Shown in pieces: positions 1-64,000 of a stretch of 64,000 nucleotides of DNA (the stretch's first letter is position 1; each line of letters begins with the position of its first letter). The DNA is taken from contig OZ024876.1 of the NCBI GenBank assembly GCA_964017185.1, positions 13,331,726 through 13,395,725 on the forward strand. The letters are read 5' to 3'. The notes under the pieces are model-generated. The model did no database searches. It was not told where the DNA came from and was given only the letters and a program-made list of their open reading frames with translations. The DNA comes from Rugalucina vietnamica. Taxonomy: Eukaryota > Mollusca > Bivalvia > Lucinida > Lucinidae. A program made the position numbers and the translations under genes.

Positions 1-350
1 AATTATTCCCCTTGAAAAAAAATATAAATACTTGTAGGGGAGATTGGGGATGAATAGGCCAGGGGTCAATATTTCAATGTTTGGTGTTTTTACGACTTTC
101 ATCAGGCTAGGATGATCGAAGCCACAACTTGGTTTCCAAGGCGAGTGGCTTATCTCAGTTTTATTTTTATTATCGTTACGAATCTACTTGCCTTTTTGGC
201 ACACGCCACGATCAACCGGTGTGATCCGAGTTTAGTTTCACGAGTTAGTGTCAACTTTACTCTGATGGTTACGCAAATTCATGATTAAGTATGCTATAAC
301 TCGAGACACCCAAATACCCAAACCTCACCATATTAAGTTTATTAGTGATA

Positions 351-352
<2 letters not shown>
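1..352. other. Non-coding left edge
   Basis: AT-rich sequence without a convincing exon, repeat family or RNA gene. A short ORF that runs from here into the TA microsatellite is an artefact of the dinucleotide repeat (it reads Ile-Tyr repeats). Confidence 0.5.

Positions 353-430
<78 letters not shown>
353..430. repeat. (TA)n microsatellite
   Basis: About 39 uninterrupted AT dinucleotides. It abuts the left arm of the large palindrome, and the palindrome symmetry extends three dinucleotides into it. Confidence 0.97.
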
Positions 431-432
<2 letters not shown>

Positions 433-1176
433 AGATTTTATCATCAACAGTGCAAAATCCTATTTGTGCCTGAGCGCGCTTTCGCCTTTCGGCTTCTTCA
501 GAGGCTTACTAAATACTACATAATAAGAGTGTGATATCTACATCTGCCTGTCATAGGCAGTCCAAAACTAGGAGACAAAATGTAATCTAAAAATTCTACA
601 TACTACTCATAACATTGTAAAACCTTATATAACTACATAAGAAATAAACACACCGCTACAAACTAGAAAAATGTAACTACAGCAAAATGGCTACGGAATT
701 TTGAAAATGAAGAAATTTGGAAAATTAAACAGAAATTTAACAAAATTATGATTTTTGTGGGCTAATACATCTTGGAGAGGTTGGAAACAGTGTTAGAACA
801 GTTCTAACACTGTTTCCAACCTCTCCAAGATGTATTAGCCCACAAAAATCATAATTTTGTTAAATTTCTGTTTAATTTTCCAAATTTCTTCATTTTCAAA
901 ATTCCGTAGCCATTTTGCTGTAGTTACATTTTTCTAGTTTGTAGCGGTGTGTTTATTTCTTATGTAGTTATATAAGGTTTTACAATGTTATGAGTAGTAT
1001 GTAGAATTTTTAGATTACATTTTGTCTCCTAGTTTTGGACTGCCTATGACAGGCAGATGTAGATATCACACTCTTATTATGTAGTATTTAGTAAGCCTCT
1101 GAAGAAGCCGAAAGGCGAAAGCGCGCTCAGGCACAAATAGGATTTTGCACTGTTGATGATAAAATCTCCATATATA
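424..1176. repeat. 753 bp perfect palindrome (two 376 bp arms, 1 nt spacer)
   Basis: Base x pairs with base 1600-x. I compared the arms (424-799 and 801-1176) line by line and found no mismatch or gap; the single unpaired base is the A at 800. The centre reads GTTAGAAC-A-GTTCTAAC. The arms hold no coding signal and none of the repeat families found elsewhere in the window. The symmetry breaks at 423/1177, inside or beside TA runs. It could be a very recent inverted duplication, a foldback transposon without a loop, or an assembly artefact from a self-complementary read. Confidence 0.95.
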
Positions 1177-1260
1177 CTTACCGCATATCATTTTAGCATC
1201 CAAATTGGATCCAGTGCTACCGACAAGGTTTGATTGTTTGATGTATATTACCTAAATCTC

Positions 1261-1264
<4 letters not shown>

Positions 1265-1343
<79 letters not shown>
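1265..1343. repeat. (TA)n microsatellite
   Basis: About 39 TA dinucleotides, the second such tract within 1 kb. Together with 353-430 it brackets the perfect palindrome. Confidence 0.97.
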
Positions 1344-1346
<3 letters not shown>

Positions 1347-1977
1347 GTCGCATTTTTTGCGATGATCGAACCTCGCAAAAGTTCAAGCATTGGCAGAATC
1401 GTTAAACCATTATGTTACTCTCATAGAGAACAGTTGATATCATGTCGGGAATCAATGTCCGTTTTCATAAGTATGTTTCAGACATATAACCAGAACTTTG
1501 CCAGTTGGGATGGTAGACTACAGCTATGACTTTTGGGTAGAAATATTTTAGAATGTATGTGATAAAATCAGGTTTTAAATCGGCTGCTTATCTTCCGAAG
1601 CACCACCCGGTGGTAACTCGGAAGAAAGTAGATGGTTCAGGGGACTTCCGATGATCCTTTTGGGGGATTCAAAATCTCCTAAAACTGCGAATAATTCTTA
1701 TTGCGTGCGTCTTAATATGCCGAACGGACTGTCATGCAACAACGCCAACAACACGCTAAAATGCAACCCGGCACGCAAACTTGTTCTCAGTTTCATCAAA
1801 AATCATTATTAAAATCACCATTAAAAGTTAATTAGAAATTCTTAATCCTCCTGATGGAACGAACTAGGAAAAATTTGCAATTTTTCGGAGAGAAAATAAA
1901 ATTTGACGCATGCAAACTTAAAAAATACTGGGTACCAAATTTATCGCATGATTGCATAGGCGGCACAATTAATTCAC
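1344..1977. other. Non-coding spacer
   Basis: Moderately AT-rich single-copy-looking sequence. I see no gene, RNA or recognised repeat in it. Confidence 0.4.
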
Positions 1978-2430
1978 GTGCTGCACGTGGTTGCACGACA
2001 TTTCCAAGTTTCAGATTATTTAAATATATCTAGCTGCAAAAGAGGAATACACACTGATGTACTTTTGTCTGCGCTTCAAGACTGGGTAAACGGTTGTATA
2101 AGTCCAAGTTGTTTTGGATTTGTTTTGGACAGTTCCGTTTTTCGAGTAACTATGGGTCCATATGACTTTTCGAATAATGAAAGACATGTACACACAATAG
2201 ACGGACACAACAAGTGTTTATATGCGAAGCTTAATAAGCGATACAGAAAAAATACCATCAATAACGTGGTCCAACTTGCTGAACTTGTTAACATATCGAC
2301 AAGGTGCAATATGAGCGAACGGTACAAAACTCTAGGTAAATGGCTTGTGTGGGTCAATGGGGACGCATTCTCTATTTTTCACCATGCGTGGCATTGGGAC
2401 GTTTCGCCACTTTTGATTCACGGCATGTAA
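1978..2430 (+). CDS. Unrecognised 150-codon ORF, possibly spurious
   Basis: An open frame of 150 codons starting at an ATG that follows CACGTGC. I do not recognise the protein: there is no signal peptide, clear membrane segment or known motif. Its stop codon lies in the first bases of a duplicated segment (2426-2613), so the end of the frame is set by that duplication. In this AT-rich DNA nothing else of this length is open except repeats and the reverse transcriptase, which is the main reason to list it. It has no supporting splice or promoter context and could be chance, or an exon of an unknown gene. Confidence 0.2.
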   Translation: MLHVVARHFQVSDYLNISSCKRGIHTDVLLSALQDWVNGCISPSCFGFVLDSSVFRVTMGPYDFSNNERHVHTIDGHNKCLYAKLNKRYRKNTINNVVQLAELVNISTRCNMSERYKTLGKWLVWVNGDAFSIFHHAWHWDVSPLLIHGM

Positions 2431-2613
2431 AGAACGCTTTAAGTTATGTATGCTGTCTGGCTGTAGTCGGTTTGAATGATGCTGAGTGACGCATCCCAGT
2501 CCTTCATTGAAAGGCGGCATGACTGTAAAGAACGCTTTAAGTTATGTATGCTGTAGTCGGTTTGAATGATGCTGAGTGACGCATCCCAGTCCTTCGTTGA
2601 AAGACGGCATGAC
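2426..2613. repeat. Tandem duplication, about 98 + 90 bp
   Basis: Two adjacent copies (2426-2523 and 2524-2613), both starting TGTAAAGAACGC and ending GGCATGAC. The first has 8 extra bases (CTGTCTGG region); otherwise only about two substitutions separate them, so the duplication is recent. Confidence 0.92.
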
Positions 2614-2833
2614 AACGATCGACGTCTTCGAGGGCACCCAGATGGCATCCTTTCCGCTGGTCTCTCAGTAGATCGAATAGCTTACCCGCTCTCCGTTTCA
2701 CTTCTTGTCCTCGGTCCACTTCTGTGTTGAGAGCCGACGGGAACATCAGCTGATCGTAAGAAGTTATCTGGACTCGGAAATGAGACTTCTTATCCAGGGG
2801 GACTTAAGGGACTCGTTTATCTCGATGCTTACA
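2537..2833 (-). CDS. Unrecognised open frame on the minus strand, low support
   Basis: A minus-strand frame is open from about 2833 down to about 2537; its first ATG is at 2746. The translated part is hydrophilic and charged (for example EVKRRAGKLFDLLRDQRKG), unlike the low-complexity translations of most of this window. It then runs into the tandem duplication at 2524-2613, which adds a repeated stretch. I do not recognise the product. It may be a fragment of an exon or a decayed gene with a duplicated 3' part, or chance. Confidence 0.2.
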
Positions 2834-3573
2834 GAGGAGTGATATTATAGTGAGTTCCCATGACATGTAAATAAAAAGCAGAAATTTTGCTGAAATTAAA
2901 CTCCGCGGTTCGATGAATTTGAATATTTTTAAACAAGATGTTTTGCATTTTTTTCTGTGTGTTCAAACGTTGTAAATGAAAGCGACGTTACGTCATTAAA
3001 GAGTGCCTTTACGTTAACACCTCCTTGTTTCAAACCCCCATAAAATCTTTGATAATTACGTTAGAAAGTTAAGATAAATTGCAAAATGCTCATAAAGTAT
3101 TCTACGTTCTTGATTTATCAAAAACTGAAAATCGACTTTTTGTGGCATAAGGTCGATTTCTATCCGGAAAGGCTCATATGTTGAGTTTAAAGAAAACCAA
3201 CACTGAATGCAGTTAAATGTAACAAAATCTAAAATGAAAAAGTTTATTACACAAACCTGTACAATTCCTAATTTTGGCGGCCATCTTGGATGGCGGCCAT
3301 TTTGAAGACTTTCGCCGGCCTAAATTTTTATACACGGACCTGTTTCATAGACTACTATCATATATCTTTCAAAAAAAGCCATCAAACCTTAAGGCCAAGA
3401 TCGTGTAGGGTAAACCAAAATTTTGACATCTCCTGGATTTTGGATCTCGGGCTAATGCTTACGTACTGTTATACTTGCCGTCCACACACCGTATGGAAAA
3501 GTGAAGTCTTTGAAGAAAATAAGACTTAAATTGAGCATGATATAGTAATAAGCACTATTGATTCTTCTTTATT
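2834..3573. other. Non-coding spacer
   Basis: No gene or RNA seen. Around 3280-3305 a short direct repeat of GGCGGCCAT flanks TTGGATG, similar to the GGCGGCCATCTTGG phrase found in R6 elements. Confidence 0.4.
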
Positions 3574-3807
3574 GAGCCTGTGCATGAGAAAACCAACAAT
3601 TTGCATGGGCAAAAACAAAGCCGCAGATCAGCTTCGCGGTAACCGCGAAGCTGATCAGCGCCTTTGTTTTTGCTACACGGATAGTACGATCCCTCTCCTA
3701 CTTAAATACAAAATTTCAAGCCTCTAACCATCTTCTGTGACTGTACAGGCCGGTTTGTGTCAGACCTGGTCGGAAACCCAAATTGTTGGTTTTCTCATGC
3801 ACAGGCT
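3574..3807. mobile_element. R1 palindromic MITE
   Basis: Terminal inverted repeats of about 30 bp (GAGCCTGTGCATGAGAAAAC at the left, its complement at the right) and an internal hairpin GATCAGCTTCGCGGT/ACCGCGAAGCTGATC. Flanked by TTATT on both sides (3569-3573 and 3808-3812), a likely target site duplication. No coding capacity. Confidence 0.85.
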
Positions 3808-4003
3808 TTATTAAATGTAGAGAAGACAGCAATCCCTGTGGCAATGCATAGCCTGAAATACGAAACAAGAAAATGTTACATACGATAACCGACGAACATG
3901 ACGTTAGTTTATGGGTTTGGGGAATTACTTAAATTACTATGTATTGAAAGCAAAGGGCAGGTTATAATTAATATACAACATGACCAATGTCACTGATATC
4001 GCT

Positions 4004-4567
4004 CACCTGAATTTATTTGGCCTTTATCTGGCTAAGGTGATGTTGGTATAGGTAAAAGTAAAAAAAGGCCTTAAATACTCACACATTTTCTACCAAGTTT
4101 CTGGTCACAAGCTACAATACCTTCTGGAAAATCCCGAGTTTCCACTTTTTTCCTATTGAATAGCCTATGCAACCATATTTGACGTAAAATAAGTCGAGAT
4201 AAACCCAAGGTCATGGTTTATATAAAGTATAAAGTATACAAGATGCTACCATATATGGGCATGACGGTCATCTTGGTCAGGCATGTGACCTGGACTATTT
4301 ATACATACTTAAGTTTCCACATCCTAAGGATACCACATATAGAATTGGCTTTGATTAGTCAAAAGGTTTCTGAGAAAATTAAGTATTACATTTAATATGT
4401 AAATGACCTTTAGCCAAGGTCAAGAAATGACCATGACCTTAAATACTCACATAACTTCATTACTCAAAGACTTCCTGAAAAACCCAATGGTTTCCATTTT
4501 TCCCATTAAAAAGCCCATGTGACAAAAATTGACCTTTTCGTAAAATTGGTCAAGTCAACCCAAGGTC
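4004..4567 (+). mobile_element. R6 element, left part
   Basis: Begins near GCTCACCTGAATTT and carries the R6 phrases GGGCATGACGGTCATCTTGG and CATGTGACCTGG with repeated AAGGTCA words. It is interrupted at 4568 by an R3 element. No coding capacity seen. Confidence 0.55.
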
Positions 4568-4819
4568 ATGACGACAGACTTCATACAAACAATTAGACCC
4601 TCATAACATCGCGAACACTTGCCCATGCAACATACAGATATTTTTTGCAGCAGTAAACATTAAAAAAAATCTTCGGAACAATTGTGATATTTTCAATACG
4701 TCTGCTCAAAACATTGATTGTGGGTACCAGGTAGAACCTCGCTGAGGCCCCCATCCTATGTTCTGGATCAGAAATAAGGAAAATAGGTATACCCTTGTTT
4801 GTATGAAGTCTGTCGTCAT
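4568..4819. mobile_element. R3 palindromic MITE with 25 bp perfect terminal inverted repeats
   Basis: The segment is bounded by a perfect 25 bp inverted repeat (4568-4592 and 4795-4819, starting ATGACGACAGACTTC). Inside are R3 hallmarks: ACTTGCCCATGCAACATAC, GCTCAAAACATTGATTGTGG and GGAAAATAGGTATACCC. The ends differ from other R3 copies, so the outer repeat may have been acquired separately. Confidence 0.7.
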
Positions 4820-4967
4820 CTGCGTGGAGATAAACTGTACACAATTTATTCTCATATTTTGATTCTACAATGATAAACACATTTCTCGGACGTTGATTTG
4901 TTTTGCGGCTTAGTACTGAAGATTTCAATTAAAGTTGCGCTTCTTTTTGCCTAGTCAGCTAATCTGA

Positions 4968-5280
4968 GCCGAAGGCTCACACGTGAACTTATATACCCAT
5001 GCTCTGGTGGTCGTTGCCGTCGTTGTCCACCGAGCCAATCAAAGCCAAACCTCACGTGGAGCATCTTTAGGAAGGGGGGACAATGTTTATATAAAGACCC
5101 AGGTCACATGACCAAGATGGCCGCCAGGACTAATAATAGCACAAATTAAAAAAAAAACTTTATCCCTTGAACCAGTGAACCGATTTCAACAAAACCTGAT
5201 ATGTAGCATCGGGAACTCTTGCCCATTATAAACAAGTTTTACTATATAAAAGTGGGGTACAAGGTGGTACACATTTCACG
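4968..5280 (-). mobile_element. R6 element, reverse orientation
   Basis: Starts with CTGAGCCGAAGGCTCACACG (the R6 terminal hairpin, degenerate) and contains GCCAATCAAAGCC and GTCACATGACCAAGATGGCC, which are R6 phrases read on the other strand. Confidence 0.7.
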
Positions 5281-5989
5281 GTCATGCTATCGTAATAAAT
5301 TAGACCTCATAAAATTCTTCTGAACTACAACATAACACCTGTGATACTTTTAACCTTTTTTTCATTTTCTGTGTACGTAAGGATGGACCTGTAATGTCCA
5401 TTTCAAAGTAAACGGTTTGGTTGGCCTATGGCGTCTAAACATCTGCTGAATAATTGCATAAAGGCGTACCTGGAAGTCAAAGGGTGGTTACTTTCTGAAG
5501 AATACAATATCATTGATTCTGACATTTTTAAGCCGAAAACGGCATGATTTTGTTTTTCAGTACATTTTTAACTTAGTGGCTTTTCCCTAGAAATTTCGAC
5601 GGTTACCAAATATTTTGTTTGTTTGTTTGAACTGATGCTTAACGTCCCAGTCAACAGCTAATGGCTATGTCGGGACGCTGCCTCCATTTTATGGGACTTT
5701 AACCCAAAATTAGGACGTCATGACACCCAAAAAAAGCTTCGAATATAACCACCCAACAAAACCAACATGGTTTATATGTATAGATAGTTTGACATGAGCC
5801 ACTTTTCCTGTGCAGGCTCAGACCCGAGCGGTTAACCAGTAATCAGATGGCCAGTCATTAACGAAGAAGCTTTGCCTGGAGGCACAAGCAGCCCATCTTT
5901 TTCTTTAGGCCTCAATGGGCGGGGCCCATACTCCCACCCGACCACACTTATATTTAATCAGATCTAGAGTCCAAATGTCAAAATCGTCA
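5281..5989. other. Non-coding spacer
   Basis: AT-rich and without a supported gene. 5640-5930 has a slightly higher GC content with words such as CCCAGTCAACAGC and GGGACGCTGCCTCC; it may be an old unnamed repeat, but nothing identifies it. Confidence 0.35.
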
Positions 5990-6290
5990 TGTGTCATGCT
6001 GATTTGCAATAATAATGACCAAAATTATGATATCGCATTGTTTGCATGCTCTGGCGTCCGTCGTCGTTGTCATTGTCGTTCACAATCTTTAAGCATCTCC
6101 TCTGAAACCACTGGGCCAATCTAAGCCATGCCTCATGTGTAGCATACTTACGAGAGGGGGGAATGAAAGTATGTAAAATCGTCCAGGTCACATAACCAAG
6201 ATGGACACCAGGGCTATAAATAGTTTTAAAAACATTTCAAAATTTTCTTCTCTGGAGCCGGTGGACCGATTTCACCGAAACTTTGTAAGA
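5990..6290 (-). mobile_element. R6 fragment, reverse orientation
   Basis: Contains GCATGCTCTGGCGTCCGTCG, CCACTGGGCCAATC and GGTCACATAACCAAGATGG, the order expected for an R6 3' half read on the complementary strand. Confidence 0.65.
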
Positions 6291-6535
6291 AGCATGGGAG
6301 ATTCCAACATACAAAAAGTATTGTCGGTTTAGATTCATTTTCTTACCAAAGTTTTATATATTTGGACCCATTTAGATTATACTAGTCATTGTATCGACTG
6401 CCCTGTTGAAAATTGCAAAATTACAGTAATTCTCTTTGGCTCCATGTTGCCAAATCTATAGGGTCACTGAAGAAGCTTCGGTATGGCCCATCCCCCTTTT
6501 TCATTAATATGTTCACAGTTTTAGTTTTATCTATA
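6291..6535 (+). repeat. R2 repeat copy
   Basis: Holds CTTTGGCTCCATGTTGCC, GGGTCACTGAAGAAGC and GGTATGGCCCATCC followed by TTCATTAATATGTTCAC. The same blocks occur in opposite orientation at 31560-31960, which confirms a dispersed family. No coding sequence. Confidence 0.7.
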
Positions 6536-7747
6536 AATGATGACTTTGTACTGATCTTGTGATGACCGTTGACCTATTTTACAGCAAGTTAGTCACATAG
6601 GCTTTTAATGACCTTTTAGGCTTTTTCTATATATCTATTTGGCAACATAGACATTTCAATGGGAAAATTGTAAACTTTGGACTTTTTTTTCCAGAAAGTT
6701 TTGTAACCTTTTACCTAAATGTCTAGTACTGATAAACAGTGAGTCTACTGAGTTAATGAAGTTATGTTTGTATTCGAGGTCAAGGTCATTTGTATTTCAT
6801 GTCAATGAAATTCTGACGTTTTTCCTCTTTAAATGGCCTCTAGTATACCGTAGTATTTATCAACAGTTTGAAAACGTCACCAAATTGAGCTATTATACAC
6901 ATTTCAGTTACATTTCTTATTTTGCCTAGTATTTAAGGCTGTCACAGTGTATCTTTTTTTCAAATTTAATCAGGAATTTAAAGATATCTGTATTAATTGA
7001 AAGTGGTTTAATGGCAATTTAAGTTTCATTGGATGCCATTCCCTGCAATTTGTTCACCACACCAGACGCAATTTATTTTAGTATCGCCATTAGAAAACCT
7101 GTGTGTTCTTGCATGCAACAACAATGACACAGCTGAACTGTACGTATGCTTTCACAAAGAAGGCAGTACATATCATCTTCTGAAAATTTACACTCACTTT
7201 CAATAACTATAAAGTACTTAACTTATGGATCTACGTTGGTCACACAAAAGTAACATTTTCCATTGTCAGGGTTTATCTTCTCAAGTCTAAAATATGAGCA
7301 ATAAAATAGGCGTTTGTATTATTGAAGGACTTCTTCGATAGGTCGAGTCAGTTTAAAGAAGCTTCCCAGCAACATTTTGCAACATTAGCGTTGGGCACTG
7401 AGTTATTTTCCCATATTCTACATTTCATCCCAAGCCCGTATTCATCATCACATCGCCCTTGGGATGCAATTACTATACTGTATTCAACTGTATAAGGTTT
7501 ACGCGGCAACTTTTATATTCATATTCAAGTTACCGGCTATTCCATCTACTCAAGGTGGGGGGAAATGTTGACCTCAGTAATCATACAGCTTTATTCTCAA
7601 CCTACACGGCATACTCCACTCAACTCATGCAGATAATCTGTTCAGTCAATCGTGTGAGCGTATAATTGTTCGATTTGGTTTGCACATGTCCCACTCACAC
7701 TTGAACTCAACTCGAATTTCGAGTAAACGTTGAGTGTAGGCGACGGG
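6536..7747. other. Non-coding spacer
   Basis: No gene, RNA or recognised repeat in about 1.2 kb apart from AAGGTCAAGGTCA-like words near 6780 that resemble R6 debris. Short ORFs here look like chance. Confidence 0.35.
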
Positions 7748-7886
7748 CGCAGGACATTTCGTCTAAAACCATTTCGTCTAAAAGACATTTCGTCTAAAGG
7801 ACATTTGGTCTAAAAGACATTTCGTCTAAATGACATTTCGTTTAATGGACATTTCGTCTAATGGACAATTCGTCTAAAAATCAAGC
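7748..7886. repeat. Minisatellite, unit near GGACATTTCGTCTAAAA
   Basis: About eight imperfect copies of a 17-18 bp unit with variants (GGACATTTGGTCTAAAA, TGACATTTCGTTTAATG). It is followed by a 24 bp A tract at 7899-7922. Confidence 0.92.
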
Positions 7887-7950
7887 AGATTTGGTCTGAA
7901 AAAAAAAAAAAAAAAAAAAAAAATAGACCAAATATCGCACCCTACTTTAC

Positions 7951-8213
7951 ATTACGAAAACATGCCCATGCAATATACAGATATTTTTTAACCCCCCAAA
8001 AATTGCAAATTTTCTGCTGATTTTTTTTTATTTTTCTTATTTTTGCTCAAAACATAGATTGTGGGTACACGTTAGAACCGGCGAGGCGGTTCTAACGAGT
8101 ACCCACAATCTATGTTTTGGAGCAAAAATAAGAAAAATAGGTATACCCCTGCAAACCCCATTTTTTCTATATAAAAGTGGGGTTCAAGGGGGTATACATT
8201 TTACGGACAGGTG
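7951..8213. mobile_element. R3 palindromic MITE, near full length
   Basis: Left end ATTACGAAAACATGCCCATG, right end GGTATACATTTTACGGACAG, and a central hairpin with GTGGGTAC and GTACCCAC arms around AACCGGCGAGGCGGTT. No coding sequence. The two halves are complementary over most of their length. Confidence 0.85.
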
Positions 8214-8461
8214 TTCATGATGCTCAGCATAGTCTGATTGACGAAACATCAGTGTATCTGTTGTTTCTCTATTTAAGTAATTGAACATTCTGTGAAATAC
8301 CAGGAGACTGATGAGGTGATAACACACGCACAAAATGTCATTGTTTTGCAACATTATCTCAATCCTGCACCGATCATAAATTCTCAAGAGAGTTTAATAA
8401 GCTTCTTAGAAGAAGAGATTTTTTCTCGTAATATCGGTTTTTATATCCTTTGATTCTTTAA

Positions 8462-8720
8462 TGAGCCGCGTCATTGGAAAACCGGTTTTGCGTATGCAAA
8501 ACGAAAGGCGCAGATCAGCTATGTAGTAAATGCACACCTGATCAGCACCTTTGTATTCGCTACAGCACCTTTGTATTCGCTACACGGATAGTACAATTCA
8601 TACTCTACTTCTACCCAAAGTTTCAAGATTCTAGCTTTCTTCTGTGGGTGTATAGGCTAGTTTGTTTGCGTCTTACCTAGTCGGAAATCCCACATACCGA
8701 TTTTCTCGAGTCGCCGCTCA
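8462..8720. mobile_element. R1 palindromic MITE with TTAA duplication
   Basis: Left end TGAGCCGCGTCATTGG, right end complementary (CGAGTCGCCGCTCA). TTAA occurs directly before and after, a likely target duplication. A direct duplication of CACCTTTGTATTCGCTACA near 8547-8585 is private to this copy. Confidence 0.85.
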
Positions 8721-8930
8721 TTAATGTGTCAAGAGGAAGGAATAACGTTTATAAAACATAATGTGCTCGGGACTAAGACAGCGAACCTAGAATATTCTTT
8801 AAAGTCGACTTAGACAAAAACCTTGCATCTAAGGAACAACTTTACACCACGGCATATTGTCGATTTGGTATAATTTACAGGTGTACATTCTAGTTTGTGT
8901 CAGATCTGGCCCCATGTTTATTAAACATTT

Positions 8931-9235
8931 GTCATGCTCCACTCAGCTGAGACTAAAATGTACGTTTTTATATTTTAGTTAAGTTTTGGGTAACTTTGTG
9001 GCCACCTATTGGAAAAAAACTGCTCTCTCGGCTTACGATATGTTTTCATAGAATTAGTACCTGACTGTTAAGTTTTATCCCCACCTCGGTTTCAAGTTTG
9101 AGTGGGAATTTTTTTCTGATTGCCCCATTTCCTCATCATTGCCTAAATTTACCTTTTATCCTGCTTATAAAGTTTAAAATGCCAACAATGTTTGCATTTT
9201 AAGATTTAGTAACAGGATAAATTACAGCTCTCCTA
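8931..9235. mobile_element. Palindromic MITE (CATGCTCAGCTCAGC type) split by an R4 tail
   Basis: The parts 8931-8958 and 9157-9235 match consecutive parts of the intact element at 36071-36262 (CATGCTC..CTCAGCTGA, then ATCCTGCTTATAAA and AAAATGCCAACA). Between them lies an R4 3' tail (8959-9156), so the retroelement inserted into this MITE. Confidence 0.7.
8959..9156 (+). mobile_element. R4 retroelement, short 3' tail
   Basis: Begins at TGTACGTTTTTATATT and ends at the R4 3' terminus (CTCATCATTGCCTAAATTTACCTTT). It is a 5'-truncated copy of about 200 bp. Confidence 0.8.
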
Positions 9236-9282
9236 CTCTAAACCCGAATTTTCAATCAATTTTGATTATTTTTGTACTTATT

Positions 9283-9708
9283 TGTTGTCCATGATTATTC
9301 ATTGACTAGCTAGAAATTCACCACGAGGACCGAACAACTGACTAAATGCTGTGAACCACTGCAGAAGCTGAGGGTGAGGTTAGGTACCTGTAAAATCGAT
9401 TTAAGCCCGCCAGTAATTTTACATTACTGATCGTTCCAAGGCGATACTTCTGTGGTGGTTCTTATTGTTTTATGTCTTGGTGTTTAATTTTTTTTTGTGC
9501 TGTTGGCGCCTTATGTATATTTTTAGTTAAGTTTAGGTAACTAAGTGGCCACCTATTGGGAAAATAGCTGCTCATTCGGCTAACGATATTTTTTCATTGT
9601 ATAAATACCTGATTGTTATTTTAGTTTTTTTTTCCCACCTCGGTTTTTGGAGTGGGAATCTTTTTTTGAATGTGCCTTTTCCTGATCGTTGCCTTCTTGT
9701 ACCTTTCT
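9283..9708 (+). mobile_element. R4 retroelement, 5'-truncated 3' tail
   Basis: Contains the ordered R4 3' markers: CATTGACTAGCTAG, CACCACGAGGACCGAACAAC, CACTGCAGAAGCTGAGGGTG, GTGGCCACCTATTGGG, CCCACCTCGGTTTTTGGAGT and a 3' end near TTGTACCTTT. There is no coding part. Confidence 0.88.
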
Positions 9709-9744
9709 ATGAGCAGTTTACATTTCATGCTCAGCTCAAATTGC

Positions 9745-11137
9745 GCCCCTCTCGTTTTATACTAGCACGAACGAGATTTCATGGATTCTCTTAACCATGA
9801 CAATCAAGTTGATGTTATCGAGGCTTTTAATTCAACTTCCAGGTACCTCGATCGACAACCCTTATTTTGAAGGTATGGTCAATCAAATTTGTCCACCTGA
9901 ACTACTGTTGAATAAAGGCAATGCCACAGATACCGAAACCCCTTTTTTAGATTTACATATTTCTATTGCAAATGGATTTGTTCTTCTAAACTTTATAATA
10001 AGATCGATGACTTTAATTTTGAAATAGTAAATTTTCCGTTTTTGGATGGTGACGTTCCTCGCAATACTTTTTTTACGTTTTATACATTTCGCAACTTATT
10101 AGACTTGCTAGAGTCTGCAACTATGTCACGGACTTGAACGCCCGAAATAAATATTTAACGCCAAACTTCCCCAGCAAGGCTATTGGTATCATAAACTTCG
10201 AAAAAAAAAACTTTTTCATTTTCATCGCAGACACTATGAATTAATTTCCTGAATGAATTAAGCTTCTTTATACTATAAATTGATTTCCAAATTCAATGTT
10301 GGGTCAAAGACGCTTTTAAGTTAGGGTCTTTCGAAACCAAAATTTTATAGTGAGTTGCTTTACAAATTTAAGAATTTTATAGGAATGAATGATTTTTCTT
10401 TTCAGTTTAGAAAAATCAGTATACGATACAAGCGTATAGGATATAACTTAAATGTGATGCGACAATCTTCATGCTGAGTTTTTTACCCACTCATGATTGA
10501 TAACTTGCTGTCTTCTTTGAGTCGGGTGTCAGACTCTATGATGGCCCCGACTAAAAGCCATTCACTTTAGTTGGTTGGGGACCGAGATTCTTGTCATTTG
10601 CTTGGCCCAACGGGGCTCAGCTGGTGTTTTTCTTTTGCTCTGGATTTCAGTTTGATGTTTGGCGCCCGGGGATCTCCAGGCAGCTTATTGTATCTGTGAG
10701 TCCTTGTTTTTTTATTCATCTTGGTCCTTATCATTATTTATTTCTTGTTCCATGATGATTCATCGACTAGTAAGAGATTCACCACGAGGACCGAACAATT
10801 AACTAAATGTTTTGAACCACTGCAGAAACTGAGGTTAGGCGCCTGTAAAAACAATTTTAAGCCCCCCAGTAATATTACTAATTATTCCAAACCGATACTT
10901 CTGTAGTGGTTCTAATTGTTTTATGCTTTGGTGTTGAATTTTTGCGCTGTTTGCACCTTATGATTTTTTTTTTTTTCAGTTAAGTTTGGGTAACTGACCG
11001 CCTATTGGGAAATAGCTGCTCATTAGGCTTACGATATGTTTTCTCAGTATAAGTACATTAGTGTTAAATTATTTCTTTTCCCACCTCGGTTTTTAGAGTG
11101 GGGAATTATTTCCGATTACACCATTTACTTCTATAAC
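9745..11137 (+). pseudogene. R4 retroelement with decayed Penelope-like reverse transcriptase
   Basis: The most 5'-complete R4 copy. Around 9760-9850 a frame reads ERDFMDSLNHDN and then STSRYLD, the approach to a YLDD-type reverse transcriptase active site; the second Asp and the following residues are lost to a small deletion and frameshift. In the next frame come IDNPYFEGMVNQI and PFLDLHIS (to 10025), then IVNFPFLDGDVP (10028 on), then scattered matches to the thumb-like part. It ends with the R4 3' tail. The pattern FLDLxxS, PFLDGDVP, YISQLIRFAR (the last seen intact at 40459-40764) resembles Penelope-like reverse transcriptases, but class assignment is from memory. No copy in the window is functional. 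Confidence 0.75.
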
Positions 11138-11414
11138 CTCGAGGCCGGGTTGGAAACCCCGAAGACCTGTTTATCGCGTCGCGGATAAAATATCGCAACC
11201 TATTACACGTAGCCGGAAGAAGAGGGAATTCTTCTTGACAAAAACTACAATGTAAACTAGATATAAAGGATAGTCATAATTAAATGTCATAACATATTCC
11301 AAGTAGCCAGAGGAAATGGAAACTGTTTTATAACAAGAACAACAAAACACGAAAGTTTAGTTTTTATAAACATGAACCTGAATTTCTATGACGCAGACTT
11401 GCGAAAATGGTCAA
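11138..11414. other. Non-coding spacer between R4 copies
   Basis: AT-rich, with TCGCGTCGCGGATAAAATATCGC near 11175; nothing else recognised. Confidence 0.35.
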
Positions 11415-11595
11415 ATGGTACAAGTATGCAATGATTAAAAGGCGCAATCAGAGAGAAATTCACACTCCAAATACCGAGTTGGGAAAAACCATATTGGCAA
11501 TTAGGTACTTATACTAAGAAAGCATATTGTAATCCGAGTGAGCAGCTATTTCCCAAAAGGTCGGTTACTCAATTTCCCAAACTTAACTAAAAATA
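11415..11595 (-). mobile_element. R4 retroelement 3' tail, minus strand
   Basis: Reverse complement of the R4 3' end: GGTACAAGTATGCAATG, CACTCCAAATACCGAG, GAGTGAGCAGCTATTTCCC and CCCAAACTTAACTAAAA. Confidence 0.85.
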
Positions 11596-11696
11596 TTCAA
11601 ATCGGAACGAATGCTGCTGAACTCGAATTCGCAACTTAACGCAAGTCTGCGTTGAGGGGCTTTCACGTAGGTGTGACGAGGCCCTAATCAGTGTTC

Positions 11697-11793
11697 TGAA
11701 ATGGCCATTTTTCCCGGCTCGGTTTTTGGAGTGGGAATTTCTTTCTGATTGCGCCATTTCCTGATCATTGCCTACTTGTATCTTTTCATTTGA
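11697..11793 (+). mobile_element. R4 retroelement 3' end, about 100 bp
   Basis: GGCTCGGTTTTTGGAGTGGG followed by TTTCCTGATCATTGCCTAC and TTGTATCTTTT, the last 100 bp of R4. Confidence 0.8.
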
Positions 11794-11854
11794 CGAATTT
11801 GTGTGCAACCTGTAGCAATGAGTTTCGTAAACTTGCACTGGATTTTTGTCCTTT

Positions 11855-12010
11855 GTATGGGACATAGGCAAACAGTTTACAGAACAAGGCGTCCCATCTG
11901 GGGCTATTCTGTTTGCTTAGAGGAATTTCGTTGAAAAATTGAATAAAAATCAAAATTCACTCCTGATACCCCTTAAAATGAAAGAGGACTCACCCAAATT
12001 ATAATGATGG
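11855..12010 (+). repeat. R5 repeat copy
   Basis: GGGACATAGGCAAACAG, CGTCCCATCTGGGGCTATTC and CTGTTTGCTTAGAGGAATTT in the order seen in the other R5 copies (12690, 19915, 25795, 47920). The CGTCCCATCTGGGGC block can pair with a near-complementary CCCCAGATG(T)GACG block present in longer copies. Confidence 0.75.
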
Positions 12011-12061
12011 GAAAATCCATTGGTCAAAAAAATGGGTTAAAACAATGATGTAGAAAAGAGA

Positions 12062-12348
12062 ATTTAGAAAAGAGGACCAAACAACTAACTAAATGTTGTG
12101 AACCACGGCAGAAGCTGAGGGTAAGGTTAGGTACCTGTAAAACCGGTTTAAGCGGTTTATATTTTTAATAAAGTTTAGGTAAATGAGTGGCCACCTATTG
12201 GGAAAATAGCTGCTTATTCGGCTAACAATGTGTTTTCATGGTATAAGTACCTGATTGTTAATTTAGTTTTTTTTATTCACCTCGGTTTTCGGAGTGGGAA
12301 TCTTTTTTCTGATTGCGCCTTTTCCTGATCGTTGCCTACTGGTACCTT
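12062..12348 (+). mobile_element. R4 retroelement, internally deleted 3' tail
   Basis: Starts at GGACCAAACAACTAACTAAA and runs through ACCGGTTTAAG, then jumps to GTTTAGGTAAATGAGTGGCC and the 3' end. The segment that normally contains GATCGTTCCAAGGCGATAC is missing. Confidence 0.82.
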
Positions 12349-12689
12349 TTGATGTCGACATGACCAGAAAGAAACAGTTCTGAGAATGTGGGAAAAATAT
12401 AAGAATTAAGTTAAGCATAGGGCAGAATGATAATATCGATTTTCCCGAAATAAGCTTAATGCAGAGAAACCATAATAATTTTCCTCATTTTAATCTTATC
12501 TTTTACGGTGATTCTAAACGGCTTAGGGGGCCAATATTTTATGATCTATTTGTAAAACAACATCTTGCATTCATTGCAGAGTGCATTTGAAATGTCAAAG
12601 ATGTTTTGAACTTGCGATGTAAACCAATGACTGACATTGCATGAATTCGATGAAATGTGCAATATGTAACTCATATTAGCCTAAGGTCC
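12349..12689. other. Non-coding spacer
   Basis: AT-rich spacer with no recognised element. Confidence 0.35.
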
Positions 12690-12870
12690 TATTTAGGAGA
12701 CAAAGGCAAACAGTATAGCCCTGGATGTCACGCCGCAGAATGTGGCTATTTTGTTTGCTTAGAGAAATTTCATCGAAAAAATTGAACCTTTTAAATCACA
12801 CTTGAAGTTCCTAAAACTGAAAGTGAACTCATCCAGTTGATAAGGATGGTCGAATTCATTTATCATTAAT
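12690..12870 (+). repeat. R5 repeat copy
   Basis: GACAAAGGCAAACAGTATAG, CCTGGATGTCACGCCGCAG and TTTGTTTGCTTAGAGAAATT, then AAACTGAAAGTGAACTCA. It matches the R5 order. Confidence 0.72.
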
Positions 12871-12951
12871 TACATGGGTTAAAAAGAGAAAGATGACGGT
12901 GTACTTACGCACTCATCGCATTCTCTTGCCCGATAGATAATTGAACCGCGT

Positions 12952-13065
12952 CATGAGAAAACAAACAACGTAATTTTCGGACAGACCCGGCACAAACCAG
13001 GCTGTAGAAGCACAGAAGATGGCTAGAGACAGGAAATTTTGGATTTAGATAGTAGAGGAAGCGAG
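12952..13065. mobile_element. R1 MITE, 3'-truncated half
   Basis: TGAACCGCGTCATGAGAAAA start, then CAGACCCGGCACAAACCAG and CACAGAAGATGGCTAGAG. The right half is missing, so the hairpin is lost. Confidence 0.75.
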
Positions 13066-13183
13066 TGACTACGACTACGCCACGTAGGTTATCAGGCTAA
13101 AGCATTCATTGGCTATTAGTTTCAAGGCATAAGCTTTTAGTTTTTCTATGGAAATCGAAAGTTACCAATCAGCGACTGTAAAT

Positions 13184-13291
13184 TAAATTTTTACCGATAA
13201 ATAAACGAAAAGAAAAAAATTTATTTCTGGTTTCCTTAAATTTTTACCGATAAATAAACGAAAAGAAAAATATTTTATTTCTGGTTTCCTA
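13184..13291. repeat. Tandem duplication, 2 x 54 bp
   Basis: Two adjacent copies of a unit containing TTTTTACCGATAAATAAACG and TTATTTCTGGTTTCC that differ at about two positions. Confidence 0.9.
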
Positions 13292-15220
13292 GTGCTCATC
13301 AATGAAAATAACATTCTCAAAATTCATTGCATTTGAACCTTTATTAAGTAACCGTGTATTGTGACTTCCGAAATAAAAAAAAAAACACCCTAACTCCGAA
13401 AGCGCCAATGACAGTCGAAATGTTGGCTTACTATTATATTTCATTATAGTCTCTCTTCAAAGCATAACAAGTTTTCTTCATAGCTAGCCCCCTTTCTTCA
13501 TAGCGTATCACGCCACTTCATGCATGTAGCATATCGATTATTTTCCAATCACAGATATATTAATAACCTGTCATAACGAAATCTTCGGAATAAATTGGCG
13601 TATTGCATAGGTTAGAGACCGAAGTTATGCAGTTCGTTTGTCTTGAAAATCTAGCATACGACCTAAAAACGCATGTGTTGCACACAAGCCAAAAGTGATT
13701 CCAAACCCTAGGCTAAGTTTTCAGCAGATCGGCTAGAGATGAAAAAAGCTAGATAAATTACCAATGATGTCTTAAAATAGGAGTAATAAATAATACATCA
13801 AAATAACGCAGAGATATTTACACGTTTCTAATCCCTATTTTCCATTGTAGGTAATACCGCAAATGAATTTATTTTTGATCACTGCATTTCGCTATGAAAG
13901 AGCTGGATTGGTGACCGTGTTATTGTTCTCTTTACCTTCCTTTAAGGACATACCGTCATATCGCTAAAATATTGATAGTAGTCATCTTTGAAAGACATTT
14001 AGCCTACCGTAGGAAAATGTTATAAGCATAATCTGCATGTCACCTGAAAGAAGAGAAGATGTTCTTTCCACTGATATATGTATGTGTTGAGAATATTTTA
14101 TAGCTTTATGTTGACACAATGAGACAGTTTTAATTGTCTTTTGGCAGTTTATTTGCATCTTCTTTTTAAGTTTTTGAGTTAGAGGTACCTTTTTCTGTGA
14201 CAGCCATCATTCGATAGAGATCTACAAAAATGTATCAGGGATTTTCGAAATAATGCCTCCAAGCAGAAATAGAGCACATTTTGTCATGCAGTTCATAATT
14301 AATTGGTCACCCCTAACAAAATCTTTGATAGATCAAGAACCATTCAAAATTTAGCAAATCTGTGATACATTTATCTTTGTCATACTTCAAACCACCCACC
14401 TACCAAATATTATGTAGATCCGTCCATAAATAAAAGAGTTATACTACTTTGAAATGGAAGTTCTTTTGAAAATCTAATTGTCAGATCAACCTTAAAATTG
14501 TTTGATGATACAAAATGTCTGCAATGCTCTTGAATAGGTAGATTCTAGATCATGGCATCTACACACATCCAATCAACACTCTGGGAGACTTTGCTACACA
14601 CCTTTTGGGCTGGTCTGCATTATCACAGTAGGCCAAAATTATGAAAATATTGTTTATTTTAACCAATAGCCTGAATTCCAGCCATGAATACATTTCATGG
14701 TCATTAGTTAATGACCTGCCCTAAGTAGTGGAACATTCTCCAGGAAATCTTCAAAAGGGAGGCATAATCTGCTATCACTTAATGATGGATGTGGAAAATC
14801 AACTGTTACAGGAAATGAATGGAATGGGGCAAGTTTATTGCTTTTTTACTGTCTTCAGTATGTCTGATGTTAGCCTTTGTCTTGAGAAAACCTATGCACA
14901 TCCAAACTAGAGAGGTTGGATGCAAACCATGACTTAGAGTTTCATAGTTTACATTACACTTTTTACATTGAAATTTAAAATTCATCAACTATATGTAGTA
15001 AGATTATACTAGATATGCAGTAAAAAAGAAGAGTTCAGAAAGTTTGATCTTTTTGGACGAAGTTGTTTCTGGGAATTTTATCTCAGCTTCAGATTTATTT
15101 GAGGTGTACTGATCCTGTACATACCATGATGTCTTACTCATTTCACACTTCGGCGCCCCTTTTCGCTTTCATTTTGGCATCATGAAAATCAACAATTTTG
15201 ACTCTTAGATTTTTTTTTTC
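13292..15220. other. Long non-coding stretch
   Basis: About 1.9 kb without a supported exon, RNA or recognised repeat. The short ORFs near 14728-14988 overlap on both strands and show no family motif. It could contain introns or UTR of a gene whose exons lie elsewhere. Confidence 0.35.
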
Positions 15221-15224
15221 ATTT

Positions 15225-15434
15225 TGAGCCGCGCCACGAGGAAACCGATCTTCAGGATTTCCGGCCTATACAGCTACAAGACATGGATAGAAGCTTGAAG
15301 TTTCGGATCTAGGAAGAAGAGGAATTGTACTATGCGTGTAGCGAAAACAAAGACTCTGATCAGTTACTGCACAGATATCTCCGCCTTCGTTTTCGTATAT
15401 AGGCAAAAGTCCAGTTTTCTCATGACATGGCTCA
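15225..15434. mobile_element. R1 palindromic MITE
   Basis: Ends TGAGCCGCGCCACGAGG and CTCATGACATGGCTCA. ATTT occurs on both sides, a plausible 4 bp target duplication. Confidence 0.82.
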
Positions 15435-16995
15435 ATTTTAATATCATGAGAGTTGAATGTTGCTTTATCTTGTGGGCTTTGTAAAAAGAAGAACAATGTC
15501 CCACTGTGAGAAAAACAAGTGTCTAGGCCATTCAACAGATACACAAACTAACCAGTTTCGCATTATAGGGATGTTTAAATGCGTAAAACAAAGTCCTGAA
15601 CCTTGCTGCAGAAACACAGCTTATCTTTATTTTTTTTTTATTTTTTATTTTTTTATTTTTTTTTTATGTCTTGTGCAAGAATTAACACATGTTTTCTCAA
15701 GGCAAACCAGTTCTTGTCTGTCTAAGTTGATTAATAGCCTACTGGCCCATCAGCTACCTGGTACAGAAAACCTTGATAGTGTGTGAAATCAATTGGCCAT
15801 TGGCAATCAGGGGTAAATTGATAGAACAAACTTTATCCACAGTTTACAGTTACTTTGGAAATTTTATCAAATTCTAGCATTTCTGATAAAGATACGATTT
15901 TCATTTTTGCACATGATGTAGAATATACTTAATGCATTTATAAACTATCTGTTTTGAAAAAAGAGCAAAAAATAGTGTCACTGACGTCTGTATGTCCTTA
16001 ATGTAATCATTTTAAGATACACATGAAAATAAGTTAAGGAACACCTGTAATAATGTGACTACCAACATTGGACTGTATATATACTTCTTTGTAAGAATTA
16101 TGAAGAATGTTTCGACAACTTGACAGAATCTGTAGTATCAAAAGTTGTTTTTGTGTGAAAATGGTAAGCATCAAGCATAAAGCGGTCATCTTTGATTCAG
16201 AAATATTTCGCTAGATTCACGGAACGCGCTGATATTCATTGCGATAACTTCATTCTGTGAACTCGCGTCTGAGAATTCGAACTTGCCTGTGGATTGGATA
16301 TCATTAATTCTTTATTTTCTGACTGACTGTCGGCGGTAGGTCCATTCTTTTCCGGGGGTAGGGTTCATGATCACGTTTTGTTCTTTGGCTATATATTTTG
16401 CAGGTTGTAAACGTTTGGCCAGATCTTCGATATGACCCTTTAGGAATTTAAACATGCACGTTCTTGTCATAGCGCCATAGCGGAATTATTCTTTTACGGC
16501 TTTATTTGAAAAATGTCCAACAATTTTGCCTTCTATAGAAATCAGTGCAAATGCCTTCCATAGAAATCAATGTAAACTGCAGATTTTTATGATTAGTTGG
16601 TTTGAAGATGAAATATGAATTTTTAGATCCGAAGTCGTTTATTCATTGAGAACGTGCAGATGCAACATTCTATTCCTGTTTCGCACTCAAAAGTTGAGTT
16701 TCGCGGACTGCAGAAGCGAAAAGGCAAACTCGTACTCAGTAAAAGTCGAGTTTTTCATGTATGGCACATTGTGTCCTCCATAGCACAAGGACAAAATGTT
16801 GTGAATGTCCATAAATTGGCCTGTTGCTGGCCAAGGTATGAAATATATTTGATAAAAAGTTCAGTGTCGCCAGAAATTAGGAAAATAGATTTTTTGAAAC
16901 ATTTTCCAAGAGCTAAAAGTGTTCCCTAACTTATTCCCTTGTGTATATATTGAATATATATATATATCTTATCCTCATTGCGTAATATCTTAGGC
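15435..16995. other. Non-coding stretch with T-rich tract
   Basis: No supported gene in 1.5 kb. 15623-15667 is a T-rich tract with interspersed A. A TATATA cluster lies at 16950-16970. ORFs at 15457-15786 and 16654-16929 have no recognisable motif. Confidence 0.35.
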
Positions 16996-17616
16996 GTAAA
17001 AAGGTACAAGTAGGCAAAGATCAGGAAAAGGCGAAATCAGAAAAAGGAGTTAGCTAGCTCTGCGATAGATTGTCCGACTTTATGATAGCTGCTCATTGGG
17101 CTTATGATATGTTTTCATGGTATAATTTAAGTACCTGATTGTTGATTTGGTTTTTTCCCATCTCGGTTTTTGGAGTTGGAATCTTTTTCTGATTCCGCCT
17201 TTTCCTGACCTTTGCCTACTTGTACCTTTTTGTAACCTAAGTTCAATGGCTTGGCCCGGTATTTAGTAGATCCACTGCAGAAGCTGATTGTGAGGTTGTG
17301 GCCATGTAAAACTAGTTTAAGGCCGCCAGTAATTTTATTTTACTGATCGTTCCAACTTCCAAGGCGATACTTTTGTTGCGGTTCTTTTTGTTTTATGCCT
17401 TGGTGATTTTTGTGCTGTTTGCACCTTATGTGCGTTTTCATATTTGTAGCTTGGTTTGGGTAACTGAGTAGCCAGTTGCTCACTCGGCTTACGATATGTT
17501 TTCTAAGTATAAGTACTTAATTGTCAATTTAGTTTTTCCCACCTCAATTTTGGAGGAGTGGGATTTTCTTTCTGATTGCGTCATTTCCTGATCATTGCCT
17601 ACTTGTACCTTTTTGT
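16996..17616 (+). mobile_element. Cluster of three R4 3'-tail fragments
   Basis: 16996-17045 is a minus-strand R4 end (AAAGGTACAAGTAGGCAAAG). 17082-17234 is a plus-strand tail from ATAGCTGCTCATTGGGC to the 3' end. 17265-17616 is a longer plus-strand tail starting at CCACTGCAGAAGC. The three abut, suggesting repeated insertion at one site or rearrangement. Confidence 0.8.
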
Positions 17617-17951
17617 GCTGTGGATATGTACCAAGGAGTTTCCACCCAAACATGGCAGAACAAATGTTTAAATGATTATCTTAGTACTTCGAACACCTCT
17701 TGAACCACCTTGTGAGACATACAAAGCCACATCTCAATTGTATTGGAGACTGGGTTGGAAACTTAGTGCCCCGAATCTGTAATCGAAACAATATCATGTA
17801 TGTACAATGTATCTACCAGACTGCCTCTGAGCCGATGGTGAAATCACAGTGCAAATGCAAGTAAATCTTCCAATTTTAACAAATGTCTAGGACATGTGCC
17901 TCTCTAAAGTTCTAAACTGCTGTTAGAAGTACCCGGTTTTAGTACATTATT
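17617..17951. other. Non-coding spacer
   Basis: No gene, RNA or named repeat seen. Confidence 0.35.
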
Positions 17952-18137
17952 TGAGCCGCTGCATAAGAAACCGCGAAGCCGATCAGCGCCATTATTTTCG
18001 CTACACAAATAGTACAATCCCTTTTCTACTTAAATCCAAAATTCCAAGCTTCTAGCTTGCTTCTTTGACTGTACAGGCCGATTTGTGTCGGACCTGGTCG
18101 GAAACCCCGAATACTGGTTTTCTCGCTTCGCGGCTCA
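17952..18137. mobile_element. R1 MITE, internally deleted
   Basis: TGAGCCGCTGCATAAG left end and CTCGCTTCGCGGCTCA right end, but only 186 bp: the left half of the internal hairpin is missing and GAAACCGCGAAGCCGATC follows the left end directly. Confidence 0.8.
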
Positions 18138-18379
18138 TTTACTACTTCGATCGAATTTATGGGAATGATAAAGTGTCATTAAGTTTATGCTTTATGACGA
18201 GATGCATTAGCGGAACGTTAAATACCAAGAGCAAAAATTGTGTCGCATATTGATGAAACATATTTATTCATCATACTAGCTATAGTTAAAACAACAAAAC
18301 CCATCAGATCGAATGGAGTCATAATGGAAAGTTCATAGGCAAAAGTTTTAACCTGCCACTTACATTTGATCGAGTTGTT

Positions 18380-18383
<4 letters not shown>

Positions 18384-18427
<44 letters not shown>
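18384..18427. repeat. Poly(A) tract, about 44 bp
   Basis: Uninterrupted A run. It could be the tail of an unrecognised plus-strand retroposon; no element is identifiable upstream. Confidence 0.95.
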
Positions 18428-18429
<2 letters not shown>

Positions 18430-18967
18430 GAAAATCTGTTAACATCTCTAAATAGACAGACAATTCTTGTAGTCAGAAGTAGTGACAACTTTAAAAATAT
18501 ATTTTTTTCTCAAAGCTTGCAGTGTACCCCGCTGAATATAGGTACCGTCATTTTTAAATAGGGGAATATTATTATTTTGAGAGATGTGACATTTATAAAA
18601 GGCCCGTTTTCGTCATCCAGACCTTCTTCATTTTCAAAGATAAAGGCATACTGAACATGTCCATGGAGCCGGAAATTTGGATTCCCCGGCTATTACCTTT
18701 GTCGCATATGGATGAAATGTGAAAAAATACACCACAAGATATAGTCCAAATTCTTGTCATTATTTAAACAGCTGGTGCATGTCTTTGGCAAAGCCTTACT
18801 GGTGCACGTTTCTGAGTCGCACAAATTATTTGGTGGCAACCTTTGAAGATATGCTGGTGTATTCATTGAAGCAAAACGATTTATATATACGAGTAGTGCT
18901 CTTGTCGATAAAAACCTTGTTCACTGACTAGTGTACATCTATTTATTTAATATTTGTTAAAAAAAGT
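18428..18967. other. Non-coding spacer
   Basis: AT-rich; the short ORF at 18719-18931 has no recognisable motif. Nothing else seen. Confidence 0.35.
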
Positions 18968-19625
18968 CAACGAATCATCACGGACAAATAAATAAATCAT
19001 GATAACCACAGTGATGAATAGAGAACGAGGACTCACAGATACAATAAGCTGTCGAGGCGATGGAGAGCCTCGGGCGCCAGACATCATCACAAATATCTGG
19101 AGCAAAAGAAAAAAAAACACAAGTTGAGCCCAGGTGGGCTAAACAACAGACAAGATGCTCCGGCCAAAACCAACTACATGTAAAATTAATCATCACAGAG
19201 TCTGACGCCCGAACAACTGACGTGGAATTAACGAAGGAACCATATTTAATAACCATGATTGGGTTAAAAACTAAGCATGCAAACTGTCGCATCGCATATG
19301 CATTATATCCTATATGCTTGTAACGTATGATAATTTTTCTTAACTGAATTCCCATCAGTTTCTTAAACTTGCAAACCAGGCCCTCAAGTAAATGCGGCTT
19401 TAATCCAACATTAAATTTGAGAACAATTCATACATAGTGTTTTCGATAAAATTTAGAAAATGTTTTTTTCGAAGTTTATGATTCCGATAGCCCTGCTGGA
19501 GAGGTTTGACTGTGAAACATTTGTTTTGCGCGTTGAATTCCGCAGACACTAGCAAACTTATATGTTGTGAAATGTATAGACCACATGTAGCACGTCGAGA
19601 AACGTCACCATAAATTTCAAACAAA
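18968..19625 (-). pseudogene. R4 retroelement, minus strand, with decayed RT C-terminal region
   Basis: Read on the minus strand from 19625 down, broken frames give SRRATCGLYISQHISLL, NAQNKCFTVKPLQQGYR and NHKLRKKHFLNFIE, then KIIIRYKHIGYNAYAMRQFA and VVRASDSVM, all matching the region after the RT active site in other R4 copies. The 3' part to about 18968 holds the R4 tail start (CTCCGGCCAAAACC region, GAGTCCTCGTTCTC). Frameshifts and stops separate the parts, and the far 3' tail is missing. Confidence 0.78.
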
Positions 19626-19654
19626 ATCCATTTGCAAATAGGGGCTTCAGAAGT

Positions 19655-19674
19655 TTTTTTTTTTTTTTTTTTTT
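19655..19674. repeat. Poly(T) tract
   Basis: About 20 T at the upstream (minus-strand 5') edge of the R4 remnant. Confidence 0.9.
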
Positions 19675-19719
19675 CATGCAAACCCTACATGATTATAATG
19701 AACATTTCCCAGTTTAATA

Positions 19720-19736
19720 CCGAGCAAATAAAGAAG

Positions 19737-19774
<38 letters not shown>

Positions 19775-19775
19775 G
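19720..19775 (+). repeat. AATAAAG plus (TTAC)n tail
   Basis: GCAAATAAAGAAG followed by about nine TTAC units. The same arrangement, AATAAAGATT then TTACTTACTTAC, occurs at 32826-32855. This looks like the tetranucleotide 3' tail of a non-LTR retroposon. Confidence 0.7.
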
Positions 19776-19914
19776 ATAGCGCGGTTCGCAATGTATCCTC
19801 TCCGAGATCGGCTGGTACCAGGTTCAATCAATGGTACTGCTCTGCTTCAGAACGCATGGAACTTTGTTGTTTCTTTCTTTATGATACATTACCCCACATA
19901 AAAAGAATAACGTA

Positions 19915-20110
19915 TTTAAGCCTGGTGTCCTTTTTGTCGGACATAGGCAAACAGTATAGCCCCAGATGTGACGTCGCAGAACGCGGCGTCCCATCTGAGG
20001 CTATTCTGTTTGCTTATAGGAATTTCATCAAATACGTATATACAAACATTCTTGATGCCCCTTAAAATGAAAGTGGGTTCTCCCAAATTTTAATGATGAA
20101 GTCAGTTCGT
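19915..20110 (+). repeat. R5 repeat copy, longest
   Basis: Contains GTCGGACATAGGCAAACAG, CCCCAGATGTGACGTCGCAG and AACGCGGCGTCCCATCTGAG, which form an imperfect hairpin, then CTGTTTGCTTATAGGAATTT. Confidence 0.78.
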
Positions 20111-20448
20111 CTTATATGGGTTAAGGAACCCTACGAGTTGATATGTGTGCTTTTGTATGCATTATTTATGTATCCACCCATCTGTACTGTAATAATTGTG
20201 TTAGCACGCGATGAAATGTCCGTGATTATTGGATTATGTGAACCTTCCCAGATCAGTAGGTACACTTGTCAGAACTTGTGGACGATAAACTAATTAAACC
20301 ATAACAAGTGTCAGAGACTGACCATCATTACATATTAGAGCATTTGTTGTCGCACCTTAGTACAACTAAAGGTCAACCGAAGTATGGCAACGAAGCATGT
20401 CACTATAACATGTCCGTGTATATATACTTTTATGTAGAAAAACTAAGT
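20111..20448. other. Non-coding spacer
   Basis: No gene, RNA or named repeat seen. Confidence 0.35.
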
Positions 20449-20592
20449 TTTGGTAATTGAGTGGCCGCCTATTGGGAAAATAGCTGTGCAATCGGCTTAC
20501 GATGCGTTTTCTTAGTATAAGTACTTGTTTGTTATTTTTGTTTTTTCCCACCTCGGTTTTTGGATTTGGGAATTTCTTTCTGACTGCACCAT
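20449..20592 (+). mobile_element. R4 retroelement 3' tail, truncated at both ends
   Basis: TAATTGAGTGGCCGCCTATT, TCGGCTTACGATGCG and CCCACCTCGGTTTTTGG are present; the last 40 bp of R4 are replaced by R3 sequence from about 20598. Confidence 0.8.
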
Positions 20593-20597
20593 TTCAT

Positions 20598-20705
20598 AAT
20601 TTCTTATTTTGCTCCCAAACATAGATTGTTGTACGCGTTAGAACCGCCTTGCGCTGTTCTAACATACACCAACTATCTAAGTTTTGAGCAAAATTAAGAA
20701 AATCT
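20598..20705. mobile_element. R3 fragment (central hairpin only)
   Basis: CCCAAACATAGATTGTTGTA, GTTAGAACCGCC.. and the complementary arm to TTTTGAGCAAAATTAAG. The outer arms are missing. Confidence 0.7.
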
Positions 20706-20993
20706 TGTTTTTGATATCTCAAAAGGCATTTAAAACTGCTACTGCTGGGCCTCGAAGTAGATCACCTGCATACCTTTTGAGAACTGTTCGTAGAATCAAG
20801 GTAGAACTGCTAAGTACTAAAGACCGAAGTTTTTATGTATATAGTATGGACTTGAAATGATAACTGAAGGTTAATAGTGCAAAATTATACATTTGTCGCC
20901 ATGTTTGGTCATTATACGATAACGCAAGTGAATCTGAAATAATTTGAGTCAAAATACAAACTTCAATACTTGCAAGTCAGTGATAATAAAAAT
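20706..20993. other. Non-coding spacer
   Basis: Nothing recognised. Confidence 0.3.
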
Positions 20994-21227
20994 GAACCGC
21001 TGCATGGGAAAAAAACAAACAATCTACATAAGCGAAAACAAAGGCGCAGATCAGCTTCACAGTAACTGCGAAGCTGATCAAAGCCTTTGTTTTCACTGGA
21101 TAGTACAATTCCTCTACTTTCTAAATAAATAATTTCCAGTCTCTAGCCATCTTCTGTGCTTGTGCATCCCGGTTTGTGTCGGACGTGGTCGGAACCCAAT
21201 TTGTTGACATTCTCACGCACAGACTCA
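20994..21227. mobile_element. R1 palindromic MITE in the 3' flank of the synaptotagmin-like gene
   Basis: Left end TGAACCGCTGCATGGG, right end CTCACGCACAGACTCA, internal hairpin GATCAGCTTCACAGT/..GCGAAGCTGATC. It ends 15 bp beyond the stop codon of the minus-strand C2-domain exon, so it would form part of that transcript's 3' UTR. Confidence 0.8.
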
Positions 21228-21242
21228 AATGTTGAAAAGGTC

Positions 21243-21565
21243 TTAATCATCGAGTTCAACAAGGTAATGCCATTTCGTAATAAGATGACCCGGATTTGCG
21301 AGAATTTCGTTCCAATGTTCGAATTCACTCGCTTCCGTTGATCCAAATCCGAGTTGCATTCGACCGATGACGTCATCACTGCGTATTCGGTCGTGGTCAA
21401 ATACTAAAATGTTGAGCGACGTAACTGATAGATCGTCCATCTTGGGTGATATGGTGAAGGTGAAGGTCTCTTCGAAAACCGGATGTGACGTCTTTTTCTT
21501 CGTTGTAGTTTGTCTCTTGGACGCCTGATTAGACGATTGTGAAACTTCAACCCGGACATAAGGGT
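21243..21565 (-). CDS. Synaptotagmin-like C2 domain protein, last coding exon
   Basis: This exon encodes the main part of a C2 domain and the C-terminus. Read on the minus strand, an acceptor (TTAATCTGTTTCAG) is followed by a phase-1 start that completes an Asp codon begun in the previous exon: D-PYVRVEVS, then KRQTTTKKKTSHPVFEETF, LNILVFDHDRIRSDDVIG, FEHWNEILANP and KWHYLVELDD, stop at 21243-21245. The order matches the C2B domain of synaptotagmins, including the C-terminal WHxL motif. The three loop-3 Asp residues (FDHD and the last Asp of SDD) and the Asp of DPYV are present, while the first loop-1 Asp is replaced by Gln (LPQHQLTG), so calcium binding may be altered. Synaptotagmins act in vesicle trafficking. 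I cannot assign the subfamily. The R1 MITE starts 15 bp downstream. Confidence 0.88.
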
Positions 21566-21683
21566 CTGAAACAGATTAAGGAACATTCATTTTATTATTG
21601 AGGTAATTCTCATATGGTTTGACGGCTTCAAATAATAGATCAACATTTATTTATTGGCTCCTGTAAACGTGGCTTATGACCTA

Positions 21684-21835
21684 TATTCGTTAGAACCGCC
21701 TTGCCGAGGCGGTCCTGAGGCGTACCCATAATCAATGTTCTGAGCAAAAGTAAGAAAAATATATTAAAAATATTCTACTAAAATTATCAGTTTTTACAAC
21801 ATCGGTATATTATATGGACGTGTTTTCGTAAGGAA
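21684..21835. mobile_element. R3 half element
   Basis: Starts near GTTAGAACCGCCTTGCCGAG, then GCGTACCCATAATCAATG, GAGCAAAAGTAAGAAAAAT and ends ATGGACGTGTTTTCGTAA. It is the right half of R3, with a short hairpin at the centre. Confidence 0.75.
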
Positions 21836-22276
21836 CCCAATTGGCGTTTGACAGCTGAGAAATACTTCTCTGTTAACGCATTTCACAACAAACGCTGCCT
21901 CTTATTGAGGTTTGTACCATTATTCTATAGTGGCCGCATTGTTTATTGTCACCTCCCCGTCACCAAGTGTGCCCCGTTTTAACTGTTTAGTTAACGGAAC
22001 TCGGAACCAAAAATGACCTTTGCCCAGACATGTTTACAAAATGCATTATAATAAGGCCATGGCAGCTGAAAAATTGGCGTTTCAAGATCATTACGCCGGC
22101 CCGTTGTAGTTGCAAATTCGTCGATACACATACGTAGGTCATTCAAAAAGTAATGCAATATGAAGCGTATTTTTGTGTATTTTTATCTGACAGAGGTAAT
22201 GTTTTCAATTTTTGAAAGTTTGATTCAATCTGCATTCAGGAAATAAACATCAACTAAATCGGACCATACACTTCAT

Positions 22277-22289
22277 GTTACTTAGCAAC
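22277..22289. promoter_or_regulatory. X-box-like motif 1
   Basis: GTTACTTAGCAAC: two half-sites arranged as in the RFX X-box consensus GTNRCC-N(0-3)-RGYAAC, with one deviation in the left half. Confidence 0.5.
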
Positions 22290-22478
22290 CATAGAATGAC
22301 AGCCAAGGTGTCATGGCCGCGAAAACCACTTTTCAAAAATCAATTAAATAAACATAAAGCTTTGGTATTTCTTTGCTGGTGTTTTAAATATCTATCTTTT
22401 AACATGTTTGTGTAATGTCACCTTAGCCAGAACTTTCTAGGCAACTGCAATGTTCATACAGCCCCACACGTGTCAGCT

Positions 22479-22491
22479 GTTGCTTAGCAAC
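22479..22491. promoter_or_regulatory. X-box-like motif 2
   Basis: GTTGCTTAGCAAC. The outer GTTGC/GCAAC arms are perfect inverted repeats. Confidence 0.55.
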
Positions 22492-22537
22492 GCCAGAACC
22501 TATGCAATTTTGATTTATGCATTTTTCATAGATTTTG

Positions 22538-22550
22538 GTTGCTAGGCAAC
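22538..22550. promoter_or_regulatory. X-box-like motif 3
   Basis: GTTGCTAGGCAAC. Perfect GTTGC/GCAAC arms around TAG. Confidence 0.55.
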
Positions 22551-22845
22551 GAACTATGTTATCTGAGAATTGCATTTTATAGCAAGTAGTTCACAATGCG
22601 TCAATGGCAGAAATAAATAGGTGTATACATATTTGATTAAACAGACTAGATGTAAAATTGTAGCAGAAATTGTATCTCTACCCCCATTTTTCACCCTTCG
22701 AAAGAGAAATTTTAGTCATTTTTTCAACTTTGATTGGTTGTCATTTAAAATATATCGATCAGATTACATTATCTTGAACACTAAATGCAACTATTTTAAG
22801 TTCGGTGTAAGAAAATAAAGTGAATATGTTTAATTTGGTTTTCCT

Positions 22846-22859
22846 GTTACCATGGCAAC
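22846..22859. promoter_or_regulatory. X-box motif 4, full consensus
   Basis: GTTACCATGGCAAC fits the RFX consensus GTNRCC-N(0-3)-RGYAAC in both halves with a two-base spacer. It is the strongest of the five. Confidence 0.65.
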
Positions 22860-22903
22860 GGTTTTTAGAGTCGTGGCCAAGTGCCTTTTCCCAGTGTTCT
22901 ATT

Positions 22904-22916
22904 GTTGCTAGGCAAC
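22904..22916. promoter_or_regulatory. X-box-like motif 5
   Basis: GTTGCTAGGCAAC, identical to motif 3, 45 bp from motif 4. Confidence 0.55.
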
Positions 22917-23380
22917 AGGAAGTCGAGCATGTGACTAGGTGTTGAACTGTCTCGCAGAGGGCAAATTGAATTTATGTTTCAAGAAAGCTAAATCAAACTT
23001 TAATAACGTGTTCAAACAAAAATTTATGGTCAATATTGCATTACTTATTGAATGACCCTCGTATATTTGTTTCTTATGTTTTGTTTCTTTCCTTGATTTA
23101 TTTTTTAAACTAAACAATTCAGGGCTATCTAAATTCCACCATCGTACAAACATTTATTGCAATTTATTCAAATATATTTACATTTTTCCAAAACCTCATT
23201 AGATAAACCATTAGATGTTCATCTGTGTTCATACTTCCATGAACAACATTGCGTCACGCGACGTGACGTAATCCAAACTTGCCGTCAAAAACATGACTTT
23301 CGCCAATCTGATTGGACGTTGTAAACGTCGACGCCGTTCCGCTGTTTGAACACACACTGTGTGTAGATTCTCTGTTTGCT

Positions 23381-23704
23381 GGTAAATCTGACCGCCTTGG
23401 TGATTTATCAACAAGCGATAGAGAGAAATGAATGTAAATATAAGCAATGAGTTTAATTTTTCTGTTGTTCATGGAGCTATGAACCGCAGTGGGTCGCTAG
23501 CAAAGCTTACATGAACCCCTTCGGGGTTCATTCACTTTGCACGGTAAATGTGACCGCCTTGGTGATTTGTCAACAAGCGATAGTAAGAAATGAATGTAAA
23601 TATAAGCAATGAGTTTAATTTTTCTGTTGTTCATGGAGCTATGAACCGCAGTGGGTCGCTAGCAAAGCTTACATGAACCCCTTCGGGGTTCATTCACTTT
23701 GCAC
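23381..23704. repeat. Tandem duplication 2 x 162 bp with nested hairpins
   Basis: Copies 23381-23542 and 23543-23704 are aligned without gaps at a 162 bp period and differ at about five positions. Each holds the hairpin TGAACCCCTTCGGGGTTCA. The second copy also pairs with 23705-23737 (GCGACCCACAGCGG and TTCATAGCTCCATGAAC are complementary to TTCATGGAGCTATGAACCGC and GTGGGTCGC). Lies in the intron. Confidence 0.9.
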
Positions 23705-23759
23705 GCGACCCACAGCGGTTCATAGCTCCATGAACACCAGAAAAATGAAATTCATTTCT

Positions 23760-24314
23760 TAAATGCATACTTTTAAAAGTCCAATATATTTCTTAGAGTC
23801 CGTTTTAAAAAGTGATTCGATTGTTAAAGATTTGCAAAATGTTCAAAAATAGTATTTTACACAGATATCAGCGTTTTGGACTTTTGGACACATGTTTGAC
23901 ACCATTGTTTCCATTTGTACCTTTTGTAGTCAATGTCGTGCTGTCATGTTATATAACTTATGTCAGGGTTGTGTCACCTTTAGTCATATGTTGCAGCCAA
24001 CCCAGGCTGTATCTCAGCTGCGTTTGATATGTAGCTATATGTCTTTTATGCCATATAATGTCCTTTAAAAGATGGCTATACTTAACGACTAAAGCTGAAA
24101 ACTGAAAATTTCTTCAAGAGAAAATTACGTTAAAATATTTTAGGTGTTTCCTCCAAAGTTTTTTTTTTTCCAAGTGTATATAACCCCATATCATAATTCA
24201 TTTGCTAGGTTTTTCTAAACGTGTCATACTGAAAAAGATATGTATTCAGTTGAAACTATTTCTTATTTCATTATCACGATTTTCATATTTTGAAGTATTG
24301 TAATTTGTATACCA
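23760..24314. other. Intronic non-coding spacer
   Basis: AT-rich intron sequence without a recognised repeat or exon. Confidence 0.35.
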
Positions 24315-25088
24315 GATGATCCCGAGAACGCTCACCTGAGATTTGGTCTGTGAAAAATGACACCAGGCTAAGATCATTTTGGCTATGGTCAAAATAACAT
24401 TGACATTGAAACCTCACATGACTTTACTACCTCATTACTATCTAATAATTTTCAGGTCACAGGCTAAAAATACTTATTATAATATATAAATGTTTTGACT
24501 TGTTCGCATTGGAAAGCATGTTACCAAATTTGGCCTTGCGTAAAATATACAGGTCTTGGACATCCCAATGTCATGACTTTTACAAACTACAATGGGCCAG
24601 AGTCTATGATGCTACATACCAAGTTTGGTTGAAATCGGTCCAGAAGATTCTTAAAGGTTATATGGGCATGGCGGCCATCTTGTCATGTGACGGGGACAAT
24701 TTATACAAAATCTGGTTCTCGTTTCCTAATGATACTTAATGATAATCAAATTAATTTTGATTTAGATTAGCCAAGTGGTCGCTGAGAAAATTTTGATTGT
24801 CCAGAGTCCCTGCCACTACATACCAGGTCTGGTGGAATTCGGTCGACTGGTCCCAGAGGAGAGGATTTTAAATGTTTGTACAATATATGGGCATGGTGGC
24901 CATTTTGGTCATGTGACATTGACCATTTATACGACCTTTGGTTCTTCCTTCCTGAGGATATCCGTTATTCCCCATAAAGTATAGTTTGATTGGCCCAGTG
25001 GTTTCAGAGGAGATGTTTAAATTGTTGACGGCAACAACGACGACGACGACGGACGACAGAGCATGCCTATACTATAAACTCACCTGTT
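24315..25088 (+). mobile_element. R6 element in the intron
   Basis: Starts at ACGCTCACCTGAGATTTGG, contains GGGCATGGCGGCCATCTTGT, CATGTGACATTGACC and the low-complexity GACGACGACGACGG near the end, and finishes at AAACTCACCTGTTAG. The order agrees with the copies at 28925 and 61716. Confidence 0.8.
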
Positions 25089-25124
25089 AGCCGGTAAGCT
25101 GCGACAAGGGTACCATAATAAGTC

Positions 25125-25215
25125 AAACCACATTTGAAGAGGCTTAAGTAACCGAAACCGCGGTTTCTCACTAATATTTTCACTGCTCTTAAAGGATCTC
25201 AGTTTTATTTTATTC
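25125..25215 (+). repeat. R2 fragment in the intron
   Basis: AAGAGGCTTAAGTAACCG, AAACCGCGGTTTCTCAC and CACTGCTCTTAAAGGATCTC, the R2 core with GGCCCATCCCC deleted. Confidence 0.7.
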
Positions 25216-25416
25216 CGTATCTCTACGAAGTATCCTGGCAGTTGGCATAATTCTTTCAGATTTGTTTTTCTTTTCGGCATAATTCTACAAGTAAACAGCA
25301 TATTCATACTGTTCGTTTGCCTTAATTATTGAACACCCGAAATCGGACGTCATCCTGACGTAGAAGGAATAAAGCAGCAAAGACACATAATTGTATAATT
25401 ATAAAATCTAACAAAC

Positions 25417-25528
25417 CTGGAGGTCCCGTTAACTGATGCTGGGGCAGCGCCTTAGCCTGGTCTATCATCACGTGTAGAAGTCCATCTCGGGGTTCGAACC
25501 TCACTCCTACAGATATAAACCCGAGATC
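25417..25528 (-). CDS. Synaptotagmin-like C2 domain protein, penultimate coding exon
   Basis: On the minus strand a pyrimidine-rich acceptor (TCTTTTTTGCAG) precedes 37 codons plus one base, then donor GTTTGT. The product begins DLGFISVGVRFEPRDG and ends ALPQHQLTGPP, which is the first two strands and loop 1 of a C2 domain; joined to the next exon it reads PP-DPYVRV, exactly as C2 domains do. The pair of exons gives about 144 residues, the usual length of a synaptotagmin C2B module. The upstream exons (C2A, linker, membrane segment) should lie at higher coordinates on the minus strand, but I could not identify them here. An R4 tail begins 31 bp upstream of the acceptor, inside the preceding intron. 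Confidence 0.87.
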
Positions 25529-25558
25529 CTGCAAAAAAGAGAGAAAAAAGTACATTAA

Positions 25559-25738
25559 AAGGTACAAGTAGGCAATGATCAGGAAATGGCGCAATCAGAA
25601 AAAAATTCCCACTCCATAAACCGAGGGGTGGGAAAAAATAAAATTACACTTAGGAACTTATACCACAAAAAAACATTTCTTAAGCCGAGTGAGCAGCTAT
25701 TCCTCAATAGGCGGCCACTCAGTTACCTAATATGAAAA
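25559..25738 (-). mobile_element. R4 retroelement 3' tail, minus strand
   Basis: Reverse complement of the R4 end: AGGTACAAGTAGGCAATGAT, CACTCCATAAACCGAGG, GCCGAGTGAGCAGCTATTC and GCGGCCACTCAGTTACC. Confidence 0.87.
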
Positions 25739-25794
25739 TGAATATAATGCTCAAACATTACAAAAACACCCTTTTATGACGAATGGAGTTGCCC

Positions 25795-25965
25795 GTCATT
25801 ATCATTTGGATGAGCTCACTTTCTTTTTGGGGACATCAGGTGTGATAATATATTTTTTTCATTTTTCGATGAAATACTTTTAAGCAAACAGAAAAGCCCA
25901 ATATGGGACGCCGCGTTCTGCGTCCCATAAAAAGTAAGCCTGGCTTAAATGAGTTAACTGGTTAA
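25795..25965 (-). repeat. R5 repeat copy, minus strand
   Basis: Reverse complement of the R5 order: TTTTAAGCAAACAGAAAAGC, CAATATGGGACGCCGCGTTC, AAAGTAAGCCTGGCTTAAAT. Confidence 0.7.
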
Positions 25966-26980
25966 GCCGTGTTATAGGAAAGTGGTTTGCTTAATGCGAA
26001 GTACAGCCTTAGATCAGCATCTCAGCACCTGCGTATCTGATCAGCGTGAATGGACCAGAGCAGTCAACCATATAAACCACGACATCACCATGGTGAATCA
26101 AAGACGAGTACATCAAAAACACATCGAGTTGTACGGCACATGGAGTTCCATGGAATGCCAAACAACATCATCGAAACTCTGAATCGAAAGTGAAACAACA
26201 GTTGAACCCAAAACCTGACAGTGAGCTTCGACCCCAACCAAAGTGAGATGAGTAGCTACATGCCGGTGCCACCTTGGTCTCCGAAAAATCCACGCAAGAA
26301 TGTTAGGCCAACCGCTCGTGTTTTACGCATATGTTTTCCGCTACCTCTGCTTGTTCTTGGTTCATAACTATTTACTACTCAAAAGTTTGAACAGGATCTA
26401 AATTTAATTTTACAGGACATAATCTTAGATATAAATTTTTGCTATAGATATGTAGGAGAACCATCAATGTGCTTCACTTTTTTTCGCGGTGCCTGCAAGC
26501 GCTTCTCGCAGATTTGCAGAAACGATGGAAATCCCCACAAACTGAAAAAAAGCGAATTGAGCTACGGGCATTGATTGAGAGTTTACAGCGTTTTAAAACA
26601 TTTGTTATTGGAATAATTCTAAATGGAAATTTGCATTATGTGATTAATACATTTGACAACATATTTACGCTCTTTTGAGCCAACCAGAGTGCGTATTCAA
26701 AATCGGTTTTCAGTTCCATACACACACTGCAAAGGAGAACATTTTAAGCGATTTTTTATTGTTTGAATAAGAAACGCATTTTTGACATTTTTGTTGAATT
26801 TTTAAAAACGGCTGTTTTATCACTCAGTGGATATCAACCTTTACATACAAAGAAACGTTTTCGTGGTTAAATGATTCTTGAAACCAGTGTTAGAGGAAAC
26901 GTGTACTCCTATGCCCACCTAAACCGGCGTGTACTGTCACAGAAGTAGTCTAGAGGCTGGAAATTTTGGATTTACATCAG
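25966..26980. other. Non-coding stretch
   Basis: One kilobase without a supported gene. The frame at 26469-26678 reads hydrophilic (LADLQKRWKSPQTEKKRIEL) but has no recognised family and no clear splice sites, so I do not call it. Confidence 0.35.
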
Positions 26981-26982
26981 GA

Positions 26983-27217
26983 TAACATGTCCGTGCAATT
27001 TGTACCCCCTTAAACCCCACTTTTATATAGAAAAACTGGGGTTTGCAGGGGTAAACCTATTTTTCTTATTTTTGCTCCAAAACATAGATTGTGTTCTAAC
27101 ATGTACCCACAATCTATGTTTTGAGCAAAAATAAGAAAAATATCATTTTTTTCCAGTGAAAACTTTCAATTTTTACAACCAAAAAAAATTTCTGTATATT
27201 ACATGGACGTGTTTTCG
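26983..27217. mobile_element. R3 palindromic MITE
   Basis: AACATGTCCGTGCAATTTGT left end, GGGGTTTGCAGGGGTAAACC, a short central hairpin around GTTCTAACATGTACCC, and right end TTACATGGACGTGTTTTCGT. Confidence 0.85.
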
Positions 27218-27345
27218 TAATGAGAAAGTAGAGGAATTGAACTATCCGTGTAGCGAAAACAAAAGCGCTGATCAGTGGAAGCTGATCTGCGCCTTTCTTT
27301 TCGCCTATGCAGATTGTTGGTTTTCACATGACGCGACATTTATCT
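27218..27345. mobile_element. R1 MITE right half
   Basis: GTAGAGGAATTGAACTATCC, GTGTAGCGAAAACAAAAGC, GCTGATCTGCGCCTTTC and TTGGTTTTCACATGACGCG. The left half is missing and R3 abuts it. Confidence 0.75.
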
Positions 27346-28202
27346 CGGAATGGTATGAACCTTTTAAACGATCCTAATTGTTAAGTGAAATATCTGTGAC
27401 ACTCTGTTGTTATGGTGTTTTCATCGATTGAAGTAAGACAATGAACCAGAAGTGATCTCAGAATTAATGATGGTACAAATTAGGTCTTGTTCTTCCATAA
27501 CGGTTGGAAATTCCGTGCTTTTGATGTTTGTTCCACTCCTATAATGACAAAGTATCATGAAAAAATTCTCTCTAATACAAACTAGAATTATATTATTATT
27601 TTGATCTGACATTTGTCAACACTGTAATCGACTAATTAGCTCACATTTTACATCTGTATAAGCTGCTTCTTTGGTCCTTAATGCAAACACTGACACTGCA
27701 AAATATAATTTCCGAGAAAGAACAAAAAATAATAAGTTTTAAGTTCTAACTAAACGATGAAAACATCATAATTTCCTTTTCTCATCTTAGAAAAAAAATT
27801 ATAAAGTCAGTTTACAGAATTTGAACTTTTCACATACAACAGCTCTTCTATATCATTTTTATTCTTTGTCTGCTGGTCCCATTTGTAACTGGAACTTGTT
27901 TATCGAAAACTAAACCCAAAATTATCCATCGGCGCCAAAGATACGGGACTTTATCTAATTGACAGGACTATTTTCATATAAGAGTAGTCTCCATTGGTAA
28001 AAAAATAAAAATCAAAATAATTCACTTAAATGGTCATAAAATGTTTTGAAACTGAAACTATAAGTTTACAAAATGATTTATAATTGTTTTCAAATGATAA
28101 TTTGTTTGTTTTAGTTGTTCGTATTGATGATTTTCAAAATATTCAATGTGCTGCTATGATGTCATAGTGGCACTAATAAATATTCATGAGATAAAATTCC
28201 AA
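27346..28202. other. Non-coding spacer
   Basis: AT-rich (strongly so between 27700 and 28180). A minus-strand frame at 27421-27612 follows a plausible acceptor but has no recognisable product. Confidence 0.35.
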
Positions 28203-28484
28203 ATTTCAAAACAAGCTATAGATATTTCTGTGGTGGTTCTTTTTGTTTTATGTCTTGGTGTATAAATTTTTTTGTGCTGTTGGCGCCTTATGTATGTTTT
28301 CATATTTTTAGTTAAGTTAAGGTAACTGAGTGGCCACCTATTGGGAAAATAGCTGCTCATTCGGCTTACGATATGTTTCATGGTATAAGTACCTGATTGT
28401 TAGTTTGGTTTTTTCCCACCTCGGTTTTTGGAGTGGGAATCTTTTTCTGATTGCGCCTTTTCCTGATCTTTGCCTACTTGTGCC
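28203..28484 (+). mobile_element. R4 retroelement 3' tail, young subfamily
   Basis: Starts at ATATTTCTGTGGTGGTTC and runs to GCCTACTTGTGCCTCC. Nearly identical to the tails at 49250-49727, 52513-53272 and 62727-63285, including the diagnostic GTTAAGTTAAGGTAACTGAG. Confidence 0.9.
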
Positions 28485-28639
28485 TCCGAAATCAGTGATG
28501 ATAATTTGGTGAGGTTTTCTGCGATCAGTTCTTTTATCAATGTCTGTTTCATATTTACGAACTCAAAACCTTTAGATATGACCTTTAATGTATTATACAG
28601 TTTTTTCTTATTCTGTAAATTTTGAAATTTTTCAGTACA

Positions 28640-28806
28640 AAATGTTCGATATTTTTCTTTTTTTGCTCAAAACATTGATTGTGGGTACACGTTAGAACTG
28701 TCCACAATCTATGTTTTGGAGCAAAAATGAAAATAGATATACAGCTGCATACCCTAGTTTTCCGATGTAAAAGTGGGGTTGACGGGGGTATACATTACAC
28801 GAACAT
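28640..28806. mobile_element. R3 palindromic MITE, shortened
   Basis: TTTTTTTGCTCAAAACATTG, GTGGGTACACGTTAGAACTG, TCCACAATCTATGTTTTGG, then GGGGGTATACATTACACG. Most of the left arm is absent. Confidence 0.75.
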
Positions 28807-28924
28807 AATTTCCTAGTGTACATGATTTTGGCGATATACAGATGCGAGATTGAATGATTTCTTGTGTCATTTGCATGCTTTGGAAGGATGCGATGTTTTG
28901 GAAGGATATAGGACACTTATGTGA

Positions 28925-30060
28925 AACTGGCAGCTCCTGTAAACGCTCACCTGAGATCTGAGATATATACCAATAAACTTGTTTGTCTATAATGGTCATG
29001 TACATGTATATAGCCCCAGGACAGGATCAGAATAACCCCTGTGATCAATCTGTTTTTCAAGTCCATAAATATTCTGTCCATTTGCACATTTCTTGAAAGT
29101 TTTTCCCTTCAAGGACATTTTAATAGTTTTCTGTATATGTGACCTATGTTGACCTTGTCGTAAAATCTGTCAAGGTCATCACGGGGTCACGGTTTATACA
29201 CACTGCGTAATGCTCTACTCTTATTAACTTCATGTCAAGCTTCGTTGCAAAAGGGTTCAGCAGTTCCTGAGAAGATTTACGATATACGTACAAGAACCAT
29301 CTTGGCCATGCGACCTGGTATTTATAAGCACCGTTGGTTACCCCTGGAAACAGATGTTTCCTATAAAATTTGACTTTGATTGTAAAAGCGGTTTTAGGGA
29401 AGATCTTTGAATATTATTGTTATATACATGTATTCAGCCCCGGGGTGGGGACAGACCCACCCCTTGGATCCAAATTGTTTTCAGAATATTAAATCTCCAG
29501 TTAGTTTGTTCACTTCCTGTATGTTTTGCCTTTCAAATCATTTTAATATTTTTTCCCCAAATACATTGGCGACTTATGTTGACCTTGCCATAAAATAGGT
29601 CAATGTTATCACAGGGTCAAAATTTGTGTGCACATTGTAGTACTCCAATCCCCAATTATACATGTCAAGTATGTTGAAATTGGTCCAACGACTCCGGAGC
29701 AGAGCAAATTTGAAGGTATTTTTACCATACCGGTATGGCGGACATCTTGGTCATGTGACCTAGATTATTTATGTATACATTGGTTCCACTTTCTATAAAT
29801 GCTTCATATAAAATTTAAAATTTAGCTTTGATGGGCCAAGTGATTTCAGCAACTTAAATCTTCAGTGCATTTGCCCGTTTCCTAGACCGTTTATATAAAC
29901 TTTTGTTTCCCCTTCCTAAGTATCCCTGCATGAAGTTTGGCTTTAATTGGCCAAGCGGTTTCAGAGGAGAATATTTTTAAAATTGTGGACGACAGACGGA
30001 TAGACGCAAGGACGCCGGAGCATGACCATCCTATAAGTTCATCTTCGGCACTGGTGAGCT
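28925..30060 (+). mobile_element. R6 element, with internal duplication
   Basis: Starts at AGCTCCTGTAAACGCTCACC and ends near CACTGGTGAGCTAAAAATG. The blocks TTGACCTTG-CGTAAAAT-GGTCA and CATCTTGG-CATG each occur twice (about 29150-29320 and 29580-29760), so the element is partly duplicated. GACAGACGGATAGACGCAAG near the end is the degenerate form of the ACGACGG stretch. Confidence 0.75.
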
Positions 30061-30530
30061 AAAAATGTTTTTCCCCTTTTGAAAACACCCCTTAAATACC
30101 TTTAAGTTACATCTTTCTCCGAAACAAACACTTGCAAAATTTTAGCGCTGAAAACCAAACATGGTACCGGTTTAACCATTATAATATATAGCAGGTAAAA
30201 TATATCTTGATCAATGATATCCAGCAATGAAAAAAAATAATAAGATGTGTGACGGAATAGCCTCCCTTGGAACAATACATTGGCGCAACGTATTAGCGGC
30301 ATATTAAGTGCTTGTAATATGCAACTTTCAAACTCGAAACTTTGTGAAGCGAGTAAGTCTTGACTATATAGCGCAGTAAACCACCCTTGGTGGATGAGCA
30401 TGCTTTTCCATCGACGGGGCTTGCTGTGGCTTGGCTCGGCCGTTCGTTACATTTGGTGGCAGCGTTACAGACAAATCGACTAGTGGCTTGCTTTCATTGA
30501 TTAAAGTCCCGTTGAGAAACCAGAGACCAG
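30061..30530. other. Non-coding spacer
   Basis: No gene or repeat recognised. The segment GGCTTGGCTCGGCCGTTCG near 30430 is locally GC-rich. Confidence 0.35.
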
Positions 30531-30534
30531 AATT

Positions 30535-30775
30535 ACAATCATCCCTTAAAGTTAAAGAAGACCTTAGTTAAGGTGACAAATTTTGACTCGATACTTTACC
30601 ATTAAAGTCAAAAACTTCTTTTACAAATACATGTATATATACAGGTGTGTAAAATAAAATGTCACCTACATAATAAAACCGATGAATTTGATTTCAGAAC
30701 GTTTTAGATGCATCTTTTTGGATGCTAGGTTCGTCACCTTAACTAAGGTCTTTCTTAACTTTAAAGGAGGATTGT
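30535..30775. mobile_element. 241 bp MITE with 43 bp TIRs and AATT duplication
   Basis: Ends ACAATCATCCCTTAAAG and CTTTAAAGGAGGATTGT; the arms stay complementary for about 43 bp (through CCTTAGTTAAGGTGAC). AATT flanks both ends (30531-30534, 30776-30779). No coding sequence. Confidence 0.88.
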
Positions 30776-30779
30776 AATT

Positions 30780-31184
30780 AAGGGCCCAGCTATCTAAACA
30801 TACGATCACAATGCCTTCCTTAACAGCTCTGTCCTGCAGAGACAGTCGAACAGCCACTTAATTGCTTGCATAAAGCCTGTTGATAAGTGAATTAAATTTG
30901 TCTTCATGGTATTGCTATTGTCGTTGTCATCGATCGAACTTGAAGAGTTTGCCTGCAGTGATTTTGGAGCCGGTAAAGAATTAATTGGTGAACAAATAAT
31001 GTCTTGTGAAGAACGCTCAAAATTAATCGTTACGTGCTTCTGTTAGCTGTGTCCTTCACACATTAAAGTAAATTAGTATCCTAGAGCATTCTTTAAACTT
31101 TCTGAACTCCAATGATTTGTCTGCTCCTATGACACTTAAGCCACGATGGTGCTTTAATGAGAATCTTTCTTAAGAGTTTCTTCT
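30780..31184. other. Non-coding spacer
   Basis: Nothing recognised apart from a possible short splice-like pattern near 30810-30850 on the minus strand, too weak to call. Confidence 0.3.
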
Positions 31185-31550
31185 TCAGGAAAACATTTCC
31201 GTGTAAAATATACCCCCATTATGCCTTTGCTTTTATAAAGCAAAACTGGGGCATGCAGGGGTATACCTATTTTTCTTATTTTTACTCCAAAACATAGATT
31301 GCAGGTACTCGTAGGAACCGCTTAACGTATACCCACAATCTATGTTTAGAGCAAAAATAAGAAAAATAAAAAAATAAAAAAATCTTATGACATTTTTCTA
31401 TTTGTACAACTTCAGAAAAAATCAGGGTCAGTCACTGAAGAGGCTTATGTAGCCTAACCCGGCCCATCCCCTTTCTCATTAATATGTTCACTGCTCTCTA
31501 GGGATCTCAGTTTTGTTTTTATTCTATAATACAGGGGCGTGTTTTCGTTA
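31185..31550. mobile_element. R3 palindromic MITE interrupted by an R2 fragment
   Basis: Left half ACATTTCCGTGTAAAATATA to the central hairpin at about 31315; right end ATACAGGGGCGTGTTTTCGT at 31528-31547. Between them 31426-31525 is an R2 piece (CGGCCCATCCCCTTTCTC to CTCAGTTTTG), inserted into the R3 right arm. Confidence 0.75.
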
Positions 31551-32045
31551 TGTTTAATGATAAATATTGAAACTGAGGTCCTTTAAGGTCAGTGAACATT
31601 AATGAGAAAGGGGATGGGCCATACCGCGGTTTCGACTATTAAAGTCTCGTCAGTGACCTTTTAGATTTGGCAACATGGAGCCAAAGAGAATTACTGAAAT
31701 GTTTCAACTTTCAACAGGGTAGTCGACACAAAGACTAGTGTTATCATAATGACACCAAATATATTAAACATTGGTTAGAAAATGAATCTTGACCGATAAT
31801 ATGTTTCTGATTTCTCAGAATATCCTCGCCGATCTCAAAGGTCCAAAACAAAAATATAACCTGCACTATGATTGACGTACGGGGTGACCTTTTAGGGCAG
31901 CCAAATGGTACAACACCAGCTGCAGTAATAGCAAATAAAAATCAAAACTGAGATCCTTTAAGATCAGTGACCACATTAATGAGAAAGGGGATGGGCCATA
32001 CCGCGGTTTCGACTATTAAAGTCTCGTCGGTAACCCTTTAGATTT
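31426..32045. repeat. R2 repeats in inverted and direct copies
   Basis: 31426-31525 is plus orientation; 31560-31660 and 31940-32045 are minus orientation (GAGAAAGGGGATGGGCCATA, CCGCGGTTTCGACTATTAAA). 31660-31930 holds the longer R2 body (GGCAACATGGAGCCAAAG, GACGTACGGGGTGACC), also found at 6291-6535 and 46256-46480. The opposed copies at 31450 and 31590 can pair over about 30 bp. Confidence 0.78.
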
Positions 32046-32177
32046 TTTGTTTTGAAATCGGCGAACCCTTAACACAATAAATTGAATTTGTCGAGGTAAT
32101 TATGATTAAAGAAGCTGTATGACGTGGTCAATATCAGATAGCCTGTGCAATGATTGAGCGATTCGAGTTTGTGGTAA

Positions 32178-32365
32178 ACATTACGAAAACTTGCCCATGC
32201 AATATACATAGATTTTTTCACTCGGAGAAGAAAAAATTGAAAATTTTATCAAAAAAAATTTGTTATTTTTCTTATTTTTGCTCAAAACATAGATTGTGGG
32301 TACACGTTAGAACCGCCTCGCCTAACGAGTACCCACAACCTATATTTTGGCCCAAAAACAAGAAA
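32178..32365. mobile_element. R3 palindromic MITE, shortened right arm
   Basis: ATTACGAAAACTTGCCCATG left end, GTGGGTACACGTTAGAACCG and AACGAGTACCCACAACC central arms, ending after CCAAAAACAAGAAAAATA. Confidence 0.82.
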
Positions 32366-32860
32366 AATAAGTTTTCCTGATGTATAAAATAGATGGGTTT
32401 TACGCAAGTCAAGCATTAAAATCGTTGGACGCATTTATATCTCAAGCAGATAGATGCCTTTCTTTCAGGATTAAATCGTTTTGCTCTTTTGCTAATGAAT
32501 CTCTTCAAGTGTTCAGCTAAGGAGATGTGTCATAAAATCTATTTTTGTTTTTATTGCAAGTTTAATATCAGTTGTCATTGTTGTCGCTTCACAGACAGTA
32601 CAATCTTACTCAGAGGCTTAAGACTACAAGTCATCTCCTCAAACCCTTTGTGACTAGTTTAGCCGGGAAAATCGACAACAGGTTTTCTTTTAAGGCGGGT
32701 CATAAATTATTTCTGTCTGCTGTCCACTGTTATCGACGTTTTAATCGATTGAAGTTAAGGCAATAAGCCTCAAGTGAGTGAAGAGACAGTGATAATCAAG
32801 GGACGAGACTATTTACGGTTTTAAGTAAAATAAAGATTTTACTTACTTACTTACGTACGG
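32366..32860 (+). other. Possible retroposon 3' end with (TTAC)n tail
   Basis: An open frame (32572-32766) ends SAVHCYRRFNRLKLRQ stop, followed by about 60 bp, AATAAAGATT and TTACTTACTTAC. A similar CATCGATTGAAGTAAGACAATG string occurs at 27422-27443. This suggests the 3' end of an unnamed LINE, but no RT motif is present. Confidence 0.35.
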
Positions 32861-32868
32861 ACCACATC

Positions 32869-33028
32869 TCGAGAAAACCGGGTTTTGCCAATGCGAAACC
32901 AAAGACGCAGATCAGCTGTACAGTAACGATTAGCTGCGCAGTAAGTGTCCATCTGATCAGCCAGCGCCTTTTTTCTTGTTCGTCATAAATCCTAAATTAC
33001 AAGCTTCTAGCCTTCTTCTGACACTGTA
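32869..33028. mobile_element. R1 MITE, decayed
   Basis: CATCTCGAGAAAACCGGG, GCGAAACCAAAGACGCAG, TGATCAGCCAGCGCC and TCTAGCCTTCTTCTGACAC follow the R1 order; both ends are eroded. Confidence 0.6.
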
Positions 33029-33029
33029 C

Positions 33030-33805
33030 AAATGTACAAGTAGGCAATGATAAGGAAAAGGTGCAATCAGAATGAAATTCCCACTCCAAAAACCGGTGCG
33101 GGAGAAAACAAATTGACAATTAGGTACTTATACTTATAGCACATATCGTAAGCTGAGTGAGCAGCTATTTCCCAATTGGCGGCCACTCAGTTACCCGAAC
33201 TTAGCTAAAACTATGAAAACGTACATAAGGTTAAAACACAAAATTCGACTCCAAAACATAAAAAAGAGAACCACAACAGAAGTATCGCATTGGAACGATC
33301 AGTAATATACTGAGAGGAACTAGAAACTTAAGTTTCAAACTTCCCATAGTTTGGTGGTTGGGCTCCGTAAAATCGATTTTAGAACTCAGGTAATATCTTT
33401 CCTGCAATAAAAGGATTAGTCACAGCAGAATCGCCTTCAGACGTTCAGTAAAAGAATTACTAGAGGTTCAAGTCGATTCTTACGGGGTTCCAACTCAAAG
33501 TATAATAATTAAAAACTTAAGTTTCTAGTTCCTCTCAGTATATAAAATTGTGTGTGTGTGGGGGGGGGGGGGGCTTAACCGGCTTTACAGGCCCCTAACC
33601 TCACCCTCATCTTTTGCAGTGGTTCATAACATTTAGTTATCTGTTCGGTCCTCGTGGTGAATCTCTAGACTCACAGACTCAGTAAGCTGCCCGACGATGG
33701 AGATCCCTAGGCGCCGATTAACTTACTGATCTACGGAGCAAAAGAAAAACACCAGTTGAACCCCGGTTGACCAAGCAACAGACAAGAAGCTACGGCCCCG
33801 ACCAA
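33030..33805 (-). mobile_element. R4 retroelement, minus strand, split by a TA-flanked MITE
   Basis: 33030-33307 is the reverse complement of the R4 end (TACAAGTAGGCAATGATAAG to ATCAGTAATA), and 33541-33805 continues it (TATAAAATT.., CCGGCTTTACAGGCC, CTCGTGGTGAATCTC, GAAAAACACCAGTTGAACC). The gap is a 233 bp TIR element. A G run of 14 at 33560-33573 lies at the R4 position that normally reads GGCGGGC. Confidence 0.85.
33308..33540. mobile_element. 233 bp TIR element inserted at TA
   Basis: Ends TACTGAGAGGAACTAGAAAC and the exact complement GTTTCTAGTTCCTCTCAGTA, about 28 bp of perfect TIR. TA flanks both ends (33306-33307, 33541-33542). Removing it restores the R4 tail reading. Mariner-like by target site. 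Confidence 0.88.
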
Positions 33806-33880
33806 CTACGCTTTTAATATGCTCACTGCTCTTAAAGAATATATGTTTTATTGTTATTCTCGTGACGCGGCTCAAACCGT
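33806..33880. repeat. R2 fragment joined to an R1 end
   Basis: TTTTAATATGCTCACTGCTC and TTAAAGAATATATG (R2), then CTCGTGACGCGGCTCA, a solo R1 end. Confidence 0.6.
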
Positions 33881-34083
33881 TACAAGAAACTCACCCAAGC
33901 ACAATTTTATCAGTGTTCCATTACCCGCGCTAATAAAGAAATTTTCTTTATAAGATGTATTGACTAATAGAGCTCTTTACAGCCCGTCCATGCGCATTTG
34001 CGTTAAATGGAGCATGTGCAGATTCCATTCACTAGTCCAATGGCAGCATATGATGCAGGTCCCTAGACTTAATCGGAGAGAAA

Positions 34084-34318
34084 TGAGCCGCATCGTGAGA
34101 AAACCGGATTTTTGTCTATGCGAAAACAAAGGCGCAGAATCGCATTAAGCTGATCAGCACCTTTGTTTTCGCTACATGGATAGTACAATTCTCTTCCTTT
34201 CCATAAGCAAGTTTTCAATAGCTTAAAGCCTTCTTCTGTGCTTGTACATCGCAGGACCTGTCGGACATGTCGGACCTGTTGGAAAACCACATTGTTGGTT
34301 TTCTCATGACATGGCTCA
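34084..34318. mobile_element. R1 palindromic MITE
   Basis: TGAGCCGCATCGTGAG and CTCATGACATGGCTCA ends, 235 bp, with the usual GCGAAAACAAAGGCGCAG and CTTTGTTTTCGCTACATGG arms. The central hairpin is degenerate. Confidence 0.85.
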
Positions 34319-34739
34319 TTTCTGATATGTCTGACGCTGTCTATCATATTTTGATTATCTTATTAATATTGATTGTAGTACATTTATAACGTGGTCTATT
34401 ATTTGGATATCTGATTCTACATTTTCTATTCATAAGAGACATATGTTTATTATTTATTCATGAAGCAGACAAACAGCGGGCTGTTAGTGGACATTGGACA
34501 AAAGTAGTACATTTACAGAAATGCATTATAATGAAAAAGGCAAAATGTTGAAACATAAACTCTAGGTTTAATAAAATATTAGAAAAGAAATGAATCGTCA
34601 GGAACGAGAACAAAGAGAACCTATCCTCATATCCCCGAAATCGACATACTACGTATCGTACGTAATGGGGAAAAATCTATTATACTTCTATTATTCTTGA
34701 TAATTCGAAATAAGAACGAAAGGTTACATGTATCTGTAC
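34319..34739. other. Non-coding spacer
   Basis: AT-rich, nothing recognised. Confidence 0.35.
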
Positions 34740-35645
34740 GCGATGATACATGTAAGCCATAGCTTTTGCGATTTTGGCAGTGACCTCAACATCAACGTGC
34801 ACAGCTCTGGAGAGAGTGTTTCTCATGTAGTAGAATTTATCTACAACTTTCAGTTTGTGTCCATTCATTGTGATATTTGTTTATTTACAGTTTTCCAGGT
34901 GCTGGCTGATGTACAACATCTGTCTTTTATTCTGCTGATTGTGAGATCATAGTGATCACATGATTGTGAAATCTGATCCATGGCCCTTTGCATTTTTGCC
35001 TCTGAGCTGGCATTCTTGTCAATATCAGCTGCATAATGGAGCTCATCTACTGCACATCAGTCTGTGCCTTAGTTTTGGCTTGCAAGCTTCAGGGGTTGAA
35101 TTTGCCATCAAAGCGGTATCTGATAGGAAAACCAGTATCATTTTCCTGGAAAGCATCCATGAGCATAGTAGAAAACATCATGTTGAGCAGTGCCATAACA
35201 CAGCCCTGTTTGACCCCATTTCCTCAAAGTATTCAGAGAACTGCATACGTGCCTGCATGCCGCATCAGTATGACTCTTGGTGGACAGCCAAACTTGGCGA
35301 TGATTTTCAATGACTACGTCGAAGGCTCTGGTGAGGCCGACAAACGTCATGTATAGATCTGCATTCTGTTCTTGGCATTTCTCCTGAAGATGTCTTTCTA
35401 TGAAAATCAAATCTATTGTCCCTCTGTATTGTTTTGAATCCACATTGACTTTTTGGGATATGTCCCGTATGGTCAAGATGAACATTCAGGTGATTCAACA
35501 GAATTTTAGCCAGTATCTTCTCAGCAAATGATGGAAGAGATGCCTCTGTGGTTGTCGCAGAGTCGAGGATTTCCTTTCCGGCCGCTTGTATATGTGGATT
35601 ATGGATGCATCCCTGACATAATAAAATGACAGAGAATACGGGTTA
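34740..35645 (-). pseudogene. Non-LTR retrotransposon RT pseudogene, truncated at both ends
   Basis: Read from 35645 down on the minus strand, broken frames give DASIIHIYKRP, HLDHTGHIPKSQCGF, MTFVGLTRAFD, then (GVKQGC-like) with MFSTMLMDAFQ-type residues, and finally NGHKLKVVDKF and LSRAVHVDVEVTAKIAKAM. These align in order with residues 78 to about 378 of the ORF at 55897-57723. Several frameshifts and stops separate the blocks, the YADD segment is damaged, and both the 5' part and the C-terminal zinc-finger part are missing. It is an old copy of the same LINE family in the opposite orientation. Confidence 0.85.
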
Positions 35646-36070
35646 TTCATTTTGTCATCTAAGTAATTAGTTTTCACAGTGATGGAAAAACTCATTTTCT
35701 GTTGTTTTCCATGGGTTTGACATTGTATGTAAAAGTGAAGTCAATAGTTATGAACGTGTGACCGTAGTATATATAGGTAAATCATTGATTTATAGTGTAA
35801 TGTATTGTCTTCAATGGAATCATCATCGATGACGCATGCATAATGTATGCGACAAGAACCGTAACAAATCCGCCATAAAACTATGGAAGAAAGCGGTTTC
35901 ATGGCTCCAGATTAACAATAGGAATCTGGATGCCTGCCTTAACCTAAGGAGTCGTCTGTTTTAAAATAGTTGAAGAAAGACAATATATTACCTAATTGTC
36001 AATTTGAGTTTTCACACTTTGGCTTATGTGGTGCGACGTTTGTTCTCTCCCCGATATCAAACACTTTTTT
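35646..36070. other. Non-coding spacer
   Basis: No gene seen. Confidence 0.35.
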
Positions 36071-36262
36071 CATGCTCAGCTCAGCTGATACTAAAATTTA
36101 TCCTGCTCATAAATGTTAAAATGCCAACAGTTGTTGGCATTTTAACATTTATTAGCAGGATGATTGCAGACTTTGGCGCTCTAAACATTCAACTTCAATA
36201 CATATGGGCTATTTTGGTATTTATGAGCAGTTTAAATTTTATGCTGAGCTGAGATGAGCATG
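36071..36262. mobile_element. 192 bp palindromic MITE (CATGCTCAGCTCAGC type)
   Basis: Ends CATGCTCAGCTCAGC and GCTGAGCTGAGATGAGCATG are complementary with few mismatches. An internal hairpin has perfect 19 bp arms (36111-36129 and 36132-36150, AAATGTTAAAATGCCAACA). No coding sequence. Confidence 0.85.
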
Positions 36263-36409
36263 AAAATTCTTTTATAATCTCGGGACCTGATTGCACCAGT
36301 TCCTGCTTATTTCTTACTATTACCTTTTCTAGATAGTAACTTGATTTTGCACATTCGCAATAAATAGTATTGCAATATTGAAAATTATCAAATATGGTGT
36401 CATTTTATC

Positions 36410-36412
<3 letters not shown>

Positions 36413-36456
<44 letters not shown>
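36413..36456. repeat. (GA)n microsatellite
   Basis: About 22 AG dinucleotides. Confidence 0.97.
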
Positions 36457-36459
<3 letters not shown>

Positions 36460-37316
36460 ACCCATGTAATAGAGTCATGAGCGCCTAAGCGCCTGATACT
36501 TTTTTGGATTTAAGAGTACATTAAATACACAAGCTAAATAATGCACCAGCAAGGACTATCAGCTGCCCCTACACCGCAGTGATGAGATGCAAATCTTCTT
36601 TTGAATTCATAGCTGCTATGACGGTGCTTGTAAGCACCCATTTCAATTCAAATATCGAGGAAATTGTCCTGTAGGTATTGATATTTGCATTGCCTGACAA
36701 ATTAAATTTCTCTCACATTAAAACAAATTCCAGAGAAGATTTATTAAATTAAGTATACATCTCGTCTGTCTACCTTCCTTTGGAGAAATTGTTTGAGATC
36801 CAATAATGTCATATATGAATAAATGTTTATGCACAATCTTCTGAAATGTTTTTGTATAACCTTATATTGTTAACACACCTACACACTTTCAGCGGTTTTA
36901 AACTAATAATTGACTGATTATATCTGGATGACGATCAATCATGTTTGATTGTTTGTTTAATATTTTTTTTTCGATAGATAGTTAATACACACAACCCAGG
37001 TCTTGTTGCACTCACATATTATGTCAGTAATGCATACACCTCCTGTAAATCACAGTCTTTCTATTTATAAAGCTAAGTTAGTCTAGTGTCAGGCCACTCG
37101 CGCCTTTTCCTGATCATTGCCTACTTATACATGTACCTTTTTAATACCAATAAATAATTTACGATTACATTGTTTTGATATTCACAGATAAACCCAGTGG
37201 CTCGCAAGACCTATCTTAAGTGATTTTGGGTGGTCCTTTCAAATAATCATCTCTAGGGATCATTATTAGCTCTAGGGATCATTATATGGACACACGGACA
37301 TTCCAAAATGTCTGTT
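36457..37316. other. Non-coding stretch with an R4 scrap
   Basis: No gene seen. 37103-37142 matches the last 40 bp of R4 (GCCTTTTCCTGATCATTGCC). TAGGGATCATTA occurs twice around 37250-37285. Confidence 0.4.
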
Positions 37317-38315
37317 ACTAAAAAGGGTGCCCCCAAAAACGCGCAACCGCTACTAAACAGCGAATAACCTTTTTAATAATACATATAAGTAAGATATTTA
37401 ACACAGTAGTAGTTCTATTATATTTCATCCTAAATCTGACACCCGTTTTGCTAGGCGGTTCTTCAACAGGAACTGACGTCATAGCAAATGTGCGATGTCA
37501 TTTCCTAATGTCTGTTGCAATGTGCATTCCTAGAAATGCAGAAAAGTTAACCAAATACAATCTACAACAGTTCTCAAGCCTTTAGTCTCTCTTAAAAGTG
37601 GTATAACATTGAGGAAATTGCCAAAATAATCAGAAAATTAACAGAGCTAATTCAAAAAGTAATTTGCTGAATTTCAATGAAAATAATATTCCAAAATAGG
37701 AAGTGGGCGACCATAAAAATGACATGTAAAATTTGCAATACTCCGAAAGCAGTCATTTGCAATATAGTCGGTCATTCCGGATATAGGTGGAGTATATAAC
37801 AACCATTCTATTTGAAGACATCGTCTGCTAAGTTTGATTTAGTTATCTGTAAAAATGAAGTAAATAGAAAACAGGCATTTTAGCGGGTACATTCTTATAG
37901 GAAATTTTACATGACACTTTTGAAAAGATCTTTGATGGTCATGTACTTCCCATTTTGTAATTTCATGCATTTTTAGCAAACGCTGCCCCTTTTTGAACAC
38001 GCTTCCTTAGGTTTCAGTTAATTATGGCAACTTCATCCATATCTTATCCATTTTAAGAGAGAATTAATGCTTGAGAACGCTTGAAAAAGGCATTTTCCAT
38101 TTCCAGGATTGCTAGTTGCAACAGACAACAGGAAGTAACATCACATATTTGTTATGACGCCACTTTCTGTTAAAAACCGCCTAGCAAACCGGGTGTCAGA
38201 TTAAGGATCAAATATAATACAACTACTATTGCGTTAAATATATTATTTATATCTGTATTATTGAAAAAGTTATGCACTGTTTAGTAGCGGTTGTGTTTTT
38301 TTCGGACACCCTGTA
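37317..38315. mobile_element. 1 kb foldback element with 300+ bp inverted arms
   Basis: The left arm (37317 to about 37660) and the right arm (about 37990 to 38313) are imperfect complements: AACCGCTACTAAACAG, AATCTGACACCCG, TTGCTAGGCGGTT and GTCTGTTGCAA on the left all recur inverted on the right. The tips resemble AGGGTG(T/C)CC and TA flanks the right end, as in mariner-type elements. No transposase frame is visible, so it is a non-autonomous foldback. Confidence 0.82.
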
Positions 38316-38825
38316 ATTTACGTTGCACTGGTGTTGCCGAAATCTTTTTATGAAATGTAATGAAGCTTTAAAACATAACCGTGCAACAATAAACTTAAGT
38401 GTCTGAGATCATCCTACGCTCGATCCTAGCGTCCTTGAGCAATCGTAGGATTAAGAATCCATCGCAGGCTGATTACCATGGGTGCGAGATGCCAGAAATG
38501 TACCATTAAAATTGAATGAATACGTCCATTAATCTGAATTTAACATTAAGAAACTGTTTGTTATCTAAAATGGTTTGATAATTAAATGAGACTATAAAAT
38601 GGATCGCTTGATCGGTTTAAAAATGTTTCCACCGCATTTGCGAATAGATAAGACACTGTCTTTCAATCGAGTATATTTGGCAAAATCGTAGGATTGTGTT
38701 ACATGTATAATACATCCGAAATGATCGATCTTGAGATCATCAAAATTTCTAAAGGTTGGTCTTAATACCACCGAATCTTAAGAATATCTTGCGTTTCTGC
38801 AATCGTACGATTTAGTTATGGCATT
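38316..38825. other. Non-coding spacer
   Basis: Contains diverged repeats of a phrase like GATCxTACGATTxxGCAATCGTAGGATT (38405-38480, 38690, 38805), which may be an old palindromic repeat. No gene. Confidence 0.4.
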
Positions 38826-38970
38826 CAGAAACGCCTTGGCGAGGCGGTTCTAACGTGTACCCACAATCAATGCTTTGAACGAAAATAAGAAAACAATCTG
38901 CTGAAAATTTTCATTTTTTTAATTTTAAAAATGTTTAAATTACATGGGCGTGTTTTTTGTAATGCATCTA
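38826..38970. mobile_element. R3 half element
   Basis: AACGCCTTGGCGAGGCGGTTC, AACGTGTACCCACAATC and GGGCGTGTTTTTTGTAATG: the right half of R3. Confidence 0.75.
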
Positions 38971-39431
38971 TTTAGTAAGTCAGTCCATAAAACAACAACT
39001 GCAGAAGCCTACAGACAGAAATGATTCGCTTTACGTCTGAAGTGGTTCCGTATTTAGTTGGTTTAAGCATATTGTGTCTCTTTGAAAATGTCTTATAAGT
39101 AGAGGCGTTGAATCATCCATTATTCCATCAAGGTTTACTATCGGGTCGCAAAATATCCTGGTATGAGAATGGCTTTCAATTTATGAACAACAGTTCATCA
39201 AAAGCAGAACAACGAGATTCCCTTGCTTCAACAAAAGGTCAATAGCTCTTAATTCTGTCTAGCTTGTATCAATGATCTAATGATGAGTGTATTGACACAA
39301 GGTCTTGTAAACTACATTCTTAAATTGATCAACGACTGAGTACTCACTCCATCATTCACATAAACTCCAATATAAACAAGAAGAACATAAACTCTAATAT
39401 AACAAGACAAGGCAGTGAGTAACAAAAGGAC
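38971..39431. other. Non-coding spacer
   Basis: Nothing recognised; ATAAACTC(C/T)AATATAAACAAG is duplicated at 39360-39400. Confidence 0.35.
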
Positions 39432-39675
39432 GCTGGTCGTGTGTTGCATCATGCTGATCGTGTGTTTAGGTCGGCTAATAGCTATACATAGCTAATGTTT
39501 ATTTGTTAAAATATCCGACTATAAATAAAAGTTGTATTTTATTCTGTATTGTCGTGTGTTGTAATACGTTTGTCGTGTGTTGTAACACGCTGGTTGTGTG
39601 TTGTAATACGATGGTCGAGTTTTGTAACAGTTTGGTCATGTGTTGTAACACACTGGTCGTGTGTCGTAACACGAA
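39432..39675. repeat. Minisatellite, unit near CTGGTCGTGTGTTGTAACACG
   Basis: Two blocks (39432-39468 and 39545-39672) with about eight imperfect units of 21-23 bp, separated by 75 bp of other sequence. The unit is itself nearly palindromic (CGTGTGTTGTAACACG). Confidence 0.88.
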
Positions 39676-40013
39676 ACGATAAATAAATCCTACAAAATAA
39701 GTTGCCTTAAAACAATGAAATATTTTTAGGTATGTATACTGTCTAAAAGAAGGAAATGTTGAATTAAAAACAAATACATGTATCTAGAAACTCCATTTCC
39801 ATTGTCAATCAAGAATATTGAAACAGGTGCCTGACTTAATTTGTCACGATTCATGTTGAAAATGAATGCCATATCTATTTGTAACTCTATAACATTATTT
39901 ACAACTCAATCCACGTAGTTCATGGCATATGAGGAAAAACCAACATCCTACAAAAGAAACAACTTGCGTGGTACATGTACATGTACATGTATATACATGT
40001 CAGTTATACATGT
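39676..40013. other. Non-coding spacer with (TACATG)n
   Basis: 39972-40016 has a TACATGTACATG repeat. Nothing else seen. Confidence 0.45.
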
Positions 40014-40184
40014 CAGTATAGATTCCGGACGATCGTAGTAGACTTTCGTCACAGATTTACCGTTATAAATATGAATACCACGCATGTTCCTATTGGTCAA
40101 ATACATGCATTTCATTCATACATGTATGTATAACGGTAGGCCTGTGACGTAAGTCTACTACGATCGTTCGGGATCTATACTATA
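40014..40184. mobile_element. 171 bp imperfect palindrome / MITE
   Basis: Arms of about 55 bp: AGTATAGATTCCGGACGATC, GTAGTAGACTTTCGTCACAG, TACCGTTATA on the left; the right arm TATAACGGTAGGCCTGTGAC, GTAAGTCTACTACGATCG, GGGATCTATACT is complementary with about six mismatches. No clear target duplication. Confidence 0.85.
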
Positions 40185-40470
40185 CTTTATCTGACATAAA
40201 TGCTTCACCTAGGTAAATAACACACAACCAATACAAACTCATCATTTTCATGAACTAGCTTATTTACAAGGACCTTCGTGTTTCACATACGGGTTATCAA
40301 TCATTTTATCTTCGTGCGACGATTCACCGAAACAATTAACTTTTCGTCGTTTGCCTCGTTGATTCAAAATAGACTAACTGTTTAACTGAATCCCGATCAA
40401 CGGATCATGTAACAGTTAAAAACTGCCATTCTAATCCATTACACAAGCATATCTCTTTGTGTGCCTGTCC
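40185..40470. other. Non-coding spacer
   Basis: Nothing recognised. Confidence 0.3.
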
Positions 40471-41622
40471 GAGATTGTTTATGATAAACGCGATGACTTT
40501 TATTTTGATATAGTAAATTTTCCGTTTTTGGACGGTGACGTTCCTCGCCGTGCTTCTTATGGTGTATACATTTCGCAACTTATTAGGTTTGCTAGAGTCT
40601 GCAATCATGTTGCGGACTTCAAAGCGCGAAACAAATGTTTAACAGCCAAACTTCTTCAGCAGGTATCGGGCTATCGCTATAATAAACTTCGAAAAACATT
40701 TTCTAAATTCTATCGCGGACACAAAGAATTGATTTCTAAATTAAATAAAGACGCTTTTACGTGAGAGTCTTTCGGAACCTGAATTTTATGGTGACTTGGT
40801 TAACAAATTTATAAAACATATAGAAAGGAATGATTTTTCTTTTCAAATCAAAAAATCATTAAACGTTACAGGTGTATAGGTTATAACTTAAATGTTATGC
40901 GACAGTCTGCATGCTCAGTTTTTAACCCAATCATGGTTGATAATTATGCTGCCTTCTTTAGTTGCACGCCGGTGGATCGTTCGTCAGACTCTATGATGGC
41001 CCCGACATAAAGCTCTTCATTTTAGTTGGTTGGGACCGGAGCTTCTGGTCTGTTGCTTGACCCACCGGGGTTCAACTGGTGTTTTCGTTTTGCTCCGAAT
41101 TACAGGAAGTTATTCGGCGCCCGGGAATCTCCATCGTCGGGCAGCTTACTAAATCTGTGAGTCCTCGTTTTGATTCATCATGGTGGTTATCATGATTTAT
41201 TTGTTTGTCCTGATGATTCATTGACTAGTTAGAGATTCAGAGATTCACCACAGGGACCGAACAACTAACCAAATGTTGTAAACCACTGCAGAATATGAGG
41301 GTAAGGCTAGGGCCCTGTAAAATCGACTTTATTCCCCAGTTATTTTATAATACTGATCATTCAAAGGCGATACTTCTATTATGGTTTTATTTGTTTTATG
41401 TTTTGGAGTAGAATTTTTGTATGTTTTCTAGCCTTGTGTACGTTTTCATAGTTTAAGTTAAGTTCGGAATACTGAGTGGCCGCCTTTTGGGAAATAGCTG
41501 CTCACTCGGCTTACAATATTTTTTTCTAAGTTTAAGTACCTAATTGTCAATTTCGTTCTTTCCCGCCTCGGGTTTTCGACTGGGAGTTTCTTTCTGATTG
41601 CGCCTTTCTACTTGTACCTTTT
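40471..41622 (+). pseudogene. R4 retroelement with best-preserved RT C-terminal part
   Basis: 5'-truncated after the RT active site. The frame 40459-40764 reads YDKRDDFYFDIVNFPFLDG, DVPRRASYGVYISQLIRFAR, CNHVADFKARNKCLTAKLLQ, then YNKLRKTFSKFYRG. A frameshift follows; EFYGDLVNKF and ERNDFSFQ continue in another frame. After a stop the non-coding R4 3' tail runs to CTACTTGTACCTTTT. This is the region downstream of the RT palm in Penelope-like enzymes (GxPYSQxLRxRR-type block appears here as YGVYISQLIRFAR). It is the most complete view of the R4 protein in the window, and it is not functional. Confidence 0.83.
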
Positions 41623-42032
41623 AATCCCAGTACTAGTACTTTTATTAAGCTGCATCAAAATGTCGACCATTTCTGTATTTAGATAATAGAATTATACACC
41701 TCATGTTTTCTTCCATGTAAAAGGAGGTGACAAGCTGGGTGTCATCATTACTGTCAGAGACAAAAATACCCTTTCAGAGGTGTTCATTTCAGGAAGTTGT
41801 CAAGACTAACTGCAGTCTCCTGCTTTGATACAAATCTCACAATTTAATTTTGCTGGAAATTATATGCACAAAGCGAAATGCTGATTTATTTTTTTGTAAG
41901 AGGAGTACAAATAACAATTTTATTTCACTAGTAATTTGAGTATTGTTTCCGGTGCAAACAAAATAGCTGCCTGAACAGAACCAGAAGTATATTCAGAGTA
42001 AAATGTTTTAAAAGATGTCTGAGAAAAATAAT
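41623..42032. other. Non-coding spacer
   Basis: Nothing recognised. Confidence 0.3.
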
Positions 42033-42172
42033 TAATGATGGTGTTGATGCCTTAACAAGGAAATCACAGGCTCGTTTTCAGATTATTCAAGTTTCATCCT
42101 CGGCAAAGCCTCTGATGAGACTTGAATATTCTGAAAACTTGCATCAGGCGTCCTTATCTCGACATCAACACC
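42033..42172. repeat. 140 bp palindromic repeat
   Basis: ATTAATGATGGTGTTGATG at the left pairs with CATCAACACCATTGATGC at the right, and the inner arms (CAGATTATTCAAGTTTCATC / GATGAGACTTGAATATTCTG) also pair. Confidence 0.85.
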
Positions 42173-43140
42173 ATTGATGCTTTATGTCTTACACATTCTC
42201 TCTATGTCACAGATCCATAGGACCACTTGTCAGGCACATAACCTTGTGGTCTCGTTACAGGATCAAACTTTCAAACTTGTACAGATAATTCAAAGATCCA
42301 AGGCTCTAACAGTTTTCGCACGGACAGGTAAATAACGATAAATAAATGTAATGAATACCGGATCACACTAGCATTCGGGATTGCGTTTCTAATTAAAATA
42401 CGCACAATATTTAAGAGTTTGTAGTAAAATACGTCAATACAATAAAACCTAAAACGTGGATGAGTCGATTTTATTTGTTTATAACGGTTTCCATGAAATT
42501 TTTCAGGATCTATGTGGATATTTTCGTTTAAATATTTAGGTACATTTGCCTTATCAAAACACACCGGAGTGTACAATGTACACCTCCCAAGAATAATCAG
42601 AAATTGATTGATGGGAGTAACAGGAAAACAAAAACATGTAAGAGATACACTATTTTTTGAAAAATATCCCCTACTTGTTGAAGACGATATATAAAAAGAG
42701 ACAATGGTACTTTCTCTGTTACAAAGCTCGTATTCAAGACGGTTGTAAGTTTAGGAGAATGAATTTTTAAAGACTGGATAAAAGGTAATGTTTTTATTTA
42801 AACAAGTTTTTCTCTTGAAAGTTAGTATTTTCATTCCTTTTAATTATTAGTGCTTAAATACACAGTGTGACGTCACATATTTAGTGAACCCCGTTTGTTT
42901 ACCTATTCCCTCAATAGTTCAAGTCACAGATCCTATTTTGCAGTGATAAACTAAATGCGATTATTTATGAAATTACCAGTAGTCTCGTACATATACACAG
43001 TGAAGCACGTGTGTATAGTTTTACTAGAAAAATGTGACACTAGTCACGTGACAGGAGGTTGAACTCAGAAACTGCATTTTCTATTTGTTTTGATATTTAT
43101 GTCCAAATTTAGCAATATTACAGGAATGAAGTTTATTTTT
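42173..43140. other. Non-coding spacer
   Basis: No supported gene. The minus-strand frame at 42271-42576 has no recognisable motif. Confidence 0.35.
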
Positions 43141-43151
43141 GTTGATTTTAT

Positions 43152-43262
43152 CGGTGTGTAAACTCAGGCAAAGCACTCAAAAACTAAACAAAGCCCGAAG
43201 GGTTTTATGAAAAAGTTTGTGAGAAATTCGCCTGAGTTTACACCTCGCTAATATCAAAAATA
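43152..43262. repeat. 111 bp palindromic repeat
   Basis: GTGTGTAAACTCAGGC and GCCTGAGTTTACACCTCG form complementary arms around AAGCCCGAAGGGTTTT. Confidence 0.75.
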
Positions 43263-43455
43263 ATAATTCATTCCCTTTAATGCCAACTTTGTCTCATAAC
43301 AGTGTATTTGTCGACACTGATTTAAATTTTTATAATCGGAGAAACCAGTTATTCATAAGGCAGCCATCTTGAAAATTTACATAGCGTAGAAAACACATAT
43401 CACAATAAATAGATGTTACAAAGAGGCTGTAAGAGCATGAGCTTTAAAACCATCA

Positions 43456-43732
43456 CGAAAACATGTCCGTGTAATGTATACCCCCTTGAACCCCACTTTT
43501 ATATAGCAAAACTGGGGTATGGAGGAGTATACCTATTTTTCTTTTTTTTGCTCCAAAACATAGATTGTGGGTACTCGTTAGAACCGCCTCGGCAAGGCGG
43601 TTCTAACGTGTACCCACAATCTATGTTTTGAGCAAAAATAAGAAAAATATCGAAATTTTTCAGCTGAAAATTTTCAATTTTAAAACCTCAAAAAATCCCT
43701 GTTTATTGCATGGGCAAGTTTTCGTAATGACA
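43456..43732. mobile_element. R3 palindromic MITE, full length reference copy
   Basis: Left end CACGAAAACATGTCCGTGTA, then CCTTGAACCCCACTTTTATA, GGAGTATACC, TTGTGGGTACTCGTTAGAAC, CGCCTCGGCAAGGCGG hairpin tip, GTTCTAACGTGTACCCACAA, and right end GCATGGGCAAGTTTTCGTAA. The inner 90 bp are almost perfectly self-complementary. No coding capacity. Confidence 0.92.
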
Positions 43733-43849
43733 TCCTCACTACATCTAAATTTGTTCTTTTGAGAGACAATCCGCTGTCTGGACAGATAGAGAGGCATGTC
43801 GATTTTTAAATGGGGCTCTAAAGATTAGAAATTAGAATATAGTAAAAAC

Positions 43850-44795
43850 CAAACTTTACTAAAATATGAACACGTACGGGGCTAATAGCACATAAATTCA
43901 ACACCAATACATAATACAGTAAGAACCACCACAGAAGAGAAGTATCGCCTTGGAACGATCAGTAATATAAGATGACTGGCGGGCTTAAAATAGTTTACAG
44001 ACCTAACCGCACCCTCAGTTTCTGCAGTGGTTCACAACATTTAGTTAGTTGTTCGGTCCTAATGGTAAATCTCTAACTCACCAATGAATCATCAATGACA
44101 CACAAATGGATCATGATGACGTCCAAGATGAATAAAAAACGAGGACTCACAGATACACTAGGCCTCCCGGCGATGGATAGCCCTGGGCGTCATACAAAAT
44201 AACTGAAAATCTGGAGCAAAAGAACAACACAATTTGAACCCCCGGTGGGCCAAGCAACAGACAAGAAGCTCCGGCCCATACCAGCTAAAATTAATAGCTT
44301 TAAGTCGGGGCCATCATAGAGTCTGACGCCCGACCCACCAGTGTGCAATTAAAGAAGGCAGCGTAGTTATCAACCATGATTGGGTTTAACACTAAGCATG
44401 CAACAGTTAACATTTAACATAAAACATTTAAGTTATAATTATTATCCTGTACGTTTATAACGTATTTTTTTCTAAAATGAAAAGAAAAAATCGTTCCTTC
44501 CTATAAGTTTCTTAAATTTATAAAACAAGTCACCATAAAATTCTGGTTCCAAAAGGCCATCACGTAAAAGCGCCTTTTACCCAACATTAAATTTGGAAAT
44601 CGATTCATAGTGTCTACGATAAAATTTAGAAAATAATTGTCGAAGTTTATGATACCGATTGCTCTGTTGGAGAAGTTTGGCCGTTAAACATTCATTTCGA
44701 GCGCTGGTCCGTAACATGATTGCAGACTCTAGCAAACCTAATAAATTGCGAAATGTATACACCATATGCACGACGACGTAAATGGATAATTTACT
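43850..44795 (-). pseudogene. R4 retroelement, minus strand, with RT C-terminal remnant
   Basis: On the minus strand from 44795: GVYTFRNLLGLLES-like frame, SARNECLTAKLLQQSNRYHK, LRQLFSKFYRRHYESISKF (44771-44577), then frameshifted remains and the 3' tail down to 43850. The last 150 bp of the tail are missing. Confidence 0.82.
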
Positions 44796-44943
44796 ATACT
44801 AAAGGACTAGCAGCATTTCCGATACTTGCAGATAATTTTGCTAGTGGCGTATTCCACGTTTCATTACAAATGTTTCATTGAGAAACGTCGAAGATGGATT
44901 CATGTTTCCGTACAAACATCGATTTCACTGCTGCTATAACATC

Positions 44944-45150
44944 AGGAAAACATGTCCGTGTAATGTGTAACCCCTCAAACCCCACTTTTATATAGCAAAA
45001 CTGGGGTATGCAGGGGTATACCTATTTTTCTTATTTTTGCTCCAAAACATAGATTGTGGGTACTCGTTAGAACCGCCTCCGCGAAAATTTTCAATTTTTA
45101 AAGCTAAAAAAAATCTCTGTTTATTGCATGGGCAAGTTTTCGTAATGAAT
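44944..45150. mobile_element. R3 MITE lacking the right central arm
   Basis: AGGAAAACATGTCCGTGTAA left end, GTGGGTACTCGTTAGAACCG, then directly CGCGAAAATTTTCAATTTTT and right end GCATGGGCAAGTTTTCGTAA. A deletion removed one arm of the hairpin. Confidence 0.85.
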
Positions 45151-45680
45151 AATTCTATGACAAACTGTAACCAGAGATCATACTGTTTGTTTGTGGTTAC
45201 AATCATGAATACGGTATGTACATCAGGTGTTTAATTGGCATTTTTTATTGTTGTTTCTTTTTTCCAATCATTGAAACAAATATTAACAAAATGACGTGAA
45301 GAACAGCCAGCTACCTTATTTATTACTGATTTGATTTTTTTTTAAAATTGGAATTGCGTATTGGAAAGTCACCGAGCGGGAACATCCCACTACACATTCA
45401 CCCCCTACACCCACACCACACACATTTAGACATCGGCTAATGAACCAATGATATTTATTTATCAGAATAATGCAATATAAGATTATCTGTACGTAACAGA
45501 CAGCAGCTTTAAATCAGATTGCATTATCCTTCGGAGAAGTAGATTTCTAGTACTGGATCAGTATCCCTAATCGTATGTAAACGCCTCTTCATGTGAACAC
45601 ATTATTTTCCCTTTTTCAACCACAGTTGCACAGCTTATGGACATGCAGCTTTGATTTCACACATGCAAATCACCGGCTTT
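45151..45680. other. Non-coding spacer
   Basis: Nothing recognised. A C-rich stretch (ACATTCACCCCCTACACCC) lies near 45393. Confidence 0.35.
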
Positions 45681-45681
45681 G

Positions 45682-46480
45682 TTATAAGGTATGGCCCATC
45701 CCTTTTCACATTAATATACCCACTGCTATTAAAGGATCTCAGTTTTATTTTCGTTTATGAGCCGCGACGCGAGAAAACCGGTCTTCGGGATTTCCGACCA
45801 GCTCTGACACAAACCAGCCTGTACAGTCACAGAAGAAAGCCAGAATCTTGAAATTTTGCATATAAGTAGAGGAGGAATTGTACTATCTGTGTAGTGAAAA
45901 CAAAGGTGTGATCAGCTTCGCAGTTACTGCGAAGCTGATCTGCGCCTTTGTTTTCGACAATGCAGATTGTTTGTTTTCCCATGCGGCGGCTCATAAGGCT
46001 GCAAATGATGCTTTCGAAAATGTAAAATATATGTTCATTGTATACCGTATTAGTGAAGATATGACATTTAAAAGTAACAGCTGTATAAAGTGAGTAACAG
46101 ATGACATTGATATCAATTCCGTGTCGTAAATAAAGAACCATATCATTACGAGCTAAATGGTAAATAAAAATAAAACACATATCCTTTAAGAGCAGTAAAC
46201 ATATTAATGAGAAAAGGGATGGGCCATACCGCGGTTTCGGCTACTTAACCTTCAGATTTATCAACAGGATAGTCGATGCAAATATCATTATTATCCAAAC
46301 GTATAAAACGTTGGTTAGAAAATGGATCTAAACCGACAATGAATTTCTGATTTCTCAGAATACCCTTGCTTATCTCAAAGGACCAAAAGAAAAATATAAT
46401 ATGCATTATGGATGATGTACGGGGAGACTTTTTAGGGCCGCCACTCGGCAGAACACCAGCTGCATTTGGGTATTTATATC
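45682..46480. repeat. R2 inverted pair flanking an R1 element
   Basis: 45682-45755 is R2 in plus orientation (GGTATGGCCCATCCCTTTTC) and 46160-46255 is R2 in minus orientation (GAAAAGGGATGGGCCATACC); they can pair over about 60 bp. 46256-46480 continues with the R2 body (TTCTGATTTCTCAGAATACC, GATGTACGGGGAGAC). An R1 MITE sits between the two arms. Confidence 0.78.
45758..45993. mobile_element. R1 palindromic MITE
   Basis: TGAGCCGCGACGCGAGAAAA and CCCATGCGGCGGCTCA ends, internal hairpin GATCAGCTTCGCAGT/ACTGCGAAGCTGATC. It lies between the two opposed R2 arms. Confidence 0.88.
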
Positions 46481-46831
46481 ATAGATCATTCACGAGTTGT
46501 TTACAAATAGGGTTACCACAAGTATACTTATTCGCGAAAGAAAAGCGAAAATATTAAACGGAATCTTCTTATAATGGATCATTTTGATGGTATTTTCAGT
46601 GACACGGCTACATGTAATGTACAGTATGTAAAACGCTTCCTTTGGTAGCGTGTTTCGGGATACCTTATTATTATTTTTTTTCGTGGCAACTTGACAGCCA
46701 TGATATGAGTCAAAACGTCATGATTTTCATATTTAACGGTACTGACGATACTTACTTCACTTAAGTGAATTTTAGAAACAGGAAAGAAAGAAAAGCACGT
46801 AAGTTTTTCGCTTTTATTTTGTAAATAAGTA
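46481..46831. other. Non-coding spacer
   Basis: No gene or repeat recognised. Confidence 0.3.
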
Positions 46832-47282
46832 AACTGGTCAAAATAAGTTAAGCCCCATGTCAATTTTTCTCCATTGCCTAAGTTTAAATGTTTATTTCAA
46901 AAACTTCAAAAGAGATTGAAAACTCTTACTAAATCCAAGTTAGACAACAACTAGCATGATTACACAAAGTTTCAAGTTGAAATACAGATTGTCTTTCGAC
47001 GTGCGCTTCATTATCCGAGAATGTCCAGATTTTTGCCAATTTTACTATAGGAATAATAGGGAGCTTTTCATGATGTCTACTGAAACGTGTCACTCTAGAG
47101 AAAACTTTCTCAAATCAACGAAAATCAACTCATATGTAGGAGAATAATTCTATCTTAATTGCTGAAAATTGCATTTAATAGCGTTCATTCATTCAAAAGT
47201 TATGACAAAACAAAGTAGGAGATTTTTGCATTTAAGTCAATAGAAAAAAAATCAGCTGGGGCTTAACTTATTTTGACCAGTT
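46832..47282. mobile_element. 451 bp TIR element inserted at TA
   Basis: Perfect TIRs of about 26 bp (AACTGGTCAAAATAAGTTAA..GCCCCA) with TA on both sides (46830-46831, 47283-47284). No transposase frame. Mariner-like by target site. Confidence 0.9.
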
Positions 47283-47283
47283 T

Positions 47284-47381
47284 ATATTTACACTCAGTGG
47301 CAAAAATTAAAGGCAAAATTTTACTTAGAATACTTGCATTTTTCCACTTGGGAACTTTTTTGTTGCCACTGAGTGTAAAAG
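47284..47381. mobile_element. 98 bp TIR mini-element next to the 451 bp element
   Basis: TTTACACTCAGTGGCAA at the left and TTGCCACTGAGTGTAAAA at the right are complementary. It starts only a few bases after the right TIR of the neighbouring element. Confidence 0.8.
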
Positions 47382-47919
47382 TGATTCCTAGGATTCTTAT
47401 GTTCACTGAAAGTACTAAATGGTTAAAAATATTGATACTAAACGAAAATGTGGCTGCTAACGTAATAGATTATTACGCTGAGTCAATTTGTTTTTGTCTG
47501 AAAACATTATTTTCCTTTCTATACACTTATTGCAATATTCTGTAATAGTGAAGATATGACATTCCAAAGTAACTTGAAGTTGTATGAACTTAATAAAACA
47601 ACAATCAGCTAAATACCAGCTTTATTTTGAACATTGGAATTGTAATTTTGTATTGAAAAGTGTCCGATGTTACTGTACAAATCGTATGAACCGTTTGTGT
47701 AAATTCTAGAAATTGCAGCAATCATGAATGTCTGGCTTTCGCTGCCAGTTTTGTAAAGGGTCATTGATGAAGGTTCATTACCCGAAATTGTACAATATGG
47801 CCCACCTTCTCTCTTTGAATGTTTTTACTGCTTCCAAAGGATCTAACAATTATATTTTATCTACAACGTCCGTAAGGGTCACACAATTTAAATGTCAATA
47901 TGCAAAATCAGTTTTAACT
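47382..47919. other. Non-coding spacer
   Basis: AT-rich; nothing recognised. Confidence 0.3.
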
Positions 47920-48040
47920 CATTTAAGCCTGGTGTTCTTTTTATGGGACATAAGCAAACAGTATAGCACCGTAGAACGCAGCTTTCCATCTCTGGGGCGA
48001 TTCTGTTTGCTTAGAAGAATTCCATCGAAAACTTCTATAA
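47920..48040 (+). repeat. R5 repeat copy
   Basis: TTTAAGCCTGGTGTTC, GGGACATAAGCAAACAGTA and TCTGTTTGCTTAGAAGAATT. Confidence 0.75.
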
Positions 48041-48056
48041 AATTGGTTTACACTTA

Positions 48057-48590
48057 TGGAAGGAATTATTTTTCTTTTCAGTTTCGAAAAATCATTATAC
48101 GTTAAAAATGTATAGGATATAACTTAAATGTAATGCGACTGTCTGCATGCTTACTTTATTACCCAATCATGGTTGATAAATATGCTTTCTTCTTTAATTG
48201 CACGCCGGTGGGTCGGGCGTCAGACTCTTTGATGACCCGACTTAAAGTTATTCGCTTTTTGTTGGTTGGAACCGGAGCTTCTTGTCACAGGGGTTCATCT
48301 GGTATTTTGCTTTTGCTCCAGCTTTGTAATGTTGTTTAACGCCAATGGATCTCCATCGACGAGCAGCCTATTGGATCAGTGAGTCCTCGTTTTTGATTCA
48401 TTATGGTGGTTAACATTTTATTTGTTTGTCCTTGATAAATCATTGACAAGTTATAGGTTCACCACCGAACAACTCTTACTACATGTTGTGAACCACTGCA
48501 TAAGCTTAGGGTGAGGTTAAGTTATCGTACAAAGGTGTAAGCCCCAAGATATTTTGTTGTACTGATCGTTCCAAGGGGATACTTGGTCAT
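48057..48590 (+). pseudogene. R4 retroelement, 5' truncated
   Basis: Starts in the RT C-terminal remnant (GGAAGGAATTATTTTTC; NYFSFQFRKIIIR in frame) and continues through VGRASDSL and the tail to GATCGTTCCAAGGGGATAC, where it stops abruptly. Confidence 0.82.
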
Positions 48591-49249
48591 CTCGGAAAAT
48601 CCCGATCGAAATTATCGCGTATATACGCGGCGATTAATTCTCCTTATCAAGAGGAATCACTCCAAACCAATAATTCTTACTAAATAATGCAACCAATTGG
48701 GACTAAAGAATGAACAGAAATGGTTGGTCGCGCATCCGATACTTGAGGTGTGTGCTCCAGCAGTAAGGTCCCCCTCATCAAAAAAGATTACAACCCAGAA
48801 ATAAAAGATTACAAACAAATATTTTACTATCTGAAACTTTTTCAAAGATCAGAGATCAAAATGATGTAAAAAAGGTTAGTAGAAAAATTCTGTGATTCCG
48901 TCGGCAGATGGTTGAAATCCTAGTTCATTTTGCAAAATTTTGATCTCAAGTTTGATGTATTGTCTTTGATAAAGTTGCAAAATATTTTCTTTTAAGAAGG
49001 TGTTTAGTTACAGTCTAGAAATCTAGGTTATTAACAGTTTCAAGAAATGAAAATATGCCTAGATTCATACATGCTTATTTGTAGAATAAACTAAGTATAT
49101 CGAAGAAAGATTAGAATCGATCAAAACTATTTTTATCAGAGAAGGCGCATTTGTGGGTTAATGGTATGCAACGGTATGCAATACTTAACGTTATTTCCGA
49201 AAACAAAATCTAAATATATAGAATACGAAAAATAAACCTAACTTAATAA
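48591..49249. other. Non-coding spacer
   Basis: Nothing recognised. 48600-48640 has several CG dinucleotides (ATCGCGTATATACGCGGCGA), which form a short palindrome. Confidence 0.35.
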
Positions 49250-49727
49250 ACCTGAGTCCTGGTTTTTGATTCATCAGGATGTTTATCATGATTTATTTGT
49301 TTGTTCTTGATGATTCATTGACTAGTTAGAGATTCACCACGAGGACCGAAGAACTAACTAAATGTTGTGAACCACTGCAGAAGCTGAGGGTGAGGTTAGG
49401 TACCTGTAAAACCGGTTTAAGCCCGCCAGTAACTTTGTGTTACTGATCGTTCCAAGTCGATTCTTCTGTAGTGGTTCTTTTTGTTTTATGTCTTGGTGTT
49501 TAAAATTTTTTGTGCTGTTGGCGCCTTATGTATGTTTTCATATTTTTAGTTAAGTTAAGGTAACTGAGTGGCCACCTATTGGGAAAATAGCTGCTCATTC
49601 GGCTTACGATATGTTTCATGGTATAAGTACCTGATTGTTAGTTTGGTTTTTTCCCACCTCGGTTTTTGGAGTGGGAATCTTTTTCTGATTGCGCCTTTTC
49701 CTGATCTTTGCCTACTTGTACCTTCTT
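49250..49727 (+). mobile_element. R4 retroelement 3' tail, young subfamily
   Basis: From CCTGAGTCCTGGTTTTTG to GCCTACTTGTACCTTC. Differs from the tails at 52513-53272 and 62727-63285 at only a few positions. Confidence 0.92.
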
Positions 49728-50805
49728 AACCTCCTCTGACACACCGGAATGAAAACAAGTCTACCAAATAGCAGAATATTGGTCGTCAACACTTAAATTA
49801 CTAATTGTAACAGGAAATTTCAGAGAATAGCCCGCTTCTGAGCTTTTTTGGTTCTAATTGTTTTATGTTTTGGTATTGATTTTTTATATTGTTTGCATCT
49901 TATGTATGTTTTCATATAATTAGTTCAGTTCGGGTAACTGAGTGGCCGGCTATTTGGATATGTTCTCTTAGTATAAGTATCTGATGATCAATGTATACTC
50001 AGTACATAAAGAAACGCAAAAGGTATATTTTCTGTCATAACTTGTACAATTTTAAAGATAACTATTTACAATTTACAGAAAACAAAGAATAACATGTCTT
50101 TTACACGCAGACTGAATTCCATATTTTTTAAACACGGAAACATTATGTTTTTCGGCGCCAATAAAGAGTACCCACAAACAAAAAGGTCGCAAGAACTTGT
50201 GGTGATGAATACTCTCTTTTTTACCAATTTAAAAACTTCTTCTGTTCACTTTTTTGCCTTAAAACGATAAACATCAGTTTCTGATTGTCTTTAATAAATC
50301 AGAATTGAGTTTGTGCGACACTATCATAGTGTATGGCTATTTTGGCTGCTATAGTCAACAACATCAATATGTGGCCAAAATGCTCAAAACGATGGTCAAT
50401 CTGGCACACTTTAAAAGTTTGTGTCATAAGTAAAAATTGGGCTTGGCTGCAAATGATATGAGTAAACACTTCTTTCAGAAGAATAATACTGTCTAAAACA
50501 CAGCTGTATAATGTTCAAAAATGTAAAGCACCTTGCAGTTTGACCACAATTGGCAAAATTTTAAGAACGTCTAAAAATTAATTCGGGGGACTAGCAAATT
50601 GCAAATTACGTTAAATTGGCGTCGAATACTGTGGTTAAGTTTCATGCTGTCAAATTCTAAATCCTTGTCTTAACCTTGACTTTATCACCAAGAGAAACTG
50701 TTTTCAATGAACCGGAAGTTCTGAACTAGATGACCATTGGTCCTGTAGCTCACCTGAGAGATTATCACATTGTAAGCTCATGAGATTTAAATTAATTGAG
50801 AATCG

Positions 50806-53545
50806 ACCAATGAAAGTCTATGCATGGACACTATTGACCCCCGGGGCATGGCCAAATTTGACCCAGGGGCATGACTGGCACAATTTATAATGGGGACTAT
50901 CAAACATTGCTATATACAAAATATAGAAGCTCTGGGCCTTTTGGTTTCAGAGAAGAAGAGTTTTTTAATTTTTCCCATTGTAAGTCTATGGAGACTATCT
51001 ACCCCCGGGGCGTGGCCAAATTTGACCCCAGGGGCATGGCTGGCACAATTTATGTAGAGGACCATTAGCCATTGCCACATACAAAATATCAAAGCTGTGT
51101 GCCCTGTGGTTTCAGAGAAGAAGATTTTTGAATTTTCTTCCCATAGCAAGTCTACTGAGACTATCAACCTCCGGGGCCTGGCCAAATTTGACCCCAGGGG
51201 CATGAATGGCACAATTTATGTAGAGGACCATTAGCCATTGCTACATACCAAATAACAAAGCTGTGGGCCCTGTGGTTTCAGAGAAGAAGATTTTTTATTT
51301 TTTTTTTCCCATAGTAAGTCTATGGAGACTATCAACCCCCGGGGCGTGGCCAAATTTGACCCCAGGGGCATGAATGGCATAATTTATGTAGAAGACCATT
51401 AGCCATTGCTACATACCAAATATCAAAGCTGTTGGCCTAGTGGTTTCAGAGAAGAAGATTTTTTTAGTTTTTCCCATTGTAGGTCTATGGAGACTATCGA
51501 CCCCCGGGGCGTGGCCAAATTTGACCCCAGGGGCATGATTGGCATAATTTATGTAGAGGACCATTAGCCATTACCACATACAAAATATCAAAGCTGTGGG
51601 CCCTGTGGTTTCAGAGAAGAAGATTTTTTATTTTTTTTCCCATAGTAAGTCTATGGAGACTAACAACCCCTGGGGCGTGGCCAAATTTGACCCCAGGGGC
51701 ATGAATGGCACAATTTATGTAGAGGACCATTAGCCATTGCTACATACCAAATATCAAAGCTGTGGGCCTAGTGGTTTCAGAGAAGAAGATTTTTTTAGTT
51801 TTTAGTTTTTCCTATTGTAGGTCTATGGAGACTATCGACCCCCGGGGCGTGGCCAATTTTGACCCCGGGGACATGATTGGCACAATTTATGTAGAGGACC
51901 ATTAGCCATTGCCACATACCAAATATCAAAGCTGTGGGCCCTGTGGTTTCAGAGAAGAAGATTTTTTATTTTTTTTTTTTCCCATAGTAAGTCTATGGAG
52001 ACTATCAACCCCCGGGGCGTGGCCAAATTTGACCCCAGGGGCATGAATGGCATAATTTATGTAGAAGACCATTAGCCATTGCTACATACCAAATATCAAA
52101 GCTGTTGGCCTAGTGGTTTCAGAGAAGAAGATTTTTTTAGTTTTTCCCATTGTAGGTCTATGGAGACTATCGACCCCCGGGGCGTGGCCAAATTTGACCC
52201 CAGGGGCATGATTGGCATAATTTATGTAGAGGACCATTAGCCATTACCACATACAAAATATCAAAGCTGTGGGCCCTGTGGTTTCAGAGAAGAAGATTTT
52301 TTATTTTTTTTCCCATAGTAAGTCTATGGAGACTATCAACCCCTGGGGCGTGGCCAAATTTGACCCCAGGGGCATGAATGGCACAATTTATGTAGAGGAC
52401 CATTAGCCATTGCTACATACCAAATATCAAAGCTGTGGGCCTAGTGGTTTCAGAGAAGAAGATTTTTTTAGTTTTTCCAATTGTAAGTGGCCAAATTTGA
52501 CCCCAGGGGCATGGCTGGTTATAACTTGAATGTTATGCGACAGTCTGCATGCTTAGTTTTTAACCCAATCATGGTTGATAACTATGCTGCCTTCTTTAAT
52601 TGCACGCCGGTGGGTCGGGCGTCAGACTCTATGATGGCCCCGACATAAAGCTATTCATTTTAGTTGGTTGGGGCCGGAGCTTCTTGTCTGTTGCTTGGCC
52701 CACCGGGGTCCAACTGGTGTTTTTCTTTTGCTCCGGAGTTAGTAGGTTATTCGGCGCCCAGGGATCTCCATCGTCGGGCAGCTTACTCAGTCTGTGAGTC
52801 CTGGTTTTTGATTCATCAGGATGTTTACCATGATTTATTTGTTTGTTCTTGATGATTCATTGACTAGTTAGAGATTCACCACGAGGGCCGAATAACTAAC
52901 TAAATGTTATGAACCACTGCAGAAGCTGAGGGTGAGGTTATGGCCATGTAAAACCGGTTTAAGCCCGCCAGTAACTTTGTGTTACTGATCGTTCCGAGTC
53001 GATACTTCTGTGGTGGTTCTTTTTGTTTTATGTCTTGGTGTTTGGAAAATTTTTTGTGCTGTTGGCGCCTTATGTGTGTTTTCATATTTTTAGTTAAGTT
53101 AAGGTAACTGAGTGGCCACCTATTGGGAAAATAGCTGCTCATTCGGCTTACGATATGTTTCGTGGTATAAGTACCTGACTGTTAGTTTGGTTTTTTTCCC
53201 ACCTCGGTTTTTGGAGTGGGAATCTTTTTCTGATTGAGCCTTTTCCTGATCTTTGCCTACTTGTACCTCTTTATGTAGAGGACTATTAGCCATTGCCACA
53301 TACCAAATATCAAAGCTGTGGGTCCTGTGGTTTCAGAGAAGAAGATTTTTAAATTTTTTCCCATAGTAAGTCTATGGAGACTATCGACCCCCGGGGCGTG
53401 GCCAAATTTGACCCCAGGGGCATGAATGGCACAATTTATGTAGAGGACCATTAGCCATTGCTACATACCAAATATCAAAGCTGTGGGCCTAGTGGTTTCA
53501 GAGAAGAAGATTTTTTTAGTTTTTCCCATTGTAAGTCTATGGGAC
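50806..53545 (+). repeat. Tandem array, about 12 units of roughly 167 bp
   Basis: Each unit holds GTCTATGGAGACTATC, CCCCCGGGGCGTGGCC, AAATTTGACCCCAGGGGCAT, TTTATGTAGAGGACCATTAG, TACATACCAAATATCAAAGC and GTGGTTTCAGAGAAGAAGAT. Units are 163-172 bp. The segments 51308-51800 and 51981-52473 are offset by exactly 673 bp (four units) and I found one difference between them, so a four-unit block was recently duplicated. The array is cut by an R4 tail at 52513-53272. Confidence 0.93.
52513..53272 (+). mobile_element. R4 retroelement, young, inserted in the tandem array
   Basis: Starts TTATAACTTGAATGTTATGC inside the RT C-terminal remnant (TPVGRASDSMM frame) and ends CTACTTGTACC. The array unit breaks after GGGGCATGGCTGG and resumes at TTTATGTAGAGGAC; six bases expected between them (CACAAT-like) are missing, so no clear target duplication remains. 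Confidence 0.9.
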
Positions 53546-53551
53546 CTATCT

Positions 53552-53565
53552 GTTGCCATGGAAAC
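53552..53565. promoter_or_regulatory. X-box-like motif in R6
   Basis: GTTGCCATGGAAAC: an RFX X-box with one deviation in the right half. It lies in the R6 3' part just after the tandem array. Confidence 0.35.
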
Positions 53566-54526
53566 CACAATTTTGATACAATCTGCTCCAAAACCTAATG
53601 TCATCAATCCCCCAACCCAATTATGGTTCACATTAAATTTGATCCAGATCGGCCTTCTAGCTTCAGAAATATTCTTCTTTGAAATTGTGGACGGACGACG
53701 ACGGACGACGGACGACGACGACGACGGACGACGGATGCCTTCCTATCCTATAAGCTCACCTGTGAGCCTTCGGCTCAGGTGAGCTAAAAACGACCAGAAA
53801 TTTTAACTGAGTGTTAGCTTTAAAGACCTATTTCCATGTCTATTGAGGGTCATTAGATAAGGGACAGGGCATTAGAAAACCTAGTTCCTTGACATTGACT
53901 CAGAATACAGGTAGGGGCCAAAACAGGAAAAATCAATATTGATTGCAGAGGGAGGCAGTTTTATTGCATATGTTATCAGGGACAATAAAATCAATAAACA
54001 GTGGAAATACAGGTATTCTCCTTTAGGGGCCTCTTTATGACCCCCTGCAGAAATGTGATAATCACCTCATTATGACAGTCCTTTCATCTAAGGACCATAT
54101 TGCACCATTAGGGGTCATTAACCGAATAAACAGGGGTACCCCTTTTAGCTTCTTCAGAAGTAGGTCTTTAAGAGAGTCACGTTTATGTAAACTAACATTG
54201 TTTAATCGAAATAGGAATATCATTTGCCGAAAATGAGACCAAAATGCCGAATTTCGAAAGAGCTTGTTATTTTTCATAAAACTAATTTTAAAAAATCCCC
54301 GCAAAATTTTCCTTTTTAAGAAATTCAATTAATTTTGTGTTTTTATGATTTGCTGGATCATACTCGAAGCAAAATTTTCTTTAATTATTCTCTCAATTAC
54401 ACCACTAGACTTTGAAAATATATTATACAAGTTTACGTGAAAAAATAGAAATCAAAACTTTGCGTTTCTTTTTGTACTGAGTATAGTTTTTCCCACCTCG
54501 GTTTTTGGAGCAGGAATGTTGTTGTT

Positions 54527-54561
<35 letters not shown>

Positions 54562-54776
54562 CGTTTCAATTGCGCCGTTTCCACTGCATTGAACCACAGC
54601 AGAAGATGGGGTTGAGGTAAGGGCCCTGTGAACCGGTTTAAGCTTCCCGGTTTAAGTTTCCCAGTAGATTTATATTACTGCTAGTTTCAAGGCGATACTT
54701 CGGGTCAAGTCCAGTATAAGACTAAAATAGTCCCTTGCGCATGTTTTCCTTATGTTCATACGTAAATCGGTTTTGT

Positions 54777-54777
<1 letters not shown>

Positions 54778-54820
<43 letters not shown>

Positions 54821-54882
54821 TTTTATTTTATTTCATTTTATTTTATTTTATTTTATTTTATTTTATTTTATTTTATTTTGCA
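54778..54882. repeat. (TTTA)n / (TTTTA)n microsatellite
   Basis: TTTA units followed by TTTTA units, about 105 bp. Confidence 0.95.
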
Positions 54883-54949
54883 TTGCTAATACTAGATAAT
54901 ACAGGTTTACATAGTTATCAGATTCGCAGATTGACAAAATATCAAGTTC

Positions 54950-55855
54950 GACAGAGTTTACATATTGCCCCGTCACAATACATTACGTAAGATGACGTCA
55001 AACAGTCATCACGTCGTAAAAACATATTACGTACCTCATAATGTGGAATCCCGAATACGGTTTTTGTTTTGGCATTACTACATATTTTATATAGTAAGCA
55101 TATTGCACGATTGACGGGTCGACAAGGTTGACAGGTCGACAGGGTCGACAGGGTCGACAGGTTGACAGGTCGACATCTATAAATATTAAGGTACATGTTG
55201 CCGCAGCAATACGTTATTTAAGACGTCAAACGTTCATGACGTCGCGGGAAAACATGTTACCCAATAGTGTGAAATCTCAATCTGTCAACCCTGTCAACCC
55301 TGTCGACCTGTCAACCAGTCAACCCTGTCAACCCTGTCGACCCTGTCAACCTGTCGACCCTGTCTACCTGGTTTTTGTGTTTTTGCATTACTACATAGTT
55401 TATATAGTTAACATATTGCAAGATTGACGGGTCGACAAGGTTGACAGGTCGACAGGTTGACAGGTCGACAGCTATAAATATTACGGTACATGTTGCGGCA
55501 ACAATACGTTACTTAAGATGACGTCAAACGTTCAAGACGTCGCGGGAAAACATGTTACCCAATAGTGTGAAATTTCAATCTGTCAACCGTGTCGACCTGT
55601 CAACCCTGTCGACCTGTCAACCGTGTCGACCTGTCAACCATGTCGACCTGTCAACCTTGTCGACCTGTCAACCTGTCGACCTGTCAACCCTGTCGACCTG
55701 TCACCCCTGTCGACCTGTCAACCTGTCGACCCGGTCGACCTCTCAACCCTGTCAACCCTGTCGACCTGTCAAACCCTGTCAACCTGTCTACCTTGTCGAC
55801 CCTGTCGACCTGTCGACCTGTCAACCCTGTCAACCTGCCATGTCAGAAGTGTTAA
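54950..55855. repeat. Satellite of about 300 bp with embedded GTCGACCTGTCAACC minisatellite
   Basis: Three diverged units share ATACGTTA..AAGATGACGTCAAACG, GTCGCGGGAAAACATGTTAC and GCATTACTACATA..TTTATATAG (54950-55106, 55107-55410, 55411-55855). In units 2 and 3 a minisatellite of 15-17 bp is present in both orientations: GGTCGACAAGGTTGACAGG left of the unit core and CCTGTCGACCTGTCAACC right of it, so the two blocks are complementary. The last block (55578-55846) has about 17 units. The array is open in all three plus frames because the units mix lengths; the ORFs there are not genes. Confidence 0.92.
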
Positions 55856-55896
55856 AATAGTTCGCAGTGGTAAGTGTATGGTTGTGCGTATAATGT

Positions 55897-57723
55897 TTGG
55901 ACTGTTGCTTATGTGTGCCATATTCATACATAACTATGTTGTTAGATGAATTTCCTACCGTTACGGAAACAAGAAAAGCAGTTCAACAACTATCATCTGG
56001 CAAAGCCCCAGGTGCAGATGCAATTCCTGCCGAAGTTTACAAGGCTGGGGGGCTACCCATGGCAGAGAAACTGACAGAGTTGTTTCACTGTATGTGGAGG
56101 AAGGAGGCTATCCCACAAGAATTTAAGGATGCATCCATAATCCACCTATACAAGCGGAAAGGAAATCCTCAAGTCTGTGACAATCACAGAGGCATCTCCC
56201 TCCTATCAATTGCTGGGAAGATACTTGCAAAAATTCTGTTAAATCGTCTGAATGCTCATCTTGATCAGACGGGACTTATCCCAGAAAGTCAATGTGGATT
56301 CAGAAAAGACAGAGGGACAATAGACATGATCTTCACAGCAAGACAGCTTCAGGAGAAATGCCAAGAACAGAATGTAGATCTATACATGACGTTTGTTGAC
56401 CTCACCAAAGCTTTTGACACTGTTAGTCGTGATGGACTCTGGAAAATCATGGCCAAGTTTGGCTGTCCACCCAGATTCATAGCTATGGTGCGGCAGTTTC
56501 ATGATGGCATGCAGGCACGTGTGCAAAATGATGGAGAGTTCTCTGAACCATTTGAAGTAACAAATGGGGTCAAACAAGGCTGTGTTCTGGCACCAACACT
56601 GTTCAGCATGATGTTTTCTGCCATGCTTATGGATGCTTTTCAGGACAGTGACACTGGTTTTCCAATCAGGTACCGTTTTGATGGCGACATATTCAACCTC
56701 AGAAGGTTGCAAGCCAAAACTAAGGTTCAGACTGATGTGCTAGATGAGCTCCTCTATGCAGATGATATGGATAAGAATGCCAACACAGAGGCAAAAATGC
56801 AAAGAGCCATGGATCAAGTCTCACAGTCATGTGATAACTATGATCTCACAATCAGCACAAAAAAGACAGAGGTTGTACACCAACCAGCCCCCGGAAAACC
56901 ATATAATGAACCAACCATCACTGTGAATGGGCAAAAACTGAAAGTTGTTGACAAGTTCACCTACCTGGGAAGCACTCTCTCCAGAGCAGTGCATATTGAT
57001 GATGAGATCACTGCCAGAATTGCAAAAGCTAGTGTGGCATTCGGAAGACTCCGTGCAAATGTCTGGGAGCGAAATGGAATCAAGCTTGACACCAAGCTGA
57101 AAGTCTACAAGGCTGTGGTACTGCCAACCCTCTTGTATGCATGTGAGACCTGGACAGTATACCAACGCCATGCAAAGAGACTTAACCATTTCCACTTAAG
57201 CTGTTTGAGAAAGTTGTTAAAAATCAAGTGGCAGGACAAGATTCCAGACACAGAGGTCCTGAGGAAAGCAGGGATGCAAAGCATGCATACAGTCTTAAAG
57301 CTAGCACAGCTAAGATGGACTGGCCATGTTATAAGAATGCCTGATGCGCGACTTCCAAAGAAAGTTTTCTATGGAGAACTACAGGAGGGAAAGCGCTCTC
57401 AAGGTGGCCAGAAGAAACGCTACAAAGACACCCTCAAAGCCTCTCTGAAGGATTTCGAAATACCAATGGGGTCCTGGGAACAGACCGCGCAGGAGCGATC
57501 AAAGTGGCGAGGTCTCATCAACAAAGGAGCAGCTCTCTATGAAAAGAAGAGAATCTGTGAAGCTGAAAGAAAGCGAAGAGAGCGCAAAGCCAAAACAATT
57601 GTGCCACCAGCAGACTCTATGACATTGACTTGCTCTACTTGCAACCGACAGTTTAGAGCCAGAATTGGCCTAGTCAGCCATCAAAGAACTCACCAACACA
57701 CATCAGCACTATTCAAGAAATAA
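55897..57723 (+). CDS. Non-LTR (LINE) reverse transcriptase, 5'-truncated, with C-terminal C2H2 finger
   Basis: A 608-residue frame without stops. True homology starts near residue 16 (LDEFPTVTETRKAVQQL); the first residues come from flanking DNA, so this start is not authentic and the endonuclease part of a complete LINE is missing. RT features in order: GKAPGADAIPAEVYKAGG (35-52), NHRGISLLSIAGKIL (96-110), catalytic FVDLTKAFD (166-174), GVKQGCVLAP (224-233), catalytic YADD (287-290), YLGSTLSRA (356-364), then a long thumb-like region with LPTLLYACETWT (409-420) and RWTGHVIRMPD (473-483). The end carries one C2H2 zinc finger (Cys579, Cys582, His595, His599; CSTCNRQFRARIGLVSHQRTH spread over 579-599). 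It resembles RTE or related LINEs; clade not certain. The intact frame implies recent insertion. Confidence 0.92.
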   Translation: MDCCLCVPYSYITMLLDEFPTVTETRKAVQQLSSGKAPGADAIPAEVYKAGGLPMAEKLTELFHCMWRKEAIPQEFKDASIIHLYKRKGNPQVCDNHRGISLLSIAGKILAKILLNRLNAHLDQTGLIPESQCGFRKDRGTIDMIFTARQLQEKCQEQNVDLYMTFVDLTKAFDTVSRDGLWKIMAKFGCPPRFIAMVRQFHDGMQARVQNDGEFSEPFEVTNGVKQGCVLAPTLFSMMFSAMLMDAFQDSDTGFPIRYRFDGDIFNLRRLQAKTKVQTDVLDELLYADDMDKNANTEAKMQRAMDQVSQSCDNYDLTISTKKTEVVHQPAPGKPYNEPTITVNGQKLKVVDKFTYLGSTLSRAVHIDDEITARIAKASVAFGRLRANVWERNGIKLDTKLKVYKAVVLPTLLYACETWTVYQRHAKRLNHFHLSCLRKLLKIKWQDKIPDTEVLRKAGMQSMHTVLKLAQLRWTGHVIRMPDARLPKKVFYGELQEGKRSQGGQKKRYKDTLKASLKDFEIPMGSWEQTAQERSKWRGLINKGAALYEKKRICEAERKRRERKAKTIVPPADSMTLTCSTCNRQFRARIGLVSHQRTHQHTSALFKK

Positions 57724-57972
57724 TGATGGTCTTTCTCATTAGTGAGAGACGAACTATCATGTATGCCATATTTATATTTATACATAACAATGTACGGCCC
57801 CAATGTAAATTATTAGTAACAGACATGCGTATTAATACATTATTAGTAAATCAATGCGCAATAATACATAAGTACACCGAACTATTTTAGTCTTATAATG
57901 GACTTGAGCCGATACTTCTATTGTGGTTCTATTTGTTTTGTGTTTTGGAGTCGAGTTTTGTGCTGTTTGAAC

Positions 57973-57990
57973 CACAGGCGCTCGACGACT

Positions 57991-58034
<44 letters not shown>

Positions 58035-58973
58035 ATTTTTACCCGTTTGGAGACCCTTACGATATGTTCATGCAATTATTTTACCTTTAAAACCTTTTTA
58101 TCAATAATCAATCAACCCTCGTCTATGGGCTACTATATAGACAAGGTCGGAAACGCGGTGTCCTAGTTTTAGTGGGGTCATGGGATTCCCCGCATCTCAA
58201 ACTCATACTTCACCCTTTACCGTTATTTCAATGCTGGCTGTCAACACATGAGTGTCTTTGTAAAAGGTCTCGCCCATTGCCTTCATTCAAAATAAGCACC
58301 ACCGCCCGTAAAAACTAACAATTACAGCATTCTACAGAATTGGAGGACATCCCGAATGAAATCAGCAATCTAGCCGTGACATTACTATAAATACAATGGT
58401 CACACGACGTGTTACGCCAGCGCGTGATATGTGTTACGTTGGTTTTCATAGGTTGCTTGATTTAATATCCAGTCAAAACACTTTGTGATCTAGTGTCATG
58501 GCAACAATGCAATACAATTATCCAATAGGCTTGATTCTTTCATACGATATTTACAGTGACCTTCCACTGATTTCTAGAAACGAAAGGTCATCATACAAAA
58601 CCATTCGGGATCCCATCAAAGTAGACAGGTGGTGGTATAAAATATAAGTTTACGGGCGACTATGCTTATTTTTGACGAAGGCAATGGTTGAGACATTTTA
58701 CAAAGCCGCTCATGAGTAGACACTCAGCATTGAAATAACGGTAAAGGGTGAAGTACGAGTTTGAGATGCGGGGAATCCCATGACCCCAATTAAACTAGGA
58801 CACCGCGTTTCCGACCTTGTCTATATAGTAGCCCATAGACGAGGGTTGATTGAGGATTGATAGAAAAGGCTTTAAAGGTAAAATAATTGCATGAATATAT
58901 CGTAAGGGTCTCCAAACGGGTGAAAATGCAAAAAAAAAAAAAAAAAAAAAAGTCCAGTCGTCGAGCGCCTGTG
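57973..58973. mobile_element. hAT-like foldback element, 1,001 bp, 8 bp target duplication
   Basis: Perfect 20 bp TIRs (CACAGGCGCTCGACGACTGG and its complement) flanked by GTTTGAAC at 57965-57972 and 58974-58981. Beyond the TIR the arms stay complementary for roughly 350 bp with a T tract (57994-58032) opposite an A tract (58930-58951), then GGGTCTCCAAACGGGT, GCCCATAGACGAGGGTTG and GGGGAATCCCATGACCCC. No transposase. An 8 bp duplication with CA-starting TIRs fits hAT. Confidence 0.9.
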
Positions 58974-59214
58974 GTTTGAACCTTATGTACGTTTTCATAG
59001 TTTTATTTAAGTTTGGGTAGCTTCGTGGCCGCCTATTGGGAAATAGCTGCTCACTCGGCTTACGATATGTTCTCTAAGTATAAGTACCTTATTGTCAATT
59101 TGGGTTTTTTCCTGCCTCGGTTTTTGGAGTGGAAATTTCTTTCTGATTGCGTCTTTTCCTGATCATTGCCTACTTGAACCTTTTTTTTCCTGATCATTGC
59201 CTACTTTTGTTTTT

Positions 59215-59717
59215 CCAGAGCGAGAAAAACAATGGTGCTGGATCTCATCAATGTTGTTGCGCAAACAATATTTGGTCAGCTTATGTCAATTCGTTCTCAA
59301 GACATTAAGTGGAAACTACTCTCTGGCGTCATTCAAGGGCCGTAACCCTTAAACGTTTGTGAAAAAATGACCAATAACAATCCCAAGCTATATCTTGTCA
59401 GTGTTGATATGCACACAAACTTTGCTGAAATTTGGTCAGATTCTATAACATTTGTTCTCAAGATATTGAGTGGAAACGGAATTGTGAACCACGGGAATAC
59501 TGAATTACGGAATCACAGAACCATTGAAGGACATGATGAATCCAGTATAGCCCCACATTTTTCAAAGCGGGTCTATAATGATATATAATGCAAATTTGTG
59601 ATTTCATGTTTGCAACAGTCTGACTAAATAAATTCAATTGCTTAGGCTAAGATCACATTATCCTTGACGCAGAGCGACAGAATTCGCTTATTTGATTACC
59701 ATTGGCCTCTTCATAAT
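59215..59717. other. Non-coding spacer
   Basis: Contains an imperfect direct repeat near TTCTCAAGA(C/T)ATT(A/G)AGTGGAAAC (59295, 59455), probably part of an unnamed repeat. No gene. Confidence 0.4.
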
Positions 59718-59953
59718 TGAGCCGCCTCGTGGGAAAACCAACAATGTGGTTTCCGAACAGGTCCGACACAAACCAACCTGTACAAGCACAGAAAAGAGCT
59801 AGAAGCTTGAAATTTCGGATTTAAGTAGAAGAGTAATTGTACTATCCGAGTAGCGAAAACAAAGGCGCTGATCAGCTTCGCGGTTACCGCGAAGCTGATC
59901 TGCGCCTTTGTTTTCGCCTATGCAGATTGTTGGTTTTCGCATGAGGCGGCTCA
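59718..59953. mobile_element. R1 palindromic MITE, well preserved
   Basis: TGAGCCGCCTCGTGGGAAAA and CGCATGAGGCGGCTCA ends, and a long central hairpin (GCGCTGATCAGCTTCGCGGT with complementary ACCGCGAAGCTGATCTGCGC). 236 bp. The best copy for a family consensus. Confidence 0.9.
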
Positions 59954-60044
59954 TATAAAGTAAGGCGGAAATCTGTACAAACGGTTGGGAGGCCGAGTGA
60001 AAATGTTCATTATTATATATGTTTCTTGAATTATCCAGAAAACT

Positions 60045-60222
60045 CATGGAACATTATAACGCCTTCTTTGATGCGCGGATGAGGTCGGTTGAAACGGGAG
60101 GACCCAGGTCAAACCATGGACATAGGAAGGGCTGACGTTAGCACGCTACACACCTTCACCCGGATTCGAACCCGGACCACAGACGTGACAAGTGAGTGTA
60201 AACCACCATGCCATCCAGGTCC
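60045..60222 (-). mobile_element. tRNA-derived SINE head, minus strand
   Basis: On the minus strand: an A-box-like TGGCATGGTGG (60203-60213) and a perfect B box GGTTCGAATCC (60162-60172), 30 bp apart, with a T-arm-like CCGG-GTTCGAAT-CCGG stem. There is no full cloverleaf, and a non-tRNA body follows (to about 60045), so this is a SINE rather than a tRNA gene. Confidence 0.72.
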
Positions 60223-60785
60223 TTGTTATATGGATACTCGATGTATGTTGTAGACGGATTTCGTTTATTCTTACGATCGCTCGAAAAATTAATGAAAAAG
60301 AAAAACCGAAACCGATGATGACTTACGAATAGATTACCGTATTCCTTCTAATTAGCGCACATCCTCTATAAGAGCACATACGTTAACACTCATTCTAAAA
60401 TAAGCTGCAAATCCTGGAGGAAAAAATGTAGAACATGAAATTTTAAAAATACACTTTTTTGGCATACCTTCACTATTCATGATCTTTCAGGCTTCATCTA
60501 GTGAACTTCCATCATACTTCAGATTTTTATTGCAATTTCTATAGCATTTTGAAACTTGATGGGTATATTCCAATCCGATAATCAACGTGACACAGTACAT
60601 ACAAGTATGAATATAATATTACCAAAACAAAAACTCAGTCTAGATCTCTAGATAACAAACTTCATTTTCTCAAATAAAGAACAATATTAAGTAGATTAAA
60701 TCAAACAATAAACGTCCTTTCGTATCTACTATCGAAAAATTTTAGATATGATATGCATGATGCAGAATTCTTAATTCAGAATTTA
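60223..60785. other. Non-coding spacer
   Basis: Strongly AT-rich; nothing recognised. Confidence 0.35.
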
Positions 60786-61310
60786 AACCGGATAAAGACC
60801 TCCTCCCACTACTTTTGTATTGCTAACCATTTAAAGGCGGTACTTCTGTAGTGCTTCTGTTTGTTTTATACTTTGGTGTCATATTTGTGTAGTTGGCACC
60901 AACTGTGCGTTCTCATATATTCAGTTAATTATGGATAACTGAATGGCCACCTTTGGAAAATAGCTGCTCTCTCAGCTTACGATATTTTCTCTTTGTATTT
61001 TTTTTCTTATTGTCTTTTTGTCTTTCTCACCTACCTCTGTAGTTAGGGCGAGACTTGTGGCCCTCCCAGGGGTTTTGAGGATTCAAGGAGAAGGTCTATT
61101 TATTTTCAGGGATTTCGGGAGAAAGCATAATGTTTTGGGGTTTTAGGGAGCAGGGAGCAGGGGGCTGAGGAAAAACATTTTAGGAAGCTGGGGAGAAAGG
61201 TCATTTTTCTTTCAGGGAGCAGGGAGCAAAGATTCTCCATGGGGGGGGGGGAGGGGTTCTGATTTCACCAGTTCCCGATCAATGCTCACTTTTCGCCTTT
61301 GTCATGATAA
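60786..61310 (+). mobile_element. R4 retroelement tail, old, with a G-rich insertion
   Basis: Diverged R4 tail (TTTAAAGGCGGTACTTCTG, GGATAACTGAATGGCCACC, GCTGCTCTCTCAGCTTACG). At 61060-61260 a G-rich repeat interrupts it: GGGAGCAGGGAGCAGGGGGC and a later GGGAGCAGGGAGCAAAG, followed by a run of ten G. The R4 end resumes as TTCCCGATCAATGC. Confidence 0.72.
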
Positions 61311-61715
61311 GATTTAAACTGTATATTCATCCGACAGATTTTATTAAGTTATTGAATAGTCAAAGTATAGTTTCCATCTTCGATTAAAAGCTGTTTTTTT
61401 TTTTCATATTCAAATGAGAAGTGCTACATTGCTAGGTAGCATGGCTTCGCAACAATGAGGTGTTTGCGTATGAACAAAGCATGGGTAGCTTATCGTCCAG
61501 TGTTTTAAGAAACCTTTCACAAATATGTGCATTGTCAGAGAAAGTGTAAGAGGCTTATATCTTGCAATCCATAAAACATAATTTAGGTGATGTCAGGAGT
61601 TAACGATAAAACTGGGCTTTCGGTATTTCCGGCAATGAACTAACTATATGTAAGCTCGTAACTGAGCAACGTGATGATGTGAATCACATTACGACAACCC
61701 GCCCAGACAATAAAG
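61311..61715. other. Non-coding spacer
   Basis: Nothing recognised. Confidence 0.3.
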
Positions 61716-62286
61716 ACAACCAGAGGACCAATGGTCCTGTAAACGCTCAGGTATATTGCCCCGGGGTGGGGGCATATGAGCCCCTGGGGTCCAATTTTTT
61801 CAGAATCATTAATATTCAGTCCTACTGCCCATTTCCTGCAAGACGGTCACTTTAAATGACATTTTAAAAGTTTTCCCCATTCAAATGCACTGGCGACCTA
61901 TGTTGACCTTGCCGTAAAATAGGTCAAGGTCATCACAGGGTCATGGTTTATATATGCGTTGTAGTACTTGATGCTTCATGCCAAGTTTCGTTGAAATCGG
62001 ATCGGTCCACGGGTTCTGGAGAAGAAGATTTTTAAAGGTTTTTACCATATATGGGCATGACCGCCATCTTGGTCATGTGACCTTGATTATTTATATATAC
62101 ATTGGTTCTCCCTTCCTATAGATGCTTCATATAAAATTTGGCTTTGATTGGCCAAGCGGTTTCAGAGAAGAAGATCTTTGAAAATGGTGGACGACGACGA
62201 CGCCGACGGACGGACGACGGACGGACGCCGGATCATGGCCATCCTATAAGCTCACCTTGTGAGCCTAACGGCTCAGGTGAGCTAAA
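61716..62286 (+). mobile_element. R6 element, compact reference copy
   Basis: GGACCAATGGTCCTGTAAAC, GCTCAGGTATATTGCCCC, TTGACCTTGCCGTAAAATAG, GGGCATGACCGCCATCTTGG, GCCAAGCGGTTTCAGAGAAG, a GACGACGACGCCGACGG tract and the terminal hairpin GTGAGCCTAACGGCTCAGGT then GAGCTAAAAA. About 570 bp, no coding sequence. It lacks the 167 bp array found in the copy at 50746. Confidence 0.88.
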
Positions 62287-62329
62287 AATCAGAGAATTTT
62301 TCAAGAATTGAGAATTGCATCGTATATGT

Positions 62330-62435
62330 TTCCCCAAAAGATCAATTGTGGGCACACGTTAAAACCGCCTCGCCGCGACCGTTCTCACGAGTATGTTGGA
62401 GCAAAACTGAGGAAAATAGATTACCACAGAAAAGG
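62330..62435. mobile_element. R3 remnant
   Basis: CCCCAAAAGATCAATTGTGG, GCACACGTTAAAACCGCCTC and TTGGAGCAAAACTGAGGAAA: an eroded R3 core. A scrap of minus-strand R4 end follows (62436-62495). Confidence 0.6.
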
Positions 62436-62726
62436 TTAAAGCAAACAATGACCAGGAAGTTGTGCAATCAGAAAGAAATCCTCACTCCAAAAAGAGTAAA
62501 GATGTTCCTTTATAAAAAATTTACTTTTTGTATTTGTTGCATGACTATCAGGTGTACTCGTAGACAGTCTTGTTTTACAATGTTAGTTCAAAAGTGTTTC
62601 AGGTCTGCTACACCATCACATGTTATTGGCATGGTGTAGTTAGTTCTGCGCCTTTCATATACTTTTTATCAACAGTTGCATACTTAGTCCTGATTCAGTT
62701 TTAGTAAGTACAAATAACAATTTGTC

Positions 62727-63285
62727 CAACTGGTGTTTTTCTTTTGCTCCGGAGTTAGTAGGTTATTCGGCGCCCAGGGATCTCCATCGTCGGGCAGCTT
62801 ACTCAATCTGTGAGTCCTGGTTTTTGATTCATCAGGATGTTTATCATGATTTATTTGTTTGTTCTTGATGATTCATTGACTAGTTGGAGATTCACCACGA
62901 GGACCGAAGAACTAACTAAATGTTGTGAACCACTGCAGAAGCTGAGGGTGAGGTTAGGTACCTGTAAAACCGGTTTAAGCCCGCCAGTAACTTTGTGTTA
63001 CTGATCGTTCCAAGTCGATACTTCTGTAGTGGTTCTTTTTGTTTTATGTCTTGGTGTTTAAAATTTTTTGTGCTGTTGGCGCCTTATGTATGTTTTCATA
63101 TTTTTAGTTAAGTTAAGGTAACTGAGTGGCCACCTATTGGGAAAATAGCTGCTCATTCGGCTTACGATATGTTTCATGGTATAAGAACCTGATTGTTAGT
63201 TTGGTTTTTTCCCACCTCGGTTTTTGGAGTGGGAATCTTTTTCTGATTGCGCCTTTTCCTGATCTTTGCCTACTTGTACCTTTTT
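62727..63285 (+). mobile_element. R4 retroelement 3' tail, young subfamily
   Basis: Starts TCCAACTGGTGTTTTTCTTT and ends GCCTACTTGTACCTTTTT. Nearly identical to 49250-49727 and 52690-53272; only the 5' truncation point differs. Confidence 0.92.
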
Positions 63286-63910
63286 AGCATATATATTTTA
63301 TACATTTTAATGCTGTCAGGCCATTTGTAATATTTTTACCCAAAGGGTAACTTTGTTCATGTCGGTCATATCGGGCCAAACGTAATGTGTATGGTAATGA
63401 TAACATTTCCAAAGTTATGGTAATGGTAATGATTACATTTCTAGAAAGTGTGTAATGGAAATGGTTATGCGGGAATAACAAAGCAATGGTAATGTAATTC
63501 ATTACTTTCAAAAGTAATTGACCCCATCCCTGTTTACCTCTACAGTAGAATATACATAGCAAAGTCTGTAAAAGATAGGTTAATATGACAACGTTCAAGC
63601 CATTACAGGAATTCCAGTGGGTAATATTAGATATTTAATAGTAAAATGCTTCGACAGGAAAATGTCAATAAGTGATTTCATTGGTACATGTATGCTTTGT
63701 AGCTGTTTATACCATTGTCTTGTGATAGTATGGCAGAATGATGAGACTCAAATACATGTATATAGTTTCTGACCATGTTAAGCATACGCTTGTCTGTACA
63801 TGAACGACAACAGTATATGATTAGTTGCTTGAAATTTCGTATTCTGTAAGTTTAGGTATCAGTGAATAACAATAACAACAAATGCATATCGAAGCACAGT
63901 CGACATCCAA
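63286..63910. other. Non-coding spacer with ATGGTAATG repeats
   Basis: 63390-63510 has about six loosely spaced copies of ATGGTAATG-like words. No gene. Confidence 0.4.
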
Positions 63911-63911
63911 C

Positions 63912-64000
63912 CGAGGCGGTTCTAATGAGTACCCACAATCTATGTTTTGGAGCAAAAATAAGAAAAAATAGGTATACCCCTGCATACCCCTATTTTACAA
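63912..64000. mobile_element. R3 palindromic MITE, cut by the window edge
   Basis: CCGAGGCGGTTCTAATGAGT, ACCCACAATCTATGTTTTGG and GGTATACCCCTGCATACCCC: the right half of R3, continuing past 64000. Confidence 0.85.

What the first reader, a model, noticed from the sequence alone, without database searches (positions are those of the whole stretch)
22133..23061. Mariner-like element carrying a cluster of five RFX X-box-like sites, inside a synaptotagmin-like intron
Seen: a TA-flanked 929 bp TIR element holds GTTACTTAGCAAC (22277), GTTGCTTAGCAAC (22479), GTTGCTAGGCAAC (22538 and 22904) and GTTACCATGGCAAC (22846). Known: GTNRCC-N(0-3)-RGYAAC is the X-box bound by RFX factors, which control ciliary genes in animals. 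Inference: five such sites in 640 bp is far beyond chance, and a dispersing element loaded with them could seed RFX-responsive enhancers or insulators, here in the intron of a vesicle-trafficking gene.
Basis: partly seen in the sequence, partly recalled or inferred. Interest (0 to 1): 0.75.

Follow-up and report, generated by a model that had tools for sequence, protein, structure and literature searches.

The report
Transposon family with conserved RFX-like sites
A small non-coding jumping element, present in many copies in this animal genome, carries a row of palindromes that look like docking sites for RFX proteins, the switches of cilia genes, and these palindromes change less than the rest of the element, which suggests that the element needs them.

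Summary
The 929-bp element is a non-coding mariner-type MITE: TA on both sides, inverted ends, no transposase found. All five X-box-like sites are where stated; 1000 shuffles never gave more than one. The own genome (1.09 Gb, unnamed) gave 638 candidate places, 40 scored; I aligned 40 copies, later 51. X-boxes change at about a third of the rate of the rest. Changes that break the RFX consensus are rarest: 10 seen, 42.3 expected, outside CpG. Four sister families carry palindromes at the same two places, 347-363 bp from the left end and 135-149 bp from the right; three of them share only 42-48% aligned identity with E1 and each other. They were met through the X-box pattern, so their letters are ascertained; their positions are not. 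The perfect palindrome occurs 4968 times in the genome; same-letter palindromes occur 97 and 238 times. As the element has no gene, the likeliest benefit is to its own spread, probably through a host RFX factor; a transposase site is the main rival. Enhancer or insulator action, and any effect on the synaptotagmin gene, are untested. Binding was not shown.

The parts
22131..22132 (.). left TA target-site duplication
   Evidence: 32 of 33 copies with both exact ends have TA on both sides
22133..23061 (.). E1: 929-bp non-coding mariner-type MITE
   Evidence: 638 candidate places in own genome, 40 scored; no Pfam hit in 6 ORF pieces
22133..22159 (+). outer left terminal inverted repeat
   Evidence: low change rate
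23035..23061 (-). outer right terminal inverted repeat
   Evidence: low change rate
22133..22330 (+). left long arm, homologous to the right arm (inner limit approximate)
22861..23061 (-). right long arm (inner limit approximate)
22277..22289 (.). X-box 1 (left-arm counterpart of 22904); majority GTTGCTTAGCAAC, here GTTAC; no counterpart at 10 of 12 in E1b or E1c
   Evidence: 4 changes vs 16.1 expected outside CpG
22433..22445 (.). weak sixth X-box-like site
   Evidence: 7 changes vs 11.2 expected
22479..22491 (.). X-box 2, the left site found in all five families (position 347 from the left end)
   Evidence: 7 vs 12.1; only rank 15 in the blind ranking
22538..22550 (.). X-box 3, shared with E1b (406 / 410)
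   Evidence: 3 vs 13.7
22846..22859 (.). X-box 4 with 2-bp spacer, shared with E1b (714 / 717)
   Evidence: 3 vs 13.4
22873..22881 (+). GTGGCCAAG, exactly 22 bp before the right X-box in E1, E1b and E1c
22904..22916 (.). X-box 5, the right site found in all five families (135-149 bp from the right end)
   Evidence: 9 vs 15.3
23062..23063 (.). right TA target-site duplication
21246..21575 (-). synaptotagmin C2B exon of the host gene
25424..25531 (-). probable preceding C2B exon (weak)
   Evidence: tblastn E 0.58 with a recalled Syt1 fragment

Best explanation
E1 is a non-autonomous mariner-type MITE family that carries a fixed array of palindromic RFX-type X-boxes. A host RFX transcription factor binds the array, and this binding helps the element spread: by keeping copies open and reachable for transposase in RFX-expressing cells of the germ line (spermatogenic cells are the obvious candidate), or by RFX dimers bringing the two ends together. 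Shown: the array, its conservation among copies, its recurrence at the same positions in sister families, its genome-wide excess, and RFX-domain exons in the host. Inferred: RFX binding, the germ-line setting, and the benefit to transposition.
For: Copies: X-boxes 41 substitutions in 2635 cells vs 1456 in 32137 in the rest (outer ends left out). On a tree built without the X-box columns, outside CpG, 17 terminal and 4 internal changes against 38.0 and 12.1 expected by base. Breaking vs preserving the RFX consensus, outside CpG: 8 vs 29.7 expected and 13 vs 21.5 (40 copies; random placement of the mask gives 8 or fewer in a fraction 0.0002); 10 vs 42.3 and 16 vs 28.3 (51 copies). Blind ranking of 15-mers: ranks 1-3 are the outer ends, ranks 4, 5, 6 and 9 are X-boxes. 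The neighbouring ETS-like CAGGAAGT is not conserved (11 changes vs 7.1 expected). Families: the same left and right positions in E1b, E1c, E1d and E1e; E1b also has the 2-bp-spacer site at 717 against 714 in E1, a form that the search pattern does not cover. Genome: 4968 places for GTTGCYNRGCAAC vs 97 and 238 for two same-letter palindromes. RFX proteins dimerise and are proposed to scaffold loops (PMC5245798, passages); RFX2 regulates spermiogenesis in mice (PMC4498915, passages).
Against: No binding, accessibility or transposition data. Mariner transposase loci in the same genome do without the motif: 2 sites in 96,714 bases of the 30 loci fetched, so RFX cannot be a general need of mariner transposition. 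The transposase that moves E1 was not found. Sister families were met through the pattern GTTGCYNRGCAAC, so the identity of their core letters is built in; only position (and the 717 site) counts. Between families the outer ends are conserved about as well as the X-boxes (right ends differ at 2-6 of 25 letters, X-box pairs at 0-3 of 13), so a shared transposase cannot be excluded by that comparison. X-box 2, found in all five families, ranks only 15th among E1 windows. In one E1e copy picked by its ends (L125) the right site is degraded. In 10 of 10 further E1 copies the 22846 site scores below 11 of 12. Terminal-branch changes are depleted too, which selection before insertion explains only if much of those branches predates insertion. 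The window's second mariner-type MITE family (E2) does not conserve its X-box-like sites (17 changes vs 18.8 and 16 vs 18.6 expected).
Confidence: 0.45

Rival explanations
1. The palindromes are internal (subterminal) binding sites of the transposase that mobilises these families, and their likeness to X-boxes is accidental.
For: They are conserved in a gene-less element together with the ends; one pair sits symmetrically about 145 bp from both ends in E1; the outer ends of the five families are still alike (2-6 differences in 25), so one transposase could serve all.
Against: Three of the five sites lie deep inside the element; the 30 fetched loci with mariner transposase show no enrichment (2 sites in 96,714 bases); the motif is a canonical host-factor site (recalled) and substitutions that keep the RFX consensus are tolerated more than those that break it.
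Confidence: 0.21
2. The array is a host-used regulatory module (enhancer or insulator); intact copies are kept by selection on the host.
For: Terminal-branch changes in X-boxes are also few (17 vs 38.0 expected); X-boxes are said to contribute to activity of promoters and enhancers (PMC5838959, passages).
Against: The same constraint would have to act on scattered copies; the outer ends, which the host has no reason to keep, show the same depletion (8 terminal changes in 48 columns; partly an effect of choosing full-length hits). The same paper calls functional X-boxes far from start sites the exception in humans.
Confidence: 0.15
3. The array is the promoter or enhancer of a transposase gene in an autonomous parent and is only inherited by the MITEs.
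For: RFX sites occur in enhancers of several DNA viruses (PMC5760533, passages), and RFX7 was among the factors that most robustly activated several mouse transposable elements (PMC13144441, passages).
Against: No parent with these ends was found in the loci examined; the array spans 640 bp, where a mariner of about 1.27 kb holds its gene; five families of the same layout keep it without a gene seen.
Confidence: 0.1
4. The conservation is a by-product of sequence context (mutationally cold letters), sampling of the best hits, or shared recent ancestry, with no function.
For: Only the best-scoring 40 of 638 candidates were scored; base-matched rates do not capture wider context; the core letters of the sister families are ascertained by the search pattern.
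Against: Base-matched, CpG-free, tree-based counts and random placement all show the deficit; matching positions across families at 41.5-47.6% aligned identity do not come from recent ancestry.
Confidence: 0.09

Closest known systems
Tc1/mariner-type MITEs
   Same: TA duplication, inverted ends, no gene, many similar copies; the right end opens with TACGAGG like ends of transposase-bearing mariner loci in this genome
   Different: long diverged arms and a conserved internal array of X-boxes that recurs in sister families
E2F-site MITEs of Brassicaceae (Henaff et al. 2014, as cited in PMC12595863)
   Same: MITEs that multiply binding sites of one host transcription factor (about 85% of E2F motifs in TEs according to the review; passage seen)
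   Different: here a mariner-type family of an animal, RFX motif, five ordered sites per copy, and measured constraint on the motif among copies
RFX motifs amplified in pig SINEs (PMC10471783)
   Same: transposable elements of an animal multiplying RFX motifs (one passage seen)
   Different: SINEs, motifs of three RFX members; the passage reports no ordered array and no constraint test
RFX (EF-C / EP / MDBP) sites in viral enhancers
   Same: genomic parasites carrying inverted-repeat RFX sites (PMC5760533, passage seen)
   Different: viruses use them to transcribe genes; no gene was found in this element
Long-TIR transposons with several transposase sites (Galileo)
   Same: repeated protein sites inside long inverted ends (PMC3688188, listing with start of abstract only)
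   Different: here the motif is a canonical host-factor site and lies also in the centre

Membership tests
Tc1/mariner MITE | TA target-site duplication | tested here: met
   32 of 33 copies with both exact ends; 7 of the 40 copies lack an exact end and were not counted
Tc1/mariner MITE | terminal inverted repeats like those of mariners | tested here: met
   TACGAGG lead shared with ends of several of the 30 transposase loci fetched
Tc1/mariner MITE | no transposase gene | tested here: met
   18 stops in frame 1; 6 ORF pieces without a Pfam hit; shorter pieces not searched
Tc1/mariner MITE | an identified autonomous partner with the same ends | tested here: inconclusive
   30 of 150 PF01359 matches examined; no pair of E1 ends, one one-sided hit within 5 mismatches in L061 judged chance; the 10 new left-arm loci were the same MITE
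RFX X-box | match to the consensus GTNRCC-N0-3-RGYAAC (recalled) | tested here: met
   3 of 5 strictly, 2 of 5 with T for the sixth C
RFX X-box | substitution pattern follows the consensus (with Y/R at the inner letters) | tested here: met
   breaking 10 vs 42.3 expected, preserving 16 vs 28.3
RFX X-box | bound by an RFX protein | not testable with these tools
   host has RFX DNA-binding-domain exons (8 matches); no binding data
TE-derived enhancer or insulator | accessible chromatin, factor occupancy, effect on a nearby gene | not testable with these tools
   no ChIP, ATAC or expression data held

The most novel reading that the evidence does not exclude
RFX is a host cofactor on which a group of gene-less mariner-type MITE families depends: RFX dimers on the paired left and right X-boxes fold or open the element for a transposase supplied in trans, so the elements jump where RFX is made (sperm-forming cells), and as a by-product they have supplied most of the perfect palindromic X-boxes in this genome.
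Probability: 0.2. Interest if true: 0.88.

Novelty: new variant of a known kind. Interest (0 to 1): 0.7.

Why it matters
MITEs are usually treated as passive passengers that need only their ends. Here an internal array of transcription-factor-like sites is conserved nearly as well as the ends, which suggests that a host factor matters to how such elements spread. The genome holds 20 to 50 times more perfect X-box palindromes than same-letter control palindromes, and the clustered ones examined lie in these MITEs, which bears on any search for ciliary target genes by motif and on how new RFX-controlled genes could arise. Both points can be tested with standard ChIP and transposition assays.

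Tried and rejected
E2, the second long-armed mariner-type MITE of the window (37325-38314), first looked like support: it has GCCTAGCAAAC half sites and X-box-like palindromes. In 20 copies these are not conserved; its CAGGAAGT(GACGTCA) blocks are. I therefore do not claim X-boxes for mariner MITEs in general.

An argument I dropped on checking: that the ends change between families while the X-boxes do not. Right ends differ at 2-6 of the outer 25 letters and X-box pairs at 0-3 of 13, and the core letters of the sister families are fixed by the search pattern.

ETS site beside the right X-box as a composite module: rejected, 11 changes vs 7.1 expected. Generic palindromes: the element has 3 perfect six-base-arm palindromes (two of them X-boxes) against 1.5 in 300 shuffles, maximum 6, so the excess is of X-boxes, not of palindromes. 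Transposase remnant in the element: 6 ORF pieces, no Pfam hit.

Copies outside this genome: end patterns gave 0 hits in viral contigs and genome contigs; both collections hold mainly other kinds of organism. The 3 viral-contig hits of an X-box plus ETS pattern were not pursued.

Autonomous parent: not found. The 1.39-kb end pair C1:37324856-37326244 was an E1e MITE with other repeats in it. Other long pairs (about 1.5, 1.8 and 2.4 kb) could not be fetched.

Papers: ten searches, several with capped lists. None of the listed titles or abstract starts is about RFX sites in MITEs or mariner elements; pig SINEs with RFX motifs are in print (PMC10471783). Only open-licence papers are held, so this is not proof of absence. 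PMC10294476 (bivalve transposons) was looked at in passages and not used.

Full report
What is there. Window 22133-23061 is a 929-bp element flanked by TA, with near-identical outer ends and longer, diverged arms. It codes for nothing recognised. A sixth weak one lies at 22433. The sites at 22277 and 22904 are counterparts in the two arms, and the block around them is the best-matched stretch between the arms inside the outer ends (22 of 26 columns, against 56% overall). The host gene on the minus strand is a synaptotagmin by its C2B exon; the upstream exon is weakly supported.

The family. The own genome (1,089,854,562 bases, 47 contigs, unnamed) gave 638 candidate places, of which the tool scored 40; apart from the window copy these are 90-97% identical and mostly full length. 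I fetched the 39 others and aligned them with the window copy. Of 33 copies with both exact ends, 32 have TA on both sides. All 40 have 4 to 6 sites at 11 of 12 or better. Ten further copies found through the left arm are the same MITE, and each of the 10 has four such sites; the 22846 site scores lower in all 10.

X-box columns carry 41 substitutions in 2635 cells, other columns (outer ends left out) 1456 in 32137. To allow for shared ancestry I built a tree without the X-box columns and counted changes on it. Outside CpG, X-boxes have 17 terminal and 4 internal changes, against 38.0 and 12.1 expected from bases of the same kind; random windows go as low in a fraction 0.0001 and 0.0195 of trials. 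In a blind ranking of conserved 15-mers the outer ends take ranks 1-3 and X-boxes ranks 4, 5, 6 and 9; X-box 2 comes only 15th. The pattern of change follows RFX recognition: outside CpG, consensus-breaking changes are 8 against 29.7 expected, consensus-preserving ones 13 against 21.5. With 51 copies (one of them an 88% relative, L124): 10 against 42.3 and 16 against 28.3. The ETS-like neighbour shows no such deficit. Result against: the outer ends are also depleted on terminal branches, partly because full-length hits were chosen, so these counts cannot tell selection before insertion from selection after it.

Genome-wide excess. The perfect palindrome GTTGCYNRGCAAC occurs at 4968 places. A palindrome of the same letters, TGGTCYNRGACCA, occurs at 97, and its backward reading at 238. 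The backward reading of the X-box pattern gives 18, but it contains CpG and is a poor control. Of the 50 distinct X-box places listed, all at the start of one contig, 41 have another within 1 kb.

Sister families. I fetched 13 regions with clustered X-box places; the 9 isolated places of the 50 and three further clusters were not fetched. All 13 hold all or part of a MITE of this layout: E1b (L112-L116, L118, half of one in L120, and L121 at 74-77%), E1c (L122, L123), E1d (L117), E1e (L119) and an E1 relative at 88% (L124). E1b is 946 bp; its palindromes at 350, 410, 717 and 786 match those of E1 at 347, 406, 714 and 772. E1c, 967 bp, has them at 361 and 807; E1d, 947 bp, at 363 and 801. E1e has them about 359 bp from its left end and 148 bp from its right end. 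Pairwise aligned identity among E1, E1b, E1c and E1d is 41.5-47.6%. In their four-way alignment the right X-box is the best window (12 of 15 columns equal), followed by the right end (11), then the left X-box and the left end (10 each). Two cautions: the core letters of the sister families are fixed by the pattern that found them, so only positions count, with the exception of the 2-bp-spacer site at 717 in E1b, which the pattern does not cover; and MAFFT paired E1b's second palindrome with the left site of the others. The outer right ends of the five families differ at 2-6 of 25 letters and X-box pairs at 0-3 of 13, so the X-boxes are kept about as well as the ends, not clearly better. GTGGCCAAG stands exactly 22 bp before the right X-box in E1, E1b and E1c. 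E1c and E1d rest on one aligned copy each. One E1e copy chosen by its ends and odd length (L125) has the left site intact and the right site degraded.

What it is not. The 30 loci with mariner transposase that I examined (of 150 matches), several with ends TACGAGGTGTGATCAGAAAGTTC and a length near 1.27 kb, hold 2 X-box-like sites in 96,714 bases. The X-box is thus no general feature of mariners here. The window's second mariner-type MITE family, E2, conserves an ETS/CRE-like block and not its X-box-like sites.

How it most likely works. A gene-less element gains nothing from a promoter. The motif and its tolerated changes fit RFX, three of the five sites lie far from the ends, and mariner transposase loci lack the motif; this favours a host factor over the transposase, without excluding the latter. 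The genome has RFX DNA-binding-domain exons. RFX proteins form dimers and are proposed to scaffold chromatin loops (PMC5245798, passages), and RFX2 is a regulator of spermiogenesis in mice (PMC4498915, passages). My best reading is that RFX binding makes the element more mobile in germ cells, by opening it or by pairing its ends. Binding and benefit are inferred, not shown.

Known and new. MITEs that multiply host-factor sites are known in plants (E2F; PMC12595863, passages); RFX motifs amplified in pig SINEs are in print (PMC10471783, passage); RFX sites in viral enhancers are known (PMC5760533, passages); RFX7 was among factors that activated several mouse transposable elements (PMC13144441, passages). 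Ten paper searches listed nothing on RFX arrays in MITEs or mariner elements. I rate it a new variant of a known kind: the surprise is measured constraint on an ordered internal array of host-factor-like sites in a gene-less transposon, recurring in sister families.

Host. Repeat peptides in the window remind me of bivalve molluscs; this is recall, not a test.

Noticed in passing
37325-38314: Second mariner-type MITE family (E2, 990 bp here, family ends CAGGGTGTCC, about 330-bp arms, 597 candidate places, 40 scored); its four CAGGAAGT(GACGTCA) ETS/CRE-like blocks, about 140-190 bp from each end, are conserved while the rest drifts in 20 copies: a possible second case of a host-factor-like site kept by a MITE.
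   Followed up: partly
22678-22685; also L113, L117, L122: A CTACCCCC-like motif recurs inside E1, E1b, E1c and E1d; it lies in the window ranked 11th among conserved 15-mers of E1.
   Followed up: no
22873-22881: GTGGCCAAG exactly 22 bp before the right X-box in E1, E1b and E1c; role unknown.
   Followed up: partly
23381-23705: A 162-bp unit duplicated in tandem at 97%, just beyond the element in the probable same intron.
   Followed up: no
50824-52488: Ten-copy tandem array of a 166-bp unit, with a further relative at 53270-53550.
   Followed up: no
53552-53565: An isolated X-box-like GTTGCCATGGAAAC inside a repeat-like open frame.
   Followed up: no
55894-57723: Open frame of 609 aa that reads like a LINE reverse transcriptase (judged by eye, not searched).
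   Followed up: no
L011:280-292: A perfect X-box over 1 kb outside an E1 copy; could be a fragment of another copy.
   Followed up: no
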